Of a stretch of 64,000 bases of DNA, positions 1-64,000 are shown in pieces. Source of the DNA: Dehalobacter sp. DCA (lineage in GTDB: Bacteria; Bacillota; Desulfitobacteriia; Desulfitobacteriales; Syntrophobotulaceae). The stretch covers positions 620,001-684,000 of the forward strand of contig NC_018866.1 in NCBI RefSeq assembly GCF_000305775.1. The letters run 5' to 3'. The first letter of the stretch is position 1. Each line of letters opens with the position of its first letter. The notes under the pieces were generated by a model. The model worked only from the letters and a program-made list of their open reading frames with translations, did not search any database and had not been told where the DNA came from. The position numbers and the translations under genes are program-made.

Positions 1-2
1 TT

Positions 3-524
3 GACTGGTCCGGACTGAATAGCGAAGAATTCAAACAAGTAAAATACTACCGTCATTTACTTGATCAGTATCTGTTCTTTACGCCGGGAGAATATCAGTT
101 CCCACTTCAGGAACCTTCGCATTATACAGATACCTATGGTGCCGATAGGGAGGGAGGACAGCGAAAGCATGAAGGCACAGACATATTTAATAAAAAAGGT
201 ACACCCATCTTTAGTGTCTGCGATGGCAATGTTGAAAAAGCAGGATGGAACCGGTTGGGCGGGGAACGGGTCGGCATTCGCGGGGAAGACGGTAATTATT
301 ATTACTATGCTCATCTTGATACGATAAATAATGAACTGACTGTCGGTAATCCTGTCCAAAAGGGGGAACTGATCGGTACGATGGGGAACACAGGTGATGC
401 ATTGACAACACCGGATCATCTGCATTTTGGCATAGAACTTCCTAATGGGGAATGGGTCAATCCCTATGTTTGGCTTAAGGTGTGGGAATATCACACCTAT
501 TCGATAAGCGCACATCCAACATAG
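3..524 (+). CDS. M23 family metallopeptidase, 5'-truncated by window edge
   Basis: This is the C-terminal 173 residues of a peptidoglycan-type zinc endopeptidase; the reading frame is open to the first base of the window, so the start lies outside. The LytM/M23 zinc motifs are visible: H-x3-D at visible residues 56-60 (HEGTD) and HLH at 139-141 (HLHFGIE), with a YAHL motif near residue 104. Family knowledge says such enzymes cut glycyl or cross-bridge peptides in the cell wall, usually outside the membrane; any signal peptide would be in the missing part. It converges on the DUF2284 gene, and the two 3' ends overlap by 28 bp. The M23 assignment is firm; the exact substrate is unknown. Confidence 0.88.
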   Translation, partial: DWSGLNSEEFKQVKYYRHLLDQYLFFTPGEYQFPLQEPSHYTDTYGADREGGQRKHEGTDIFNKKGTPIFSVCDGNVEKAGWNRLGGERVGIRGEDGNYYYYAHLDTINNELTVGNPVQKGELIGTMGNTGDALTTPDHLHFGIELPNGEWVNPYVWLKVWEYHTYSISAHPT

Positions 525-1042
525 GTGATGGTATTGGGTCCGTAATAATAAGGAATATTATTTGCTGCACACACATCACTGACCACAAGCCCGTAAGCTT
601 CCATGGACGAATTCATCTTATCGGGGAATCTGCAAGGCTTATCTGGATAGGTACATTCTTTACAGCGGGTACATGCGCCGGCGACCAGAAAAAGGCTGTC
701 AGGGAAATTTTTATGAATATATTCAGAAAATTTATTGCAGTGTTCGTTGTGCAATTCCTGTGTTTCTGCCATGGCCTCAATGTCGAAGGAATCTTCCAAC
801 TGGCCGGTCGTTTGCAGAATCAGACCGTTTTTATATTTCTTGATATCACTCGCGCATTCTTCCAAAGGACCGCAAGCCGGCGGACAAGACCAATTCTTGT
901 CATACACCTTGCATTTATTTTTGGCGCAGTCTGAGCGAACCTCTTCTCTGACGACGATCGTATCTGCATCGAGGTTGCCAACATGACTGAAGCCGAATTC
1001 CAGGGCTTTTTCCTTAAGTTCATTATAGTCAATAGTATTCAT
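497..1042 (-). CDS. DUF2284 cysteine-rich putative metal-binding protein
   Basis: A 181-residue soluble protein rich in cysteine. The pattern of clusters (C-x4-C early, a CPPACGPLEEC stretch around residues 53-63, then C-x2-C and C-x4-6-C further on, ending with VGCALIE) fits the DUF2284 family, whose members are thought to bind metal or an iron-sulfur centre. No signal peptide or membrane segment is visible, so it should be cytoplasmic. The biochemical role is not known. It is transcribed alone toward the peptidase gene and overlaps its 3' end by 28 bp. An AGGAGA sequence lies about 12 nt before the ATG, a slightly long spacing. Confidence 0.75.
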   Translation of the reverse strand: MNTIDYNELKEKALEFGFSHVGNLDADTIVVREEVRSDCAKNKCKVYDKNWSCPPACGPLEECASDIKKYKNGLILQTTGQLEDSFDIEAMAETQELHNEHCNKFSEYIHKNFPDSLFLVAGACTRCKECTYPDKPCRFPDKMNSSMEAYGLVVSDVCAANNIPYYYGPNTITYVGCALIE

Positions 1043-2566
1043 CGATATTACGGATCTCCTTGCTTTAAATATATCATAAAGAATTACAAAAGAATTACAA
1101 GCAATTTATAATGTACCATAAATCCAAGTAAAAGTAAGTAATGGAATTATTGCCATTATGCTTTTATAAGTTAAACTTAAAAAGATACAAAAGGTTAGGG
1201 AACTTAAAGCAGTACACTGTTAATCTAATTGGTATGAAATACTATTTACATTTTATTATAAAAGAATTGTATGGTTTTAATTATCTATAAAAATGAATTG
1301 AGTTGAATAGCTTTTTGATCATTGCGTCCGATAATAAATATTATGTAAACTAAAGTGTAATACAAAGATGGGATTATGCGTTGCGGTTTGTAATCAGCAA
1401 TAAATCTGTTGTCATCGCGCTGTTCAAGTGTTTTTGATTTATTGTTTGTCATAAATTATCTTATTTGCGCTTGTTTGGATTCTTGTTTCACTAAGCTTCT
1501 GTTTATTTTGTGGCTTTCTTATTTATATAACCTACATTATTGTCGCTCGCATATCTTTTTCATGGCGCTTGTATTTTTTTATTTCTATCTCCGCTTTATC
1601 TGCCTGGCCTATTTTACTTTATCGGTCATTTTTTTAATCTTTTATCGTAATTTTATCGTATTAATTGCTGTTCTGTTTTTTTATTGTATTTGCCTAAAAA
1701 TGCTTCTGAATAGCAGTCCCATATTTGCCCTGTAAGGCGTTAAAATATATTGGGTAAGGTATTTGTACCTTGGGATTTTTGTACTCTTATTTGAGTTAAT
1801 CAATTTCCAGGCAATTTTAGTTCTCTTACGAATTATAACCAGATTTTGTTTAATTGCATCGCTTAAACTTTAGTATATAGTTTGACAACGAATTTTCGTT
1901 ATATTTAACCTGAAGTAATTTTATCCTCATAAATTGTTAGAATTATTTAGATGCAGTCAATTATATAAATATAAATATAAATGGAAAATGAGTTATAGGA
2001 TTTTCAATCGGACACTCAGTTGATAAGATTATTTCATCGTTTATAGGTCAATAAGATAAAATATTTACTAACTAAAAGTGACACATACATTTTATTAAAA
2101 GATCTCAATGTTTTAAGTTTCCCCTCTTTATTCAAGTGATTTATTTCACATGGCCTTATCTTTTACTAATACCTCCTTTTCAACTAAATTCTGATATGTC
2201 TCTTTATTTTATTTTCTCTGATATCTTTATTTTCGAATCTATATAAAAACTGGATTATCAAAATAAAATAATTTAAAGCCCCTGCCCTATCAAGACTCTA
2301 TGATCAATCTTTACAAAGTGTTTGATTTTTTAAGAAGAATCAGGTGTATTCTTATTTTAGACCCGACAGGCCGTCAGTATTTAAAGCTCACATACGCCGT
2401 TTTAATAATTTCACATGAATTGTACTTGCAAAAAGTTACATCACAGGTAATATCCTCGCCATTTTTCAAAATCATATGTTTATTAGTGTTCACTCAGGTG
2501 CCTCCTATATTTGGAGAATATAGTTAATATGAAGTTCACCTTTAGGATAAATATCTTCTGTGATCT
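1043..2566. other. 1.5-kb AT-rich intergenic stretch without recognisable genes
   Basis: No convincing coding sequence is seen on either strand. The segment around 1400-1740 is strongly T-rich on the plus strand, which opens a long frame there by composition: the predicted product is almost entirely Phe, Leu, Tyr, Ile and Cys, with no ribosome binding site. A short hairpin with arms AAGGTA and TACCTT lies near 1757-1772. The stretch may be the remains of a decayed gene or a large regulatory gap; nothing in it can be identified. Confidence 0.5.
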
Positions 2567-3208
2567 TTATTCCTTCGCAAATACCTTTTTAATGGCTAGA
2601 TACTGATAGCCATTAGCAGTAAATCGAATGGTATATGCTTTAGTGTAAAAAACAGTTTTATACTGATCATCATAATAATCAACCGTTAGCTTCAAAGTAT
2701 CATTATTCAGTTGTTCTTTCTTAATAAGTTCCGGGAATCGCCCTCCGCCGAATCCTCCAAGGCCACCGATGACAATCTCTTCCGTTTGCGCCTGATAACC
2801 ATCAACTTGAGTAGAGTCAAAATTAATGCCATCAAAATATCGGTTCAAAATTTCTTTGATATCAGCCACTGGCACTCTGTAATTGTTATCAGCTTTGTTT
2901 TCCCATTTATTTTGGTAATCCTGTCCATATTCTTGGCTAGAGGTTATATAGCAGAAAAAGGTAAATAATGTTTCGGAAGAAATATCTTTGCCGTTGTCAA
3001 ATAATAAGCTATCACCCAGGCAGAGATCTACGCCAGCACAGAACTTATCTATCAGTTTATCATCTGGTAATTTTAAAGCCTGTTCTAATGGTTCCGCAAG
3101 CACTGAAGGCTTGGAATTATCTACACTGGTGATGTTTTTGCTGCTGCAGCCTAACAGTAAACCTGCTATTATCAATGTTATTAAAAATATATGAAATGCA
3201 TTTTTCAT
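2567..3208 (-). CDS. Hypothetical lipoprotein
   Basis: A 213-residue protein with a lipoprotein signal peptide: basic N-terminus, a hydrophobic run, then the lipobox LLGC at residues 18-21, so it should be lipid-anchored on the outer face of the cytoplasmic membrane. The ATG follows AAGGAGAAAG at good spacing. The mature part is mixed alpha/beta with a glycine-rich patch (GGLGGFGGG) around residues 148-156 and a C-terminal region rich in Tyr and Phe. No known family is recognised. It stands alone, pointing away from the toxin-antitoxin pair. Confidence 0.72.
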   Translation of the reverse strand: MKNAFHIFLITLIIAGLLLGCSSKNITSVDNSKPSVLAEPLEQALKLPDDKLIDKFCAGVDLCLGDSLLFDNGKDISSETLFTFFCYITSSQEYGQDYQNKWENKADNNYRVPVADIKEILNRYFDGINFDSTQVDGYQAQTEEIVIGGLGGFGGGRFPELIKKEQLNNDTLKLTVDYYDDQYKTVFYTKAYTIRFTANGYQYLAIKKVFAKE

Positions 3209-3304
3209 TTTCTCTTTCTCCTTGTTCTATGTATACGAAGCACCTGTGCTATTCATTCACCGCACCATGGACGGCGCGGTCTTTGCACAATCGTAGAACG
3301 TCCC

Positions 3305-3360
3305 GCGTATTCCCGAAGTCTGGTTACTACTGCCTATTCTCCTGGATTTTGGGAATGCGC
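3305..3360. other. Structured GC-rich patch with long-range inverted repeat
   Basis: Between the lipoprotein and the toxin-antitoxin promoter, about 3235-3360 is much more GC-rich than its surroundings. A 10-bp inverted repeat (GCGTATTCCC at 3305-3314, GGGAATGCGC at 3351-3360, one mismatch) closes a loop of 36 nt. There is no T-run like that of an intrinsic terminator. It may be a fragment of a mobile element or a structured RNA; it could not be identified. Confidence 0.35.
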
Positions 3361-3393
3361 TATTATGTAAGTGTCCCTCCAAAAAATTTATAT

Positions 3394-3434
3394 ATTATGT
3401 ACATAATGGTCATACTATACACAATGTACATCAT
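3394..3434. promoter_or_regulatory. Twin palindromes upstream of toxin-antitoxin pair (likely operator)
   Basis: A perfect 14-bp palindrome ATTATGTACATAAT occupies 3394-3407, and a near copy ACAATGTACATCAT lies at 3421-3434. The two GTAC centres are 27 bp apart. They sit 32-72 bp before the antitoxin start, where the promoter should be. Type II antitoxins commonly repress their own operon by binding such repeats, so this is inferred to be the autoregulatory operator. Confidence 0.6.
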
Positions 3435-3465
3435 ATGATATATTGGAGGTGAAGGAGGAATGACA

Positions 3466-3885
3466 ATGTTATCGGAACTACAATTCACTGAGGCTAGAAA
3501 CCAATTTTCTACTCTTTATGATTCTGTATTTAACTCTTTTAATCCTACTATTATAAATAGAAAACAGACAGAACAAGTTGCCTTGCTCAGAGTAGATCTT
3601 TTAAAGATGGTCTTAGAAGATTATAAATTAAACCCTGAAATTATTCAGGAAGACGATGATTCAATTACTCTTGCCTTGGATTCTATGGAACTGTACTCAA
3701 ATAACTTAACTTTAGATTTAGCTGCCAGCGATTTAATTGAAGACCTCAAATTATATTCTAAAGATTACATGGATCGCTCTCAACTTTTTCTTCAATCACC
3801 GAACCGTAAATATCACTTTCCCTATGTTTTAAAAGTTTTGCTTTGTGACAATGATGATGAAATTCGTAAACTCTTAGGTTTATAA
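3466..3885 (+). CDS. Phd/YefM-like antitoxin of a type II toxin-antitoxin module
   Basis: A 139-residue acidic protein whose first 45 residues follow the Phd/YefM pattern: FTEARNQFSTLYDSV followed by the INRKQTEQVALL strand and a helix, which is the dimerising DNA-binding fold of this family. The rest, rich in Asp and Leu, probably wraps and neutralises the toxin. GGAGG lies 7 nt before the second ATG (3466), which is therefore preferred over the ATG at 3460. The toxin gene starts 2 bp after its stop, so the genes are co-transcribed. Two palindromes just upstream fit autorepression. Family call is moderately sure; the C-terminal part is longer than in classical Phd. Confidence 0.68.
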   Translation: MLSELQFTEARNQFSTLYDSVFNSFNPTIINRKQTEQVALLRVDLLKMVLEDYKLNPEIIQEDDDSITLALDSMELYSNNLTLDLAASDLIEDLKLYSKDYMDRSQLFLQSPNRKYHFPYVLKVLLCDNDDEIRKLLGL

Positions 3886-3887
3886 AT

Positions 3888-4115
3888 ATGGCACCAAAAT
3901 TTGGAGATTTAAAATGTTACTGCGATAAAAATGGTTGGGTGATGATTCGAAATACTGACCATTGGTATTATGAAAAGGTATTGATTGATGGGACCGTTCT
4001 AAGAACGAAGATAAGCCATGCCATTAGTAAAGAAATTCCAAAGAATTTATGGGAAAGAATCAGGCAAAAACAACTTCAAATAAGTGAAACTTCCTTTTGG
4101 CAGGGCCTCAAATAA
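3888..4115 (+). CDS. HicA-like small toxin
   Basis: A 75-residue basic protein with the layout of a HicA-type double-stranded-RNA-binding fold: an N-terminal helix (LKCYCDKNGW), a strand, then NTDHWYYEK, where the His occupies the place of the HicA catalytic His, a second strand pair and a C-terminal helix. HicA enzymes are mRNA interferases that block translation, and that role is inferred here. It begins 2 bp downstream of a Phd-like antitoxin and not next to a HicB, an unusual pairing. Its ribosome binding site is weak, which suggests translational coupling to the antitoxin. A hairpin with a following run of nine T lies at its 3' end. Confidence 0.6.
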   Translation: MAPKFGDLKCYCDKNGWVMIRNTDHWYYEKVLIDGTVLRTKISHAISKEIPKNLWERIRQKQLQISETSFWQGLK

Positions 4116-4141
4116 TGGCCCAAGCCCAATAGGTTTTTTTT
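4103..4141 (+). terminator. Possible terminator of the toxin-antitoxin operon
   Basis: GGGCC at the end of the toxin gene can pair with GGCCC after its stop codon, and about 13 nt further on there is a run of nine T. The spacing between hairpin and T-run is not ideal, so the call is tentative. Confidence 0.4.
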
Positions 4142-4392
4142 TGCCGTTTGTCGATTCCTCTGTGTTGGCTTCCGTGACGTTAAACACGTCGCCATCTGCA
4201 TTTATCTTGTTAACGGGGCTGGGGACATGTGCTTCAGGAGTTACGGTTCTCCCTATGGCCTATATGGTTCTCTGTGTACGCTTCACCTTGCTGTTTCCAG
4301 CTTCGGCGCAACACGCAATATGGGTGGTTGGCTAGACCTTTCCCAGCAAGGACTTTCACCTTGCAAGAAGTACCAAGCTTTGCATGGCGCAC
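4140..4392 (-). mobile_element. 5' fragment of a group II intron (no reverse transcriptase, no domain V)
   Basis: Read on the minus strand, the segment starts at 4392 with GTGCGCC, the usual 5' end of bacterial group II introns (GUGYG), and continues with the domain I signature AAGGTGAAAGTCCTTGC and CTAGCCAACC, then further paired blocks ending in GGGAGAACCGTAACTCC. This is how domain I of many bacterial introns looks. No intron-encoded reverse transcriptase and no domain V hairpin were found downstream, so this is a truncated relic; the lower boundary near 4140 is approximate. The toxin-antitoxin genes lie where the rest of the intron would be. Confidence 0.6.
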
Positions 4393-4509
4393 TAACGTCC
4401 AGGTCTTCCCAATCACTTCCTAACATATTATATATTTTCATTCATTCGACATTTTTCCATAGTTTTCCTTCTCTCTCATATATTTTTTATGCTCCTTTTT
4501 CGGCAAAAC

Positions 4510-4537
4510 ATAAACCGCTAACTTGTTAGCGGTTTAT
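4510..4537. terminator. 13-bp perfect inverted repeat, probable bidirectional terminator
   Basis: ATAAACCGCTAAC at 4510-4522 is followed after two bases by its exact reverse complement. The flanks are AT-rich on both sides, so it may stop transcripts arriving from either direction, including the small minus-strand gene at 4561-4733. Confidence 0.5.
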
Positions 4538-4560
4538 AATCAATTAATATACTTTGCAGG

Positions 4561-4733
4561 TTATTTTAAATTGTAATATTCTTCATCCGTTATGGATTCC
4601 AGCCATTCGGCGTCTCCCTTTTGAGCATTTGTATTTTTACTACGTCCCCTTCCTGAATCACCTGTAAGGGGATTTAAGACTTTCGATTTTCTTTCTCATC
4701 AAATTCCTTGTTATTTTTCTTTGAATAATTCAT
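4561..4733 (-). pseudogene. Small hydrophilic protein gene with an apparent frameshift
   Basis: An ATG at 4733 opens a short frame (MNYSKKNNKEFDEKENRKS) that stops after 19 codons. Directly at that stop, another frame continues with protein-like sequence (VLNPLTGDSGRGRSK..., later DAEWLESITDEEYYNLK) to a TAA at 4561. Adding one A to the AAA run just before the stop would join them into one 57-residue hydrophilic protein. Either a one-base deletion has broken the gene, or there is a sequencing error in the run. No family is recognised. It diverges from the equally small gene at 4792. Confidence 0.45.
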
Positions 4734-4791
4734 TTCTTTTATACAAATATTAAATTGACTTAGTCTCATTCAGTGAAAGGAAGGGATTATT

Positions 4792-4938
4792 ATGGATAAT
4801 AATAAAAATAGAATCAAAGACAGAGAAAAAAGCAATGCTGAATTAAGAAAAATGAAACCAAAAGATAACGCAGATGTAGGAATTATTGACGGCAATAAAA
4901 TTGGTGTACATGATGGCAAACATGAAAAGAGTAAATAA
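4792..4938 (+). CDS. Small highly charged protein, unknown function
   Basis: A 48-codon frame starting MDNNKNRIKDREKSNAELRK and ending DGKHEKSK. AAGGAAGGG lies at suitable distance before the ATG, which supports translation. The product is very hydrophilic, rich in Lys, Asp and Asn, without Cys, membrane segment or signal peptide. No family is recognised. Such tiny charged proteins are common in spore-forming Firmicutes, but nothing shows a spore role here. It lies back to back with another small charged gene (4561-4733). Confidence 0.6.
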   Translation: MDNNKNRIKDREKSNAELRKMKPKDNADVGIIDGNKIGVHDGKHEKSK

Positions 4939-4979
4939 TGCTCTTTCAAGAATCTTTTGGCTTTAGTTAGCTATTTTTA

Positions 4980-5837
4980 TTACCTTAATGCTTTTTGCGT
5001 GTAATAAACAATGCCAATGGTACCTGGACCAACATGCAGGCCAATGACCGGTCCGATAGCTATGATATCTATGTTAACTTTCAACTTATCTTTAATCAGT
5101 TGTGCAAGTTCCTTTGCTTCGTCCAGACAATCGATATGATGAATAATGATCTCTCCTAAACCATATTTGCTTATGTTATCCAGCATGATATTAATCATCG
5201 ATAATACTGCCTTTTTCTTCGTTCTTACTTTTGTCACAACGGTTGTTATGCCGTTTTCCACAGTCAGAATCGGAATAATCCCAAATAAATCACCAATTAA
5301 AGCACTGGCCCCGCCAATTCTGCCGCCTTTTTTCAGGTATTTGAGATTTTCAGGAATAAATAAGAACCTACTTCTTTGAATATTTTCTAACGCTGCTTCT
5401 TTAACTTCCTCTAGCGTTTTATCCGCTTTTGCTTCTCTTGCAGCCATAATGACCGCTAACCCTAACTGCATAGAATTTGACCTAGAATCAATGATCTCTA
5501 TCCTGGCATGTTTATGCTTCTCTAATACCATCTCTTTCACTAATTGACCTGTCGAAAAGGTCCCGCTCATTTCTGAAGATAAGAAAATACAGCAGAGGCT
5601 ATCTCCCTTCTCGATTACCGCAAGCATTTCATTATATAACTCGCCAATAGAAGGCTGTGAAGATGTCGGAATTCCATAAGAAGCCATTTTTTTATAAAAC
5701 AGATCGTTATCGATATCTACTTCTCGTATACTGTCACTCCCAAATGAAAGGCTCAAAGATACCATTCTAATATTTAGTTCTTCTTTGATTTCCTTACTTA
5801 TATAGCTTGTACTGTCAGTTAGAACCTGTACTGCCAT
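4980..5837 (-). CDS. DegV family fatty-acid-binding protein
   Basis: A 285-residue cytoplasmic protein matching the DegV family over its whole length: N-terminal VLTDSTSYI, the PTSSQPS motif near residue 58, LSSEMSGTF near residue 88, the IDSRSNSMQLG block, and FLFIPENLKYLKKGGRIG near residue 160. DegV/FakB proteins bind a fatty acid; in Gram-positive bacteria they present it to the kinase FakA for phosphorylation and use in phospholipids. No fakA is next to it, so it is a single gene. The start is an ATG with AAAGTGAG upstream. Confidence 0.9.
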   Translation of the reverse strand: MAVQVLTDSTSYISKEIKEELNIRMVSLSLSFGSDSIREVDIDNDLFYKKMASYGIPTSSQPSIGELYNEMLAVIEKGDSLCCIFLSSEMSGTFSTGQLVKEMVLEKHKHARIEIIDSRSNSMQLGLAVIMAAREAKADKTLEEVKEAALENIQRSRFLFIPENLKYLKKGGRIGGASALIGDLFGIIPILTVENGITTVVTKVRTKKKAVLSMINIMLDNISKYGLGEIIIHHIDCLDEAKELAQLIKDKLKVNIDIIAIGPVIGLHVGPGTIGIVYYTQKALR

Positions 5838-6010
5838 CTGTTTATCTCACTTTCTTTATTGGCCTATTTTCTATTTCGACAATTATTTTTCTTTTTTATC
5901 ATATAATGTTAAACACCACTTGTCTATTATTGTTCAAAATACACTTCTAAAATACCTATTATTGTGAATACTACATCCATATAATTTTGCTTTTTAAGGG
6001 GGAATTCCGT

Positions 6011-6943
6011 TTGAAACATATTAAAGTATTTGGTACCGAAAAATTAGCTCGTTTACGTAAAGTCATTCTTCATAAGCCCCAACAGTCTCTGAATTTAGTC
6101 AATCCGGCGAATTATCAGGAATGCTTATTTAATTTTGTCCCTGATATTTTTCAATATCAGTTGGAACATGACCGGTATGCTGACCTTCTGCGCTCTCAAG
6201 GAATTGAGGTACTTAACCTTCAGGATTATGTACAGAAGAATAGAACGCTCATGGATTCTCTACCGAATTTACCCTATCTTAATGATACTTGCCTGATTAC
6301 AAGTCAAGGAGCTATCCTCTCCAAGATGTGCCCTGGCAGCCGCGCAGGCGAAGAAACGGTTGTCGGAGAAGCTCTGGAGAATCTCGGCATTCCCATCTTT
6401 CATGCCTTTGAGGGTGAGGATCAATTTGAAGGGTGTCTGGCAATTTCGCCTGAAATTCTTTTTTTAGCGGATACCGAGCGGCATGCTCAAAAAACACTCG
6501 AAGAATTTTTTAATAAAGCACTCCATCTTTTTCCGCAGATCATCTATGCGGAGATTCCCCAGGAAAGACGGTATATGCACCCTGATATGATTTTTGGCAG
6601 AATCAGTGAAAGTCTGGCCTTAGCTTATTTGCCGGCTTTTTTGAAAACATATCTGATTACCGAAAAGCAGCGCACGGAAATTAATATACGGGATTATCTT
6701 GCTCGCCGGGAAATGGAACTTATTGATATTTCCGACCAGGAACAGCAGTTATGGGGCTGCAGTTTTGTTTCTGTGGATGCCAATATTCTCATCCATTATG
6801 ATATTGCCTTAAATCTTAGAACTCAAAATGAGCTGAGCCGCAGAGGGGTGGAAATGATCCCCTTCCATCCTGAGGCCTTATTAGCTGGGGGCGGAAGTCT
6901 CCGCTGCCTGACTTTGCGTGTTTGGCGAGACTCTAATCTTTAA
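6011..6943 (+). CDS. Arginine deiminase-like amidinohydrolase
   Basis: A 310-residue protein of the arginine deiminase/amidinotransferase superfamily. The N-terminus (ARLRKVILHKP) is the usual first strand. Later blocks match the catalytic sites: a degenerate NLPYLNDTCLIT where deiminases have FTRD, FEGCLAIS, MHPDMIF containing the catalytic His position, and a C-terminal GGGSLRCLTLR with the nucleophilic Cys. It is shorter than classical ArcA (about 400 residues), so arginine may not be its substrate. The TTG at 6011 follows AAGGGGG with good spacing and is preferred over the upstream in-frame ATG at 5987. It stands alone, with no arcB or arcC nearby, and converges on the ABC transporter operon. 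Confidence 0.75.
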   Translation: MKHIKVFGTEKLARLRKVILHKPQQSLNLVNPANYQECLFNFVPDIFQYQLEHDRYADLLRSQGIEVLNLQDYVQKNRTLMDSLPNLPYLNDTCLITSQGAILSKMCPGSRAGEETVVGEALENLGIPIFHAFEGEDQFEGCLAISPEILFLADTERHAQKTLEEFFNKALHLFPQIIYAEIPQERRYMHPDMIFGRISESLALAYLPAFLKTYLITEKQRTEINIRDYLARREMELIDISDQEQQLWGCSFVSVDANILIHYDIALNLRTQNELSRRGVEMIPFHPEALLAGGGSLRCLTLRVWRDSNL

Positions 6944-8116
6944 CTAAAGACTTCTCAGAGCGTCAATCGGGTTTAATTTACTGGCTCTTCTCGCAGGCAT
7001 ATAGCCAAAGATAATTCCGACGACAGCTGAAAACCCTACCGCTAAGATAACGGTGGATAATTGCATGGTGTAACCGACACCAATCAGGGTGGAAGCAATA
7101 AAGGCGATGACACTTCCCAAAATCAAGCCGATGAGCCCGCCAAAAATGGAGAGAAAGATCGATTCGATTAAAAATTGCACCTGGATTCTATTCGGGGTGG
7201 CTCCCAGGGCTTTGCGCAAACCGATTTCCGTCGTGCGCTCGGTAATCGATACCAGCATCATATTCATGATCCCAATCCCGCCTACAACCAGGGAAATAGC
7301 GGCAATTCCTCCTAAGAGCAGTGACATCATCCCCATCATAGACTGAAAAGAAGCAATAATATCTCCCATGTTAAACACAGAGTAAGCCTGATCGTTATAG
7401 TTAAAAGCAGCGTTTAAAACCCCTTTAATGTCCAATACCGTATCATCGGCTAAGCTTGTATCCACTAAAAAGACATCAAGAGCAGTGATGTTTTTTACAC
7501 CCAGACTGCGAAGTGCAGTCGTATACGGGATCACGATTGTGTCATTTGTGGAGGTGGCGCTAAAACCGCTTGATGGAGCCATTGTACCAATGATCTGATA
7601 AGTTGTTCCATTGATGATCAGGTTTTTTCCAAGGGGGTCGACACCATAAAAGAGTGCGGTTACAAGTTCCTGCCCGATAACGGCAACCTGGTTTTTACTC
7701 TGAATATCCAGGATATTGATGGCTCTGCCTGATTGGAGCAGACTTTTATTCGATTGAAAGTACACCTCATTTTTTCCCTGAACATTGATATCTTCTTTGA
7801 CTTGGTCCTGGTAAACAATATTGGTTTTGGTTAACACAGTCGGTGATACGCCTTTGATATTTTTAAGGTGAGCAATATTTTTCATATCTTCCTCGTTTAG
7901 TCCTTGTTTCAGCGGAGTACCCATTGCATTGACCGTAATTTTATTAGCGCCGAGGGAGGTCACTTGTTGACTGATGCTGTTGGTCGCACCCTGAACAATG
8001 GTTATAAGGGCAATGATTGAGGCCACGCCAATGATAATTCCCAGCATGGTTAAGAACGAGCGAAGTTTATTGGTGACGATGTTTTTCCAGGACATCCTGA
8101 TACTTTCCCACAGCAT
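6944..8116 (-). CDS. MacB-type ABC transporter permease (FtsX domain)
   Basis: A 390-residue inner-membrane protein with one N-terminal membrane segment (LTMLGIIIGVASIIALITI), a large extracytoplasmic MacB periplasmic-like domain (about residues 40-240), and three C-terminal membrane segments of the FtsX fold (from about residue 265), ending with the typical PARRASKLNPIDALRSL. It forms the membrane part of an export system with the ATPase and membrane-fusion protein upstream. Its ATG lies 1 bp past the ATPase stop. Such systems export peptides, antibiotics or lipoproteins; the cargo here cannot be told. Confidence 0.9.
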   Translation of the reverse strand: MLWESIRMSWKNIVTNKLRSFLTMLGIIIGVASIIALITIVQGATNSISQQVTSLGANKITVNAMGTPLKQGLNEEDMKNIAHLKNIKGVSPTVLTKTNIVYQDQVKEDINVQGKNEVYFQSNKSLLQSGRAINILDIQSKNQVAVIGQELVTALFYGVDPLGKNLIINGTTYQIIGTMAPSSGFSATSTNDTIVIPYTTALRSLGVKNITALDVFLVDTSLADDTVLDIKGVLNAAFNYNDQAYSVFNMGDIIASFQSMMGMMSLLLGGIAAISLVVGGIGIMNMMLVSITERTTEIGLRKALGATPNRIQVQFLIESIFLSIFGGLIGLILGSVIAFIASTLIGVGYTMQLSTVILAVGFSAVVGIIFGYMPARRASKLNPIDALRSL

Positions 8117-8117
8117 A

Positions 8118-8801
8118 TCAAGCTCCCTCCCCCTCTGTTAAGTTTCCATCCAAAATATGAACAAGGCGTTTGGCGTGACGCGCAATATTTTGATCATGGG
8201 TTATCATAATGATGGTTCTGCCTTCATGATTTAATTTTTCGAAAAGATCCATGACCTGATTGCCGGTTTTTTGGTCCAAGGCTCCGGTTGGTTCATCCGC
8301 AAGCAGAATAGTCGGGTCGGTAACGATCGCCCGGGCGATGGCCACCCGTTGTTGTTGTCCGCCGGAAAGTTGATTGGGGAGGCTTTCTAGCTTGTCTTGA
8401 AGCCCAACACGCGTGAGAATAGCCTTGGAGCGTTTTAGGCGTTCCACGGGAGACAGACCGCTATAAATGAGTGGAAGCTCAACATTTTGCTGGGCAGTCA
8501 TGCGCGGCAAAAGTTGAAAGTTTTGAAAAACGAAGCCAATCTCTTTGTTCCGTACTCTGGCCAATTCAATCTCATTCAAATCGTCGATATCGTTGCCGGA
8601 TAGAAAATATTTGCCGGTTGACGGGACATCCAAACAGCCGATGATATTCATCAGCGTAGTTTTTCCTGAACCGGAGGGACCAAGAATGGATAAGGATTCG
8701 CCTGAACGAACAGTAAGATTGACATGATGCAAAACTTCAAGTTCTTCTTCTCCCATGAAGTAGCTTTTACAAACATCTTGCATCTTAAAGATTTCCGTCA
8801 T
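8118..8801 (-). CDS. ABC transporter ATP-binding protein (MacB/LolD type)
   Basis: A 227-residue ATPase with all nucleotide-binding motifs: Walker [10 protein letters not shown] near residue 40, Q-loop [11 protein letters not shown], signature [14 protein letters not shown], Walker [13 protein letters not shown] and the H-loop ITHD. It powers the adjacent FtsX-type permease. The ATG at 8801 follows GGAGG and is preferred over an in-frame start 30 bp upstream. It overlaps the end of the membrane-fusion gene by 17 bp, so the three genes form one operon in the order adaptor, ATPase, permease. Confidence 0.92.
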
Positions 8802-9675
8802 TGATCTGGCCTCCTTGCATTCTGCCGCCAAAGGTCAAATTATTTGCTGTCGTTGTTTTGGGATAATAGATAGTTTCTCCTACGGCTACCCCTTTTTTGA
8901 TTTCTACGGTTTGGCCGTCATTAACACCGGTAGTAATCTCCGTATGCACGACGGTATTGCGTTCCCCTTCTTTGAAGACGAAGGGCGTGTTGTTAGCGTC
9001 AAACTGGATCGCGGACATGGGCAAGGTAACCACTCCGACTGCTTTTTGATTTTGGATGGTTACTTCTGCCGTCATGCCGATGCGTAGACTTGGATCTTTA
9101 TTAATGTCTACAGCTGCCGTAAAGTAGGTCACACCACCTGCAACCGTACCTTCTCTGGAAATACTGCAGATTGTTCCCTTCAGTTTTTTTTGAATAGCGG
9201 CAATTTCAATATTTGCTTCGTTGCCTGTCTTTATGGCAGGGAGATCATATTCATCGACTTTGATACTAATTTGAAGGTTGTCATAATCAACGATGTCCAT
9301 GAGAATTGTACCGGCCATGACCTGGGACCCCTCTTCCACGGTCAGGTTTGTTATTTCACCATTAATTTTGGCTTTTATCGCCTCACCGGTTGTTGTTTTA
9401 AGTAAGATATCTCCTTCTTTAACCGTATCTCCTTCTTGAAAATTAAGCTTTGTAACCTGCATTATTTTTTCTGACATGACGGTTTGACGGTTTTGGGTTT
9501 CGATATTTCCAGAAAATGTATAATTGGTCGTGATATCCCTCTTTTGGGCAGTTACACTATCATAGGAAAAAGGTTCTGGTCGTAAGAGGTAAGCCGACGC
9601 AGCACTAATAACGCCAAGGGTGATCAAGCTATAAATCATCCATTTGCGGATTTTTGATTTTCTTTTTGTTTTCAT
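8785..9675 (-). CDS. Membrane-fusion/HlyD-like adaptor subunit of the MacAB-like exporter
   Basis: A 296-residue protein with one N-terminal membrane anchor (WMIYSLITLGVISAASAYLL), then the biotinyl-lipoyl-like hairpin and beta-barrel domains of periplasmic adaptor proteins: GNIETQNRQTVM, NFQEGDTVKEGDILLK, and DINKDPSLRIGMTAEVTI. In Firmicutes such proteins link an ABC permease to the outside of the cell. The ATG at 9675 has GGAGG 7-8 nt upstream; an earlier ATG at 9708 lacks one. It is the first gene of the three-gene export operon. The coiled-coil hairpin is very short compared with Gram-negative MacA. Confidence 0.87.
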   Translation of the reverse strand: MKTKRKSKIRKWMIYSLITLGVISAASAYLLRPEPFSYDSVTAQKRDITTNYTFSGNIETQNRQTVMSEKIMQVTKLNFQEGDTVKEGDILLKTTTGEAIKAKINGEITNLTVEEGSQVMAGTILMDIVDYDNLQISIKVDEYDLPAIKTGNEANIEIAAIQKKLKGTICSISREGTVAGGVTYFTAAVDINKDPSLRIGMTAEVTIQNQKAVGVVTLPMSAIQFDANNTPFVFKEGERNTVVHTEITTGVNDGQTVEIKKGVAVGETIYYPKTTTANNLTFGGRMQGGQINDGNL

Positions 9676-9857
9676 TTCAGGTGCCTCCCGTTTAGCAAGT
9701 GCCTCCATTTATTTAGAAGCATTCAAATATTTAAATATTTTTTTGTTCATTAGCTTAGTATGAGCGAAAAAGTTCAATTCAATTAATTCATTATGATTAC
9801 ATAATCTCCGCTCCTTACCATCCATGGAGTGAGGTATAAGGCCATCTGTAGGCAAAT

Positions 9858-9896
9858 AAAAAAGGTAAGAACCATACAGTTGATTCTTGCCTTTTG
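9858..9896 (-). terminator. Intrinsic terminator of truA
   Basis: A hairpin with arms of about 11 bp (AAAAGGTAAGAA against TTCTTGCCTTTT, one wobble) is followed on the minus strand by a T-rich tract. It lies 76 bp beyond the truA stop codon. Confidence 0.75.
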
Positions 9897-9971
9897 CTTA
9901 CTCGGTTTATATTTGTTTCCTCAGTTTATATTTGTAAATCTTAAATTTTATCCTCTTTACTATAATAATAG

Positions 9972-10706
9972 TTAGTACTGTACATCGACTAAGCATAAAC
10001 CTTTGGCTTGAGCCAAGGGCCGTGCTTCCCAACGTTTCTTTTCCTGTAAGATTTTTTCGACATCGTTCGGCTGCAGCGTGCCTTTTCCTACTTCGAGCAG
10101 CGTTCCAACGATAATTCTTAGCATATTCCATAGAAAGCTATTACCGTTAAATTCAATTTTAATAAGGCCTTTATTTTCGTTAATCAAAATAGAATTGATC
10201 GTTTTAACAGTGGATTTAGCACTGCGCTCATTTGTAAAGCTCTGAAAATCATGCGTTCCAATGAGCAGTTCGGCAGCAGTCCTCATTTGTTCCAGATCCA
10301 GCTTATCCGCTAAGTGATAGGTATATTTTCTGTTAAATACATCCCTGAATTTATTATTATTGATGGTATAAACATACGTTTTTGCTTTGACGTTATATCT
10401 GGCATGAAATCTTTCAGATACTTCTTCCATTGATTTTACAACAATATCTTCCGGTAAAAATTCATACAAATAGGCTAAGATCTTCTTGGTCTTGAAGGTA
10501 GATGTTGTATGGAAATTAGCAATGTAATTTTCGGCGTGTACCCCGGCATCTGTCCTTCCACAGCCGATAACCTGAATCTTCTCCTCTGCCATTTTTGCTA
10601 AGACAGTTTCAATTTTACCTTGAATCGTCAGATCGGTATCTTTTTGTTTTTGCCAACCTTTATATTTGGTCCCATCATAGGCGATTGTCATTCTTAAATT
10701 TCTCAT
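9972..10706 (-). CDS. truA: tRNA pseudouridine(38-40) synthase TruA
   Basis: A 244-residue enzyme that converts uridines 38-40 of the tRNA anticodon stem to pseudouridine. The catalytic Asp is residue 53 in CGRTDAGVHA, and other family blocks are present: YDGTKYKGWQKQ at the N-terminus, FHARYNVKAKTYVY near residue 106, and FNGNSFLWNMLRIIVGTL near residue 190. Length is normal for the family. It is a single gene here with its own terminator; in many Firmicutes truA sits in the ribosomal protein region, which is not the case here, so this may be a second copy. Confidence 0.95.
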   Translation of the reverse strand: MRNLRMTIAYDGTKYKGWQKQKDTDLTIQGKIETVLAKMAEEKIQVIGCGRTDAGVHAENYIANFHTTSTFKTKKILAYLYEFLPEDIVVKSMEEVSERFHARYNVKAKTYVYTINNNKFRDVFNRKYTYHLADKLDLEQMRTAAELLIGTHDFQSFTNERSAKSTVKTINSILINENKGLIKIEFNGNSFLWNMLRIIVGTLLEVGKGTLQPNDVEKILQEKKRWEARPLAQAKGLCLVDVQY

Positions 10707-10817
10707 TTAGAGTCTGCCTTTCTATATTTTTTTAAATGTCTTAATTATCCCTAGAATAACTTACTACAACGATCAACATAATAATAATGAAATAAAAACA
10801 ATTTGGAGGTGTGTTCC

Positions 10818-11015
10818 ATGTATGGGACTGTTAAGTGGTTCAACTCTGAAAAGGGATTCGGATTTATCGAAGGAGATGGCGGACAGGATGTGTTTGTTCA
10901 TTTTTCATCTATTAAATCCCAAGGATATAAATCACTCAATGAAGGTCAAAAAGTACAATTTGATGTAGAAAAAGGACAACGCGGGCTCCAGGCAACAAAT
11001 GTAACTCTTTCTTAA
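10818..11015 (+). CDS. csp: Cold-shock domain protein
   Basis: A 65-residue single-domain cold-shock protein with both RNA-binding motifs, KGFGFIE (RNP1) and VFVHFS (RNP2). These proteins bind single-stranded RNA and DNA and act as RNA chaperones. The ATG at 10818 is chosen because TTTGGAGGTG lies just upstream and the product then begins MYGTVKWFN, the family standard; the in-frame start 15 bp earlier would overlap that site. It is monocistronic with its own terminator. Confidence 0.95.
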
Positions 11016-11028
11016 AAATATATCTTTA

Positions 11029-11066
11029 TAATAGCACTGTTTATTTTTTATACGGTGCTATTTTTC
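11029..11066 (+). terminator. Intrinsic terminator of the cold-shock gene
   Basis: AATAGCAC and GTGCTATT form an 8-bp stem followed by TTT on the plus strand, starting 14 bp after the cold-shock stop codon. It also lies at the 3' end of the minus-strand interrupted zinc-ribbon gene and could serve both. Confidence 0.75.
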
Positions 11067-11285
11067 CGGTTATGGTACTCTTTTGGGGTAAGTCTCAGAT
11101 GCGTTATTCAAAGCCTGAAGTGCTTGTTCTTCAGGCATATTTCCAATTATGTCAGCACATTTGTTACATAGTATCTTTCCTTTACCTTGAAAAGCACTAA
11201 TACTTCTTTGAATAGGCTACACTAAACTGGACAGTTTTCTTAAGGTCTTGTAAATTAAAAGTAATAATCAAAGGAGCAAAAGACA

Positions 11286-11570
11286 ATGACCAAAAGAGAA
11301 CGAAGATCTTTTACCGATGAATTCAAGAATCAAATGGTTCAGTTATATCTGAACGGCAAACCGAGAGCCGAAATTCTGAAGGAATATGATATAGGTGGTT
11401 CAACCTTTGACAGATGGACGAAACAACATGAGAAAACAGGTTCATTTCGTGAAAAAGATAATCTTAGTGATGAACAGAAAGAACTCATAAAACTTCGCAA
11501 AGAAAACCAGCGCTTGTTGATGGAAAATGATATTTTAAAGCAAGCCGCGCTGATCATGGGACGAAAGTAG
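11286..11570 (+). CDS. IS3-family transposase OrfA (HTH protein)
   Basis: A 94-residue DNA-binding subunit: a helix-turn-helix (RSFTDEFKNQMVQLYLNGKP... then GGSTFDRWTKQ) in the first 45 residues, and a C-terminal leucine-zipper-like helix (LRKENQRLLMENDILKQAAL) used for dimerisation. It binds the IS ends. Near its 3' end is a slippery heptamer T-TTA-AAG (11534-11540) in the correct phase for -1 frameshifting, which would yield the OrfAB fusion transposase, as known for this IS family. Confidence 0.92.
   Translation: MTKRERRSFTDEFKNQMVQLYLNGKPRAEILKEYDIGGSTFDRWTKQHEKTGSFREKDNLSDEQKELIKLRKENQRLLMENDILKQAALIMGRK
11534..11540 (+). promoter_or_regulatory. Probable -1 programmed frameshift site (TTTAAAG)
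   Basis: The heptamer fits the X-XXY-YYZ rule in the orfA frame (codons TTA, AAG). The -1 frame is open from 11531 through the whole of orfB. IS3 elements use such sites to make the fused transposase. Confidence 0.7.
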
Positions 11571-11572
11571 AC

Positions 11573-12406
11573 GTGATAAGGCAAAATGCCCACAAATACT
11601 CGGTATCAGCAATGTGTAAAGTCCTACAAGTGAATCGCAGTAGTTATTACTACAAATCAACCTATCAGGAAGTTGAAGACGATGTTGAGCAGCACGTTAT
11701 CGAGATTTTTGAATCAAATCAACGGGTCTATGGTACCAGAAAGATTAAGATTGAGCTTCAAAAGAAGAATTTAACAGTCTCTCGTCGCCGAATCGGTCGA
11801 TTGATGAAGAAAAATGGCTTAGTTTCAACATACACAGTAGCTCAATATAAGCCATTCAAAACCAAATGCAACGAAGCTGAAATCAAGAATGAATTGAATC
11901 GGGAATTTGAAAAAGCGGTGCCATTGGAGACCGTTGTTAGCGACCTGACATATGTTCGAGTAGGAACCAAATGGCATTATATCTGCCTTCTCGTTGATTT
12001 ATTTAATCGGGAGATAATTGGACAGAGCTGTGGCAAAGCGAAAGACGCTGCCCTGGTATATCGGGCTTTTGCTAGCGTGAAGTCCAATCTACATAATATT
12101 AGGATGTTTCATACAGACCGTGGCAGCGAGTTTAAAAACCAGCTAATTGATGAAGTAATTTCAACCTTTAATATTCAGCGTTCTTTGAGTATGAAGGGCT
12201 GTCCTTATGATAACGCCGTATCCGAGGCTACCTTCAAACTAGTTAAGACAGAGTTTGTGAAAAACCGACGCTTTGTATCACTGGAACACCTAGAGAATGA
12301 ATTGAAGTCTTATATTAAGTGGTTCAATGAAAAGCGAATTCATTCAACACTAGGCTACCTTAGTCCTCTGGAGTATAAAACCATTTACCTTAACAAATCT
12401 GTCTAG
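11573..12406 (+). CDS. IS3-family transposase OrfB (DDE integrase domain)
   Basis: A 277-residue catalytic subunit with an N-terminal HTH_21-like region (YGTRKIKIELQKKNLTVSRR near residue 50) and a retroviral-type integrase core. The DDE residues are visible in VSDLTYV, FHTDRGSEF and VSEATFK. The stop lies inside the right inverted repeat, as usual. It is read in the -1 frame relative to orfA, so it is most likely made as an OrfAB fusion by frameshifting; the GTG at 11573 is only the first internal start. Confidence 0.92.
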   Translation: MIRQNAHKYSVSAMCKVLQVNRSSYYYKSTYQEVEDDVEQHVIEIFESNQRVYGTRKIKIELQKKNLTVSRRRIGRLMKKNGLVSTYTVAQYKPFKTKCNEAEIKNELNREFEKAVPLETVVSDLTYVRVGTKWHYICLLVDLFNREIIGQSCGKAKDAALVYRAFASVKSNLHNIRMFHTDRGSEFKNQLIDEVISTFNIQRSLSMKGCPYDNAVSEATFKLVKTEFVKNRRFVSLEHLENELKSYIKWFNEKRIHSTLGYLSPLEYKTIYLNKSV

Positions 12407-12785
12407 TTTACTGTTGACAATCCACTTTCATCACTACAAGCGTTACGGAATATCGGCACATTACAGAATTCACATCGTTGAAATTCAGCATCCTGATGAC
12501 CTTTAAGATAGCCTTGAGCATTACTGCGTCTTAATTTTTGATGTCTCATTTTTTTCACTTCCACAAAAAAGTTAATGTTATGTTGTCCAGAATCCAAGTT
12601 CTTTAATAAGGGAAAAGAAAAAGGGTTCGGAATCGAACCTCTTAGTTTTGCTTTATTAAACTAAGTTCATTATAACATAAAAATACTTTCTTTACTATAA
12701 CAGCCGGGCTCTCATCAATCAATGAAACATAATAAAAAGGTATTCGAACTCTTCGAACTAAGCATTACACGTGAGGTAACATTAC

Positions 12786-14276
12786 ATGAATAAAGATTCG
12801 CGAGATTTCAATTTTTCATTTAAGAGTCTCTGCTCCATTGCAGCCATTTTAACAGCCGGTTACGCAATTGGCCATCACAAAGAACAAAAGTCCCTAAAAA
12901 TCCGCCGGGCAAAAAATCGAAAAATAATGCTGGCATCTTTACCGCTAGCTTTAATAACTACCGGACCACTAACGCGTAAGTTAATTCAAAAAAATGTAGC
13001 AAAAGCAATTACTATTTTAACAACAGATGAATACGGTAAAAACGTCATGGAGCTATGGACTGCCATTCATCGGGCCGGTGTTCAAAACATTGTTGAAAAC
13101 AACTTAAGGGCAACACAAGGGACAACGATCAACAGGCCAATTGGCAGTTCAAAAAGGTTTGACGGGTTCGATAACCTTATGTTTGTTCCACCTCAAATGA
13201 CGATGCTCTCTAAATCAGGCGAGACCGCAGTTGATATGAAAGTGACACTGGGCCCTAAGTCAGCCAAGCCTCTTACAGTCAATATACCTCTTCTTATTTC
13301 TGGAATGGCTTATGGAATCGCTCTAAGCGAGCCCGCAAAAATAGCTTTAGCCAGGGGAGCAAAGCTAGCAGGGACAGCTACAAACTCCGGTGAAGGCCCC
13401 TATCTGAAAGAAGAACGCGACGAAGCGGATAAATATATTTTGCAAATTGCCAATTGGCCATGGGGCTTACGCACGGATCAAGAGATTGCCTCTGCGGACA
13501 TGCTGGAAGTACATATTTCGCAAGGAGGGCAAAAAGGCGTCTTCTATGTAGCTCCGGATGAAATTAAAGGCAAAGCACGTAAACTCATGGGTTTATCCCG
13601 CAATCAAGGGATATCGGGTCTACCTGCTCCTCCCGGTGTACAAAGTGCCGCAGATTGGCCCATACTGGTCAATAACCTGCGTAATAAAGCGAATGGAATA
13701 CCTATTGCTCTGAAATTAATGGCCACAGATAAAATTGAAGAAGATTTAGGTTTAGCTGTAGATGCAGGGTTTGATGTCATTGCCGTCGACGGAACGCAAG
13801 GCGGATCTCTTGTCTCCAACCCCACAATGCAGGATGACTTTGGAATTCCCAGTCTCCATGCGTTAGTTCGCGCGGTCCGTTACTTACAAAACCGCGGAGT
13901 TCGAGAGCAGATAAGTCTGATTGTCTCTGGCGGCTATTTTAATCCCGGAAACTGTTTAAAAGCACTAGCGCTTGGTGCCGATGCTATTTATCTGGGTACC
14001 GTCCCCTTATATGCCTTAGCCAACAAGCAGCATCAAAAAGTAATCCCCTGGGAACCTCCTACAGTCCTTGTTAGCTATGCATCGAAATATAACAAAAAGC
14101 TGAACATAAACTTAAGCGCTGAAAGAGTATCCAATGTCTTACGTTCTATGGCTGTTGAAATGGAACAAGCCATTCGTGGCTTGGGGAAAGCTTCTGTCAA
14201 AGAGCTAAACCCTAGCGACTTAGTGGCGCTTGATACGTTCTCTGCTGAATTAACAGGGGTAAAAAGAGCATATTAG
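12786..14276 (+). CDS. FMN-binding glutamate synthase-like protein
   Basis: A 496-residue protein. The first ~65 residues carry two hydrophobic segments and a basic patch (KSLKIRRAKNRK), so it may be membrane-associated. The rest is the glutamate synthase alpha-subunit FMN/TIM-barrel domain: LLISGMAYGIALSEPAK, NSGEGPYLKEER, EVHISQGGQKG, and the FMN phosphate loops IAVDGTQGGS and IVSGGYFNPGN, then LGADAIYLGTVPLYAL. It lacks the amidotransferase domain and the cysteine cluster pattern of full GltB, so it is a stand-alone homologue whose substrate is uncertain. GTGAGGTAA precedes the ATG. It stands alone. Confidence 0.85.
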   Translation: MNKDSRDFNFSFKSLCSIAAILTAGYAIGHHKEQKSLKIRRAKNRKIMLASLPLALITTGPLTRKLIQKNVAKAITILTTDEYGKNVMELWTAIHRAGVQNIVENNLRATQGTTINRPIGSSKRFDGFDNLMFVPPQMTMLSKSGETAVDMKVTLGPKSAKPLTVNIPLLISGMAYGIALSEPAKIALARGAKLAGTATNSGEGPYLKEERDEADKYILQIANWPWGLRTDQEIASADMLEVHISQGGQKGVFYVAPDEIKGKARKLMGLSRNQGISGLPAPPGVQSAADWPILVNNLRNKANGIPIALKLMATDKIEEDLGLAVDAGFDVIAVDGTQGGSLVSNPTMQDDFGIPSLHALVRAVRYLQNRGVREQISLIVSGGYFNPGNCLKALALGADAIYLGTVPLYALANKQHQKVIPWEPPTVLVSYASKYNKKLNINLSAERVSNVLRSMAVEMEQAIRGLGKASVKELNPSDLVALDTFSAELTGVKRAY

Positions 14277-14281
14277 TTTAA

Positions 14282-14455
14282 TTATAAACCTAGAATTTGC
14301 CTGAATTCTTCTTTTAACTGTTTCTTAAACTGTAGATTCGGCTTCACGGTTACCTTATTTTCACGCAATTGAGGCAGAATCTTGAGGAACCCGTAGTCTT
14401 CTTTTTCAGCTGTTTCAATAATTTCCTTTACCTTATAAGATTTTCGCATATTCAT
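14282..14455 (-). CDS. Small hypothetical protein
   Basis: A 57-residue basic, mostly helical protein. The start at 14455 is chosen because AGGGG lies at good distance upstream, and it then begins 17 bp after the stop of the GAF-like membrane gene, so the two are likely co-transcribed. No membrane segment, Cys pair or known family is recognised. It converges closely with the FMN protein gene, with 5 bp between the ends. Confidence 0.55.
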   Translation of the reverse strand: MNMRKSYKVKEIIETAEKEDYGFLKILPQLRENKVTVKPNLQFKKQLKEEFRQILGL

Positions 14456-14471
14456 TAATCCCCTCCCCCTC

Positions 14472-15326
14472 TTAAATATCTCGTTCACGATTAATTACCA
14501 ATTCCTCATAGGCTTCGTTGTTATGACAGATGTTGTTCCAGATACTATCGATGATCATAGCATCGACCTGCTGAAACAGATACTTTTCGCTTTGAACGTA
14601 GATGATGGCGCATATCTCACTTCTAAAGAATAAGGGAACAGCCATGATTGATGCGTCGTCGCTGATCCTAAAGTCCTTATTAATAATCGATTCCTGAGCC
14701 AGCTCCTTTAATGTGGCTCTATTCACAATCGGTACTTTATTATATGAGGCAATCTCTTCAGATACAATCAGATAATTGCAGTGTGTCTTTCTAATAGTAT
14801 ATAGTTTAAATTGGATATTGATTACCTTTGTTATACTTTTAATAAAATATGGATCCGTAATTTCTTTTCCAATGTTTTTGATATCTTCAATCATTTCCAT
14901 TATCGATGCGTTATTTAAGATTCTTAATATCCCCATCAAGGCAACACTGACTTCATTCAGCATGGCATTTTTAATAACGGCAGACTCAGACAATATAGCC
15001 TCCATGCTAAGCTCTCCGTAAGGTGTTTTAATGCCAATCGTTTTAAAACTTAGAAACGGCAGCTTAATCATTAATAACCATAATAAAATATATAAGACGA
15101 TTCTTATCGCTTGAAATACGGGTGCTTGAAGAATTTGGGCAAAGACACCTAGATGATCTATATTTATCCCTACAGGATTGCTTAGAAATAACTCCTCACA
15201 GAAATAAAGGCCAATGAATACTGCGATCAGTGCGATGAATATCCCCCATATTTGTCTGGCATTTAACCGTTTTAGCTGATAAAGTGTTTTAGACAAAAAC
15301 GTTTCAAATATGTCTTTTATAATCAA
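14472..15326 (-). CDS. Membrane protein with C-terminal GAF-like sensory domain
   Basis: A 284-residue protein with two N-terminal membrane segments (IWGIFIALIAVFIGLYFC and AIRIVLYILLWLLMIKLPFL) and a cytoplasmic part of about 180 residues. The end of that part (MAVPLFFRSEICAIIYVQSE, then a long helix) looks like a GAF domain. No kinase, GGDEF or HTH output domain follows, so it would be a sensor without its own effector. It leads a probable two-gene unit with the 57-residue gene. Function unknown. Confidence 0.6.
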   Translation of the reverse strand: MIIKDIFETFLSKTLYQLKRLNARQIWGIFIALIAVFIGLYFCEELFLSNPVGINIDHLGVFAQILQAPVFQAIRIVLYILLWLLMIKLPFLSFKTIGIKTPYGELSMEAILSESAVIKNAMLNEVSVALMGILRILNNASIMEMIEDIKNIGKEITDPYFIKSITKVINIQFKLYTIRKTHCNYLIVSEEIASYNKVPIVNRATLKELAQESIINKDFRISDDASIMAVPLFFRSEICAIIYVQSEKYLFQQVDAMIIDSIWNNICHNNEAYEELVINRERDI

Positions 15327-15440
15327 ATTATTGCCCTCACTTTTATCCGATTACAGCAACAGTACCAATATATGGTAAGGTATAGTTAAAAATAACTCCT
15401 TGTGAAAAAGTAGAAATAATTTCTAATATATAAATATATA

Positions 15441-15495
15441 AACAGCTCCTTCCAGGCAGTATCCTCAACAGGATCCACTTCAGAAAGGAGCTGTT
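15441..15495. terminator. Nested hairpin between MtrH and membrane-protein genes
   Basis: An outer stem (AACAGCTCCTT against AAGGAGCTGTT) encloses an inner stem (ATCCT against AGGAT). It lies 41 bp beyond the stop of the minus-strand MtrH gene and has only a short T-run, so it is a probable but imperfect terminator. Confidence 0.5.
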
Positions 15496-15535
15496 TGTCC
15501 TATACATTCACTTACAAAATTACGACAATTGTTTT

Positions 15536-16489
15536 TTATTTGGTTTTATCGAATTCTACCAGTTTCTGTGCAAAATCATAAAAATATTTATTCAACGGAT
15601 GAGTAGGATTAGCCGGCAGCTCCTGGCTTTCGTCATAAGCCAAAGTTGAAACTATCATTGAAGCTGCCGCTACAGCAGGCAGTACGCTTGGAGCCGCTTT
15701 GATCGGACCATAAAATAAGAAATCGCTCCACAGGACGGCCGATACTGCATGCACTGCAGCATTCATGGCAGAAAAGCCTTCCCCACCCCATATCTCCCGG
15801 CTTTCTTTCCACATATACGTCCCATTAGCAGGAGCTGATCCAACCGGCCAACCGGTTTCCGCTTTGATTTGTTTGCCTGCCAGGGCTGAAAAAGAAATGG
15901 ACGGAAGATTCATGACTGTCGTATCGATCAAGACCGAGGCAAAATCTTTCGCTCCAATGGCTGTCAGCATTTCACGGCATGCCTGTACCCTGCCGGAAGG
16001 AGTCTGGTTCGTTTCATCAAAGACCTGCAGGACCGCGTGTTTGATTCCCAATTCTTTTAATGCCGCTGCCTGGCCGATCATGTCTTTATCCCAGGGTGTA
16101 ATGCTGTTATATAAAATTTTGTCCTGAATACCAAGACCGGCAGCATATTCTGCCGCATCAAGACGCGCTTTTTCGCCCCAAATGTCAATAGCAAAAGGGC
16201 GGTTGCTGATTGTAAGGTAAAAATCAATATATTCCTTCATCTCATCTGCGGAAACCGCTGTCATAGCTACTATGGCAGGTATCCCTGTCTGATCGGACAG
16301 CTCTTCCTGCCTGAGAATGTATGAACGGGCTTTTTCACGATCAAATTTCCTGTCACGGCGGCTTTCCAGAATACGGTCTCCATTATGAAACATTGAGGAT
16401 ATCAGCAGAGGCGGATTATCTCCAGGTTGGCCACCGATAATCATGTCACAGATACGGCAAACTTTTGGTGTTAAGTCATATTTAAACAT
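15536..16489 (-). CDS. mtrH: MtrH/MtgA-family corrinoid:tetrahydrofolate methyltransferase
   Basis: A 317-residue soluble protein of the tetrahydromethanopterin S-methyltransferase subunit H family, with a TIM-barrel fold. Characteristic blocks are GGQPGDNPPLLISSMFH near residue 19, RPFAIDIWG near residue 96, LIDTTVMNLPSI near residue 189, and GWPVGSAPANGTYMW near residue 216. Archaeal MtrH serves methanogenesis; bacterial homologues such as MtgA move a methyl group from a methylated corrinoid protein to tetrahydrofolate during glycine betaine demethylation. That role is inferred, since no corrinoid protein or MttB-type gene is adjacent. It is transcribed divergently from the riboswitch-controlled cobT, which supplies a corrinoid step. 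Confidence 0.85.
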   Translation of the reverse strand: MFKYDLTPKVCRICDMIIGGQPGDNPPLLISSMFHNGDRILESRRDRKFDREKARSYILRQEELSDQTGIPAIVAMTAVSADEMKEYIDFYLTISNRPFAIDIWGEKARLDAAEYAAGLGIQDKILYNSITPWDKDMIGQAAALKELGIKHAVLQVFDETNQTPSGRVQACREMLTAIGAKDFASVLIDTTVMNLPSISFSALAGKQIKAETGWPVGSAPANGTYMWKESREIWGGEGFSAMNAAVHAVSAVLWSDFLFYGPIKAAPSVLPAVAAASMIVSTLAYDESQELPANPTHPLNKYFYDFAQKLVEFDKTK

Positions 16490-16608
16490 TTTTTCTCCGA
16501 TATCTCTTTGGATGATTTAGCAAATCGTATTATACCATAGATCATTACAAATAACCATTAATTAACAGCGATTGCCAGATTGAGTGATTATTTAAAAATT
16601 AATTTGAC

Positions 16609-16637
16609 TTGACTTTATTTATGATTTTCGTTATCTT
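16609..16637 (+). promoter_or_regulatory. Sigma-A-type promoter of cobT
   Basis: TTGACT (16609-16614) and TATCTT (16632-16637) are 17 bp apart. Transcription would begin about 25 bp before the first conserved riboswitch bases, which fits. Confidence 0.55.
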
Positions 16638-16662
16638 AATAGAAGTTGAATATATTTATACA

Positions 16663-16864
16663 ATCTTAGGTGCCCCACTAAGGGGAGAATAGGAAAATCG
16701 GTCTAATCCGATACGGACCCACCACTGTATAGACGAGTCCCCGCTGATCCACTGGCGTATGCTGGGAAGGTGCGTTCAGGACGTTTGAGTCTGAGTCAGG
16801 AGGCCTGCCTAAGAGGTAAAAGTCTTTCCTGGGTAATGGAAAGCGGCGGTGATGACGGCAAAAT
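16663..16864 (+). promoter_or_regulatory. Cobalamin (AdoCbl-type) riboswitch
   Basis: The leader holds the conserved elements in order: AGGTGCC at 16668-16674, GGGAGAATAGGAAAATCGGT, CCACTGTA near 16722-16729, and the B12 box GAGTCAGGAGGCCTGCC at 16793-16809. Distal helices are present between them. It ends just before a strong terminator hairpin, so binding of a cobalamin is predicted to stop transcription of cobT. Confidence 0.93.
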
Positions 16865-16899
16865 CCCGACCACAAGAATATTTGTGGTGGGGTTTTATT
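16865..16899 (+). terminator. Riboswitch expression-platform terminator
   Basis: CCCGACCACAAG and TTTGTGGTGGGG form a long stem followed by TTTTATTTATTTTT. It sits between the B12 box and cobT, so it is the likely switchable terminator. Confidence 0.8.
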
Positions 16900-16930
16900 T
16901 ATTTTTAAATATTTAATTGGAGGTTTTTAA

Positions 16931-18049
16931 ATGAGCAGCCTTACAAAATTTCATGGTTTGGAAAATCTGAAAAATGCGACTGAGCAGGAACTTGAAATTG
17001 CCTTGCAAGAACTGATGGGTGGAATCAAAGCGCTCAATCAGGAAGCCTTGGCAGGCATGAAAAGCCGTGTAGACGCGAAAATCAAGCCCCTCGGAAGCTT
17101 AGGTGTCTTAGAGGATATAGCACAACAGCTCGCAGGCATATTTGGCACCACGCATCCAAAAATCAATAAAAAAGCAGTCCTGCTTATGGCCGGAGATCAT
17201 GGTGTTGTCGTCGAAGGCGTCAGTGCTGCACCTCAGGAAATCACGAAACAAATGTTCTATAGTTACCTGAATGGCGGTGCAGGTATCAATGTCCTCGCCC
17301 GGAATGCCGGAGCAGATGTTATCAGTACGGACATCGGCATTGCCACCCCGTTGGATGCTCCTGAGCTTATGGCCTACCGGGTTAAAAATGGAACAGACAA
17401 TATGGCGAAAGGACCGGCAATGAGTCGTCAAGAGGCCATGCTTGCAATACTGACAGGTGCAAGAATTGCCGCCAATGCGATTGACTCTGGTGTTAATCTG
17501 TTAGCAACAGGTGAAGTCGGTATTGGCAATACAACACCGAGCGCCGCCTTGATCTCTGTGTTTACCGGTCACTCTGTTGAGGATGTTACCGGCCGCGGAA
17601 CAGGCTTAAAAGATGATGCCCTGATTAATAAGCAAAACGTGATTAAATGCGCAATCGAAATTAATCAGTGTGACCCTGCCACGCCAATTGACACCCTGGC
17701 TAAAATCGGCGGACTCGAAATTGCTGCGCTCGTTGGAGCAATCCTCGAAGCTTCCTATCAACGTGTACCTATTATTCTCGACGGCATCATTTCATCTGCT
17801 GCAGCAATAACCGCAGCAAAACTGGCACCCCTGTCCACTTCCTATATGATTGCTTCTCATAGTTCAGAAGAGCTTGGACAGCATCTAGCGCTTCATCAGC
17901 TTGGGCTTAAACCCAAACTTGACTTCCATATGAGACTTGGAGAAGGCACAGGTGCCGCCCTGATGTTCCCGATGGTCGAGGCAGCCCTTAAAGTCGCTGA
18001 TGAAATGGCCACATTTGAACAAGCTGCAGTTACCACCGGAGACTTCTAA
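16931..18049 (+). CDS. cobT: Nicotinate-nucleotide:dimethylbenzimidazole phosphoribosyltransferase CobT
   Basis: A 372-residue enzyme that joins a lower-ligand base to the ribose phosphate of nicotinate mononucleotide, giving the alpha-ribazole phosphate needed for cobamide assembly. Family blocks are clear: KPLGSLGVLEDIA near residue 51, MAGDHGVVVEGVSA near residue 86, FLNGGAGINVL-like YLNGGAGINVLARNAG, GEVGIGNTTPSAA near residue 195, and LGEGTGAAL near residue 338, which carries the catalytic Glu. GGAGG precedes the ATG. The gene is directly under a cobalamin riboswitch and has its own terminator. The base it prefers cannot be read from the sequence. Confidence 0.96.
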   Translation: MSSLTKFHGLENLKNATEQELEIALQELMGGIKALNQEALAGMKSRVDAKIKPLGSLGVLEDIAQQLAGIFGTTHPKINKKAVLLMAGDHGVVVEGVSAAPQEITKQMFYSYLNGGAGINVLARNAGADVISTDIGIATPLDAPELMAYRVKNGTDNMAKGPAMSRQEAMLAILTGARIAANAIDSGVNLLATGEVGIGNTTPSAALISVFTGHSVEDVTGRGTGLKDDALINKQNVIKCAIEINQCDPATPIDTLAKIGGLEIAALVGAILEASYQRVPIILDGIISSAAAITAAKLAPLSTSYMIASHSSEELGQHLALHQLGLKPKLDFHMRLGEGTGAALMFPMVEAALKVADEMATFEQAAVTTGDF

Positions 18050-18066
18050 AATCTGCAAAGAAAGAT

Positions 18067-18106
18067 AAAAAAGACATGTACTAAATAATCCGTGCATGTC
18101 TTTTTT
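18067..18106 (+). terminator. Intrinsic terminator of cobT
   Basis: AAAAAAGACATG and CATGTCTTTTTT form a 12-bp stem with a T-run, 18 bp after the cobT stop. The A-run also allows it to work for the minus-strand agrB. Confidence 0.85.
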
Positions 18107-18143
18107 GCATAATCATCGATAATGGAAACTCTTGATAGTTTAA

Positions 18144-18608
18144 TTAGATCCCAATCTTTTGCATCAGCTTGTCACTTGCTAATACAAAATTCTTGCCGAT
18201 AGCTGTCTGCATAAACGCCTGAAAAAGAATTCCGAGGTTTGCAGGGATAAGGATCACTTCGATCAACGGATATACGTTAATTTGAGATGCGATCCATCTG
18301 GCAGCCAATGACAACCCGGTAAAGAAAACCATGGAAAAAAACAGACAGCGCCGGTAGCTGGAACAATGAGAACCGCCGGTAAACACCCGTAAAGCCAAAG
18401 CAGAAAACATTATCACGAGCGTATACACAATGGTACCGAATATTGCAGATACCCCTACGGTTAGAACTAATTCAATCATTACCCCAAGAAGCAAGGCTAA
18501 ACCATATTCTATTTTCACTTTATGGACGGCGTCCATTTCTTGACCTTTTACCATACGATTTGTCAAATGATGTGCAACACCCTCGAGATCAAACAATTGT
18601 TCACCCAT
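18144..18608 (-). CDS. agrB: AgrB-like peptide-processing membrane protease
   Basis: A 154-residue multi-spanning membrane protein with the AgrB signature: Arg then GGSH and, seven residues after the His, Cys (H81, C88), which match the catalytic pair of the AgrB cysteine protease that trims and cyclises the AgrD peptide. It is short at the C-terminus compared with the usual ~190 residues. Start choice is open: the ATG at 18608 touches GGAGG, while a TTG at 18596 is 12 nt from it; the frame also stays open up to 18764. No agrD-like peptide gene and no agrC or agrA are adjacent, so this is an orphan and its substrate is unknown. Confidence 0.75.
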   Translation of the reverse strand: MGEQLFDLEGVAHHLTNRMVKGQEMDAVHKVKIEYGLALLLGVMIELVLTVGVSAIFGTIVYTLVIMFSALALRVFTGGSHCSSYRRCLFFSMVFFTGLSLAARWIASQINVYPLIEVILIPANLGILFQAFMQTAIGKNFVLASDKLMQKIGI

Positions 18609-18764
18609 CCTCCAGTCTTTGTTTTGGAAAATGATAAGATCAATTACCTTTCTGTGGATAATGTAGAAAATATAGCCATCTAAATATAATTCTATGTACC
18701 TTTGGTATTTCCTGCTAAATTGTTTGTTGAAATTACATAATAGTCCTATATGAAATGGCAGCAT

Positions 18765-18797
18765 ATAAAAAACGCCTCGTATTTTTTACTCGGCGTT
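18765..18797 (-). terminator. Terminator of the transglycosylase-like gene
   Basis: AACGCC and GGCGTT form the stem, and on the minus strand a run of six T follows. It begins 16 bp beyond the stop codon at 18813. Confidence 0.65.
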
Positions 18798-18812
18798 AAT
18801 CTTCGATATATG

Positions 18813-19301
18813 CTATTTGTTATTTACACCTTGGTTTTGCTCAAGATTATATTTGAAATCTGCGACACGCTGGACATAACTATCTGGATCAGCTGAGCCG
18901 CCGTCTTCCATCTGCTTTTGACAGCCTTCAAGGCCGTAGTGATTAGACATCAGCATCAGATCAAAGACGAACTCATCGGCATAGCCCTGAGCCGCCCAGT
19001 AATTCCTGTAGTATGCCAATTTTTTAATATCTGACTTTGCGGTGGTGTCAATTGGGATATTATCAATTCCTTCTGCCTGATAAACTGCTAAAACCAACGC
19101 ATACGATAAATTGTTTTCCTCACAAAGATTCCGGATCGTGCCCTGCGGGTCTTCCGGCGGGATGCCCTGACCCACGGGAATCTCCTGAACGGCAGCAGAC
19201 TTACCTTCTGCTTGCTGAACGGAATGAGCACAAACGGATACAATGATAACGAGAGGGATGATAACGGATAAGCTACGAATAAAACCTCTTCTCATAAACA
19301 T
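18813..19301 (-). CDS. Secreted lysozyme/transglycosylase-like protein
   Basis: A 162-residue protein with an N-terminal signal or anchor (MRRGFIRSLSVIIPLVIIVSV). The mature part has a short lysozyme-like core: NNLSYALVLAVYQAEGID resembles the catalytic-Glu helix of lytic transglycosylases, and the following helices include two Cys that could pair. It probably acts on or near peptidoglycan, although the match is limited and the enzyme activity is unproven. The ATG at 19301 is preferred because GGAAAGGGG lies about 9 nt upstream. Confidence 0.6.
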   Translation of the reverse strand: MFMRRGFIRSLSVIIPLVIIVSVCAHSVQQAEGKSAAVQEIPVGQGIPPEDPQGTIRNLCEENNLSYALVLAVYQAEGIDNIPIDTTAKSDIKKLAYYRNYWAAQGYADEFVFDLMLMSNHYGLEGCQKQMEDGGSADPDSYVQRVADFKYNLEQNQGVNNK

Positions 19302-19617
19302 GATGCCCACCCCTTTCCATATGTTTATTTCCTGGATACCTCAATCCCCTTTCGCGAAATACATAAATTTCTTCATTCACCGTTCATATATTCTTATATA
19401 TATTCTCTCCATAATATATTCTTTTTAATAGAAAAATAGTTTTGCTATCATATTTTTAAGGATATTTTTTTAATTAGACGCATTTTGTTGTGGTGATCTG
19501 ATGACGGGTTTATTAAAAATTTTAATTAATTATCTGGTTAAAGAATCCGCATAATGTTACAATATTTTTATCCTTCGCAGATTATTTGTAGATAAAAATT
19601 TGATAAAGGGTGTAAGA

Positions 19618-20418
19618 ATGGACATTTTTTTAATTATTGGAATCGTTGTAGGTGCTCTTGCCGTAGTCGTAGGCATGATTGTCAAAGGAGCCAATGTAGC
19701 TGTGCTATTGAATCCAGCTGCGGCCATTATTATTCTGATCGGGACAACTGCAGCCGTGATGAACTCATTTCCAAAAAAAGAATTCTTGAACATTCCAAAA
19801 GTATTAGCTGCCCTTTTTCGAGAAAAACAACCGTATGATGCGGTGTCGTTGATTGAACTTATCACCGATATGGCGATGACAGCCCGTAAAGACGGTTTAT
19901 TATCCCTCGAACAGACGATTATGGAAATTGAAGACCGCTATTTGCAAAAAGGGCTAAGCCTGGTAGTTGACGGATTGGAGCATGACTATATTCAAGAGAT
20001 CATGGAAATGGAAATTGATAATATGGAGGATCGTCACCGTGCCAATGCCTCGATATTTTCCGCGGCAGGCAGCTATGCTCCGACGTTGGGAGTATTAGGC
20101 GCAGTCGTAGGCCTAATCGGAGCGCTCGGCAATTTAAATGATACGGAAAAACTTGGTCATATGATAGCCGCCGCATTCGTTGCGACATTGTTTGGTATTT
20201 TTCTCGGCTATGTTGTCTGCCACCCGATCGCTTCCCGCTTAAAAAGAAAATCAGCTGCCGAAACTAAGAATATGCGCATTATCGTTGAAGGAGTTCTGGC
20301 CCTTCAGGCCGGAGAGAACCCCAGCAGTATTAAAGTAAGATTGACTGGCATGCTCGATCCGAAAGAGAGAAAAATCCTAGAGGAAAAAGAAAAAAATAAA
20401 CAAGGCAGCGGTGAATAA
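19618..20418 (+). CDS. motA: Flagellar motor stator protein MotA
   Basis: A 266-residue protein with four membrane segments: IFLIIGIVVGALAVVVGMIV, AAAIIILIGTTAAVM, and a second pair around SYAPTLGVLGAVVGLIGAL and AAAFVATLFGIFLGYVV. The large cytoplasmic loop carries charged residues that contact the rotor. MotA and MotB form the ion-conducting stator of the flagellar motor. AAGGGTGTAAG precedes the ATG at 19618. The motB start is 3 bp after the stop, so the pair is one operon. No flagellar structural gene is near. Confidence 0.95.
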   Translation: MDIFLIIGIVVGALAVVVGMIVKGANVAVLLNPAAAIIILIGTTAAVMNSFPKKEFLNIPKVLAALFREKQPYDAVSLIELITDMAMTARKDGLLSLEQTIMEIEDRYLQKGLSLVVDGLEHDYIQEIMEMEIDNMEDRHRANASIFSAAGSYAPTLGVLGAVVGLIGALGNLNDTEKLGHMIAAAFVATLFGIFLGYVVCHPIASRLKRKSAAETKNMRIIVEGVLALQAGENPSSIKVRLTGMLDPKERKILEEKEKNKQGSGE

Positions 20419-20420
20419 GA

Positions 20421-21149
20421 ATGTCCAAGAAAAAGCAACACCATGAAGAACATGTTGATGAATCCTGGCTGCTGCCTTATTCCGACCTGCTGACGCTTCT
20501 GCTTGCGCTTTTTATCGTTATGTTTGCCATTAGTCAAGTTGATAAAGTAAAACTGCAGCAGTTGAGTGAGTCTTTCAAAGAAATTTTCGCAGGCGGAGCC
20601 AGCTTTTTAGAAAAGGAAAGCGACCAAGTGGTAGAACTTGAACCATCCAGTTCTGAAAATGATTCTGCTTCTGCTCTTGAACAGGATAAGATGGCGGATA
20701 TAAAGAAACAACTCGAAAAGGAAATCTATGAAAGCGGCTATTATAATAACGTCAAAGTAAATCTGGATAAGGAAGGTTTGCAGATCGTTATTCAGGATGT
20801 GATGTTGTTTGCATCGGGTGACGCGGAAATCCTCGATGCGTTCTCCCCTCTCCTTCTGCAGATCGGGAAAATGCTAAATGGTATGGACAACGATATAAAA
20901 GTCGTAGGCCATACGGACGACCGGCCCATCCATACTGAGAAGTTTCATTCCAACTGGGAATTAAGCGTGATTCGCGCGATCAACGTCATGAATTTCCTGG
21001 TTGATCAGGGCGGAATGAATCCTGAAAGATTTTCAGTCCAGGGCTACGGGCAGTACTCCCCTATTTCCGATAATACGATTGAGGAAGGCCGGGCAGAAAA
21101 CAGGCGCGTCGAGATCTTCCTTCTTCGTAAGTACCCTGTTGCAGAATAA
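20421..21149 (+). CDS. motB: Flagellar motor stator protein MotB
   Basis: A 242-residue protein with one membrane helix near the N-terminus (LPYSDLLTLLLALFIVMFAIS), where the Asp of PYSD is the conserved ion-binding residue. A linker with a Ser/Glu-rich stretch follows, then a C-terminal OmpA-like peptidoglycan-binding domain (VVGHTDDRPIH, NWELSVIRAINVMNFL, RFSVQGYGQYSP, RAENRRVEIFLL). It anchors the MotA/MotB stator to the cell wall. The ion cannot be assigned with certainty. Confidence 0.95.
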   Translation: MSKKKQHHEEHVDESWLLPYSDLLTLLLALFIVMFAISQVDKVKLQQLSESFKEIFAGGASFLEKESDQVVELEPSSSENDSASALEQDKMADIKKQLEKEIYESGYYNNVKVNLDKEGLQIVIQDVMLFASGDAEILDAFSPLLLQIGKMLNGMDNDIKVVGHTDDRPIHTEKFHSNWELSVIRAINVMNFLVDQGGMNPERFSVQGYGQYSPISDNTIEEGRAENRRVEIFLLRKYPVAE

Positions 21150-21180
21150 GAAACTTGGTCTAAGAAAACATGAATATATT

Positions 21181-21215
21181 AAAAAACACGATTGCATTCA
21201 GACAATCGTGTTTTT
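21181..21215 (+). terminator. Intrinsic terminator of motAB
   Basis: AAAAACACGATTG and CAATCGTGTTTTT form a 13-bp stem with a T-run, 32 bp after motB. Confidence 0.88.
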
Positions 21216-21242
21216 AATATATTCAGGAAAATTAAAATCTAC

Positions 21243-21271
21243 TTGACAGCAGTATAATGTTGAAATATCCT
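21243..21271 (+). promoter_or_regulatory. Possible promoter of the diguanylate cyclase gene
   Basis: TTGACA at 21243-21248 is 17 bp from TATCCT at 21266-21271. The -35 box is perfect and the -10 box is weak. Confidence 0.45.
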
Positions 21272-21318
21272 GGAATTAGTCGAATTTTTGCATCCATGTG
21301 AGAGCGCAGGTGAAATTT

Positions 21319-22869
21319 ATGTTGGCCATGTCTTATATATCGATGATTGTCGCGTACACTTTTGTCTTATTTGGTTTCTATATTTTAAAATTGAATCATA
21401 AGGAAACTTTAAACAGATTATCAGCCTCTCTGAATTTCTGTTTTGCATACTGGTCGTTCATTTATTCATTCCTTTATCTAGCCCCAAGTCCCGAGATTGC
21501 TTTATTCTGGCATCGGATCGCGGCTATTGGTTGGGTGATGTTCTGTCCGCTGGCCACTCACTTTTTTCTGGTTCTATCGGAAAAAACAAAAAATATTCAT
21601 GGTATCCACTGGTATATCCCCTTGTATGGCCTGCCGACAATTTTACTGTTAAAAACACTGTTGACAAATGAATCGCTGGTGGCGAAAGTCTTTGTCCAGA
21701 GTACAAGTGGCCTGGGCTGGACCTATGAGCTCAATACGGGCTCCGTCTGGTTCTGGCTGTATTGGCTTATGCTTGTCGTTTACATCGGAGTTGCACTTTT
21801 TTTCACCTTAAGATGGGGCAAAAACAGCCAAAGACCGAGGTTCATTAAACAAGCCAAAAGTATTTCGATTCTGGCGGGCGTTATGATGCTGATCGGGATC
21901 GGCACTGATTTTATCCTCCCTTTGATCACTCCGTTTATTCCGCCTTTATTTCATTTTTTCTCGATCTTCTGGGGATTTGGCGGCATCTATATGATCAGAA
22001 GGTATAAACTGATGGATGTGAATATAGCGGTGACGCCGGACATTATTTTGGAGACAGTGATGGATCCGATCGTTCTGCTTGATAATAAAGGAATTATCCG
22101 TAAATGCAACCAGGCGACATTTGACCTGCTGAAATATGATGCCAGTGAAATGCTCGGACGGAGATTCTCAGATTTTTTTAAAGCCCAAAAGTATAACCTG
22201 CAAAGAACAGATTTTTTGTTCAAAAACAAGTTTTTGCGCAATATTGAGTTTGATATGGTTGATTCGACGGGTAAAGTTATCAGCATTATCGCATCATTTT
22301 CTGTGGCCGAAACCGAGCTTGACGGAATTGTCGGCGTTGTTGGCAATCTTCATGATATTACAGGATACAAAGCTATGTCCAAAGAACTGGAAAAGATGGC
22401 CAATTACGACAAGCTGACCAATCTTCCGAACCGCAGGATGTTCTACAATAAATTGGAGAAGGCCATTGAGAAATACCATAAGCATGATCAGCAATTTGCG
22501 CTGGTATTTATCGATTTAGATGGGTTTAAGGTCATTAACGATACCTTTGGCCACGACATCGGTGACCAAATGCTGATGAAGGTTTCGTCGCTCCTGGCCG
22601 GGGTGGTCAGACGGCAGGATGTGATAGCGCGTCTGGGCGGCGACGAATTTGTTCTATTGTTTTCCAGATTGCAGAATAAGACAGAGCTTGACGGAATTAT
22701 GCAGAGAATGCAGGAAAAACTTGTCAAACCCATCGTGATAAACAATAAGATTTGCCGAGTTGGAATGTCGTTTGGGATTAGTATATGTCCGGAGGATGGA
22801 ATGACCCCTGACGAACTTTTGAAAACAGCTGATCTCCGCATGTATAGGGAGAAAAAATATTCAGGTTAA
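21319..22869 (+). CDS. Membrane PAS-GGDEF diguanylate cyclase
   Basis: A 516-residue protein. About the first 230 residues form seven or so membrane segments of the histidine-kinase-N type sensor. A PAS domain follows (DPIVLLDNKGIIRKCN near residue 250), then a GGDEF domain with the active motif ARLGGDEFVLLF. RRQD lies five residues before GGDEF, which is the product-inhibition I-site. It should make c-di-GMP from GTP. The ATG at 21319 has AGGTGAAA upstream; the earlier GTG at 21298 lacks a site. It converges with the NYN gene with a 4-bp overlap of stop codons. Confidence 0.92.
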   Translation: MLAMSYISMIVAYTFVLFGFYILKLNHKETLNRLSASLNFCFAYWSFIYSFLYLAPSPEIALFWHRIAAIGWVMFCPLATHFFLVLSEKTKNIHGIHWYIPLYGLPTILLLKTLLTNESLVAKVFVQSTSGLGWTYELNTGSVWFWLYWLMLVVYIGVALFFTLRWGKNSQRPRFIKQAKSISILAGVMMLIGIGTDFILPLITPFIPPLFHFFSIFWGFGGIYMIRRYKLMDVNIAVTPDIILETVMDPIVLLDNKGIIRKCNQATFDLLKYDASEMLGRRFSDFFKAQKYNLQRTDFLFKNKFLRNIEFDMVDSTGKVISIIASFSVAETELDGIVGVVGNLHDITGYKAMSKELEKMANYDKLTNLPNRRMFYNKLEKAIEKYHKHDQQFALVFIDLDGFKVINDTFGHDIGDQMLMKVSSLLAGVVRRQDVIARLGGDEFVLLFSRLQNKTELDGIMQRMQEKLVKPIVINNKICRVGMSFGISICPEDGMTPDELLKTADLRMYREKKYSG

Positions 22870-23726
22870 CGTTTGATGGACTTCATGCGGGAGCGGACAT
22901 TCGGTTTGACGCGATACTCTTCAGGAGACACGATTGCTTCGGGCGTTCGTGTTTTTTTATTGCCTGTTTCAGCCTCAGCCTTGTTACGGATATATTTATG
23001 GCTGATGTTGGGATTGCTGGTTCTGCGGGATTGAATCTCAAATTGTTTTAAGGAAGCAATCAGCGGTGTCAGCTTAACGTGGCCGTAGTTTCTGGTATCA
23101 AAATCAGGATAGCGCTTATTCAGCTTGATGCCGACTTCACCTAAAAATGCCCAGCCATCTTCATCGGAACTTTCAGTGACAATAATTTTGATTGCTTCAA
23201 TAAGTTCATCAATGCTGGCCATTCCTTCCTGAGGTGTCCCCTGCACCCGCGTTTTAACCTGTTCGTTTGTCTCATAGGGATTTGCCGGGATGGCGCTCAG
23301 GACTTCAAGGTATTTAAACTTTTCACAGGCAGCGATAAACGGCTGCGGCGTCTTCTTCTCACCCATACCCATCACATACATGCCGGCTTCCCTGAGCCTG
23401 GAGGCCAGTCTGGTAAAATCGCTGTCGCTGGAGACGATGCAAAAGCCGTCAATGCTTTTGGAATATAGAATATCCATCGCATCAATGATCAACGCTGCAT
23501 CTGTAGCATTTTTCCCAGTTGTGTAGCCGTATTGCTGTATCGGTGTAATCGAATAATTCAGAAGCACTGTTTTCCAGGAGGCGAGGTTCGGTTTTGTCCA
23601 GTCTCCGTAGATCCGTTTATAGGTTGGAGTGCCGTGATTCGCAATTTCATCGAAGATGTATTTGATATATTTTTCTGAGACATTGTCTGCGTCAATTAGC
23701 ACGGCAATCTTTTTATCATTTTCCAT
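22866..23726 (-). CDS. NYN-domain RNase-like protein with LOTUS/OST-HTH domain
   Basis: A 286-residue protein. The first ~150 residues are a NYN (LabA/DUF88) nuclease-like domain with conserved acidic residues in VLIDADNVS, ATDAALIIDAMD and IVSSDSDFTRLA. From about residue 170 a winged-helix OST-HTH/LOTUS domain follows (WAFLGEVGIKLNKRYPDF), and the C-terminus is basic. Such proteins are thought to act on RNA. The ATG at 23726 is chosen for its spacing to AGGAGA. It lies 31 bp after topB and could be co-transcribed with it. Confidence 0.85.
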   Translation of the reverse strand: MENDKKIAVLIDADNVSEKYIKYIFDEIANHGTPTYKRIYGDWTKPNLASWKTVLLNYSITPIQQYGYTTGKNATDAALIIDAMDILYSKSIDGFCIVSSDSDFTRLASRLREAGMYVMGMGEKKTPQPFIAACEKFKYLEVLSAIPANPYETNEQVKTRVQGTPQEGMASIDELIEAIKIIVTESSDEDGWAFLGEVGIKLNKRYPDFDTRNYGHVKLTPLIASLKQFEIQSRRTSNPNISHKYIRNKAEAETGNKKTRTPEAIVSPEEYRVKPNVRSRMKSIKR

Positions 23727-23757
23727 ATGCATTCTCCTATCCTTTCCTTTTTATTTA

Positions 23758-25824
23758 TTAATCTTTGTTCTGTTTATTCAGAGCCTCTTTAAGCAAATCA
23801 CCAAGATTGCTGCCAATATTTTGCTGGTCACTGTATTGGGCAATCAGTTTTTGGTTGACCTGGCTTGCTCGCTTGGAACTGGTAAAGCCGGTGTCCCGTT
23901 CTTTTTCCGGCTGACGGTGGCCGCAGGCCCGGTCCTGACAAACCAGCATTTTGCCGCGTTTACCGTTGACCAGCAGCATGTATTTTTTGCAGACCGGACA
24001 CCTGGTTTTCGTCATATTGTCAGCATGGTATGTGGCGCTGTCCGAGGCAACACTGTGAACCAGTTCACTGGCTTTGGTCCGGATCCCTTTAATGAACTCG
24101 GTCTTGCTTCCGTTCCCTTTAGCAATGTCTGTTAAAGCTTGTTCCCACTGGGCAGTCAGCTCAGGACTCCGAAGCTCAGGAGCCACAAGGCTGATCAGCT
24201 GACGGCCTTTGGATGTAGGCACCAATTCTTTCCCGCTGCGTTCAATATAACTGGTATGCAGCAGTTTTTCAATAATTTCCGCTCTTGTAGCCGGAGTACC
24301 GAGACCGCTCCCCTTCATCGTTTCCCGGAGCTCCTCATCTTCAATGAATTTCCCCGGATTTTCCATTGCCGTGAGTAGGGTGGCTTCCGTATAGCGTGCC
24401 GGTGGTTTCGTCTTCCCCTTTTGGGGCTTCAGGCTTTTTAGCATCCGTTCCTCGCTCTGCTCCAGTTTCCCGAGCGTTTGTTCAGGCAAAGCGTCCTCCC
24501 TGCTTTCTTCCGGTTCCGTCTGGTGGGAAGTGATAGAGCGCCAGCCCTGGTCTTTCATTACTTTTCCCGCTGCATAAAACATTTCGCCATTAATACCGGC
24601 GATGACCGTCAGTTGGTCATAGCGGTACGGCGGAGAGAGGACGGCCAGAAAACGCCGTACGATCAGGTCATACAAAGATTTTTCATCATGGGTCAGATCC
24701 CCGAGCTTCAAAGGCTGCTCAGTCGGAATGATCGCATGATGATCCGTTACTTTACTGTCGTCCACCAGTCGTTTCGTCGGCTTGTAAGGCTGTGCCAACA
24801 GTTTTTTGGCCGTTTCGGCATAAGGCCCTGCGGCAAGCCCTTTGAGCCTGGACGGCAGAGTCGGTACAATATCGGCGGAGAGATAGCGCGAATCTGTACG
24901 CGGGTAGGTAACCAGTTTATGCCGTTCGTATAAATTCTGCAGCGTACTGGAAGTTTTCTGGGCAGAAAAGCTAAGTTTGCGATTCGCATCACGCTGCAGT
25001 TCAGTAAGGTCATAAGCCAGTGGGGCTGGTTCGCTTTTGCTCTCGCGCTTGACCTGCATAATTCTTGCAGATTGCTTTTCCAGCTTACCCAGCAGGGCTT
25101 CAACCTGCTGGTAATCATAAATCCGGCTACCGTCTTTGCCACGCCAGTCAGCAAAAAAGTCGCCGAAGTCCGCTCGGATTGTCCAGTAATCAACCGGAAC
25201 AAACTTTCTGATCTCGTCCTCCCGCTGAACGATCATGGCAAGCGTCGGGGTCTGCACTCTTCCGGAATTCAGCTGGGCATTATACTTACAGGTTAAAGCC
25301 CTGGTCACATTCAGGCCGATCAGCCAATCCGCTTCGGCTCTGCAAACAGCGGCATCGTAAAGATCATTATATTCGGGTCCGGGCTTTAATCTCGCGAAGC
25401 CTTCCAGGATGGCGGCATCGGTCTGGGAAGAAATCCAGAGACGTTTGAAAGGTTTCTTCCAGTTGCTCAGTCTCATGATCCAACGCGCGACCAGTTCGCC
25501 CTCTCGTCCGGCATCGGTGGCTATAATCAGTTCGTTGATATCGTTTCGTTTCATCAGTTTGTTTACCGTCTGATATTGCTGGGAAGTCTGGCGGATCACC
25601 TTGAGCTTTAGCTGTTCCGGAAGCATTGGCAGATCTTCCATTCGCCATTCTTTATATTTCTGGTCATAATCCTCCGGTTCAGCTAAAGTGACCAGGTGTC
25701 CCAAAGCCCAAGTAACGACGTATTGTGGTCCTTCGATAAAACCCTTGTTTTTGATATTGCATTTAAGAACCCGGGCAATTTCCCGGGCCACACTCGGCTT
25801 TTCAGCCAGGATCAACGATTTCAT
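23758..25824 (-). CDS. topB: DNA topoisomerase III (first of two)
   Basis: A 688-residue type IA topoisomerase. The Toprim domain has LILAEKPSVAREIA and ATDAGREGELV, and the nucleophilic Tyr lies in LVTYPRTDSRYLS near residue 310. The GSGLGTPATRAEIIEKLL block and a C-terminal zinc finger (CPVCKKYM...CQDRACGH) complete it. It relaxes or decatenates DNA through single-strand passage. GGAGG precedes the ATG. A second topoisomerase III gene lies just upstream on the same strand, separated by a terminator. Confidence 0.95.
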   Translation of the reverse strand: MKSLILAEKPSVAREIARVLKCNIKNKGFIEGPQYVVTWALGHLVTLAEPEDYDQKYKEWRMEDLPMLPEQLKLKVIRQTSQQYQTVNKLMKRNDINELIIATDAGREGELVARWIMRLSNWKKPFKRLWISSQTDAAILEGFARLKPGPEYNDLYDAAVCRAEADWLIGLNVTRALTCKYNAQLNSGRVQTPTLAMIVQREDEIRKFVPVDYWTIRADFGDFFADWRGKDGSRIYDYQQVEALLGKLEKQSARIMQVKRESKSEPAPLAYDLTELQRDANRKLSFSAQKTSSTLQNLYERHKLVTYPRTDSRYLSADIVPTLPSRLKGLAAGPYAETAKKLLAQPYKPTKRLVDDSKVTDHHAIIPTEQPLKLGDLTHDEKSLYDLIVRRFLAVLSPPYRYDQLTVIAGINGEMFYAAGKVMKDQGWRSITSHQTEPEESREDALPEQTLGKLEQSEERMLKSLKPQKGKTKPPARYTEATLLTAMENPGKFIEDEELRETMKGSGLGTPATRAEIIEKLLHTSYIERSGKELVPTSKGRQLISLVAPELRSPELTAQWEQALTDIAKGNGSKTEFIKGIRTKASELVHSVASDSATYHADNMTKTRCPVCKKYMLLVNGKRGKMLVCQDRACGHRQPEKERDTGFTSSKRASQVNQKLIAQYSDQQNIGSNLGDLLKEALNKQNKD

Positions 25825-25884
25825 TCATATTCCTCCGATTTAGATATCGTATGTACCATTATAGCATAAATTTGTAAGGAGTTT

Positions 25885-25916
25885 TTTATAAAGAAACGGC
25901 CTGTTGGTGGCCGTTC
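25885..25916 (-). terminator. Terminator between the two topB genes
   Basis: AACGGCC and GGCCGTT form the stem with a 7-nt loop; on the minus strand a TTTCTTTAT tract follows. It ends the upstream topB transcript. Confidence 0.7.
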
Positions 25917-25941
25917 CTTGAAAGAATTTAATGATATCAAT

Positions 25942-28308
25942 TTAATAATCAAACTCAAATTTAAGTTTTCCATTGGCAGCATCTTCCCAGACCAGACAGG
26001 CGTTGAAAGATTTCCCGCTTTTGGATTTGAATCCTTTGATCAAGGGGGTTTTACCTTTCTTCAGCAGGCTTTTCATCTGGGCCTGGCTAAGTGTTTTACC
26101 GCAAACCGGTGTTTTCCAGACCACAAATCCACAGCCGCTTTTCCAGTTGGAGCAGCCGTAACCTTTATTGCCTTCAATGACACCTTCCCCGCACCGCGGA
26201 CAGGGACCCAGTTTTTCAGGTCCGCTTTCCCGGGCTGCCGAAGAACCATTTTCTTCTTTGGCACCCTTTGTTTTTTTAACCGACTTGTCTGATTGATCTT
26301 CCGAAGATGTATCAACTTTCTTGGAAGATTTCCCAGATTCGGCAGATCTGGCAGACCTGGCTGGAGCCTGGGCCAACGGCGTTTTGCCATATTTTTGTTC
26401 ATAGGCCCGAAGTTCATTGATGATTCGTATCACCGCTTCCTCGACCTCCGACATGTATTTTTCCAGCGCCAGTTCGCCTTTTTCAACCTGCGCCAGGTCA
26501 TATTCCAGCTGACCGGTCATTTCCGCGCTGATCAGCAGGGCGGCATGCGGAAGCCTGTTTTGAATTAAAGAAATCAGCTGGCTTCCCTTTTCTGTCGGCC
26601 GCAGCGTTTTTTGCTCCTGTCTGATATAGCCACGCTGAAGCAGATTTTCAATGATCGCAGGCCGGGTAGCCACTGTCCCGAGGCCCTTCCCTTTCAGCTG
26701 CTGGCGCAGAACATCGTCTTCAATTTGTTTGCCCGCACTCTCCATCGCTTTAAGCAGGTCTCCCTGGGTAAAACGTTTCGGGGGTTTGGTACTCTTTTCG
26801 TCGATCCGGACTTCGGTCGTCTGAACAGAGTCACCCTGACTGACCGCTGGAAGTTCTGTGTTTTCTTCTTGCTGGTTCTCGCGATTCTTATTTTTTCTCC
26901 TAGTCTTTCCTGTTGTTCCGCTGCTTTCAGCCTGAGTATCCTGAGCGTCTTCGAAATCGTAGACCATTTTCCAGCCTGAGCTGAGCAGAATCCTGCCTTT
27001 GGAGCGAAAATGTTCCTGGGCCGCTTCCGTAACGATTTCCGTCTGCTGATACCAGGCAGGAGGAAACCAGACAGCCAGAAAACGCCGTGCGATCAGGTCA
27101 AAAAGTTGACGTTCGGCTTCGGGCAGCTTATTCAAATGAACAGTTTCTGTCGTTGGAATGATCGCATGGTGAGCCGTAATCGTGTTGATGACCCGTTTGT
27201 TTTGAGGCACACTATAGGTCATTGCTTCATCTACATTTTCCTGATAAGGCTCCTGACGCAGGGCTTTCAGGTGGGCTGGCAGCTTTGGAATCATATCCGC
27301 GGGCAAATAAGCACAATCCGTACGCGGGTAGGTGATGGCCTTTTTATCATAAAGAGACTGGGCTAGTTCCAGGACCTTTTCGGCACTAAATCCGAATCGT
27401 CTGGAAGCTGTGACAGTCAGGCTTGTCAAATCGAAAAGCAAGGGCGGAGCTTCGGAAACCTTTTTTTGTTCAGCCCGAATGATTTTCCCTGGCTGCCCCT
27501 GTGTTCTCGCAGCAATGTGTTCGGCAGCTTCCCTGTCGGTCAGGCGGCTATTCTCCTGAACGGGATCAAACCAGCGTCCGGTGTATTGTCCCTGCTCCGC
27601 AGAGAAGGCTGCACTGATTTCAAAATAGGCTTCAGCAACAAATTGCTCAATTTCCCACTCTCTGTGAACGATCAGCGCCAGTGTCGGTGTCTGTACCCTG
27701 CCGATGGAAATCACATTCGGCTTTTTGCTGACTGTATCGAAGCTGCCAAACAAAGAGGTGAAGCCTTCGGTCAGATTCATCCCAAAGTCCCAGTCCGCAA
27801 AGGCTCTGCCGTTACCTGCAGCAGACAGACCTTCCACGGCCTGACCCGGCCTTAACTGATTCATTCCTTCCAGGATAGCCTCTCGCGTCAGCGAAGAAAT
27901 CCAGAGCCGGGAGAGCGGTTTTGTACATCCCACTAAATCCCAGACTTCCTGAAAGAGAAGCTGCCCTTCCCTGTCGGCGTCTGTTCCGCAAATAACCTGT
28001 TTGATTTCAGAAGATTTCAGCCATTTTTGTAAAACTTGAAATTGTTGGCGCGTTTGGGATTTGATTGTACGCCGAAACGAACCGACAGCTGGCAGAACGG
28101 GAAGACGTTTCAGACTCCAGCGCTTCCCGACGCGGTCTAGATCCATATAGCCTTCCGGCCTTTCCAGCTCCAGAAGATGACCGATACACCAGGTTATCAC
28201 ATACTGGTCATTTTCGAGCCAGCCTTGTCCTTTGCCTTTTACCCCCAGGGCTGCAGCATATTCCCGGGCCTGAGCCGGTTTTTCAGCAATAATCAGTATT
28301 CTTTCCAT
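25942..28308 (-). CDS. topB: DNA topoisomerase III (second paralogue)
   Basis: A 788-residue type IA topoisomerase, clearly different from its neighbour. Toprim motifs are IIAEKPAQAREYA and GTDADREGQLLFQ, the catalytic Tyr is in AITYPRTDCAYLP near residue 335, and the GKGLGTVATRPAIIENLL block is present. After a Ser/Lys-rich linker (about residues 650-695) come a zinc ribbon (CPRCGEGVIEG...) and a Toprim_Crpt repeat (PLIKGFKSKSGKSFNACL). Such C-terminal repeats are common in topoisomerases carried by plasmids and conjugative elements, though no other mobile-element gene is adjacent. Function in this cell is inferred from the family. Confidence 0.94.
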   Translation of the reverse strand: MERILIIAEKPAQAREYAAALGVKGKGQGWLENDQYVITWCIGHLLELERPEGYMDLDRVGKRWSLKRLPVLPAVGSFRRTIKSQTRQQFQVLQKWLKSSEIKQVICGTDADREGQLLFQEVWDLVGCTKPLSRLWISSLTREAILEGMNQLRPGQAVEGLSAAGNGRAFADWDFGMNLTEGFTSLFGSFDTVSKKPNVISIGRVQTPTLALIVHREWEIEQFVAEAYFEISAAFSAEQGQYTGRWFDPVQENSRLTDREAAEHIAARTQGQPGKIIRAEQKKVSEAPPLLFDLTSLTVTASRRFGFSAEKVLELAQSLYDKKAITYPRTDCAYLPADMIPKLPAHLKALRQEPYQENVDEAMTYSVPQNKRVINTITAHHAIIPTTETVHLNKLPEAERQLFDLIARRFLAVWFPPAWYQQTEIVTEAAQEHFRSKGRILLSSGWKMVYDFEDAQDTQAESSGTTGKTRRKNKNRENQQEENTELPAVSQGDSVQTTEVRIDEKSTKPPKRFTQGDLLKAMESAGKQIEDDVLRQQLKGKGLGTVATRPAIIENLLQRGYIRQEQKTLRPTEKGSQLISLIQNRLPHAALLISAEMTGQLEYDLAQVEKGELALEKYMSEVEEAVIRIINELRAYEQKYGKTPLAQAPARSARSAESGKSSKKVDTSSEDQSDKSVKKTKGAKEENGSSAARESGPEKLGPCPRCGEGVIEGNKGYGCSNWKSGCGFVVWKTPVCGKTLSQAQMKSLLKKGKTPLIKGFKSKSGKSFNACLVWEDAANGKLKFEFDY

Positions 28309-28553
28309 AGGATCTTCTTTCCATATAATTTTCTTTGCATATGAATCTTGCAGACATCAAGTACCATGTTAGCTCTAAAATGCATGTAACACTGAGAAAA
28401 AGTTTAGCTTAATTTTCCATAATACTCAGTATAGCATAAAATTAACCGGTACTTTGGGATAGAAAATGTCAACTTTTCTGTTGAAAGCTGAAACTTTTTT
28501 ATTATTTCATGTGTATTAATAAATGTGAATAAGAAAAGGGATGGTCAGGTGCT

Positions 28554-29288
28554 ATGCTCTTGTTAACAATCGTTGGCTATATTTTGCTGGGTCTCGTGAT
28601 GTTTCTGGCAGCTATGATCTTTATCCCGTACCATTATCAGGCTGTTGCGGAGAATCTTGGCCATTCTCAAATGAAGGGGTCCGTTTCCTGGCTCTTTGGC
28701 GGAATCAGGATGGAGTTTATCAAATATCCTAAACGCAAGGCTGAAACGACGTTGATGATTTTGGGTCTGACTAAAAAATTCCAGGAACGGCCAGACTCTA
28801 AGAAAGAAGATCAAAAGAAATCCGGAATAGAGTCTAAGAACAATGCCAAAAAAAATCTGCACGCTGATTCTGTAAAAGACTCAAGATCTGCCCAAAAAAG
28901 ACATCAAAATGAATTTGGTATTCGTCAATTCCTGCGGACCGATGTTTTGAAAAAAATCCTGGCATCCCTGAGGAAAATCGCCAGGCATATCCTACCGGAT
29001 CAGCTGATCGTGAACGTCAAAATAGGCTTTTCTGATCCAATGTATACCGGTTTCCTGTCGGTACTGCTGACTCAGGGATACCTTTGGTATGACAGATTTG
29101 ATATCGCTGTCGAACTTGTATTTGGTCAGGAAATGCTGGAAGGAAGGTTTTTCATTGGCGGAAGGATCTGGCTGCCCTATCTGCTCTCTGTAATCATCGG
29201 GCTTCTGGTCACGAAACCAATTCGCAATATCATGTTAACGAACTTAAAAATCAAATTATTTAAAGGAGGATCCCCCTATGTCGGATAG
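28554..29288 (+). CDS. DUF2953 membrane protein (YtfI-like)
   Basis: A 244-residue protein with an N-terminal membrane segment (LLTIVGYILLGLVMFLAAMI), a Lys/Ser-rich charged linker (about residues 80-120), and the DUF2953 C-terminal domain with a hydrophobic segment near the end. It overlaps the spore gene gerW by 11 bp. The same pairing (ytfI-ytfJ) is known in Bacillus, so a sporulation link is inferred; the biochemical role is not known. Confidence 0.82.
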   Translation: MLLLTIVGYILLGLVMFLAAMIFIPYHYQAVAENLGHSQMKGSVSWLFGGIRMEFIKYPKRKAETTLMILGLTKKFQERPDSKKEDQKKSGIESKNNAKKNLHADSVKDSRSAQKRHQNEFGIRQFLRTDVLKKILASLRKIARHILPDQLIVNVKIGFSDPMYTGFLSVLLTQGYLWYDRFDIAVELVFGQEMLEGRFFIGGRIWLPYLLSVIIGLLVTKPIRNIMLTNLKIKLFKGGSPYVG

Positions 29289-29643
29289 TTTTAACATTGG
29301 CGAAAATATCACCAACATCTTTGAAAAACTGGAAAGCTTTCTGAAGACCAAGACCGTCGTCGGCGAACCTATGCAGGTCGGAGAAATCATTCTTGTTCCA
29401 TTCATCGATTTTACATTCGGTCTGGGTACGAGCGGCGGAAGCGACATTGAACAGAAAAGCAACCAGGGTTCGGGTGGCGGCGCCTGTAGTGGCGGCCGTA
29501 TTTCGCCAACAGCAGTTCTGGTTATCAGAGGCGATCAGGTCGAACTGCTGCCGATTGAAAAATCAGGAGGGCTCGAAAAACTAATCGATATGGTTCCCGA
29601 GATCGTGAATAAAGTCAAAGATCAAAAATGCAGTGAAGAATAA
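29278..29643 (+). CDS. gerW: Spore protein GerW/YtfJ
   Basis: A 121-residue protein with the GerW family layout: an N-terminal helix, GEPMQVGEIILVPFIDFTFGLG, a glycine-rich loop (SGGGACSGGR) and a C-terminal PTAVLVIRGDQVELLPI strand pair. In Bacillus, GerW (YtfJ) is a spore inner protein required for L-alanine-triggered germination. AAAGGAGGA precedes the ATG, which lies inside the end of the DUF2953 gene, so the two are translationally coupled. Its presence shows descent from a spore-forming lineage. Confidence 0.92.
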   Translation: MSDSFNIGENITNIFEKLESFLKTKTVVGEPMQVGEIILVPFIDFTFGLGTSGGSDIEQKSNQGSGGGACSGGRISPTAVLVIRGDQVELLPIEKSGGLEKLIDMVPEIVNKVKDQKCSEE

Positions 29644-29661
29644 ATCATATGTCTAATATTT

Positions 29662-29706
29662 AGTGGTGCTTCCCGGCAAACGAAAAGTTCACCAGGAAGC
29701 ACCACT
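29662..29706. terminator. Bidirectional terminator between gerW and cheV
   Basis: A 12-bp perfect stem (AGTGGTGCTTCC with its complement) lies between two convergent genes. T-runs on both sides are short. Confidence 0.6.
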
Positions 29707-29779
29707 TCTAATTTAAATCATGCGTGTTCATTCTATTAACGGAATGTAATCAAACACCGTAGACATGCATCTTTTGTTG

Positions 29780-30685
29780 TTAAGAAAGCAGTATTTTATC
29801 AACTAACACGATCAACTTTTCGATTTCTGGCTTCGTGATTTGGGCATAGGCACCGAGCGACTGCCCTTTCCTTCTTAGCTCTTCACTGATCATCGAGGAG
29901 AAGATAATGACGGGCAGCTCTTTAAGCTTGTCATCCTCTTTTATTTTTTTGGTCAGATGATGACCATCCATTTGGGGCATTTCAATGTCTGTAATGACCA
30001 GCTGCACTTTATCTTCGATCGAACTGCCGTCAGCAATCATTTTGTTCAGACTATCCCATGCTTCCAGACCATTATCATTGGGAACCATATGATAACCTGC
30101 AGCGCTAAGTGTTCTGATTAACAGCTCCCTAAGAACGCGGGAATCCTCTGCGATTAATATCGTTTTTGTCTTTCTGAGGTCGTCCATTTCTTCAGCTACC
30201 GCGGGTATCGTTGATAACCTTTTGTTCATGGTCGGATCAATCTCAGAAATAATCTTTTCAAAATCGATCAGAACGATGATTTTTTCTTCCAGCTTAACGA
30301 CACCGACTGCAAAGTCCGAACCTGCAATATCCGACAAAGGTTCCATCTGGGTCCAGGATACGCGGTAGATCCTCGTGACTTCATCAACTCTGAAGCTGAT
30401 CATTTCACCATTGATTTCACAAACAATGATCTGCTGGTTATCTGTGACCTGCTTAACGCCGGTTAGGCATCGCGTCAGATCAACAAGCGGAATGATCTTA
30501 TTCCGTAAAGTAAATAGTCCCTCTATATATGGATGTGAACCTACCAGGTGTGTCACCTTGACACTGTTGATAATTTCCCTTACTTTGGCGACGTTAATCC
30601 CATAGAATTTCCCGTCTACGGTAAACTCAATAATTTCAAACTCATTGGTTCCGGATTCCAGCAAAATTCCTTTATCATCCTGCAT
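29780..30685 (-). CDS. cheV: Chemotaxis coupling protein CheV (CheW-REC)
   Basis: A 301-residue protein with an N-terminal CheW-like domain (residues ~15-155; VAKVREIINSV, LRNKIIPLVDL) and a C-terminal receiver domain (from ~170) with phospho-acceptor Asp in LVITDIEMPQMDG and Lys in the QITKPEIE motif. CheV couples chemoreceptors to the kinase CheA and tunes adaptation. It is a single gene here. GGGAAGAGGAGA precedes the ATG. With motAB nearby it supports a motile, chemotactic cell. Confidence 0.95.
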   Translation of the reverse strand: MQDDKGILLESGTNEFEIIEFTVDGKFYGINVAKVREIINSVKVTHLVGSHPYIEGLFTLRNKIIPLVDLTRCLTGVKQVTDNQQIIVCEINGEMISFRVDEVTRIYRVSWTQMEPLSDIAGSDFAVGVVKLEEKIIVLIDFEKIISEIDPTMNKRLSTIPAVAEEMDDLRKTKTILIAEDSRVLRELLIRTLSAAGYHMVPNDNGLEAWDSLNKMIADGSSIEDKVQLVITDIEMPQMDGHHLTKKIKEDDKLKELPVIIFSSMISEELRRKGQSLGAYAQITKPEIEKLIVLVDKILLS

Positions 30686-30827
30686 CGTCTGTCTCCTCTT
30701 CCCTGGAGTATTTATATTTTATATTTTTCGCTAAAGAAGTTCCAAAATCCTTCAGAATTCGTCTTTTCTACAAATAATTATTTCGGTTTATTTCAATAAA
30801 TACAGTTTTATTGTGACATTTGAGCAT

Positions 30828-32279
30828 TTAGCGATTCACTTTTCTTACTTTCCTTAGTTTACCTTTGAGCGATGTTGTTTGCAAGGCTTCAAGGACAAGT
30901 GGCCCTTTAAAGTTCAGGATTTCCACATAACTCAATTCATCCAGAATATTGATAATCCCGATGTCAGCCGCAGTCATACCCGCAATGTTCGTCAATGTGC
31001 CCACAATATCCGCCGGCCGGATCTTGGATTTCTTTCCGGCATTGATCTGGAGCTTCATGATTTCCAAATTGATCCGGGTGCCTTTCATGGCTTTATTATC
31101 CGGCAAAACGGTTATTTTCTCCTGAAAGTCGACTTCTGCATTGCGGACAGTATCCTGAGACGGTCTTTGTTTCAGTGGGATCTCCTGTCCAATATATTTC
31201 TGTATATCCTGCAGGTAACTGTCATCTTCTTCGGTCACAAAGGAGATTGCTTTGCCGTTTTTATTCAAACGCCCTGTTCTGCCAATCCGGTGTACATAGC
31301 TTTCCTTTTCCTGCGGCAGATCAAAGTTAATGACGAGTGAAATATCTTCGATGTCAATCCCCCGGGCTGCCACATCTGTTGCAATCAGGTACCGAAAATA
31401 ACCCCGTTTAAAATCATCCATGACACTCAGGCGGTGCCCTTGTTCCATACCGCCATGAATTTTGGCGCAGGGATAATCGAGCAATTTCAATTCCGCATAG
31501 ACCTCATCCACCTGATGTTTGGTATTGCAGAAAATCAGGCAGCTATCGGGGTTCTCAGTGACTGAAAGATCTTTAAGAAGCTTTATTTTATCCTTATCCT
31601 GTCTGGCAATGAGGTATCTTTCCTGGGAGATTCTTTCCGCAGCGGATGTTTCTTCTTGCGTTTCTACATAGACTGGCTCGCGCAAATAATGATCACACAG
31701 TGTTCTGACATCAGAAGGCATCGTGGCCGACAGCAGGGCTGTTACGCGGTCGGCAGACAAGCTGCCAAGGATGGTCTCCGTCTGTTCCAAAAAGCCCATA
31801 TTCATCAGTTCATCCGCTTCGTCAATAACCAGGTATTTGATATAAGAAGTATCCAGCGTCCCTTTCTGAAGATGATCGATCAGCCGGCCAGGCGTTCCCA
31901 CCACAATATGCGTTTTTTGCTTCAGCTCTTTCTCCTGATAATAGAAAGGAGATTTGCCGTATACTGCAGCAATTTTTAGTCTTTTAAAACGGCCGATATG
32001 AAACAGATCCTCTTTGACCTGGATGGCCAGTTCTCTCGTTGGCGTGATGATCAGGGCCTGAGGTTTATTTTCTTCCCAATCCACCATCTGGCAAAGCGGA
32101 ATAGCAAAAGCAGCCGTCTTGCCGCTGCCGGTCTGAGATTTAACAATCACATCTTTTTGCGCCAGGATAAGCGGAATGACCTGCTGCTGGACGTTCGTAG
32201 GCTTGTCATAGTTTAGCAGCTGAAGGGCTTTTAATATTTCCGGACTTAACGGATAATGCTGAAAAGTAGCCTGGTTCAT
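30828..32279 (-). CDS. dbpA: DEAD-box ATP-dependent RNA helicase DbpA
   Basis: A 483-residue helicase with the full motif set: SGSGKTAAFAIP, PTRELA, VIDEADELMNMGF, SATMPSD, ATDVAARGIDIE and HRIGRTGR. The last ~75 residues form the DbpA RNA-binding domain (RINLEIMKLQINAGKKSKIRPADIVGTL-type start, then a basic tail), which in DbpA/YxiN directs the enzyme to hairpin 92 of 23S rRNA during assembly of the large ribosomal subunit. It is monocistronic. Two palindromic repeat elements lie just upstream of its start. Confidence 0.93.
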   Translation of the reverse strand: MNQATFQHYPLSPEILKALQLLNYDKPTNVQQQVIPLILAQKDVIVKSQTGSGKTAAFAIPLCQMVDWEENKPQALIITPTRELAIQVKEDLFHIGRFKRLKIAAVYGKSPFYYQEKELKQKTHIVVGTPGRLIDHLQKGTLDTSYIKYLVIDEADELMNMGFLEQTETILGSLSADRVTALLSATMPSDVRTLCDHYLREPVYVETQEETSAAERISQERYLIARQDKDKIKLLKDLSVTENPDSCLIFCNTKHQVDEVYAELKLLDYPCAKIHGGMEQGHRLSVMDDFKRGYFRYLIATDVAARGIDIEDISLVINFDLPQEKESYVHRIGRTGRLNKNGKAISFVTEEDDSYLQDIQKYIGQEIPLKQRPSQDTVRNAEVDFQEKITVLPDNKAMKGTRINLEIMKLQINAGKKSKIRPADIVGTLTNIAGMTAADIGIINILDELSYVEILNFKGPLVLEALQTTSLKGKLRKVRKVNR

Positions 32280-32350
32280 GCGGTCATCTCTTTCTTCATC
32301 AGGAATATGTATAAAAGGAATATGTATAAATTTTTAGATTTACTCGGGTT

Positions 32351-32457
32351 AGTCACCGTAATGGACGGCCGCTTTCGGTCGTTGTGTCATCCTGACACAA
32401 AATCCCGCGCTTCGCAATCCATGCTCCGCTTGACGCTGTCCATCCATTACGTTGACT
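32351..32457 (-). repeat. Palindromic element copy 1 (~107 bp)
   Basis: Outer arms AGTCACCGTAATGGA (32351-32365) and its near-complement (32443-32457) match at 14 of 15 positions. Read on the minus strand, it holds the core GCGGAGCATGGATTGCGAAG then GCGCGG, a hairpin TGTGTCA-GGA-TGACACA, and CGACCGAAAGCGG. The same order is seen in the copies at 32477-32634 and 45887-45992, with different stem sequences. See findings. Confidence 0.7.
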
Positions 32458-32476
32458 TAGTCTGGAGTTAGTGATC

Positions 32477-32634
32477 AGTCTAGGGAGCACAGTTCCGCTG
32501 TGAGCGGAGCACGATGCGAAGCGCGGCTTTTTGACGGCCACGGATGGCCTAATGTCGCGATGTCATGGAGGGGCAAGGAGCGACTCACCAAGGATGGCGC
32601 AACAGCCGGAAAGCGGTATTGTGCCCCACAGACT
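32477..32634 (+). repeat. Palindromic element copy 2 (~158 bp, longer version)
   Basis: Arms at 32477-32499 and 32612-32634 pair at about 18 of 23 positions. The core GCGGAGCACGATGCGAAGCG and GCGCGGCTTTTTG is followed by the hairpin GGCCACGGATGGCC and an extra segment before CAACAGCCGGAAAGCGG. It lies 19 bp from copy 1 in opposite orientation. Confidence 0.65.
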
Positions 32635-32795
32635 AGCTCTAACAAAATGATATTAAAAATAGTAATGCGATTTACGAATCGATCTACTATTATTATTCTA
32701 TTCAGTATTATTTCTGCAGATCAGGAATCAATTCCTTTATTCTTTCTTCAAGTGCCTTATTAACGTTAAATACATAGCAGCAACCTAAACAAATA

Positions 32796-32820
32796 CGACC
32801 CCCTTACAGAAAGGAGGCCG
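32796..32820 (-). terminator. Possible terminator of the 76-residue gene
   Basis: CCTCCTT and AAGGGGG (one wobble pair) can form a stem with a 5-nt loop, 23 bp after the stop at 32843. The following tract has only a few T. Confidence 0.4.
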
Positions 32821-32842
32821 CAGTCCGCGTCATGGATTTAAA

Positions 32843-33073
32843 TTACATATTTGCAGCAAGCGCATGTAGGGACAAATCATCTGATCTTTCGGCGATATGG
32901 TTCAAAACCTTGATAATGGTTGCAGAAGAAGAAGTCTGTTTGACAACTTTATACTCTCTGGAAGTTTCCCCATAGATATTTCTGAGGACGCCAAGAACAT
33001 CATTTTTAACGGCCGCAAATTGATCCGCTTCAAAAGCATTCGCCAGTTTTTTAAGCTCATTACTAAAACGCAT
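32843..33073 (-). CDS. Small conserved-looking hypothetical protein
   Basis: A 76-residue, all-helical soluble protein (MRFSNELKKLANAFEADQF... ending LSLHALAANM). AAGGAGGTG at good distance before the ATG is a very strong ribosome binding site, so it is very probably expressed. No Cys, membrane segment or known family is recognised. It stands between the palindromic repeat cluster and the decayed HDOD gene. Confidence 0.65.
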   Translation of the reverse strand: MRFSNELKKLANAFEADQFAAVKNDVLGVLRNIYGETSREYKVVKQTSSSATIIKVLNHIAERSDDLSLHALAANM

Positions 33074-33274
33074 AAAAAAAACACCTCCTTCTCACATGCT
33101 CCAATACTTCAGGAAGTGTTACTTCAATATTTCAGAATTCAGTTAAACAATGACATAAATGAAATCTTGATATCCGTAAAAATACTCCAAAAGATATTAT
33201 ATAGAAGGAATAATGATGTGTCAATCTTTTACGGCATCATATGTTACGGCATCATACGCTTGATTAACGCTTGA

Positions 33275-33685
33275 TTAAGACATCTTCTGCCTATATTAAA
33301 TAATTTACTTATTCAAAAATATAATGCAGAACTGATCAAATTGTCACTTATTCGAGGAAAACTGATGGAACTTTTAGCTTCAGAACTGGGAAATAAAACG
33401 AACAGTTCTGACTTCTTTTTTACCGGGATGTTTTCTTTGATTGACGTCCTGCTGAACAAAAGCATGGAGCAGGTGCTCCAGGGCCTTTCCCTGCCGGATC
33501 ATGTAAAACTGACCTTGCTCGGCCAGGATAATAAACAGCGGCGCCTATTGGATTTCATCATCGACTTTGAAAATGCGCAATGGAGCAAAGTCGAGAATCA
33601 GAATCTGATCAGCAAGCTCAGTATTCAGCGCTTTATGCTTTTATACGTTGAAGCTCTTAAATGGACCAGATCCCTGGATTATTAA
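33275..33685 (+). pseudogene. C-terminal remnant of an EAL-HDOD (YuxH-like) signalling protein
   Basis: The frame opens after a TGA at 33272 and has no proper ribosome binding site. From about 33326 its product matches the end of the HDOD domain of EAL-HDOD proteins: NAELIKLSLIRGKLMELLA, FFFTGMFSLIDVLLNKSMEQ and LSLPDHVKLTLLG. The EAL part and the first half of HDOD are missing, and no trace is seen in the 200 bp upstream. It is therefore a truncated relic of a c-di-GMP-related protein. The 3' end appears intact. Confidence 0.65.
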
Positions 33686-33713
33686 CATGGAAATGTTCAT
33701 GGAGCGAAGCGTA

Positions 33714-35522
33714 TCATTCGAGCAAAGGCAGGAATGAAAAGTTCAGACAATCGATCAATCCACGGTTCGTCAGGCGCAGTTCCGGGATAACAGGCAGACT
33801 TAAGAGCGCCATTGTCATAAACGGCGAGACCAAACTGCATCCTAGCTCTTTCCAGGCTTCATCAAGCTGAGCTACCATTCCGGCCACTTCTTCGACCGGT
33901 CTGTCCGACATTAAGCCGGCAATCGGCAGAGGCAGTATGGCCAGCACTTTCCCGTCTCTCACTGCGGCCATCCCGCCGCCAAGGTCAGCCAGTGTGTTGC
34001 CTGCAAGCGCCATATCCTCATCATTTACACCGATAATGATCAGATTATGGCTGTCATGAGCCACTGTTGATGCGACTGCCCCGCTCTTCAGCTGAAAACC
34101 TTTGACATACCCGAGGCCATAATTTCCCGGGCCGCCGTGCCTTTCCAGGACCATAACCTTGGCAATATCGGCTGTAATGTCAGGATATACCTGCCCTTGC
34201 GCTGTTCCCATCTCGATCACGCGATGAAGGGTTCCGGCCTGGGCTTCTTTGATCTCGATGACATGTACCCTGACCGTCGTTCTTCCTTCCGGAGCTTTGA
34301 TGATGAAGTCTCCGGATTTCAGTTTATTGGACAGATGAACGGAACTGCGGAACTTCTCCGGATAGCTGACGGACGAAATTTCAGCCAGCATCCGTCCTTG
34401 TTCTGCTATGATTTCCCCGTCTATCATTACTTTTTCTACGGTGACTTCCGCGAGGTCACGCAGAAAAACAATATCTGCACATCTGCCAGGCGAGATACTC
34501 CCGAGATGCCGGTCAAGACCGAAACACTGAGCAGGATTAATGGTTGCCATTTGAATCGCCGTAACCGGATTGACACCCTGACGAATCGCCTGGCGGATCA
34601 CATGGTTGAGATGTCCTTTGGCCAAAAGGGTATGCGGATGCACATCGTCCGTCACCAGCACGGCATACCGGGAATCTACTTTGTTTTCAGTAATGGCCCG
34701 GACGGTTTCCTTAACGTCCTGCCAGGCTGAACCTTCCCGCAGTTTGGCATACATACCGAGACGCATCCGGGCCAGGGCATCCTCCCTGGTCGTACTTTCA
34801 TGGCAGGACAGGATTCCGGCTGCTGCATAAGCCTGCAATCCTTTTTCGAGATCAGCAGAAGCGTAATGCCCGGTAACTGGCTTGCCGGCGTTCAGCGTTA
34901 CCTTTAATTCGGCATGAACATGCACATCACCAGAGATGACTCCCGGATAATTCATCATTTCCCCGAGTCCGATGATCCGGCCGTCCTGCAGCGCTTCTTT
35001 GATTTCAGCCGGACCAATCACCGCTCCGGCATCTTCAAAACCCGGGGCAGCAGGTACACAGGATGGCATGGTGGCAAATACTTTAAGCGGCATGGCCTGT
35101 CCTTCTTCGACCATCATCTTAACGCCTTCCAGGCCGAAGACATTGGCAATTTCATGCGGGTCCATAACAATACACGTCGTTCCCTGCGGCAGAACAGCCC
35201 TGGTGAATTCCCTCAGCGTGACCATGCTGCTCTCAACATGCAGATGTCCGTCCAGAAAACCCGGTGCCAGTGTATAGCCTGAGGCATCGATGAATTCCGT
35301 CTGTTCCCCGATGGCAGGCGCGGCATTACCGACCAGGACAATCCGGCCGTGTTTGATCGCAATGTCCTTGTTTTCTTCGATTTCACAAGTATTTACATTG
35401 ATGATCCGGCCGCCCCTGATCACCGTGTCCGCTTTCAGGATACCCATGGCGGTTTGAGCCAGTTCGGCTGTTTTCTCCTGAAAATCTTTCACGAGAAAAT
35501 TGAGTACACAATCATTCAACAC
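33714..35522 (-). CDS. ade: Adenine deaminase
   Basis: A 602-residue amidohydrolase that turns adenine into hypoxanthine and ammonia for purine salvage. Metal-binding and family motifs are present: PGFLDGHLHVESSM near residue 90, DPHEIANVFG near residue 122, GEMMNYPGV, GHYAS, VTDDVHPHTL, and the C-terminal HDSHNLIIIGVND with GGGMAAV. Length is typical of Ade. The GTG start at 35522 follows GAGGGG. It lies downstream of the acyl-CoA ligase on the same strand with a 92-bp gap, so it may have its own promoter. Confidence 0.95.
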   Translation of the reverse strand: MLNDCVLNFLVKDFQEKTAELAQTAMGILKADTVIRGGRIINVNTCEIEENKDIAIKHGRIVLVGNAAPAIGEQTEFIDASGYTLAPGFLDGHLHVESSMVTLREFTRAVLPQGTTCIVMDPHEIANVFGLEGVKMMVEEGQAMPLKVFATMPSCVPAAPGFEDAGAVIGPAEIKEALQDGRIIGLGEMMNYPGVISGDVHVHAELKVTLNAGKPVTGHYASADLEKGLQAYAAAGILSCHESTTREDALARMRLGMYAKLREGSAWQDVKETVRAITENKVDSRYAVLVTDDVHPHTLLAKGHLNHVIRQAIRQGVNPVTAIQMATINPAQCFGLDRHLGSISPGRCADIVFLRDLAEVTVEKVMIDGEIIAEQGRMLAEISSVSYPEKFRSSVHLSNKLKSGDFIIKAPEGRTTVRVHVIEIKEAQAGTLHRVIEMGTAQGQVYPDITADIAKVMVLERHGGPGNYGLGYVKGFQLKSGAVASTVAHDSHNLIIIGVNDEDMALAGNTLADLGGGMAAVRDGKVLAILPLPIAGLMSDRPVEEVAGMVAQLDEAWKELGCSLVSPFMTMALLSLPVIPELRLTNRGLIDCLNFSFLPLLE

Positions 35523-35614
35523 GTTAATCCCCTCGTTTTATTTCATGGATGATTCCTTTTAGCTATGATCTTAGCTATGATCACTTTTATCAATGGATTT
35601 TTTCATCTCATTGA

Positions 35615-37255
35615 CTATAGACTGTTTTCTGTCTGGGCGGCAATCAGGGTGGCTGCTCCGTATTTTTCCCTTAAACACGGTTTCTCAATCTTACCGGTTG
35701 GATTGCGTGGGACCTTGTCGAAAATAATCCGGCGCGGACGTTTATAGCGGGGCATTGGTGCACAGAAAACGCCGATATCTTCTTCTGTGCAGATACTTCC
35801 CGGTTTGAGTTCGATGATTGCTGCGGTAATCTCACCCAGGCGCGGATCAGGCAGACCAATCACTGCGACATCCTTAATCGACGTATGCGCACGCAGGAAG
35901 TCTTCGATCTGAACCGGATAAATATTCTCGCCGCCGCTGATGATCACATCTTTTTTTCTATCGACCAAATAAATAAAGCCGTCCTCATCCATCCTGGCCA
36001 CATCACCGGTCAGCAGCCAGCCGTCTTTCAGGGCTACAGCCGTGGCTTCAGGGTCGTTGTAGTAGCATTTCATGACACCCGGACCTTTGACCCTCAGTTC
36101 CCCTACCTGACCCTGTGGAACCGGACAGCCGTTTTCGTCAGTAATTTGAACTTCCCACTGATAGCCGGGTATACCAATCGCGCCCACTTTATGGATGTTC
36201 TCTATTCCAAGATGCACACAGCCCGGTCCAATGGACTCACTCAGGCCGTAATTCGTATCGTATAGATGATTTGGAAAATAGTTTTTCCAGCGGCGGATTA
36301 GGCTGGGAGGTACCGGCTGGGCTCCTATATGCATCAGGCGCCATTGGGAGAGCTCATAATTCTCCAGCTTGACTTTGCCGCTCTCTATTGCATCCAGAAT
36401 ATCCTGGGCCCACGGAACGAGAAGCCAGGCGATGGTGATTTTTTCCTCGCTGATCGTCTTCAGAATCCACTCCGGTTTGACGCCGCGCAGCAGTACAGCT
36501 TTGCTACCCGAGAGCAGGCTGCCGAACCAGTGCATTTTGGCACCGGTATGATACAGGGGCGGTATGCACAGGAAATTGTCGTCACGGGTCTGCCCATGAT
36601 GGTTTTGTTCCGTATAACAGGCCGACATTAAGCTCCGATGCGTATGCAGGATAGCTTTCGGGAAACCGGTCGTCCCAGAAGAAAAGTAGACGGCCGCATC
36701 ATCATCGTCAGACAGTACAACTTGCGGCACCTCCGAGGAACTGTTCGCTGCCAGCCGGTCGTAATTCTCTGCGAAGGACGGACGGTTTTCACCCGCAAAT
36801 AAAAGCGTTTTGACTTTAGGGATCTGATCATAAATCGTTTCCACACGGCCGATAAACTCCGGTCCGAAGATCAAAGTCATTGTATCGGACAATTCAAGGC
36901 AGTATTTGATTTCTTCAGCCGTGTAGCGAAAATTTAAAGGGACTGCAACGGCGCCGGATTTTAAGATACCGAAGTAAATCGGCAGCCATTCAAGGCAATT
37001 CATTAATAGAATAGCGACTTTATCGCCCTTCTTAATGCCTCTTTTCAGAAGGAAATTAGCCATACGGTTCGCTTTTTCGTCAAAAACCCGCCAGGTCATT
37101 TCCAACCGGTATTCCCCTGCCGGATTGTTTTCGATCAGTTCATACTCTCTCCAGGTGACGTTATGGCTTTCTTGAAGATCCAGATTAATCTCGGTCAGAC
37201 ATTTCTCCTGTCCGTACAACGCTGCGTTGCGTACCAATAATTCAGTAATGGGCAT
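35615..37255 (-). CDS. AMP-forming acyl-CoA ligase
   Basis: A 546-residue member of the adenylate-forming (ANL) family: P-loop YFSSGTTGFPKAILHTH near residue 192, NYGLSESIGPG, and the C-terminal GWLLTGDVARMDEDGFIYLVDRKKDVIISGGENIYP with the hinge Asp, then the catalytic Lys in NPTGKIEKP. It activates a carboxylic acid to its CoA thioester. It follows paaK and iorBA on the same strand, so an aryl or branched-chain acid from amino acid breakdown is a plausible substrate; this is inference. GGGAGGAG precedes the ATG. Confidence 0.92.
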   Translation of the reverse strand: MPITELLVRNAALYGQEKCLTEINLDLQESHNVTWREYELIENNPAGEYRLEMTWRVFDEKANRMANFLLKRGIKKGDKVAILLMNCLEWLPIYFGILKSGAVAVPLNFRYTAEEIKYCLELSDTMTLIFGPEFIGRVETIYDQIPKVKTLLFAGENRPSFAENYDRLAANSSSEVPQVVLSDDDDAAVYFSSGTTGFPKAILHTHRSLMSACYTEQNHHGQTRDDNFLCIPPLYHTGAKMHWFGSLLSGSKAVLLRGVKPEWILKTISEEKITIAWLLVPWAQDILDAIESGKVKLENYELSQWRLMHIGAQPVPPSLIRRWKNYFPNHLYDTNYGLSESIGPGCVHLGIENIHKVGAIGIPGYQWEVQITDENGCPVPQGQVGELRVKGPGVMKCYYNDPEATAVALKDGWLLTGDVARMDEDGFIYLVDRKKDVIISGGENIYPVQIEDFLRAHTSIKDVAVIGLPDPRLGEITAAIIELKPGSICTEEDIGVFCAPMPRYKRPRRIIFDKVPRNPTGKIEKPCLREKYGAATLIAAQTENSL

Positions 37256-37344
37256 TGTTCAATCTCCTCCCGTTCTACCATTACAACATTTGTTTGTGCT
37301 GAAACAAATTGATTTATATTAAACTGTAAATTTAAAATGCAAAA

Positions 37345-38580
37345 TCAGTAGCGGTTATCAAAGATACGGGTCGATTTCTTTTCGCTTCGGGGAAGTTCCC
37401 CAATCGCTACGGCTTTTGGGACGACGGAGATCCCAATTTTTGCTTTGCAATGCTGTTTAACGTCTTGTTCAAGCTGCTTTTTATCCGCATTGTTCTCGGT
37501 CTCAAAGAACAGCGTCATGATATCCTTGCCGCTTAAATGGTCAATCATGACCTGGTATTCACTGCTGGCGCCTTCTACTTCGCGCAGAAGCTCGTCAATC
37601 TGACCCGGGAAAATATTCACACCCTTGACTTTGACCATATCATCGGTACGGCCGATAATGGTATCGATTCTGGGGTAAGCCAGACCGCAGGCACATTCTC
37701 CTGGCAGGAAACGGGTTAAATCATGGGTGCGGTAGCGAATCAGCGGAGCACCTTCCTTCTTTAAGGTCGTGATCACCAGTTCCCCGATTTCGCCTTCCGG
37801 TACCTGCTGGCCGGTATGCGGGTCGATAATCTCAAAGTACAGATAATCATCCCAATAATGCATGCCGCATTCGTAATCGCAGTTCATCGCGATACCCGGT
37901 CCGTAAATCTCAGTCAAGCCATAGATATCGTATAATTGAACGCCCAGTTCACCGGCGATGCGCCGACGCATTTTTTCGCCCCAGCGTTCCGAACCGATGA
38001 CTCCTTTGCGCAGGTGGATTTTGTCCTTGACTCCCCTTTTGGAGATCTCTTCAGCCAGGAGTAAGGCATAGGATGAAGTCGCGCACAAAACGGTACTCTT
38101 TAAATCAATCATCATTTGAATTTGTTTATCGGTATTGCCAGGGCCCATCGGAATAACCATGGCCCCTAAAAGCTCAGCTCCGTTCTGAAAGCCGATGCCT
38201 GCTGTCCACAAGCCGTAACCCGGCGTAATATGGACCCGGTCCAGGCTGGTCAAACCGGCTGTTTCATAGCAGCGTTTAAACATGATGGCCCAGTCTTCGA
38301 CATCCTGCCTTGTATACGGAATAATGACCGGGGTGCCGGTGGTTCCGGAAGAGGAGTGAATCCGGACAATCTCACTGTCGGGAACAGCCTGCAGGCCAAG
38401 CGGATAAGCTTCTCTCAGATCATCTTTATTGGTAAACGGTAGCTTTTCAAAATCTTCCTGGCTTTGCATGCTCTGAAGTTCGTACCCTGCAAATTTCTTG
38501 CTGTAAAAGCCGTCGAGACTGCAGAGCTTGGTCAGATTTTTTTTAATCGCTGCAAACTGGGTTTCATTCATCCGTCTCAT
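37345..38580 (-). CDS. paaK: Phenylacetate-CoA ligase
   Basis: A 411-residue PaaK-type enzyme: HSSSGTTGTPVIIPYT (P-loop) near residue 87, YGLTEIYGPGIAMNC, and PLIRYRTHDLTR, then GRTDDMVKVKGVNIFPGQ at the C-terminal hinge. It makes phenylacetyl-CoA or related aryl-acetyl-CoA. The ATG at 38580 overlaps the iorB stop as ATGA, which supports this start and translational coupling. Next to iorAB it fits a set of genes for arylpyruvate conversion (aryl-acetyl-CoA in either direction). Confidence 0.94.
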   Translation of the reverse strand: MRRMNETQFAAIKKNLTKLCSLDGFYSKKFAGYELQSMQSQEDFEKLPFTNKDDLREAYPLGLQAVPDSEIVRIHSSSGTTGTPVIIPYTRQDVEDWAIMFKRCYETAGLTSLDRVHITPGYGLWTAGIGFQNGAELLGAMVIPMGPGNTDKQIQMMIDLKSTVLCATSSYALLLAEEISKRGVKDKIHLRKGVIGSERWGEKMRRRIAGELGVQLYDIYGLTEIYGPGIAMNCDYECGMHYWDDYLYFEIIDPHTGQQVPEGEIGELVITTLKKEGAPLIRYRTHDLTRFLPGECACGLAYPRIDTIIGRTDDMVKVKGVNIFPGQIDELLREVEGASSEYQVMIDHLSGKDIMTLFFETENNADKKQLEQDVKQHCKAKIGISVVPKAVAIGELPRSEKKSTRIFDNRY

Positions 38581-39173
38581 ACACAAATATTCCCCTCTTC
38601 TATGTTTTGGGCACCGGCCCGAAGGGCCTGAATGTTCATGTCCAGCAGTTTGGCCGGCAATACGCTTTCCAGAGCAGTTTCCATGTCCGTAAGTGTAAAG
38701 CCAAGTACACCGCTGCCTGCTGCTGCACCGAGTAAGGCAGTGTTTAAGACTTTTGGTGAGCCGCAGACAGAACAGACTGCATCGCTATCCACAATATAGA
38801 GCCGGCTGACGTTGTTTTGCAGATAGTCCAGCATCGTCTTCCCCTCATAGCCTTCAGCCGAGAGTGAAGCTGTGACCGGTTTAATCGCTTTTTGACTGAC
38901 AACGACGGTCCCTTGAGGCTTTAAAAAAGGAAGCGCCCGTACAGCTTCCGCGGGTTCAAAACCAATCATTAGATCAGCTGTCTTCAGTGCTACCAGCGGA
39001 GCGTGAATATTTTCACCGATCCTTACATGGCTGACGACGCAGCCACCCCGCTGGGCCATGCCGATCGTCTCCGCTGTACGAACTTTTAAGCCTTTTTGCA
39101 TCGCGGATTGGGCAATAACTTTGGAAGCAAGGACAATTCCCTGACCGCCTACCCCTGCTAAGATAATATTCAT
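38577..39173 (-). CDS. iorB: Indolepyruvate:ferredoxin oxidoreductase beta subunit
   Basis: A 198-residue gamma-type pyruvate-oxidoreductase domain (VGGQGIVLASKVIAQSA at the N-terminus, TAETIGMAQRGGCVVSHVRIG near residue 34). With IorA it oxidises aryl-2-oxo acids such as indolepyruvate to the aryl-acetyl-CoA with reduction of ferredoxin, an anaerobic, oxygen-sensitive reaction. It overlaps iorA by 4 bp (ATGA) and paaK by 4 bp, so the three are one operon. Confidence 0.95.
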   Translation of the reverse strand: MNIILAGVGGQGIVLASKVIAQSAMQKGLKVRTAETIGMAQRGGCVVSHVRIGENIHAPLVALKTADLMIGFEPAEAVRALPFLKPQGTVVVSQKAIKPVTASLSAEGYEGKTMLDYLQNNVSRLYIVDSDAVCSVCGSPKVLNTALLGAAAGSGVLGFTLTDMETALESVLPAKLLDMNIQALRAGAQNIEEGNICV

Positions 39174-41104
39174 ACCGGCTCACCTCCTATCGCAGCAAAG
39201 GAACAGACCTGTGCACAGAGGGAGCAACCGTAGCATAAAGCCGAATCAATTTCAGCCTTATCCACTTTCCAGGTAATGGCCGGACAGCCCAATTCTTTGA
39301 TACAGCGCTTGCAGCCGCTGCATTTTCCGGGATCAACCGTGAATTGCGGCCCTGGTTTGGCTATTGCAATGCACGGATATTCAAAGATCACCGCTGAAAC
39401 GCCACGCACCGCTGCAGCATCTTGGACGGCAGCGACCGCTTGTTTTAAGTTGAGCGGATTACATGTCGTAATCTGTTTAACACCCAAGGCCTGAAGGACA
39501 GCCGGAATACTAATTTTTTCAGCGATATTTCCCATCATGGTTTTCCCGGTGCCTGGGTGTGGCTGATGACCTGTCATCGCCGTTGTCGAATTGTCGAGAA
39601 TGATCAATACGATATCGGTTTCATTGTAAACAGCATTAATCACACCGGCAATGCCTGTATGAAAAAAGGTTGAATCACCGATAAATGCAAAATTAACCGT
39701 ATCCGGTTCAGCGCGGTGCAGTCCCTGGGCAATCGTAATGCCTGCACCCATGCAGAGGCAGGTGTCGACCATCTCCAGCGGACTTGCATTACCAAGTGTA
39801 TAGCAGCCGATGTCACCGGAAAAGACCGCTTTCTTACCTTTCATGGCTTTTTTCACCGCGTAAAAAGAAGCGCGGTGCGGACAGCCGGCACAGAGTACCG
39901 GAGGCCGGACCGGCAGAGCCGGCTGCTCAGGCTGTATAACTTCTACAGTCTGTTGATCCTCTTCAGCTATGCATTCTTCTTTATTGTATATATCCTCTTG
40001 TTTAGCATTCAATGTGGAGAGATTTAGACGGCAGTCTTCATCCTGGTTAGGCTTCTTTAAGAATTTCGTGATTGCCTTGCGCGCGATTTCAATGCTGTTT
40101 TCCCCAGCCTGAGGGGTATGGCCGCTCAGTTTGCCGAAGACTTTGACAGGCAAATGGTATTGGCCGCAAAGGAAAATCAATTCTTTTTCAATCACTGGAT
40201 CCAGTTCTTCGATCACCAGTACTTCATCGAGGCCGCTTAAAAATTCCAGGGCCAGTCTTACCGGAAAAGGATGCGGTGTGGAAATTTTAAAAAGTTTATA
40301 GTCAATATTCGAACTATTTTTCTGTACATCGTTTTCGCGTTGACGGCACTCCTTCAGGACCTGGATTGCTTCACACGTATAAGCATAACTGATGCCGCCT
40401 GTGGCAATACCTTTTTTACCGCAGCCAGTTAATGTATTGCAGGGATAGGAGGAAAAGTCCGCTTCCAGGATTGGACGCCTGGCTTCAATTTGCAGATGCT
40501 TTTCATAAGAAAGACGAGGAAAAATCGTCCACTTCGGATTTTTGACAAAAGCATCGACCGAAGAAGCCGCCTGGGCGGGCTCGAGTACGATAGAGGCGCT
40601 GCCATGACAAACACGCGTGGTTGGACGAAATAAGACCGGGGTCTTGTATTTTTCCGAATAGGCAAACGCATCGCCAATCATCTGATAAGCTTCTTCCGGT
40701 GAAGATGGGTCAAAGACAGGCAGTTTGGCAAAAGAAGCAAAATGGCGGGTATCCTGCTCTGTCTGGGAAGAAATAGGTCCGGGATCATCGGCAACAACGA
40801 TGACCATTCCCCCTTCTACCCCGATATAAGCGAGGCTCATTAATGGATCGGAAGCAACATTAAGACCAACCTGTTTCATGGTGACCATCGTTCTGAGACC
40901 GGCATAGGCTGCACCAGCCGCAACTTCCAGTGCGGATTTTTCATTGACGGACCATTCAACATAAATATTCCCGGGGTTCTTCCGGGCGACTGTTTCCAAT
41001 ATTTCGGTGGAAGGTGTGCCTGGATAGCCGGTTACAACCGCAACGCCGGCCCGGATAGCTCCCATGGCAATTGCCTCATTCCCCATTAAAAGTACTTGTT
41101 CCAT
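39170..41104 (-). CDS. iorA: Indolepyruvate:ferredoxin oxidoreductase alpha subunit
   Basis: A 644-residue subunit. The N-terminal pyrimidine-binding domain has AGVAVVTGYPGTPSTEI, the middle carries CAGCPHRASFYA, and the thiamine-diphosphate domain has FIGDSTFFHTGIAG and ILDNSTTAMTGHQPHPGTG. The C-terminus has two ferredoxin-type clusters (CSGCKRCIKELGC and CYGCSLCAQVC). It is the catalytic subunit of the complex with IorB. AAAGGAGGA precedes the ATG. It is the first gene of the iorA-iorB-paaK operon. Confidence 0.96.
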   Translation of the reverse strand: MEQVLLMGNEAIAMGAIRAGVAVVTGYPGTPSTEILETVARKNPGNIYVEWSVNEKSALEVAAGAAYAGLRTMVTMKQVGLNVASDPLMSLAYIGVEGGMVIVVADDPGPISSQTEQDTRHFASFAKLPVFDPSSPEEAYQMIGDAFAYSEKYKTPVLFRPTTRVCHGSASIVLEPAQAASSVDAFVKNPKWTIFPRLSYEKHLQIEARRPILEADFSSYPCNTLTGCGKKGIATGGISYAYTCEAIQVLKECRQRENDVQKNSSNIDYKLFKISTPHPFPVRLALEFLSGLDEVLVIEELDPVIEKELIFLCGQYHLPVKVFGKLSGHTPQAGENSIEIARKAITKFLKKPNQDEDCRLNLSTLNAKQEDIYNKEECIAEEDQQTVEVIQPEQPALPVRPPVLCAGCPHRASFYAVKKAMKGKKAVFSGDIGCYTLGNASPLEMVDTCLCMGAGITIAQGLHRAEPDTVNFAFIGDSTFFHTGIAGVINAVYNETDIVLIILDNSTTAMTGHQPHPGTGKTMMGNIAEKISIPAVLQALGVKQITTCNPLNLKQAVAAVQDAAAVRGVSAVIFEYPCIAIAKPGPQFTVDPGKCSGCKRCIKELGCPAITWKVDKAEIDSALCYGCSLCAQVCSFAAIGGEPV

Positions 41105-41329
41105 GAATCGTCCTCCTAAAGGTTATCAAGACCAATAGATCAATATAGACCAACAAACCAATAAGCCTGCCCTTTGGAGAAAGACAAGCTTTGAAATTGC
41201 AAAATAACATATTTAAGTATAATTCTTTTTGGCATAATCGTCAACGACATTACTGTCTTTAAGGCAATTATTTAAAATCTCTTAATGGGATTAACTTTAA
41301 ATGAAGCAACTGCCGCGATGATTGATAGA

Positions 41330-44300
41330 TTAATGACTGCTTAACGCAATATGACTTCCCTCGAGACCTCTTGTGATCGTGACTTTTTTGTCGATCCGGT
41401 CTTTTAATTCGCTGACGTGAGATATAATGCCGACAAGCCTGTTGCCGGAGGTTAAACCATAAAGCGTGGCCATTGCCTGTTCCAGTGATTCGGCATCCAG
41501 TGAGCCAAAGCCTTCATCGATAAACATCGTATCGATCTCCACACCGCCGGCGAAACTCTGAATGACATCGGAGAGGCCTAAAGCAAGGGATAGCGAAGCC
41601 TTAGAAACGACCTCCCCGCCCGATAAAGACTTTACGGTACGGATCTTTCCGGTGTAATAATCGAGCACATCAAGTTCCAGCCCGGACTGGGAACGGTTAT
41701 CCGCTGGATTTTCTCTGCGCAGAAGTTCATAACGTCCATTGGACATGGATGCCAGCCTTTTGTTTGCCTCGGCGATAATCTGGTTAAAGTAGGAAGCTTG
41801 AACAAATTGCTCAAAAGCAATTTTCTGCTTCCCGGTCAGTTCCCCATTGGCAGTTTTGGAAAGGCTGCTGATGATCAGGTAGTCAGCTTCCAGCTGCTGC
41901 CGTTCTTTTTGGGCCAGCGAGACAGCCTGGTAAATCCGTTCGTTATTTTGCAGCCGGGCTGCCATCTGCTGAAGTTTAAGATCCAAACGTTCTTTTTCCA
42001 GCTGCATGCTTCTTTGCTGTTCGACTATCCCGGCAGTGTCCTGCCGTTGCTTATTCTGCGTAGCGGTTGTGAGTCTTATAATATCAGCCTCAGTACGGCG
42101 GCAGTTTTCATCATAATCCGCAATGCGCTGTTTCAGTTCTTTGAGACTGTTTTCAGGCAAAAGAGCCGTGTGGTAGGCGTCTTCAACCGAGAAGCCTGCT
42201 TCGCGAAATTTGGCAGTATATGTTTCAAGAGCAGCCTGACAGGCTGAAGTCACTGTCTGCATTCTTTTTTCCTGATCAGCCAATAGCGCAATACTTTCAT
42301 CAAGCATACGTTTGCTGCTCAGATAATCATTTTCAGCCTCTTGCAGCGCCTGTTTCATTTCTGTGAGCTGCACAGTCAAACGTCCCACAGTTTCACCGGC
42401 AATTTCCAGGGAGGAATAGTCCAGACCAGCTTGAAGCGTTGCAATTTCACTGTTCAGGGCACTGATAGCCACAGCGAGTGTCCCCTTCTGTTCGGTCTGC
42501 TTCTGCAAAGTTTCTTCCATCAGTTTCAGGGTCTCTTCAGTTTTCCGCAATTGTTCCAGACATGCCTTGCGGCGTGCTCGCTGTGCTTCCAGATCAAGAC
42601 ACAGTGCTGTTCTATCCTGTATATCCTTGGAGACATTTTCCTGTTCCTGTTTTACCAAAGAGGATAGATCTTTCAGCCGGTCAGCTACCATCAGCGGACT
42701 GCCGGAAACGATAGAGCTGGAATCCAAAGTATACGAAGCAAAGAGACTTTGGGTATCCTGAAGAAGATGGTTCAGGGTCGTGTCAAATTCCGTCTTTTTA
42801 CTGCCGGTCATTTCACTGGCCTGCTGCAGGCGCTGCTGCTTTACTTCTTTCAGACTTTTCAGCTTTTCCATTTCTTTCTCACTTGGCGCATCCGAAGTAG
42901 GTTTGGCTTTCAGCGGGTGTTCCGTGGATCCGCAAACCGGACAGGGAGTGCCATCGGTCAGATTTTCCGCCAGAAGACCGGCCTGTTCCCTCCAGAAAGC
43001 ATGCTCTCTGCGCTGATATTCTTCATTGACTGTCTGATAATCCTGCTCGGCCGCAAGGAAAGTATGCTGCAGTCCGGCGTATTCAACCTGCATCTTTTGT
43101 GCGGAATTGACCCCTTTAGAGAGAAGATCCAGCTCATTTTTCCGGTTATTAAGCAGTTCCAGCGCATTGTTGCATTCCAGCAGATGGGTTTCCACACCGC
43201 TCAATTTTTCCGCTTCTGTACTTAATTGTTCTTTCTTTGCTGTCAGGCTGTCCTTTTCTATTTTTAATTCATTTGAGATCTGTTCAAGGTTTTGCCGGGC
43301 TTTTATCTTTTCTTCATTATCCAGCTTGAGGTTATCGACCTTGTCGTATTGCGGCAGCGTCTGCGTTATTTTAGCCAATTCAGCGGTCAATTGTTCCCGG
43401 AGAGGTTCTTTCAGCTGTACGGCTGTCCGGACTGCCAGCAGTCTGGCTACTTCCGGTGTCAATTGGGCAATGACAGTCTGCAGCTCTTGTTTGCTGGAGA
43501 TGAGTCCGTCGTAGTCTCGCCTCTCTCTCAAGTAAAGGTCTTCAAGCGGTTTGATTTCATGCAGTGCTTTCTCAGCTGCGGACACTGCTGCTTCAGTCTG
43601 CGTCATTTCTGCTGCATTCTTCTCAAGTTCCGCCAGCTTGTTCTTGGCTGCATCCAACTCTGTAAATGTCCTGTTGAGATACTCGGCTTCCGTCAGTTCG
43701 GATGCCCTAGCCAGCATGGCTGCAGCCAGCGTGTCCGAATTTTTCCTGTCAGCGTTAACCTGTGCTCTGTCCAGATCGATCAGCATGCTGAGCAAGGTGA
43801 GGCTACGTTCCGTTCCATGGATATTCCGTTCCGATTTCAACCCGGACAATTCGCGGCATACGGTAGAATACCCATCTTGATTTGAAACCTCGTCTTCATC
43901 AGTCTGCATGCCGTCCAAATGCTGCAGTATTTGCCGGGTGCTTTCCTCACACCGGGCTTTGAGGTCTTTTTCCTTTGCTTTTAACGCATCTTGAATGGTC
44001 AGGTAAATATCGGTATTGAATACCTTACGGAAAATACCGGCTCGTTCACTGCTCTCGGCCAACAGCAGTTTCAAAAATTCGCCCTGAGCAATCATTGCAA
44101 TTTGCTTAAACTGTTTCGCGTCAATTCCGAGCAGAGAGCCGATCGTTTCGGTTACTTTACTGCTGCCGGCAATGACCTCCCTATTGGGCAATACAAGCGC
44201 AGCATCCGCGTTTTCCATGGTAAATCCTAAACCGTTTTTCTTAGGACGCTGGTATTTGGGGCTGCGGATTATTTTATAGATCTGGCCTTTGTGGGAAAAT

Positions 44301-44545
44301 TCCAGTTCGACATACGTTTTGGTATCGGGGGTAGCAAAGTCGCTGCGCAGGGTGTCCACAGTGCGCACTGAACCGCTGGCCCCGTCAAAAAGCGCATAAG
44401 CAACAGCATCAAATAGGGTGGTCTTGCCGGCTCCGGTATCCCCGGTAATCAGAAACAAACCCTCACTGCCAAGCTGGTGCAGCGGTACTTCAACCTTTCC
44501 GGCATAGGGTCCGAACGCACTCACAACAAGGTTCAAGGGTTTCAT
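41330..44545 (-). CDS. sbcC: Nuclease SbcCD subunit C (SMC-like ATPase)
   Basis: A 1071-residue Rad50-like ATPase. Walker A LITGDTGAGKTTLFDAV is near residue 32, the zinc hook CPVCGSTEHPL is in the middle (around residue 530) between two long coiled coils, the signature is SLSGGEVVSKASLSLALGL and Walker B is TMFIDEGFGSLD. With SbcD it cuts DNA hairpins and ends, including those formed by palindromes. Its ATG overlaps the sbcD stop by 4 bp. Notably, perfect palindromic repeats are kept in the same window. Confidence 0.96.
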   Translation of the reverse strand: MKPLNLVVSAFGPYAGKVEVPLHQLGSEGLFLITGDTGAGKTTLFDAVAYALFDGASGSVRTVDTLRSDFATPDTKTYVELEFSHKGQIYKIIRSPKYQRPKKNGLGFTMENADAALVLPNREVIAGSSKVTETIGSLLGIDAKQFKQIAMIAQGEFLKLLLAESSERAGIFRKVFNTDIYLTIQDALKAKEKDLKARCEESTRQILQHLDGMQTDEDEVSNQDGYSTVCRELSGLKSERNIHGTERSLTLLSMLIDLDRAQVNADRKNSDTLAAAMLARASELTEAEYLNRTFTELDAAKNKLAELEKNAAEMTQTEAAVSAAEKALHEIKPLEDLYLRERRDYDGLISSKQELQTVIAQLTPEVARLLAVRTAVQLKEPLREQLTAELAKITQTLPQYDKVDNLKLDNEEKIKARQNLEQISNELKIEKDSLTAKKEQLSTEAEKLSGVETHLLECNNALELLNNRKNELDLLSKGVNSAQKMQVEYAGLQHTFLAAEQDYQTVNEEYQRREHAFWREQAGLLAENLTDGTPCPVCGSTEHPLKAKPTSDAPSEKEMEKLKSLKEVKQQRLQQASEMTGSKKTEFDTTLNHLLQDTQSLFASYTLDSSSIVSGSPLMVADRLKDLSSLVKQEQENVSKDIQDRTALCLDLEAQRARRKACLEQLRKTEETLKLMEETLQKQTEQKGTLAVAISALNSEIATLQAGLDYSSLEIAGETVGRLTVQLTEMKQALQEAENDYLSSKRMLDESIALLADQEKRMQTVTSACQAALETYTAKFREAGFSVEDAYHTALLPENSLKELKQRIADYDENCRRTEADIIRLTTATQNKQRQDTAGIVEQQRSMQLEKERLDLKLQQMAARLQNNERIYQAVSLAQKERQQLEADYLIISSLSKTANGELTGKQKIAFEQFVQASYFNQIIAEANKRLASMSNGRYELLRRENPADNRSQSGLELDVLDYYTGKIRTVKSLSGGEVVSKASLSLALGLSDVIQSFAGGVEIDTMFIDEGFGSLDAESLEQAMATLYGLTSGNRLVGIISHVSELKDRIDKKVTITRGLEGSHIALSSH

Positions 44546-45696
44546 CTGCGATCCCCTCCTGTCTGTTCGATGATATCCTGCATGATCTTTTGTTGTTCTT
44601 CAGACATTTCCTGGTTGTTCTGCTTCAGGTAAAATTCTTCAAATAGCTCCAGCCGACTTTTACACGCAACATCACCGGAGGCTGATGACTGTGAATCAGC
44701 CTCCTGCCTGCTGCGGCTGTTGGCAAAATCAAGACGCATGATATTCGGATACACCTGGCGCAGCTGTCCGATTGCATCATAGATCTCATTCTCGTCCGTC
44801 AGAATCGCCCGGATATAATCCTCCGAGGGCTGATCCTGAGAAGTTCCCGTCCGCAGAAGCTCAGCCAGAGGCCCTTTGATTTCACGCAGATCGCGCAGGG
44901 CGGTCAGCGGAATTTGATGGATTCCAAGCTTGCCTTTTTCCGCAAATTCCAGGATGGTCACCGATTTTTGCTGCCGCGCTTCGGAGAAAGAATATTTGAG
45001 CGGAGAACCGGCATAACGGACTGTTTCACGACCAATGCACTGAGGACCATGCAAATGACCAAGCGCAACATAATCAAAGGCTTCAAACACGGAGGCATCA
45101 ATGTTATTCAGTCCGCCAACGGAGATGGTTTCCGAATCGCAGCGTTCCGGCTCATTGCTGCCGCTGGTAATGAACTGGTGCGCGACCAGGATGTTGCGCT
45201 CACGGGTATCTATGTCAGAAGACGCTATAACGGCTCTGACAGCATCCTCATACGATGCAATGTCCTGACCGGGATAAAAGGCCTGGACAAAGGCAGGCTT
45301 AACATACGGCAGCAGATAGATATGAACAGGGCCATAAATATCACGTAACGAAATATGCTTTAAGCTGCCGTCAAAGGTCCCGGCAATATGCAGTCCGTTA
45401 TTTTGCAGAATCCGGCTGCCAAAATTTAAACGTTCCGGAGAATCGTGGTTGCCGCTGATCAGGAAGATCTGGAGCTTGCGTGCCACCAGCTCCGTCAAAA
45501 ATTCATCCAGCAGGCCCACCGCTTCCCCCGGCGGCACACTTTTATCGTAAATATCTCCGGCCAGAAGCAGCCCGTCAGGTTGAACCTCGTCGGTAATCCG
45601 CAGAATCTGGTCCAGGATAATCTTTTGGTCTTCGAGCATGCTGAACTCATTGACCCGTTTGCCGATATGTAAATCTGCAGTATGCAGCAGCTTCAT
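44542..45696 (-). CDS. sbcD: Nuclease SbcCD subunit D (Mre11-like)
   Basis: A 384-residue calcineurin-type phosphoesterase with the metal-binding motifs ADLHIGKRV (HTADLH), LAGDIYDKS, SGNHDSPERL, LVAHQF and ALGHLHGPQ. It is the nuclease partner of SbcC, acting in repair and in cutting hairpins. The two genes overlap by 4 bp and form one operon starting here. Length is normal for the family. Confidence 0.96.
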   Translation of the reverse strand: MKLLHTADLHIGKRVNEFSMLEDQKIILDQILRITDEVQPDGLLLAGDIYDKSVPPGEAVGLLDEFLTELVARKLQIFLISGNHDSPERLNFGSRILQNNGLHIAGTFDGSLKHISLRDIYGPVHIYLLPYVKPAFVQAFYPGQDIASYEDAVRAVIASSDIDTRERNILVAHQFITSGSNEPERCDSETISVGGLNNIDASVFEAFDYVALGHLHGPQCIGRETVRYAGSPLKYSFSEARQQKSVTILEFAEKGKLGIHQIPLTALRDLREIKGPLAELLRTGTSQDQPSEDYIRAILTDENEIYDAIGQLRQVYPNIMRLDFANSRSRQEADSQSSASGDVACKSRLELFEEFYLKQNNQEMSEEQQKIMQDIIEQTGGDRR

Positions 45697-45886
45697 AGCA
45701 TGATTCCTCCAATCAATTCTTTCAGTGCTATTTTTAATTCAACATGAGCTGACAGAATCCTCTGTTTGATTACGGTGAAGTTTTCTCAGATGTCAAATCT
45801 GTTGCAAAAAAAGAACGCCATATTGGCATCCTTTTTAAGTACAGTATATTAATACCCATTAGATTATCTTGACCTACTATTAAATT

Positions 45887-45992
45887 AACGTGACGTAATC
45901 TAACCGCGCCCAAGCGGAACACGGATGTGCAGCGCGGCTTTTTGCGCCAAGGAGGGCGCAATAGCCGAAGAGCGGTTAGATTACGTCACGTT
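45887..45992 (+). repeat. Palindromic element copy 3 (106 bp)
   Basis: A perfect 21-bp inverted repeat (AACGTGACGTAATCTAACCGC at 45887-45907, reading to its complement at 45972-45992, of which 20 bases are shown identical in phase) encloses the core GCGGAACACGGATGTGCAGC and GCGCGGCTTTTTG, an inner hairpin TTGCGCC-AAGGA-GGGCGCAA and AGCCGAAGAGCGG. Layout and size match copy 1 at 32351-32457. Confidence 0.75.
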
Positions 45993-46028
45993 TACATGCA
46001 AAAAACAAAGTAATAGCAAAGTAATTTT

Positions 46029-47531
46029 TTATTTTATATAACTGTTATCCTTCAGAAGGACGTCATGTGAACCGCCTTCCACGATGCTTGTTGCGGATAC
46101 GAGCGTGAGTTTGGCGTTTTTATGCAGTTCTGGAATCGTCAGAACCCCACAGTTGCTCATGGTTGAACGGACTTTGTTTAGGCTCAGGGTTACGTTGTCT
46201 TTTAAACTGCCGGCGTATGGCACATAGGAGTCAACGCCTTCTTCAAAAGAAAGCTTGCCGTCACCGCCGAGATCGTAGCGCTGCCAATTCCTGGCACGGT
46301 TAGAGCCTTCTCCCCAGTATTCCTTCATGTAGCTACCATTGATATTGACTTTGTTCGTCGGGCTCTCATCAAAACGCGAAAAATACCGGCCAAGCATGAT
46401 AAAATCGGCCCCCATCGCCAGAGCAAGCGTAATATGATAATCATGGACAATACCGCCATCCGAGCAGACAGGGATATATATTCCTGTTTCCTTGAAATAT
46501 TGATCGCGCGCGTTAGCAACTTCAATCAACGCGGTAGCCTGTCCGCGACCTATCCCTTTTTGTTCGCGAGTAATGCAGATCGATCCGCCGCCAATGCCGA
46601 CTTTGACAAAGTCAGCCCCTGCTTCGGCCAGGAATAAAAATCCCTCGCGGTCCACGACGTTCCCGGCACCAACCTTTACGGATTCACCGTATTTTTTGCG
46701 GATAAAATCGATCGTCCTTTTCTGCCATTCCGAAAAGCCTTCGGAAGAATCAATGCAAAGAACATCTGCTCCGGCATTAACTAGCGCAGGCACCCGTTCT
46801 TCATAGTCCCTGGTATTAATCCCTGCTCCGACAATATACCGTTTGGAAGCGTCCAGAAGCTCCCTTTCGTATTCTTTATGGGAATCATAGTCTTTGCGAA
46901 AGACCAGATATTTGAGGTTTTGGTCTTTATCGATCAAAGGTAAAGCATTCAGCTTATGGTCCCAAATAATATCGTTGGCTTCACTCAGGGTGATCTGATC
47001 ACTTCCGCAGATCAGATCCTCAAACTTTGTCATGAATTCTTTGACTTTCGTATCTTTGGACATTCTGCTGACGCGGTAATCTCTGGTCGTAACAAGACCC
47101 AGCAGCTTACCCGTAGCTGTACCGTCCGAGGTCACAGCCACTGTAGAATGGTCCGTTTTGGTTTTCAGGGCCAAGATGTTCGCCAGCGTGCTGTCCGGGG
47201 TTATATTGGAATCGCTGGTCACAAAACCTGCCTTATAGTTTTTGACCCGCGCAATCATCTGAGCTTGGGTATCAATCGGCTGAGAACAATAAATAAACGA
47301 AATACCGCCTTCTCTGGCCAGAGCGATTGCCATTTTATCGTCCGAAACAGACTGCATGATTGCCGATACCAGAGGAATATTCGTATTAATGGAAGATTCC
47401 TCACCTTTTTTGTATTTTACAACGGGAGTCTTCAGACTTACATTTGTCGGGGTACAGTCTGCCGAAGAATACCCGGGTACTAATAAATATTCTCCAAAGG
47501 TATGGGAAGGTTCATCAAAATAAATTGCCAT
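46029..47531 (-). CDS. guaB: IMP dehydrogenase, Tritrichomonas-like subtype
   Basis: A 500-residue enzyme that oxidises IMP to XMP, the entry to guanine nucleotides. The TIM barrel carries the catalytic Cys in [17 protein letters not shown], the flap has [11 protein letters not shown] with the Arg-Tyr pair, and two CBS domains sit in between (about residues 95-220). These motifs differ from the usual bacterial GPGSICTTR type and resemble, from memory, the enzyme of the protozoan Tritrichomonas foetus. The ATG at 47531 follows AAAGGAGAG. It is transcribed alone. Confidence 0.92.
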
Positions 47532-47834
47532 ATCAATCTCTCCTTTGTCATTAATAATCATCATTCAAAACATTTTATTGCATAAAGCTTGTACTTCTTC
47601 ATTTATATATCAGGCGTCAGCTAAGTCTTCTTTAAAATCAATAACAAAGATACAACCATAAATATTCTTATTCGCTAAATATTATCACATTCCCTTCAAA
47701 AATCAAGATGTCAGTAGAAATTCAGACAATTTTAAATGCTAAGCATCGCCAAAAACAAAGGTTAGCAGGATTTCCCTGCCAACAAAGATAGTGTATAGTA
47801 TTCATAGTATTGATTGTTAGAAAGGATGACGCCT
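47532..47834. other. Divergent intergenic region between guaB and cysK
   Basis: The 303 bp hold the promoters of two divergent genes. No riboswitch, T-box or S-box pattern is recognised. It is AT-rich without clear repeats. Confidence 0.4.
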
Positions 47835-48734
47835 GTGTACGATAATATTCTTGAGACCATTGGCCATACTCCACTGGTCCGGATTAACAGATTAAATCCG
47901 AAGCCGCACGTTGCGCTGTATGCAAAACTGGAGGGCTTTAATCCGACTGGAAGCATCAAAGACCGCATTGCCTTAAAAATGATTGAGCAAGCCGAAGCGT
48001 GTGGCTCGCTTGTCCCCGGCAAGACCATTATTGAACCGACTTCCGGAAACACAGGGATTGGCCTCGCCATGATCGGTGCCGTCAAAGGATATAAGGTAGA
48101 AATCGTGATGAGCGAAGCCGTATCTGTGGAGCGCCGCAAAATGATCGAAGCTTTTGGTGCCAGGACAATCCTGACCGACCCATCCGAGGGAACTGACGGA
48201 GCGATCCGCAAAGCACACGAGCTCTGCAGGATGTATCCAGAGAAATATTTCATGCCGAACCAATTCTCAAACGAGTACAATAAGCTCGCCCATTATTATA
48301 CGACTGCGCATGAAATATGGGAGGAGACCCACGGAAAAGTCACTCACTACGTTTCCGCACTTGGTACCTCAGGAACGCTCATGGGCGTTGGCATGGGTCT
48401 TAAGGACAAGAATCCTGCGGTTCAAATTATTGAAGCCCACCCTGAAAAGGGCCATTATATTCAGGGTCTTAAAAACATGGAAGAGGCTATTGTACCGGAA
48501 ATCTATGATCCCAGCAAGATAGACCGGACAGTCATGATCGAATCTGAAGCCGCCTTTGCCATGGCCAGAGCCATCGTCCTCCAGGAAGGTATCTTTGTCG
48601 GCATGAGCAGCGGAGCCGCAATGATTGCAGCTTTGGAATGCATCAAAGATATCGAGGAAGGATTGATCGTGGTCCTGTTTGCCGACCGCGGGGAAAAATA
48701 TCTGAGTACGAATCTATTTAATTTAGCTGAATGA
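47835..48734 (+). CDS. cysK: PLP-dependent cysteine synthase
   Basis: A 299-residue O-acetylserine sulfhydrylase family enzyme. PLP-binding Lys lies in PTGSIKDR near residue 42, the substrate loop is EPTSGNTGIG, the phosphate cup is LGTSGTLMG, and GMSSGAA is near the C-terminus. It makes cysteine from O-acetylserine and sulfide. The GTG at 47835 has AAAGGA 8 nt upstream; the in-frame ATG at 47826 overlaps that site. It is a single gene, and no cysE is adjacent, so a related beta-replacement activity is possible. Confidence 0.9.
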   Translation: MYDNILETIGHTPLVRINRLNPKPHVALYAKLEGFNPTGSIKDRIALKMIEQAEACGSLVPGKTIIEPTSGNTGIGLAMIGAVKGYKVEIVMSEAVSVERRKMIEAFGARTILTDPSEGTDGAIRKAHELCRMYPEKYFMPNQFSNEYNKLAHYYTTAHEIWEETHGKVTHYVSALGTSGTLMGVGMGLKDKNPAVQIIEAHPEKGHYIQGLKNMEEAIVPEIYDPSKIDRTVMIESEAAFAMARAIVLQEGIFVGMSSGAAMIAALECIKDIEEGLIVVLFADRGEKYLSTNLFNLAE

Positions 48735-48822
48735 GCAGCAGATATCGTTCCCTTTCCCCGCATGATATATTGTCAAGCGATCAGTTGTGAATCTTCGATA
48801 CGACAAAATTTCTAAATTTAAG

Positions 48823-48846
48823 GAAATCGTACACGTGTACAATTTC
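48823..48846. other. Palindrome downstream of cysK
   Basis: A perfect 12-bp palindrome GTACACGTGTAC at 48829-48840 is extended to 24 bp with one mismatch pair (GAAAT against ATTTC). A weak T-rich flank follows on the plus strand. It could be the cysK terminator or a protein-binding site between the convergent genes. Confidence 0.4.
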
Positions 48847-48926
48847 TTTGGTTAATGAAATAAAAAAATGATCATATTTTACGGTATTATCCCTTTGCCA
48901 CGTAGTATTATGGGATAGTACCGATT

Positions 48927-50720
48927 TTATATTGTCTGGTTCTTGAACTGTGTATCATACAGCTTTTTATAGATCCCGTCCCGTAACAATAAGTCCGCAT
49001 GTTTTCCTACTTCCGCAATCCGTCCTTTTTCCACGACAAGGATCTGGTCGGCCTCCAGTACCGTGGAAAGCCTGTGGGCAATAATAAAGCTTGTCTTCCG
49101 TTGCAGCAGCGGAACCATTGCTTTTTGAATGTACAGTTCCGACACCGAATCCAGGGAAGAAGTTGCTTCATCAAAGATAATGATCCGGGGGGCTTTTAGG
49201 ATAACGCGGGCGATCGAGATCCGTTGCTTCTCCCCTCCTGAAAGCTTGATTCCCCTGTTTCCCACTACGGTCTGGTATTTGTCCGGCAGCATCATGATAA
49301 AATCGTGGATATAAGCCGCTCTGCAGGCTTCTATCATTTCATCTACCGTGGCATCTTCCCGGGCGTATTTTAGATTTTCTTCAATTGTATCATTAAATAA
49401 ATAAGGCTCCTGCATCACAATGCCGATTTGTCTGCGCAGAGACTGAAGTGTTAGGTCCCTGATATCTTCTCCGTCAATTTTGACACAGCCGTCCATGACA
49501 TCGTACAGTCTTGGGATTAGATTCGTGATGGTTGTCTTCCCTGCCCCACTCGGGCCGACCAGCGCGACCATGGTTCCGGGAGCAACGGAGAAGTTGATAT
49601 CCCGGAGAACAGGTATTTTATGGTCATACGAAAAGGAAACGTGTTCAAAATCAACTTGACCGACAGCCGAGACGATGGTTCTCGCTTTGTCACGATCCAC
49701 AATCTCGAATGGCTGGTCAAAATAGTCGAAGATCCGCTGAAACAAAGCGAATGAACGGACAACGCTGATATGGATATTTGACAGCTGGGCTGCAGGGGTA
49801 TAAAGTCTGGCCAGCAGTGCCACAAAAGCCACAATTTCCCCGACGGTGATTTCCCCCTGCATATAGAGGTAACCGCCAAAAAAATAGATGAGCATCGGCC
49901 CAATAAAGGTAAAAATACTGATAGTCATCGTGAACCATTGCCCGGCTAAAGACTCTTTCGTCCGCAGACGGGATTCTTCCCGATTGACTTTTTCGAATTT
50001 CGTATAATCCGCTTTTTCTTTCGTAAAAATTTTCATCAAGATCGAACCGCTGATGCTGAATGTCTCCTGTAAAATCTGGTTGAGTTCATCGACCTTGGTC
50101 TGGGTCTGGGATACAATCTTCCATCTAACTTTGCCGACCTTGCGCGTCGGTATTACAAAAAGCGGAACGATCACCATGCCGACCATCGCCAGCTTCCAGT
50201 TCATCGAGATCAGTGCTGCAGCTGTGGCGACAAGCGTCAGGGTACTATTAAGCGTATTGATGATCGTGCTGTTCAGCATTTCCTGGACGCCATTGATATC
50301 GCTGTTCATCCGCGTGATGATTTCACCCGGTTTGACCGTCGAGAAAAAACGCAGGGACATATGCTGGATATGGTCAAACATCTGGTTTTTCATCTTATAG
50401 ATAATATTGCGAGCAATCAGGGTTTTGAGATAATTCTGTCCGACCATCAACAAACCGCTTAAGACGGCTGCCCCGATGGCAGCCAGCATCAGAATCGTCA
50501 GGTACCTCATATCGTGCTGAGGCAGAGCCTCATCTAAAATACTCCGGGTCGCTAAGGGCGGTACGAGTCCAAGCAGCGCTGAAATGACCAGGGACAGGAT
50601 GATCACAACGGTTTGTTTCCAGTACGGAATAAAATACCGGAAGATTCTGGCCAGCATTTTGCCTGTGATCTTCGGCATTTCTACTGAATCATCTATAAAA
50701 CGAACCCTGCCAAGACCCAT
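48927..50720 (-). CDS. ABC exporter, fused permease-ATPase (BmrA/MsbA type)
   Basis: A 597-residue half-transporter with six membrane segments in the first ~320 residues and an ATPase domain after that: Walker A GPSGAGKTT, Q-loop MQEPYLFND, signature LSGGEKQRISIARV, Walker B IIIFDEATSSLD and the H-loop IIAHRLST. It should work as a homodimer, exporting a lipid, drug or peptide. The ATG at 50720 follows GGTGG; a GTG four codons earlier is also possible. It is a single gene, so the cargo is unknown. Confidence 0.92.
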   Translation of the reverse strand: MGLGRVRFIDDSVEMPKITGKMLARIFRYFIPYWKQTVVIILSLVISALLGLVPPLATRSILDEALPQHDMRYLTILMLAAIGAAVLSGLLMVGQNYLKTLIARNIIYKMKNQMFDHIQHMSLRFFSTVKPGEIITRMNSDINGVQEMLNSTIINTLNSTLTLVATAAALISMNWKLAMVGMVIVPLFVIPTRKVGKVRWKIVSQTQTKVDELNQILQETFSISGSILMKIFTKEKADYTKFEKVNREESRLRTKESLAGQWFTMTISIFTFIGPMLIYFFGGYLYMQGEITVGEIVAFVALLARLYTPAAQLSNIHISVVRSFALFQRIFDYFDQPFEIVDRDKARTIVSAVGQVDFEHVSFSYDHKIPVLRDINFSVAPGTMVALVGPSGAGKTTITNLIPRLYDVMDGCVKIDGEDIRDLTLQSLRRQIGIVMQEPYLFNDTIEENLKYAREDATVDEMIEACRAAYIHDFIMMLPDKYQTVVGNRGIKLSGGEKQRISIARVILKAPRIIIFDEATSSLDSVSELYIQKAMVPLLQRKTSFIIAHRLSTVLEADQILVVEKGRIAEVGKHADLLLRDGIYKKLYDTQFKNQTI

Positions 50721-50801
50721 GTTACCACCCACCCTTCCGATTAATTCTCTATGGGTAGCTTAGCACGCCTTGGCAGGATTGAAAAGTCTTTAACAAATCT
50801 C

Positions 50802-52748
50802 CTAATACCAGTATTGAGTATACCCGTCCCAATTATCAAATAAGATATAGAATGAGTCTCCGTAGTACATTCCACCGTTAAACGCATTCGAGCCATATCT
50901 TGTTTGAAGGTCATTCAGCATAGCCTCCAGCCACACAAGATAAGCATCGAAATGATTATCCAGCACGTCGGATTCAGCAGCATCTGTCTCAGGGGTAACC
51001 GTAAATACGATAAATGCACTTCCATCATGGGAAGTATCGGTATTACCCTGATAGGCAGTCACGGTAACGGCATATTTTATTGTTTGGCCAGCAATCACGT
51101 TTGTGCCGTAGGCATTCTGAATATAAGAAGCCATATTGGAAAAGACACTGTAAATGGCCGGGAGAATTTCCGGCAGCGTTTTATTAATATTCTCCGAGAG
51201 CATTGGTTTTAACAGGTTAATCGGAACCGCAAAGTTCAGGTTCTGGCCGCCATAATACACAGCAGCTGTGATACCAATGACTTTCCCCTGCTCATCCACC
51301 AGCGTCCCGCCGCTTGACCCGGAACTGATCGGGGCAGAAATCTGAATATATGTCGTTCCGTTAATATCTCTGGATTTTGTGCTGATTAAACCGTTGGATA
51401 TGGTATCCTCCAAGCCAAACGGGTTGCCGATCGCATAGATATTATCCCCGGTTTCAATCAGGCTGGAATCACCGAGGGAGACTGCAGTCAGTCCTGTCGC
51501 ACTTATTTTAAGTATTGCCAGATCGGTTGTTTCGTTATAGCTTAAGACCTTTTGGACATCATAGGATGTCCCTGCAGCGGTCTTTACTTTAGCACTGTAT
51601 GAGCCTTCAATTACATGGTAGTTCGTCGCGACTTTGCCGCTGGAATCAACAATAAACCCGCTGCCGCTCCCCAGAGCATTCCCGCTGCTGTCATAGGTCT
51701 CAATGTAAACGATAGAAGGGCTGACCTTGGCAAAGATCTCTTTGGCGGTTAAGGTTCCTCCCGTTTCAATCCCAAGGTAACTGTTGACCAGGGATGATGA
51801 AATTGCAGCTTCCCCGCCAAGTATATTCAGCTGTGTAATACTGGAGCTTAGGGCTGATAAGTAATTATTAATGCGGCTGTCCGATGTTTTTCCGGTCAAG
51901 ATGATCGGTGAGCTCAATTTGGCGGCATAGGATGAGCCTGCCAAGGCATCGGCAAAATTATTACCGGTTGCTAAAAATGTATTGCCAAAGGCATATTCGG
52001 ACTCAAAAGCTTTCAAAACCGCTAGATTTGTTGCGTAGCGGTCGGTGCCTTGAATGCGTGTCGGGCTTGGAAGCGCGTTGACGACTGAATCATTGATCTC
52101 AGCTGTATTGCCGATCACATAGGTTTGCTGAATACTGTTGCTTGCTACATATTGTTTCAGACTTTCACTGACCGTACTCTTGTCCACCAGGATCATTGGA
52201 ATTTGTTTTTTGCCGGCGTAGGATGAAACCGAAAGCGCATTCGGATAATCACCCCCGGGAGCGACGACAAGCATCCCAGATGTATTACCGATACGCTTGG
52301 CTATCTCAACCGAGGTATAATATCTGTCGTTTCCGGACAGTCGGGTAACTAAGATTCCCATCGACTTCAGCTGGGCTTCAACAGCCGTAGAAACGACAGC
52401 TGTTCCACCGACAATATAGACATTCTTTGTGCCAAGCGCAGTCAGCGTGGACTTCGTAACCGCCGTTAGACTATCTTTTTCCGTTAATAAGATCGGAGCA
52501 TTATATTTTGTTGCCAGAGGGGTTGACGCCAAGGCATCTGGAAAGTTGCTTCCGCAGGCGATTATCGCCCACTGTGAGCCGCCGGACCAACCTTCTTTGG
52601 CAATATTAGCGGCAGTGGTATATCGTGTATCCCCAGAAATCCGATGCGTAGAGATCGTGGATGACGCCAAAGCATCAGGGACAAATGCGCCCAGACATAA
52701 GATTAAAGTCAACAATACAAAAAAGCATCGCTTTGCGTATATTTTCAC
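50802..52748 (-). CDS. Secreted CWB2 cell-wall-binding protein fused to an HtrA-like serine protease
   Basis: A 648-residue exported protein. The signal peptide (CFFVLLTLILCLGAFVPDALA) is followed by three CWB2 repeats (about residues 35-325; RISGDTRYTTAANIA, RLSGNDRYYTSVEIA, RIQGTDRYATNLAVL), which bind anionic cell-wall polymers in Clostridia. A trypsin-like protease domain follows (about 340-530) with the triad His in TNYHVIE, Asp in TTDLAILK and Ser in GSSGGTL. A C-terminal ~120 residues of unknown type ends with NWDGYTQYWY. It probably cleaves or checks proteins at the cell surface. No PDZ domain is seen, unlike HtrA. Confidence 0.9.
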   Translation of the reverse strand: MKIYAKRCFFVLLTLILCLGAFVPDALASSTISTHRISGDTRYTTAANIAKEGWSGGSQWAIIACGSNFPDALASTPLATKYNAPILLTEKDSLTAVTKSTLTALGTKNVYIVGGTAVVSTAVEAQLKSMGILVTRLSGNDRYYTSVEIAKRIGNTSGMLVVAPGGDYPNALSVSSYAGKKQIPMILVDKSTVSESLKQYVASNSIQQTYVIGNTAEINDSVVNALPSPTRIQGTDRYATNLAVLKAFESEYAFGNTFLATGNNFADALAGSSYAAKLSSPIILTGKTSDSRINNYLSALSSSITQLNILGGEAAISSSLVNSYLGIETGGTLTAKEIFAKVSPSIVYIETYDSSGNALGSGSGFIVDSSGKVATNYHVIEGSYSAKVKTAAGTSYDVQKVLSYNETTDLAILKISATGLTAVSLGDSSLIETGDNIYAIGNPFGLEDTISNGLISTKSRDINGTTYIQISAPISSGSSGGTLVDEQGKVIGITAAVYYGGQNLNFAVPINLLKPMLSENINKTLPEILPAIYSVFSNMASYIQNAYGTNVIAGQTIKYAVTVTAYQGNTDTSHDGSAFIVFTVTPETDAAESDVLDNHFDAYLVWLEAMLNDLQTRYGSNAFNGGMYYGDSFYILFDNWDGYTQYWY

Positions 52749-52910
52749 TTTTTATCTCCTTTCACCTTATAGCTGATTATATCCTTACATAATCCTCTAT
52801 ATGAAAGTGATTCTACCGTTATACTATATCATACCATTATTTACCGAAAAATAACGATCATAGAAAATATGCAAAGAAATTTTGCGAGCATACCTGTGAG
52901 GCTCAAAAGG

Positions 52911-54020
52911 TTATCGGCTTAAACCGGAAGCCCAATGGATGGGATGAATCAAGATATAAAACGGGCCGGCGCTGCTTTCTTCGAGTTTTGGGTAAGGAAA
53001 CGGCTCCCAGATACCGCCTGAATCGCTCATATAAGTGAAGTGCTGGATTATGGGGCCATAGGCAGTGCCGATAATACCATAATCGTGCGGATCTTCTCCG
53101 GCCATAATTGCCTGATAATTCGTAACGCCTAGCCTGATATTCTCTTCTGCCCCGTGGGAAGCAATAGTATATACATTTCCAAATTGCTGACGAAAATGGA
53201 CAATTTCGGACTTTAACCGTCTTCGCAATTCTTGTTTGACATCCGGTGTTATATCCTGCGCAGATTTGAGATGATATTGCAGTGAATAATCTGCCAAAGT
53301 CTCATAATGCAGTCCAACTTCATGTCCCAGTGCCCTTACTTCTTTGAGAACTTCAGGATCGGCGGTGCACCAACGAAAATAATAGGTGCTTTTGACGCCT
53401 TTCCGATGTTCAAGTTTTGCCATAGCTAAAGCATCCTCAGCGGATACATCCACATCATGTCTTAAAACGATAGTCTTCTTGGTAATCGGAACATGGTTAT
53501 AGTAATCCATAACTCTTATAGGTTTGTAGCCAAGTAAGATAATTTCATCTAGAAATCCTTCATAGTTTTTTTGATCCACCGGCAATATGATCTGTTTAAT
53601 CGAAGCAGTTTCCGGTCGAAGTGTTAAATAGCGTATTGAGCTCACATGTCCGGGGTTTTTCGCCACAACCACATATTTTCCTGCTGAAAGCCTTTTTTTA
53701 ACTGGTGTTTTGCCAATATACGCGTTATTGACATAGATCGGGATTCCCTGCGCCGAATCGGAACTGATTTCAAGATAATAGCTATCCAAGCCTGTTTGAA
53801 TCGTAATTTCTTGCGCTTTCTCATCCAAGGTCACAATAGCCCCTATCTTTTCTAAATAATCACGGAAAGAGGAAATAGTATCCTGATTGAATAAGTGATT
53901 CGGAATATGGAATTTAATGATATTAACTTGGATAAATAATTTTCCACTCATTAGAACAACTGCCAGCAAAAGTATGCCAACGATGGCTACCTGGGACTGT
54001 CGTGTAACGTTTAATTTCAT
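52911..54020 (-). CDS. Membrane-anchored PEGA-domain polysaccharide deacetylase-like protein
   Basis: A 369-residue protein with one N-terminal membrane segment (VAIVGILLLAVVLMSGKLFI). A PEGA-type repeat follows at about residues 95-130 (IYVNNAYIGKTPVKKRLSAG). The C-terminal half is a NodB-like deacetylase fold with the metal motif RHDVD near residue 187 and GHEVGLHYETL near residue 232. Such enzymes remove acetyl groups from cell-wall or exopolysaccharide sugars outside the cell. The combination is unusual; the substrate is unknown. It stands alone. Confidence 0.72.
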   Translation of the reverse strand: MKLNVTRQSQVAIVGILLLAVVLMSGKLFIQVNIIKFHIPNHLFNQDTISSFRDYLEKIGAIVTLDEKAQEITIQTGLDSYYLEISSDSAQGIPIYVNNAYIGKTPVKKRLSAGKYVVVAKNPGHVSSIRYLTLRPETASIKQIILPVDQKNYEGFLDEIILLGYKPIRVMDYYNHVPITKKTIVLRHDVDVSAEDALAMAKLEHRKGVKSTYYFRWCTADPEVLKEVRALGHEVGLHYETLADYSLQYHLKSAQDITPDVKQELRRRLKSEIVHFRQQFGNVYTIASHGAEENIRLGVTNYQAIMAGEDPHDYGIIGTAYGPIIQHFTYMSDSGGIWEPFPYPKLEESSAGPFYILIHPIHWASGLSR

Positions 54021-54269
54021 ATTCTCAGCTTTCCCCTGTCGTTCTCGAAAATACGTACCGATACATTTCTCTGAAAAGACATATCGGCTTTAGACAAAAA
54101 TAAATCTTTTGTGAATTATCTTAATAATAAGATAATACGTATTATTTTTCATTATGTAAATATAAACTTTTTCGGCTTCTAAAATAGGTTAAATGTATGA
54201 TGTTGTAGAAAATTAACGAGCAGGACTTTATAATAAGTACAACCAATTATTTGTTTTGAGGTATCTATT

Positions 54270-55793
54270 ATGCATAGAAAATCATATGTTACCCGCATGC
54301 CCAATAAGACAGGAGCTTTTCTGCTCGCTTCCAAAATCATTGCCAAATACTGCGGCAATATTGTCCGAGTGAGCTACAATAAAGCGGTCGATCTTCACAT
54401 GCTGTTTCTGGATGTCGAGGCTACTGCAGAAAACCATCAAAAGATCGCCAAAGAACTCGAAACGGTCGGCTATCTAAAAAATGAACTCTCCGAAACACGC
54501 GTCATCGAGGTCAATATAAAAATCCCGGATCAGCCTGGTGCCGTACTGCCTGTCCTGAAAATCCTGGATCTTTATAATATTAATATTTCGTATCTAAACT
54601 CGAGTGCCAACGGTACACCCTATCAGGATTTCAAAATGGGCCTGCTAATCGAAAATCCGGATATGATTAAAATGCTGCTCAATGATATCAGCGCAGTCTA
54701 TCAGATTGATATCATCGAATATGATGATTTTGAAAAGAACTTGGACAATACGATTTTCTATATCCGGCTGGCGAATGAAATGCAGCATATCCTTTCCTTA
54801 AGCACAGCACAGACCATGGAATTCATCTCTGAATCAAACCGAATCCTCCAGATGCTGCAGGAGACCGGTGAGAGCCCCAAAAAAGTCTTTGGCTATATCC
54901 GTCGTTTTGCGTATTTTATCAGCAAGTACCGCGGCAGCCATTTCAGCGCCGACATCGATCAGGTCCAGATTAGCGAACAGGTCACACTGTACAGCATCCA
55001 GCCGCCCTGCGGCAGCAACACCTATGTGCTTGCTTCAGCTGAAGAACTTGTTTTGATTGATACCGGCTATGCAATCTATGCCGAAGAAATGTTCAAGATA
55101 TTCAAGGAGCTTTTTCCGGCCTGGGATACGCTGACTAAACGCGTCTTTATCACCCATGCCGATGTCGACCACTGCGGCCTGCTCTCCAAACTGGAAGGCA
55201 TACGTATCGGCTTAAACCAAAAGAGCGCCGACAGTCTACGGTGTCAAGCCGCCGGAATCCCCGACTACCGTGAAACCAGCGATCTGGGCTGGGGCTACAG
55301 CAAGCTCAGCCGGATCATCTCCGGCTATTCCCCGCCAAATCCCGCACAGTTCGAGGTACTTGACGTCGACTCCCCGACCCCGGCACCCGAAGAACACCAG
55401 GAACTGATCCCTATCGCGAAATTCACCGTTGCGGATCTGAAATTTCAGGTTCTCGAAGGCAGCGGCGGCCATCTTTACGGCGAGATGATCTTTGTCTGCG
55501 AAGAATACGGTCTGGTATTTACCGGAGATAACCTTGTAAATATCAGCGGCTTCTCCGAGGAAAGAGCCGAGTTCAATTCCCTGGCACCTTACCTGATGCG
55601 GAGTGTAAACATCGACTCGCAAAAAGCAACCGAGATGCGCAGTCAGATCATGCGGCTGCTGGGTGAGTTAGAAGACAAAAATAAAAAGCCCTGCCTCGTC
55701 TGCGGCGGGCATGGACCCATATCGGCACTGGAAAACGGGGAGCTTAAGGCTCTACAAAAGGCCAGGTTAAAACAGCCTCCAACTTGGTATTAA
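54270..55793 (+). CDS. ACT-ACT-metallo-beta-lactamase fold protein
   Basis: A 507-residue cytoplasmic protein. Two ACT domains occupy the first ~150 residues (MPNKTGAFLLASKIIAK and IPDQPGAVLPVLKILDLYNI are the ligand-binding strand-helix units), a helical linker follows, and residues ~245-500 form a metallo-beta-lactamase domain with THADVDHCG, a GGHLYGE stretch, FTGDNLV and a final GGHGP. ACT domains usually bind amino acids, so this looks like an amino-acid-controlled hydrolase or oxidoreductase; the reaction is unknown. Its 3' end overlaps the ComA-like gene by 50 bp, tail to tail. Confidence 0.78.
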   Translation: MHRKSYVTRMPNKTGAFLLASKIIAKYCGNIVRVSYNKAVDLHMLFLDVEATAENHQKIAKELETVGYLKNELSETRVIEVNIKIPDQPGAVLPVLKILDLYNINISYLNSSANGTPYQDFKMGLLIENPDMIKMLLNDISAVYQIDIIEYDDFEKNLDNTIFYIRLANEMQHILSLSTAQTMEFISESNRILQMLQETGESPKKVFGYIRRFAYFISKYRGSHFSADIDQVQISEQVTLYSIQPPCGSNTYVLASAEELVLIDTGYAIYAEEMFKIFKELFPAWDTLTKRVFITHADVDHCGLLSKLEGIRIGLNQKSADSLRCQAAGIPDYRETSDLGWGYSKLSRIISGYSPPNPAQFEVLDVDSPTPAPEEHQELIPIAKFTVADLKFQVLEGSGGHLYGEMIFVCEEYGLVFTGDNLVNISGFSEERAEFNSLAPYLMRSVNIDSQKATEMRSQIMRLLGELEDKNKKPCLVCGGHGPISALENGELKALQKARLKQPPTWY

Positions 55794-56394
55794 CGCCAAA
55801 TTTCAGAAGGATGATATTAATCCGTTCACTGAGAACACGGGCCGACACGCCTAAAATGGAAGTAATCTCCTTGTTGGACAACCTCTTGGCCAATAATCGC
55901 ATGATTTCTTTTTCTTCAGGAGTTAGTATTTTTTCAAGAATTTCAACAGGCTTAACTGGAAAGTGCATATCATCAATGTCTATCTGGTTTTTAGGAAAAG
56001 CTAAAGGACTTTGATAAAAGTATGTACCGCCGTCCATGACCTTTAGAATGGCCTGAACCACTTCCCGGATATGCAAATCCTTTATGATTACCCCCTCGGC
56101 TCCTTTATTCTTTGCTGCAGTGACATACCCTTCCTGATTAAATTCAGTCATCAAAATGATTTTTACTGTGGGCGCAATTCGTTGGATTTGTTCGATCAAA
56201 GAGATTCCGTTGCCATCATTCAGATGGATATCCAGCAATACGACATCAGGCTGAGATTGACGGACAAAATCAAGGCATTCTTCCCCATTTTTTACAATTC
56301 CCACTGTTTCAATTTGCGGCTCCATGGAAAAAAGGAATTTGGTATTCTCCGCAAAAGGCCCGTGACTGTCAACGATTAAAACTTTAACGTTCAT
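55744..56394 (-). CDS. comA: ComA-like LuxR-type response regulator
   Basis: A 216-residue NarL/FixJ regulator, the length of Bacillus ComA (about 214). The receiver domain has phospho-acceptor Asp in VVLLDIHLNDGNG near residue 55 and Lys in GVIIKD near residue 106. The C-terminal LuxR HTH is LTPEEKEIMRLLAKRLSNKE followed by LKFGVNTKLEAVL. It lies 26 bp after the ComP-like kinase on the same strand and is the inferred output regulator of the pheromone system. Recognition as ComA rests on context; the HTH alone is generic. Its targets are unknown. Confidence 0.72.
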   Translation of the reverse strand: MNVKVLIVDSHGPFAENTKFLFSMEPQIETVGIVKNGEECLDFVRQSQPDVVLLDIHLNDGNGISLIEQIQRIAPTVKIILMTEFNQEGYVTAAKNKGAEGVIIKDLHIREVVQAILKVMDGGTYFYQSPLAFPKNQIDIDDMHFPVKPVEILEKILTPEEKEIMRLLAKRLSNKEITSILGVSARVLSERINIILLKFGVNTKLEAVLTWPFVEP

Positions 56395-56420
56395 TTAACC
56401 CACCTAACTTCAATTGTATC

Positions 56421-58766
56421 TTAATATACCGGAATCGTAGCTTTAAGCGTTGTACCTCTCTGAAAGCCGGAACTGATCAGCATTTGTCCCCCTAGGCTCT
56501 CAATACGTTCTTTCATGATTGCTAAACCGAAATGTGCCCCGCCTAACGATCCTTTTTCAAGTTGATCAGGATCGAAACCTTGTCCATTATCCTTCACCGT
56601 TAATTCTAATTTATCTCCACTTAGTTCAACACGGACTGTCTGCTTCTTTGAACCGGAATAACGCAGTGAATTGATTATTGCTTTTTGTATAAAGCGGTAA
56701 GCGGCTATTTCGACGTCTTCTGCAAAACGATCATTTAACTCAATACCTTCTGTTTCCAGTATAATGAAATTTGGTTCCTTTAGCATAATATCCTGAGACA
56801 GCGATTGTATGGCAGGAATTAAACCCAAATCCGATAAAACCAGCGGACGCAAATTGTGAACCGTTTGATTCAGATCATAGTTCAGATCATTGATCTGATT
56901 TCTGATCCGGGAAACCACCTGTTGGGTCGTATCATCACCGAGATTTTCTTTTTCCAATATTTTCAGCAGGCGGCTTATATCCAGAGCACTATGTACCGGG
57001 CCATCCAATATTTCTTTGGCCAGACTTCCTCTGTCTTGCTCAATCATCCGAATTAAGGAATTTGTTATACCCTGAAGTTCCCAGTTTCTTCTCCGGGAGC
57101 ACCAGGATGTTAGGGTCAAGTTATTAATTTCCTTGGTTAGGTCACCGATGACGAGCAGCATCAGCACTTCGTAAGCCAGCTGACCGGCAAGTAAAGTAAG
57201 AAAAGGTAATTCGGACTTTTCGAATTTGATATGAGAATAGCGGTGCCCAAAGAAAATGCCACAAGTGGAATTATGGGAGACAAACGGCACAAAAATCTCA
57301 GCGGGACAATCGTCCGAAAGAAATCTTGCTTCCAGATCTTGTATTTGGTTTCTACGAAAATACGCTTCTAATTCGGACTGTTCTTGGTGGTTTTTCCTAA
57401 ACCGGCCAACCGCTTTTCTCAAGCAACCGGTCTGTGCATTTTCAACAATGATGAACACCCCGTCAATTCCTAGCTTCTTGATTGCTTCTTCAAAAATGTG
57501 GTCTTCACAGATAAGGGAGGTTATGCTGTTGTTGAGCTCTGTAACCCTATGTTTTAGGCTGATATTTGTTTGGAAAAAGCTAAACCTTTCCAATAATTTA
57601 CTGATAATTAGTCGGAGAAGATAAAAGCAAACAAAAAACAACAGGCATAGCACAAATGTTGCCAAATAGGATTCAGCGCTGACTATCTTGATAATTTTAC
57701 CCAAGTATAAAAAATAATGGACAATAATGCTTAAAATGAATGCTGCAAGAAAGTTTGTGATTATTGTTTTATATATCCTGCGGCTGTCTGGTAAGTATTT
57801 GTTCACGATAACGTAATATAAGGAAAACGGAATAGCCAAAATGAATAAATAACTCACTTCAGTAAAAAGCTGCTGCAAATAAAAAATTTGTGGAAGAGCA
57901 ACAAACAATATACTTGGAAAGAAGCCAATTACGATTCCCGATAAGAGAATTCCAGCCTCATTTTTTTTCGGTTGTTCTTTGGGCAAAAGGAATGCTTGGC
58001 ACAGATTCCATACTGAAAATATGATACCAATAATCATATTAGACAAAGCCAGTTCTCTTAGTAAGTCTGGTAGGTGTATGAAGCCCCAGGAGTGTAAAGC
58101 AGTTAGAATCGAAATCACTGTAAAGCAAGCAAATGTTATTTTACTCCCAATTGATTTCGTTTTATTATTCAATAGAAAATTTGAAGTAAAAACAATCAGA
58201 AGCACAGGAGCCAACGAGAATGTAATATATTCTAATTCCTTAGCCAAAGGTAAAGCACACCCGGAAGCATGTGTGAGAACAATTGCCACCGCAAATAGCC
58301 AAAGCAGCCAAAATAAAAGACGCACTTCTTTCAAAAAAGGCCTCTTATACCAGGCTATAAAGCCCACTAACCAAAAAACAAGACCTATAATATACAATGG
58401 AGTTTGGCTTAAAACCATGATCCAATCGGGCAGATTTTCTATTGTAATTTGCTGTACTGTCGAACTATCTGCTGTACAAAATTTAATTGTGTGAGCGCGT
58501 TCCAGTAATCCCCATTTATGTGTCGAACCAAATTTTTCCGGGTCCATCCCATCAACTTTCAGGATCTGATCCCCAAGCCGGATACCGGATTGATATCCTT
58601 CACCATGAGGATCACAGATAGTAACCAGCCAGTTACCATCAATGTTTTTAAGGTTAATACCGATATAGGGTTGATTCAGACAAGTAACAAAATAAACAAG
58701 CCCCAGCACAATAAAGAAGATACTCGCAATATAATATATTTTCCGATTAATAAATCTATCCCACAA
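56421..58766 (-). CDS. comP: ComP-like multi-spanning PDZ histidine kinase
   Basis: A 781-residue sensor kinase, close to the size of ComP. An N-terminal helix (about 10-30), an outside PDZ-like domain (about 33-110; GYQSGIRLGDQILKVDG) and then about nine membrane segments to residue ~400 are followed by a GAF-like domain, a HisKA_3 dimerisation region and an HATPase_c domain (AIINSLRYSGS, DNGQGFD, HFGLAIMKERIESLGG). In HisKA_3 the phospho-acceptor His is expected in an ELHD-type motif; here the residues are EILD (Leu587), and the nearest His is His592. The gene overlaps comQ by 11 bp. It should sense the processed ComX-like peptide. Confidence 0.75.
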   Translation of the reverse strand: MWDRFINRKIYYIASIFFIVLGLVYFVTCLNQPYIGINLKNIDGNWLVTICDPHGEGYQSGIRLGDQILKVDGMDPEKFGSTHKWGLLERAHTIKFCTADSSTVQQITIENLPDWIMVLSQTPLYIIGLVFWLVGFIAWYKRPFLKEVRLLFWLLWLFAVAIVLTHASGCALPLAKELEYITFSLAPVLLIVFTSNFLLNNKTKSIGSKITFACFTVISILTALHSWGFIHLPDLLRELALSNMIIGIIFSVWNLCQAFLLPKEQPKKNEAGILLSGIVIGFFPSILFVALPQIFYLQQLFTEVSYLFILAIPFSLYYVIVNKYLPDSRRIYKTIITNFLAAFILSIIVHYFLYLGKIIKIVSAESYLATFVLCLLFFVCFYLLRLIISKLLERFSFFQTNISLKHRVTELNNSITSLICEDHIFEEAIKKLGIDGVFIIVENAQTGCLRKAVGRFRKNHQEQSELEAYFRRNQIQDLEARFLSDDCPAEIFVPFVSHNSTCGIFFGHRYSHIKFEKSELPFLTLLAGQLAYEVLMLLVIGDLTKEINNLTLTSWCSRRRNWELQGITNSLIRMIEQDRGSLAKEILDGPVHSALDISRLLKILEKENLGDDTTQQVVSRIRNQINDLNYDLNQTVHNLRPLVLSDLGLIPAIQSLSQDIMLKEPNFIILETEGIELNDRFAEDVEIAAYRFIQKAIINSLRYSGSKKQTVRVELSGDKLELTVKDNGQGFDPDQLEKGSLGGAHFGLAIMKERIESLGGQMLISSGFQRGTTLKATIPVY

Positions 58767-59703
58767 GTTTTATCATCTTCTCCTTTTGTTTTTCCGGAAC
58801 AGGAATTTCCTCCAGATTTTCCAGGGCTTTTTGACGGTAAATCTCAAACATCACGGTGCAGTACTGCGCAACCCCTTCTTCGGCAGCAATTTGTTTCAAC
58901 TGTTGTTTTTCTTTATCTCCAAATGCTTGTGGTCCTTCGCCGTTAGTTTGCGTTAATCTTATAAACTGTCCGGCTGTTTCGCCTTTGAGCGTATGACATA
59001 AATATACGTACGGCAGGGTTTTCTTATTGCTCACAAAATCTTTCTTATTTTCAAAATCTAGAAAATCGTTGAGATCGTTACGGATTTGATTCATAATCCC
59101 GAAATTGAGACCAAACTCGGCCATTGTTTCTGCAAGCGGTTCCGTAGCGTTTCCCAGAATGGCCCCTACCTTACAAGCACAGGCCGTAATACTACCTGAC
59201 TTTTGCCTTACCATATCAAAGTATTGTTCCAGCGATACCTGGGGGCTGTCCGCATAGAGAAACTCCTGGAACTGTCCGTTACTGGCCGTGATTCCCATAC
59301 GCTGCAGCGCTGTACAGACTTCCCTGTAAATCCTGTCATCCGGTATTGCAGCTATAGCTTCAAAACTAAGCATTAAAAGACAATTCGCCAGATTAATGGC
59401 ATTGGCCTCGGGGATCCGGCGCCAGGGCAAATCCTCATGATCCTTGTCCTGAATATCGTCAAAAATATCCGCTGCCAGGGCAAAGAACTCCATACCGATC
59501 CCCCCTGGCAGCGTAGCTTCCGCATCCCCGCCTGTACACTCACAGCTCATACTGGTCAGATGAGCCCATTTAAATAGCTCACCCGTTGGGCTGTCGGCAT
59601 TAAGCGAAGTTTGGATCATCCGGACCATTTCTGCACTGAGTCCGTACATTTTTAAAATTCTATCAATTTCCGTATAAATAATCTGATCAAACTGAAGATT
59701 CAT
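58756..59703 (-). CDS. comQ: ComQ-like isoprenyl transferase (polyprenyl synthetase family)
   Basis: A 315-residue protein of the isoprenoid synthase fold. The first Asp-rich motif is FDDIQD at residues 81-86, preceded by GGIGMEFFALAADI; the second, less perfect, is NQIRNDLNDF near residue 210. Bacillus ComQ (about 300 residues) uses such a site to attach a farnesyl or geranyl group to a Trp of the ComX precursor. That role is inferred from the gene directly upstream, which encodes a small peptide ending in Trp-Gln. The start ATG is 4 bp after that gene's stop. An ordinary polyprenyl diphosphate synthase is the alternative, but the neighbours argue against it. Confidence 0.8.
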   Translation of the reverse strand: MNLQFDQIIYTEIDRILKMYGLSAEMVRMIQTSLNADSPTGELFKWAHLTSMSCECTGGDAEATLPGGIGMEFFALAADIFDDIQDKDHEDLPWRRIPEANAINLANCLLMLSFEAIAAIPDDRIYREVCTALQRMGITASNGQFQEFLYADSPQVSLEQYFDMVRQKSGSITACACKVGAILGNATEPLAETMAEFGLNFGIMNQIRNDLNDFLDFENKKDFVSNKKTLPYVYLCHTLKGETAGQFIRLTQTNGEGPQAFGDKEKQQLKQIAAEEGVAQYCTVMFEIYRQKALENLEEIPVPEKQKEKMIKLVG

Positions 59704-59707
59704 TGTA

Positions 59708-59896
59708 TTATTGCCACGTAGCTAGAGGACCTACTTCTAATGCAATAGTACCCCCGGAAACTTCATCCCTGAAAACAACTCTCTGAATTACAGAGAACTC
59801 AGTAGGTTTAACTTTACGGTGTTTTTCCTGGGTTAACACGTTCTTGGGATCTTTGACACATTCATGAACCAAATTGGCAATACCTTCATAGTTCAT
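59708..59896 (-). CDS. comX: ComX-like pheromone precursor
   Basis: A 62-residue peptide starting MNYEGIANLVHECVKDPKN and ending GPLATWQ. Size (ComX is about 55-75), helical N-terminus, absence of a signal peptide, and a Trp next to the C-terminus fit a precursor whose Trp (residue 61) is isoprenylated by ComQ and which is then cut and exported. The ATG at 59896 is preferred because AAAGGGG lies 8 nt upstream; an upstream in-frame start at 59914 is less likely. Only 4 bp separate it from comQ. It stands before comQ, whereas in Bacillus comX follows comQ. The mature peptide would be a short C-terminal piece around LATWQ. Confidence 0.68.
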   Translation of the reverse strand: MNYEGIANLVHECVKDPKNVLTQEKHRKVKPTEFSVIQRVVFRDEVSGGTIALEVGPLATWQ

Positions 59897-60092
59897 CCTG
59901 AAAACCCCTTTCATAATAAAAAAATTTACCGTTTGTCTTACTGAAAGTAGTCTTTAGTCAAAGTTTTCATTCATTCTGGTACATTTCCTTCAGCTTGATC
60001 AATTATAAGGGAAATTCTTCAAAAAGCACCATATTCCTTTAGCGAATAATGGGATGTTTTGTCGAAGTTTACAATTTGATCCATGACAGTAC

Positions 60093-60133
60093 AAAAATAA
60101 AAGCCTTGCCCCGTTTGCTGCGGGCATAGGCCT
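60093..60133 (-). terminator. Intrinsic terminator of the GNAT gene
   Basis: GCCTATGCCCG and CGGGGCAAGGC form a long stem followed on the minus strand by TTTTATTTTTG. It lies about 100 bp after the GNAT stop codon and isolates it from the comX transcript. Confidence 0.75.
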
Positions 60134-60228
60134 CTATCATTTGATGCTGGTACTTAAGCGTTTCTCCTTCAAAAGGATCATCTTATGCAATAAATAATTG
60201 CCGCCATGGATGGCGGCTCCCCAGATGT

Positions 60229-60849
60229 TTAAGAATTAGGATATTTGATAAAACAATATTGATTTAGTCCGGTATGGCTATCTGACATAGTTTTAATTAA
60301 GTTAAATCCAAAATGCTCATATATTGCAATTTGTTTAGAATTAACAGTTTCTAAGATTATTGGAATATTATTTTCATTACAATGCTTAACAATGGGGGTA
60401 ATCAATGCCCTTAAGTTACCTTTGCCCCGTTCTTCTTGGGCAACAACAATTACATTTATATGATAATAGTTCTTTGTGATAAATTGTTTTTGCCAGTTTA
60501 GATCAATAGCTTTAGATACAGTTTTAACGTTATCTGTATATAATTTAAAATCCGCTTTACTAATTTGGTGTCGTAATTTTGATGACGCCTGTATACTTAG
60601 TATAAGTTGCTTTAACAATTTAGATTTCTTTTTTTCGTAGCCTATAATGATAGAATTTAACTTATTGTCTAGCGAATAAACATCTCTTGTTTTTTCAAAT
60701 ATATCTAATTGCACCTGGAATAGCTTTTTTAGAAATTCTTTCTCATTTGTTATCCCTTTTGTTTGCAAAATAGTTAAGGGATCATCAATAAAACACTCTG
60801 TCAGAAGCTTAGCAGCTGGTTCAATTTGATTTTGAGTTATCCTTATCAT
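60229..60849 (-). CDS. GNAT family N-acetyltransferase
   Basis: A 206-residue protein with the GNAT fold: an early ALLTECF-like helix pair (PAAKLLTECFIDDPL), the central strand HINVIVVAQEERGKGN, where the Q/R-x-x-G-x-G acetyl-CoA loop is visible, and the ETVNSKQIAIYEHFGF motif near residue 167. It transfers an acetyl group from acetyl-CoA; the substrate is unknown. Base composition is more AT-rich than its neighbours, which may mean a foreign origin. GGAGG lies 5 nt before the ATG at 60849. Confidence 0.82.
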   Translation of the reverse strand: MIRITQNQIEPAAKLLTECFIDDPLTILQTKGITNEKEFLKKLFQVQLDIFEKTRDVYSLDNKLNSIIIGYEKKKSKLLKQLILSIQASSKLRHQISKADFKLYTDNVKTVSKAIDLNWQKQFITKNYYHINVIVVAQEERGKGNLRALITPIVKHCNENNIPIILETVNSKQIAIYEHFGFNLIKTMSDSHTGLNQYCFIKYPNS

Positions 60850-60866
60850 ATTAACCTCCATTGGAA

Positions 60867-61187
60867 CTACTCTACTCTTACGGCGGTTCCGGAAGCGCTG
60901 ACCATCAGCATGCTGCCGTTGGCTCCGATGACTTCATAATCCAGGTCGATGCCGACTACGGCATTAGCACCCATCTGGAACGCCCGGTCTTCCATTTCTC
61001 GCAAGGCGATATTGCGGGCTTCCTGCAGTTTCTCTTCATAGGTGCCGGAACGACCGCCGATCACATCGGTGATACTCGCAAAAATATCGCGGACAATATT
61101 AGCTCCCATAATGGCTTCTCCGGTAATCACCCCGTAATATTCGGTGATCCTGCGTCCTTCTACGGACGGTGTCGTTGTTAAAATCAT
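60867..61187 (-). CDS. YbjQ/UPF0145 family protein
   Basis: A 106-residue protein matching UPF0145 (YbjQ) over its whole length: [40 protein letters not shown], and [17 protein letters not shown]. Members form beta-barrel pentamers and are loosely annotated as heavy-metal-binding; the true role is not known. The ATG at 61187 follows GGAGGAAA and gives the family length; longer in-frame starts exist. It lies between the HD-GYP gene and the GNAT gene on the same strand. Confidence 0.9.
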
Positions 61188-61215
61188 GTTGATTTCCTCC
61201 ATTAAGTTTATTAAG

Positions 61216-62889
61216 TTACCTATCATTCACAACAAGGGATTCCTGCATAATCTTGTTAAAAACAGTAACCAGATATGGATCAAATTGTTTGCCGGCGCAT
61301 TTATTGATTTCTACAAGTGCACTATACGGGTCCATGGCCCGTTTATAAGGCCTTTCATGCGTGATCACATCGTAGGAATCAACAATGGATACAATCCTCG
61401 AGAACAGCGGGATTTCATCTTCTTTCAGCCCCTGCGGGTAACCTTTTCCATTCCACCATTCATGATGACCGAGAACGGCTTCTGAGACATGCGCTAATTC
61501 CCTGGACGACTGCGTGATCCGATAGCCGATTTCGGAATGTTTTTTCATAATGCTCCATTCTTCCGGGGTCAATTCGCCTTGTTTTTTTAAGATTTCCCCC
61601 GGAACACCGATCTTGCCGATATCATGCAGCATCGCAACCTGGACCAGTTCGACGATCTCTCTTGAGGACAAGCCGATCTGATTGCCGAATTTACTGACCA
61701 GACTTTTCAGCCTCATGACATGGGCTTCCGTCTGATAATCTTTTTCCCAGAGCAGTTTTTCCAGGAACTCGATGATGGCAAGGCGAGATTTCTTGCTTTC
61801 ATTTAGTTTGTTGCTATACATTTTTTCCTCAGCCTGGCTGATCATTTTTGCCAGGGGTTGTTCCCTGTTCTCATAAACCGTCAGGCCAAACGAGATATCT
61901 ATTGGTACCGTTTGCGGGCGGGAGATTTTTAAATTGTTTTTGATATTGTTTAAAAGCACGCCGGCCTGATCAAGCGGCACACCAGGCATGATAATGATAA
62001 ATTCGTCCCCGCCCCATCGGATAATCACATTCTCAGTGCCAATCGTCTCTTGCATGATTCTGATCCCGTCAGCAAGCAATTCATCCCCTTTTTCATGACC
62101 AAAGGTGTCGTTGATCAGTTTCAGACCATTAAAATCCCCCATGACCAATGTTGCAGGCATGAGGGTTTTCTTCAGGAAATTTTCCAGCGTGTTTTCAAAA
62201 TAAGTACGGCTGTAGGCGCCGGTTAATTTGTCATAAACAATAAGGTGCCTGATATTAGCTTCTTTGCTTTCGAGCTCCTCCCGGATGCTTTGGAAGTACA
62301 GGGCCTGCATATTGAGATAAGCAAGCAGACCAACAACGCCGGCAACTAAATAACCGACAGATGATGGAATGACCTTCATAAATTTGCACAACGGGTAAAG
62401 TAAAATCGACAAGGCCCAAAAAATATAGGTATAGCCAAGCATTATTCTGATCGAGCTTTGGGGTGTTTTTGCTTTAAAACATGTAATAGCTGCTTTGGAC
62501 AACAATGCGATGATGCAGACAACAGACAGAAGTAAAAGAGCGGTTGTCGGGAGTCCTTGGACAGTAATACATATAAAAGTAAGGATCAAAAAACCTGCGC
62601 TGATATCCCAGAACACTGGATAGCTTTTCTTAAAAAATAGCTGCGTACCCTTGAATACCAGCCAGTAGCCTGCAATCGAAGAGGCATAGTTGATAATTGG
62701 AAGCACCAGCGACTGGCTGCCGGTTTCCAGCAATGCAATTCTGGAAAGATAGGTAATCATCATCATTACAATAGAAAGGCTCCATGCCAAGAAATAGTGT
62801 TTTTTCTCGGAAAAATATAAAAAGCCGTAAGATATCAACAAGACCAGGGTAATCGAAATACTGCCTGCGACGATCGAATCCGCTGTCAC
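61216..62889 (-). CDS. Membrane GGDEF/HD-GYP c-di-GMP enzyme
   Basis: A 557-residue protein with about seven N-terminal membrane segments (to ~residue 210), a GGDEF domain with intact motif [12 protein letters not shown] (near residue 295) and a C-terminal HD-GYP domain (from ~375) with [18 protein letters not shown] and [20 protein letters not shown] domains break c-di-GMP; GGDEF domains make it, so both activities may coexist. The GTG start follows GAGGAGGGG. A c-di-GMP-I riboswitch with a terminator lies directly upstream, so the product or substrate of the protein controls its own mRNA. Confidence 0.93.
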
Positions 62890-62906
62890 ATTAAATCCCC
62901 TCCTCA

Positions 62907-62940
62907 GAAAAAAAAATCGCGGCCAAAGCAGCCGCGGTTT
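62907..62940 (-). terminator. Terminator of the c-di-GMP riboswitch expression platform
   Basis: On the minus strand, CCGCGGC and GCCGCGA form a GC-rich stem with a 7-nt loop, followed by a run of T. It stands between the aptamer and the GTG start. Confidence 0.82.
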
Positions 62941-62944
62941 TCAT

Positions 62945-63035
62945 CTTCTGTGTGCAACCCGACTGTCAATATGCTTCAGCACTTAGACTCGTAGCTTTGC
63001 GTCCCTGCTTTTCAACAGGTTTGCCAATGGATCAT
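62945..63035 (-). promoter_or_regulatory. c-di-GMP-I (GEMM) riboswitch
   Basis: On the minus strand the aptamer marks follow in order: GGCAAACC, a GAAA-containing loop hairpin, GGGACGCAAAGC, the TCTAA segment, a second hairpin and TCGGGTTGC closing the P1 stem. This is the GEMM-I consensus as known from Vibrio Vc2. It controls the GGDEF/HD-GYP gene beginning 60 bp downstream. Confidence 0.88.
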
Positions 63036-63074
63036 ATGATTTTAACTTAATTATAGTAAAATACACGAAATCTG

Positions 63075-63178
63075 TCAATAAATGTATGAATAATCAATAA
63101 ATGTATGAATAATCAATAAATGTATGAATAATCAATAAATGTATGAATAGTCAGACTCTGAATATTCATACATTTATT
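63075..63178. repeat. Four tandem 19-bp repeats plus an inverted copy
   Basis: TCAATAAATGTATGAATAA is repeated at 63075, 63094, 63113 and 63132 without spacers (the last ends TAG). A perfect inverted copy of 16 bases (AATAAATGTATGAATA against 63163-63178) follows after 13 nt and forms a hairpin. It lies between the LiaF-like gene and the riboswitch leader. Confidence 0.85.
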
Positions 63179-63246
63179 TGATTAATATTATGCAATAGAT
63201 ATTATCATCCAGATCAGATTCTTTTTACATGGTTTTCAAATTTAGT

Positions 63247-63741
63247 TCATGTTTTTTTCCTTTGGATGATCAGGATAAGACCTGCCAGAATCAGCAGGAT
63301 CGGGACCACCAGGCCTAGATCTATATAGCGCTGAATTGACGTTACAAACATCCCAGTAAAGGATATGCACGCTACAGCGGTTAGAATAAAAACAGGCACC
63401 AGCAGACCGCGCGGGCGTCCGGAAAATAAATAGAGTTGAAACAGACCGACTGCAACAGCCAGCGGATAGACCGGCCAGGTATATCCGGAAAACTGCCAGT
63501 GCGTAAAAGTCTCAAAGATGAACAACAGACCAATAACGGTAAGGATACCACCGGGAACTAGCAATCCGGGGCTTTCTTTCTTACTGAAATAGTTGAATTC
63601 AAAAGCAAGACCGAGAATAAGGATCAATACCGGCCAAAGAAATTCCATACTGAAGATTTGCCAGTTGCCAAGATTATCTATAAGCAGCAAGCCTCCTGTA
63701 AGGATTAGAATGATTCCCCAAAATAAGCCGCTTTTGTTCAT
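63247..63741 (-). CDS. LiaF/DUF5668-like small membrane protein
   Basis: A 164-residue protein made of about six hydrophobic segments: GLFWGIILILTGGLLLI, FLWPVLILILGLAF, LLVPGGILTVIGLLFIF, and more. The WGIILILTGGLLLIDNLG start is typical of the LiaI-LiaF transmembrane region in cell-envelope stress proteins. The LiaF C-terminal domain is absent. It stands alone; a role in envelope stress is only a guess. AGGAGG precedes the ATG. Confidence 0.7.
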   Translation of the reverse strand: MNKSGLFWGIILILTGGLLLIDNLGNWQIFSMEFLWPVLILILGLAFEFNYFSKKESPGLLVPGGILTVIGLLFIFETFTHWQFSGYTWPVYPLAVAVGLFQLYLFSGRPRGLLVPVFILTAVACISFTGMFVTSIQRYIDLGLVVPILLILAGLILIIQRKKT

Positions 63742-63819
63742 ATAGAGCCTCCTCTCACCTTATAAAGGTTAATAAAGTACTCGAGATTTAAGAACTACAA
63801 ATTCATGTTAGATAATGGA

Positions 63820-64000
63820 TTATTTTGATAAATAAAGTTCCCCGTCGTAGGAAGAAATCCTTCCATATAAATCAGGCCGGCGGTCTCTAAATATCCCCCA
63901 CTCCAGCCGCTGAACCTCGAGTTGGTCCAGATCAAATTCCGCGACTAGAACAGTTTCTTCGTTTCGTCCGGCCTCCGCTATCTTATTGCCCTGCGGCCCG
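63820..64000 (-). CDS. Carbon-nitrogen hydrolase C-terminus (AguB-like), 5'-truncated
   Basis: The last 59 residues of a nitrilase-superfamily protein; the frame runs out of the window at its N-terminal side. The end (EETVLVAEFDLDQLEVQRLE, then WGIFRDRRPDLYG) matches the C-terminus of N-carbamoylputrescine amidase and related enzymes, in which the last residues close the active site of the partner subunit. The catalytic Cys-Glu-Lys lie outside the window. The family is likely; the substrate is not settled. Confidence 0.68.
   Translation of the reverse strand, partial: GPQGNKIAEAGRNEETVLVAEFDLDQLEVQRLEWGIFRDRRPDLYGRISSYDGELYLSK

Follow-up and report, generated by a model that had tools for sequence, protein, structure and literature searches.

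We identified an operon of four genes, X-Q-P-A, in Dehalobacter sp. DCA, which is best explained as the pheromone operon of a ComQXPA sister lineage, with a receptor, P, that likely signals without phosphotransfer of its own; we place the probability of this reading at about two in three. The X-Q-P-A loci are a sister lineage of ComQXPA that had previously gone unannotated, and they provide a second, parallel lineage for prenylated-peptide signalling, which annotation misses (X is found by no model). The lineage includes the organohalide-respiring Dehalobacter, which are used in bioremediation, and it contributes some 30 new predicted pheromone sequences as well as a testable input in the form of a conserved Spo0A box and sigma-H promoter. 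As the phosphotransfer residues are lost in one branch, with a His-intact sister branch as control, ComP-type signalling without autophosphorylation can be asked about directly.

The operon lies within the window, i.e., the whole stretch of 64,000 nucleotides that was analysed (contig NC_018866.1, positions 620,001 to 684,000), and positions refer to this window unless stated otherwise. All four open reading frames of the preliminary description, tightly packed on the minus strand and of the lengths given there, were found and form one operon. X (59896-59708, minus strand) encodes a ComX-like pheromone precursor of 62 residues ending in GPLATWQ, followed by Q (59703-58756, minus), a predicted ComQ-like tryptophan prenyltransferase of 315 residues, P (58766-56421, minus), a ComP-like receptor of 781 residues with a TTG start, and A (56394-55744, minus), a NarL/LuxR-type response regulator of 216 residues. 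Q and P overlap by 11 nt in the window, and both this overlap and the operon order are conserved across the lineage. The gene order, described earlier as unlike the Q-X-P-A of Bacillus, turned out to be a lineage trait when related loci were compared, as X-Q-P-A is kept in nearly all intact loci.

The start codon of X is preceded by the ribosome-binding site AGGGG; an in-frame ATG six codons upstream is a less likely start, since the conserved start reads MN[YF]. The small frame is conserved among relatives, lying immediately 5' of Q in 30 loci with a length of 58-66 residues and a Trp at position -2 in 28 of them and at -1 in the other two. Thus, the Trp second from the end that had been pointed out before is the rule within the lineage, and it falls inside the range that ComQ accepts in vitro, namely second to fourth from the C-terminal end (PMC5331326). 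The predicted pheromone sequence is new, as had been proposed. Searched with a profile built on X, the window's genome yields a single copy (E 5e-25). The window X matches neither PF05952 nor any other Pfam or NCBIfam model, and PF05952 gave sub-threshold matches to X of relatives in 3 of 28 cases (best E 0.017). The bridging X of G166 scores above the PF05952 cut-off (33.3 bits), and the X profile recovers it as well, at E 4e-11. Profile-profile comparison of X with ComX yielded a probability of 92.5% and an E-value of 4.7e-7 (0 of 200 column shuffles), and the leaders of the two align with each other. At the level of sequence profiles, X is a remote homologue of ComX. No NHLP-type leader was recognized in X by the NHLP models of Pfam and NCBIfam, and direct profile comparison with the Paenibacillus precursor, which itself matches ComX well, was weak (probability 9.5%).

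Q matches the Pfam family polyprenyl_synt (E 9e-22), and its predicted fold (pLDDT 90) has the Trp prenyltransferase Ord1 among the top Foldseek matches. The first aspartate-rich motif (FARM) reads DDIQD (residues 82-86), with DDxQD being invariant in the lineage, so that both the motif and the isoprenoid-synthase fold proposed initially are confirmed. The pseudo-SARM reads QIRND (residues 206-210; NDLND as the NDxxx motif), of which the N and D are invariant in the lineage. NDxxx is the motif required for Trp prenylation, and its position is occupied by DD in 12 housekeeping paralogues. In the tree, Q groups with the ComQs rather than with the housekeeping synthases, from which it is split at 100/99, and in this tree, calculated without PalQ, the ComQs sampled all fall into the sister group of the Q-prime clade (82/78). 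A phage or plasmid origin was rejected, as no close relatives of Q were found in phage, plasmid and viral-contig collections. That Q might be a housekeeping or terpene-type polyprenyl synthase accompanied by a chance small ORF draws on its best family matches, which are polyprenyl synthetases; the split in the tree, the NDxxx motif and the conservation of X already refute it, and we assign it next to no weight. X as a chance ORF was likewise ruled out by its conservation and the profile searches.

Upstream of X, we found an exact match to the Spo0A box, TTCGACA (60060..60066, minus), and a sigma-H-type promoter, AAAGGAATA-N11-GAAGAAT (60014..60040, minus), which agrees with the consensus at 13 of 13 scored positions. 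The promoter was conserved in a joint scan and reached by 0 of 200 shuffles, while a Spo0A box with 0-1 mismatch precedes the -35 element by exactly 25-26 nt in 14 of 30 loci (0-1 of 500 shuffles each). Both spo0A genes and a sigH gene are present in the window's genome. A palindromic A-binding site upstream of X had no conserved candidate.

P is similar to canonical ComP over its full length (E 1e-25 to 1e-36), with about 10 TM segments as judged from the TM profile, a PDZ-like first outer loop and a HATPase match at E 1e-14; the PDZ matches at residues 33-80 are weak and below cut-off taken alone. The length and multi-TM character given in the preliminary description thus hold, but its designation as a kinase needs correction, as the H-box reads EILD versus EIHD and the phosphoacceptor His is replaced by Leu587. 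In Bacillus ComP this His is obligatory, and the H571A exchange abolishes kinase activity (PMC9620489). The N-box reads QK versus QE, the Glu being Lys in 5 of 7 subclade loci, and the ATP-binding boxes of the window P are retained. The phosphoacceptor His is absent from all 7 loci of one clade of the Q tree (100/100), the subclade of the window, where Leu, Ser or Cys takes its place; elsewhere in the lineage it is kept, except in locus L044. For A, matches to Response_reg (E 3e-22) and GerE (E 2e-7) confirm the LuxR-type regulator described earlier. Its phospho-Asp (LLD), Thr and Lys are retained and its recognition helix is altered, and in the alignment the acidic pair reads VDSH versus VDDH, i.e., one acidic-pocket Asp is lost. 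The same 7 loci whose P lacks the His also carry an altered acidic pair in A. Without the obligatory His in P and the acidic-pocket Asp in A, the canonical phosphorelay cannot run as drawn, and to this extent the earlier claim of a working quorum-sensing system is unsupported. With key phosphate-handling residues lost from both proteins, the signal is either read in an unusual manner or no longer read. As a caution, that P and A have both lost catalytic residues could mark a first step towards decay.

From these observations we derive the following model. The operon would probably be turned on as growth ceases and transcribed through Spo0A~P and sigma-H, as the conserved promoter suggests. Q would prenylate Trp61 of X with a geranyl or farnesyl group, judging from its ComQ-specific active-site residues and phylogeny, and a few C-terminal residues around PLATWQ would be excised and exported as the pheromone. 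The outer PDZ-like loop and the membrane domain of P may then bind it, in keeping with the ComP architecture and the co-divergence of P with X and Q. Since P lacks the usual His and the Mg/acidic pocket of A is reduced in the window's genome and six relatives, P most likely signals there without its own phosphotransfer, probably as a ligand-gated pseudokinase that binds or releases A or modulates phosphate coming from another kinase. A more far-reaching version, in which, in Dehalobacter and the closest relatives, a phosphorylation-independent or phosphate-borrowing ComP-ComA branch with a pseudokinase P and an atypical A is still diversifying into pherotypes, is tentative, and we rate it somewhat short of even odds.

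One rival explanation holds that the locus is decaying, so that the signal is still made while reception fades in the Dehalobacter branch and nothing is controlled there. The lost His and acidic-pocket residues would fit, as would two features of D. restrictus, where an IS110-type element separates P from A and a second X-P locus is broken and lacks Q, together with copies elsewhere that are broken or orphaned (L052, L069 and L047). We nevertheless consider decay unlikely, as three genera retain seven P genes in full length (781-785 codons) along with intact A genes, at a dN/dS of about 0.15-0.26, and the promoter is conserved. The subclade genes are open with a dN/dS of about 0.13-0.5, a value below 1 that between close species is compatible with recent loss of function; as judged by these rates, they evolve under purifying selection. 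The pattern of divergence from D. restrictus also speaks against decay. Identity is about 95% in the promoter, about 73% in X and about 89-99% in A, and within P it amounts to 55-68% in the sensor half versus mostly 93-100% in the kinase half (dS of 1.51 versus 0.04). By sequence comparison, X, Q and the sensor half of P form a pherotype-like mosaic between Dehalobacter species, a pattern that may arise by transfer without present selection.

A canonical system whose phosphosite has moved to His637 or His591, or whose A receives its phosphate from a different kinase encoded in the genome, so that the phosphorelay would still operate, appears similarly improbable. His637, in the second H-box, is common to all four Dehalobacter P proteins and missing in their nearest relatives, and the retained ATP-binding boxes of P and phospho-Asp, Thr and Lys of A would agree with such a shift. 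However, L032-L034 have neither His, and the equivalent second His of Bacillus ComP is not essential and cannot stand in for His571 (PMC9620489). His591 occurs in the window P only and was rejected as a relocated phosphosite, as the other three Dehalobacter carry Gln there; the Glu-to-Lys exchange in the N-box and the reduced acidic pocket of A argue in the same direction. A search of the window's genome found no second ComP-like receptor, and one other related kinase (568964-569584, genome coordinates) could be a source of phosphate for A. We regard it as very unlikely that the prenylated peptide is a secreted, bacteriocin- or surfactant-like lipopeptide, as PalX-type peptides may be, whose effect is sensed by P and A. 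PalQ and PalX have been described as RiPP biosynthesis (PMC10853753), but the operon contains no exporter, immunity or protease gene, and P is ComP-like throughout with a sensor half that diverges along with X.

Hosts of the X-Q-P-A lineage are Dehalobacter, Desulfosporosinus and relatives, often with a canonical comQXPA locus in the same genome, and a PF05952 search across the class found these co-resident canonical loci and not the window lineage. The preliminary description was right about the parts of a ComQXPA-like system in Clostridia but not about its novelty there, as ComQXPA was reported in Clostridiales, including Desulfosporosinus and Syntrophobotulus in a 2014 census (Dogsa 2014, PMC4008528). 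The canonical loci of these two genera are presumably those of the census. The open-access literature yielded no prior description of the X-Q-P-A lineage, of ComXQPA or of quorum sensing in Dehalobacter, and two genome papers on Dehalobacter mention neither quorum sensing nor pheromones.

Compared with known systems, the operon resembles ComQXPA of the Bacillus subtilis group in its four parts of similar lengths, in the FARM and the NDxxx/GDxxx pseudo-SARM of Q, in the C-terminal Trp of a precursor of 50-73 residues, in the 10 TM segments and PDZ-like outer loop of P, and in having X, Q and the sensor half of P polymorphic in a pherotype-like manner. It differs in gene order (Q-X-P-A there), in a Q that is about 30% identical, in the position of the Trp (-3/-4 there, -2/-1 here), in an X below PF05952 detection and, for the window branch, in a P without phosphoacceptor His and an A without one acidic-pocket residue. 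The canonical Desulfosporosinus and Syntrophobotulus loci share the class, several genomes and the DDxQD and QIxND motifs of Q, whereas their order is Q-X-P-A, their PF05952-positive ComX ends in W and their ComQ is about 29% identical to the window Q. In PalXQ of Paenibacillus alvei, a trans-IDS-like enzyme also prenylates the C-terminal Trp of a precursor and a histidine kinase is linked; PalX, however, carries a leader of the NHLP type and PalQ clusters separately (PMC10853753), while the window X is ComX-like and Q falls on the ComQ side. For P, the pseudo-histidine kinase DivL of Caulobacter offers a precedent in which the histidine kinase fold is kept and the phosphoacceptor His replaced, albeit in an unrelated pathway and in a protein that is no pheromone receptor (PMC4211667).

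All four minus-strand open reading frames proposed in the preliminary description are present as placed in the window (bases 620001-684000 of a single-contig genome of 3.07 Mb): X, a pheromone-precursor-like peptide, the ComQ-like Q, the ComP-like receptor P and the LuxR-type regulator A. X (59896-59708, minus strand) comprises 62 aa ending in VGPLATWQ, with AGGGG just upstream, and lies 4 nt from Q; the last 11 nt of Q are shared with the start of P, and A begins 26 nt past the end of P. Some 3 kb beyond the operon on its downstream side (50802-52748), a secreted protein with three CWB2 cell-wall-binding repeats and a trypsin-like protease domain is encoded. A scan with the Pfam dehalogenase family gave one marginal match and two partial matches below cut-off.

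Reading the upstream DNA of fetched loci, we found a small ORF immediately 5' of Q in 30 loci, here called the X-Q-P-A lineage, so that the small frame is conserved among relatives. Each X has 58-66 aa and a preceding ribosome-binding site, the gap to Q is mostly 2-19 nt, and the consensus reads MNYExIAxLVHELVKNP...E...IQxVFSxxEVSG......PLxxWx. The tryptophan, originally noted as second from the end, is penultimate in 28 of the 30 peptides and last in two. Nearly all intact loci keep the order X-Q-P-A and the Q-P overlap. The members that GTDB genomes put a name to comprise Desulfosporosinus species as well as MAGs of Peptococcaceae/Desulfitobacteriaceae. An X profile search of 398 genomes of the phylum detected X in 10, three of them from other families, two of which show the order X-Q-A-P. 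Loci L158 (G166) and L159 (G378) carry the same system as X-Q-A-P. An orphan Q with intact motifs (L047/L101, G041) adjoins no X, P or A, and decaying copies (L052/L107, G035; L069/L119, G065) have a broken Q and a truncated P.

Window X matched no Pfam or NCBIfam model, and PF05952 (ComX) gave only sub-threshold hits, in 3 of 28 relatives' X. When the X profile was compared with a profile of 10 canonical ComX sequences, the match had a probability of 92.5% and an E-value of 4.7e-7 (2.8e-6 for the leader by itself), and none of 200 column shuffles reached the full-length or leader score. Moreover, the X of G166 is matched by the X profile (E 4e-11) and lies above the PF05952 cut-off, thus bridging both. 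Judging from sequence, this score and the bridging peptide identify X as a remote homologue of ComX.

A tblastn search with Q against 101 relatives revealed about 30 close homologues (41-84% identity) and a second group at ~30%. ComQ keeps DDxxD (FARM) and requires NDxxx or GDxxx as second motif, where Asp in first position impairs Trp prenylation (PMC5331326). Window Q contains DDIQD and QIRNDLND, both invariant in the lineage, unlike 12 housekeeping synthases of the same class or phylum, which have DD at the second motif. The preceding Gln, implicated in Trp recognition (PMC13290415), is conserved in window Q and also found in housekeeping enzymes. Q does not group with housekeeping polyprenyl synthases: in a maximum-likelihood tree these split off at 100/99, and the window Q clade (82/78) branches as the sister group of the entire ComQ sample (Bacillus, Priestia, Lysinibacillus, Anoxybacillus, Paenibacillus, Desulfosporosinus), whose inner order is unsure owing to some long branches. 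The Q structure model (pLDDT 90) matches trans-IDS folds, the tryptophan prenyltransferase Ord1 being among the best.

Canonical comQXPA occurs alongside. A PF05952 search across the class revealed eight canonical loci, in which ComX follows ComQ; in the seven of these that were examined, ComQ is ~29% identical to window Q. Both systems are present in G010 (probably Syntrophobotulus), G037, G040, G050, G057 and G066. We infer that the canonical loci are those of a 2014 census, since it places comX between comQ and comP and names Desulfosporosinus and Syntrophobotulus (PMC4008528). The X-Q-P-A lineage appears undescribed so far, as no description was found in the open literature searched. In Paenibacillus, L115, L116, L117 and L124 have the order Q-X-P-A and an X with W-G or W-S at its C-terminus (Trp penultimate); the one X scanned scored 24.6 bits, just under the PF05952 cut-off of 25. 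At L118, L120, L121, L122 and L125 (Chengkuizengella, Paenibacillus), a ComQ-like gene lies directly 3' of the response-regulator gene, in the order P-A-Q wherever P was seen; no evident ComX was found at these loci, whose precursor may be unlike known ones.

Upstream of the operon, 14 of 30 loci carry a Spo0A box (TTCGACA, 0-1 mismatch) 25-26 nt 5' of a sigma-H-type -35 (RNAGGAWWW), followed after 11-12 nt by the -10 RNNGAAT. The window matches perfectly (60066-60014, minus strand). For each of these loci, at most one of 500 shuffles scored as high as the promoter. As the 14 loci are related they are not independent events, and the spacing is kept although sequences elsewhere differ widely. 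Judging from the promoter motifs, Spo0A and sigma-H would regulate the operon. The window's genome encodes SigH and two Spo0A paralogues, both of which exceed the family cut-off (G000:C1:467179-467970 and 864334-865119). Spores are not known to have been reported for the genus Dehalobacter.

P consists of TM1, a PDZ-like loop, nine more TM helices, a linker, a DHp-like region and an HATPase, matching the ComP architecture (PMC9620489), and is homologous to canonical ComP across nearly its entire length. The phosphoacceptor His of E-[IL]-H-D is absent from seven loci forming one clade in the Q tree (100/100): the four Dehalobacter loci read EILD, L032 reads EISD and L033-L034 read EICA. L044 has independently acquired EIYD; all other lineage P and all canonical ComPs keep the His. 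In Bacillus ComP, H571A at the equivalent position abolishes kinase activity and H625A does not (PMC9620489). In five of the seven loci the N-box Glu of P is Lys, and A in all seven has VDSH or ADGH for VDDH and a changed recognition helix. All reading frames of these loci are open, with dN/dS of 0.13-0.50.

The Trp of X would be prenylated, X processed and exported as a pheromone, and P would bind it and probably signal without phosphotransfer of its own. Alternatively, the phosphosite may be relocated to His637, or another kinase may supply the phosphate. The locus could also be decaying, which remains a rival because in D. restrictus (L031, G001) a 429-aa transposase, assigned to the IS110 type from its sequence without a profile search, splits P from A by about 1.8 kb, and because a second system there is broken (L156, G001:C1:976500-989000), with a second X (ending ESWM), no Q and a P gene split by insertion.

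Against a dead locus stands the mosaic divergence from D. restrictus. Identity is about 95% in the promoter, about 73% in X, mostly 83-93% in Q, 55-68% in the sensor half of P and mostly 93-100% in its kinase half, about 89-99% in A and 93-98% in the downstream flank; dS is 1.51 for the sensor half and 0.04 for the kinase half. The gene upstream of the operon also differs. The comQXP pherotypes of Bacillus show such a pattern. ComX and the ComP N-terminus vary (PMC4008528). The mosaic indicates that the specificity segment was replaced by recombination.

Taken together, the proposed ComQXPA-like system is real and conserved, and the claim of working quorum sensing is not supported for a phosphorelay, as P lacks its phosphoacceptor His. 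Since the system differs from canonical ComQXPA in three tested features, namely gene order, PF05952 and this His, we describe the locus as a sister lineage that would work like ComQXPA up to the receptor.
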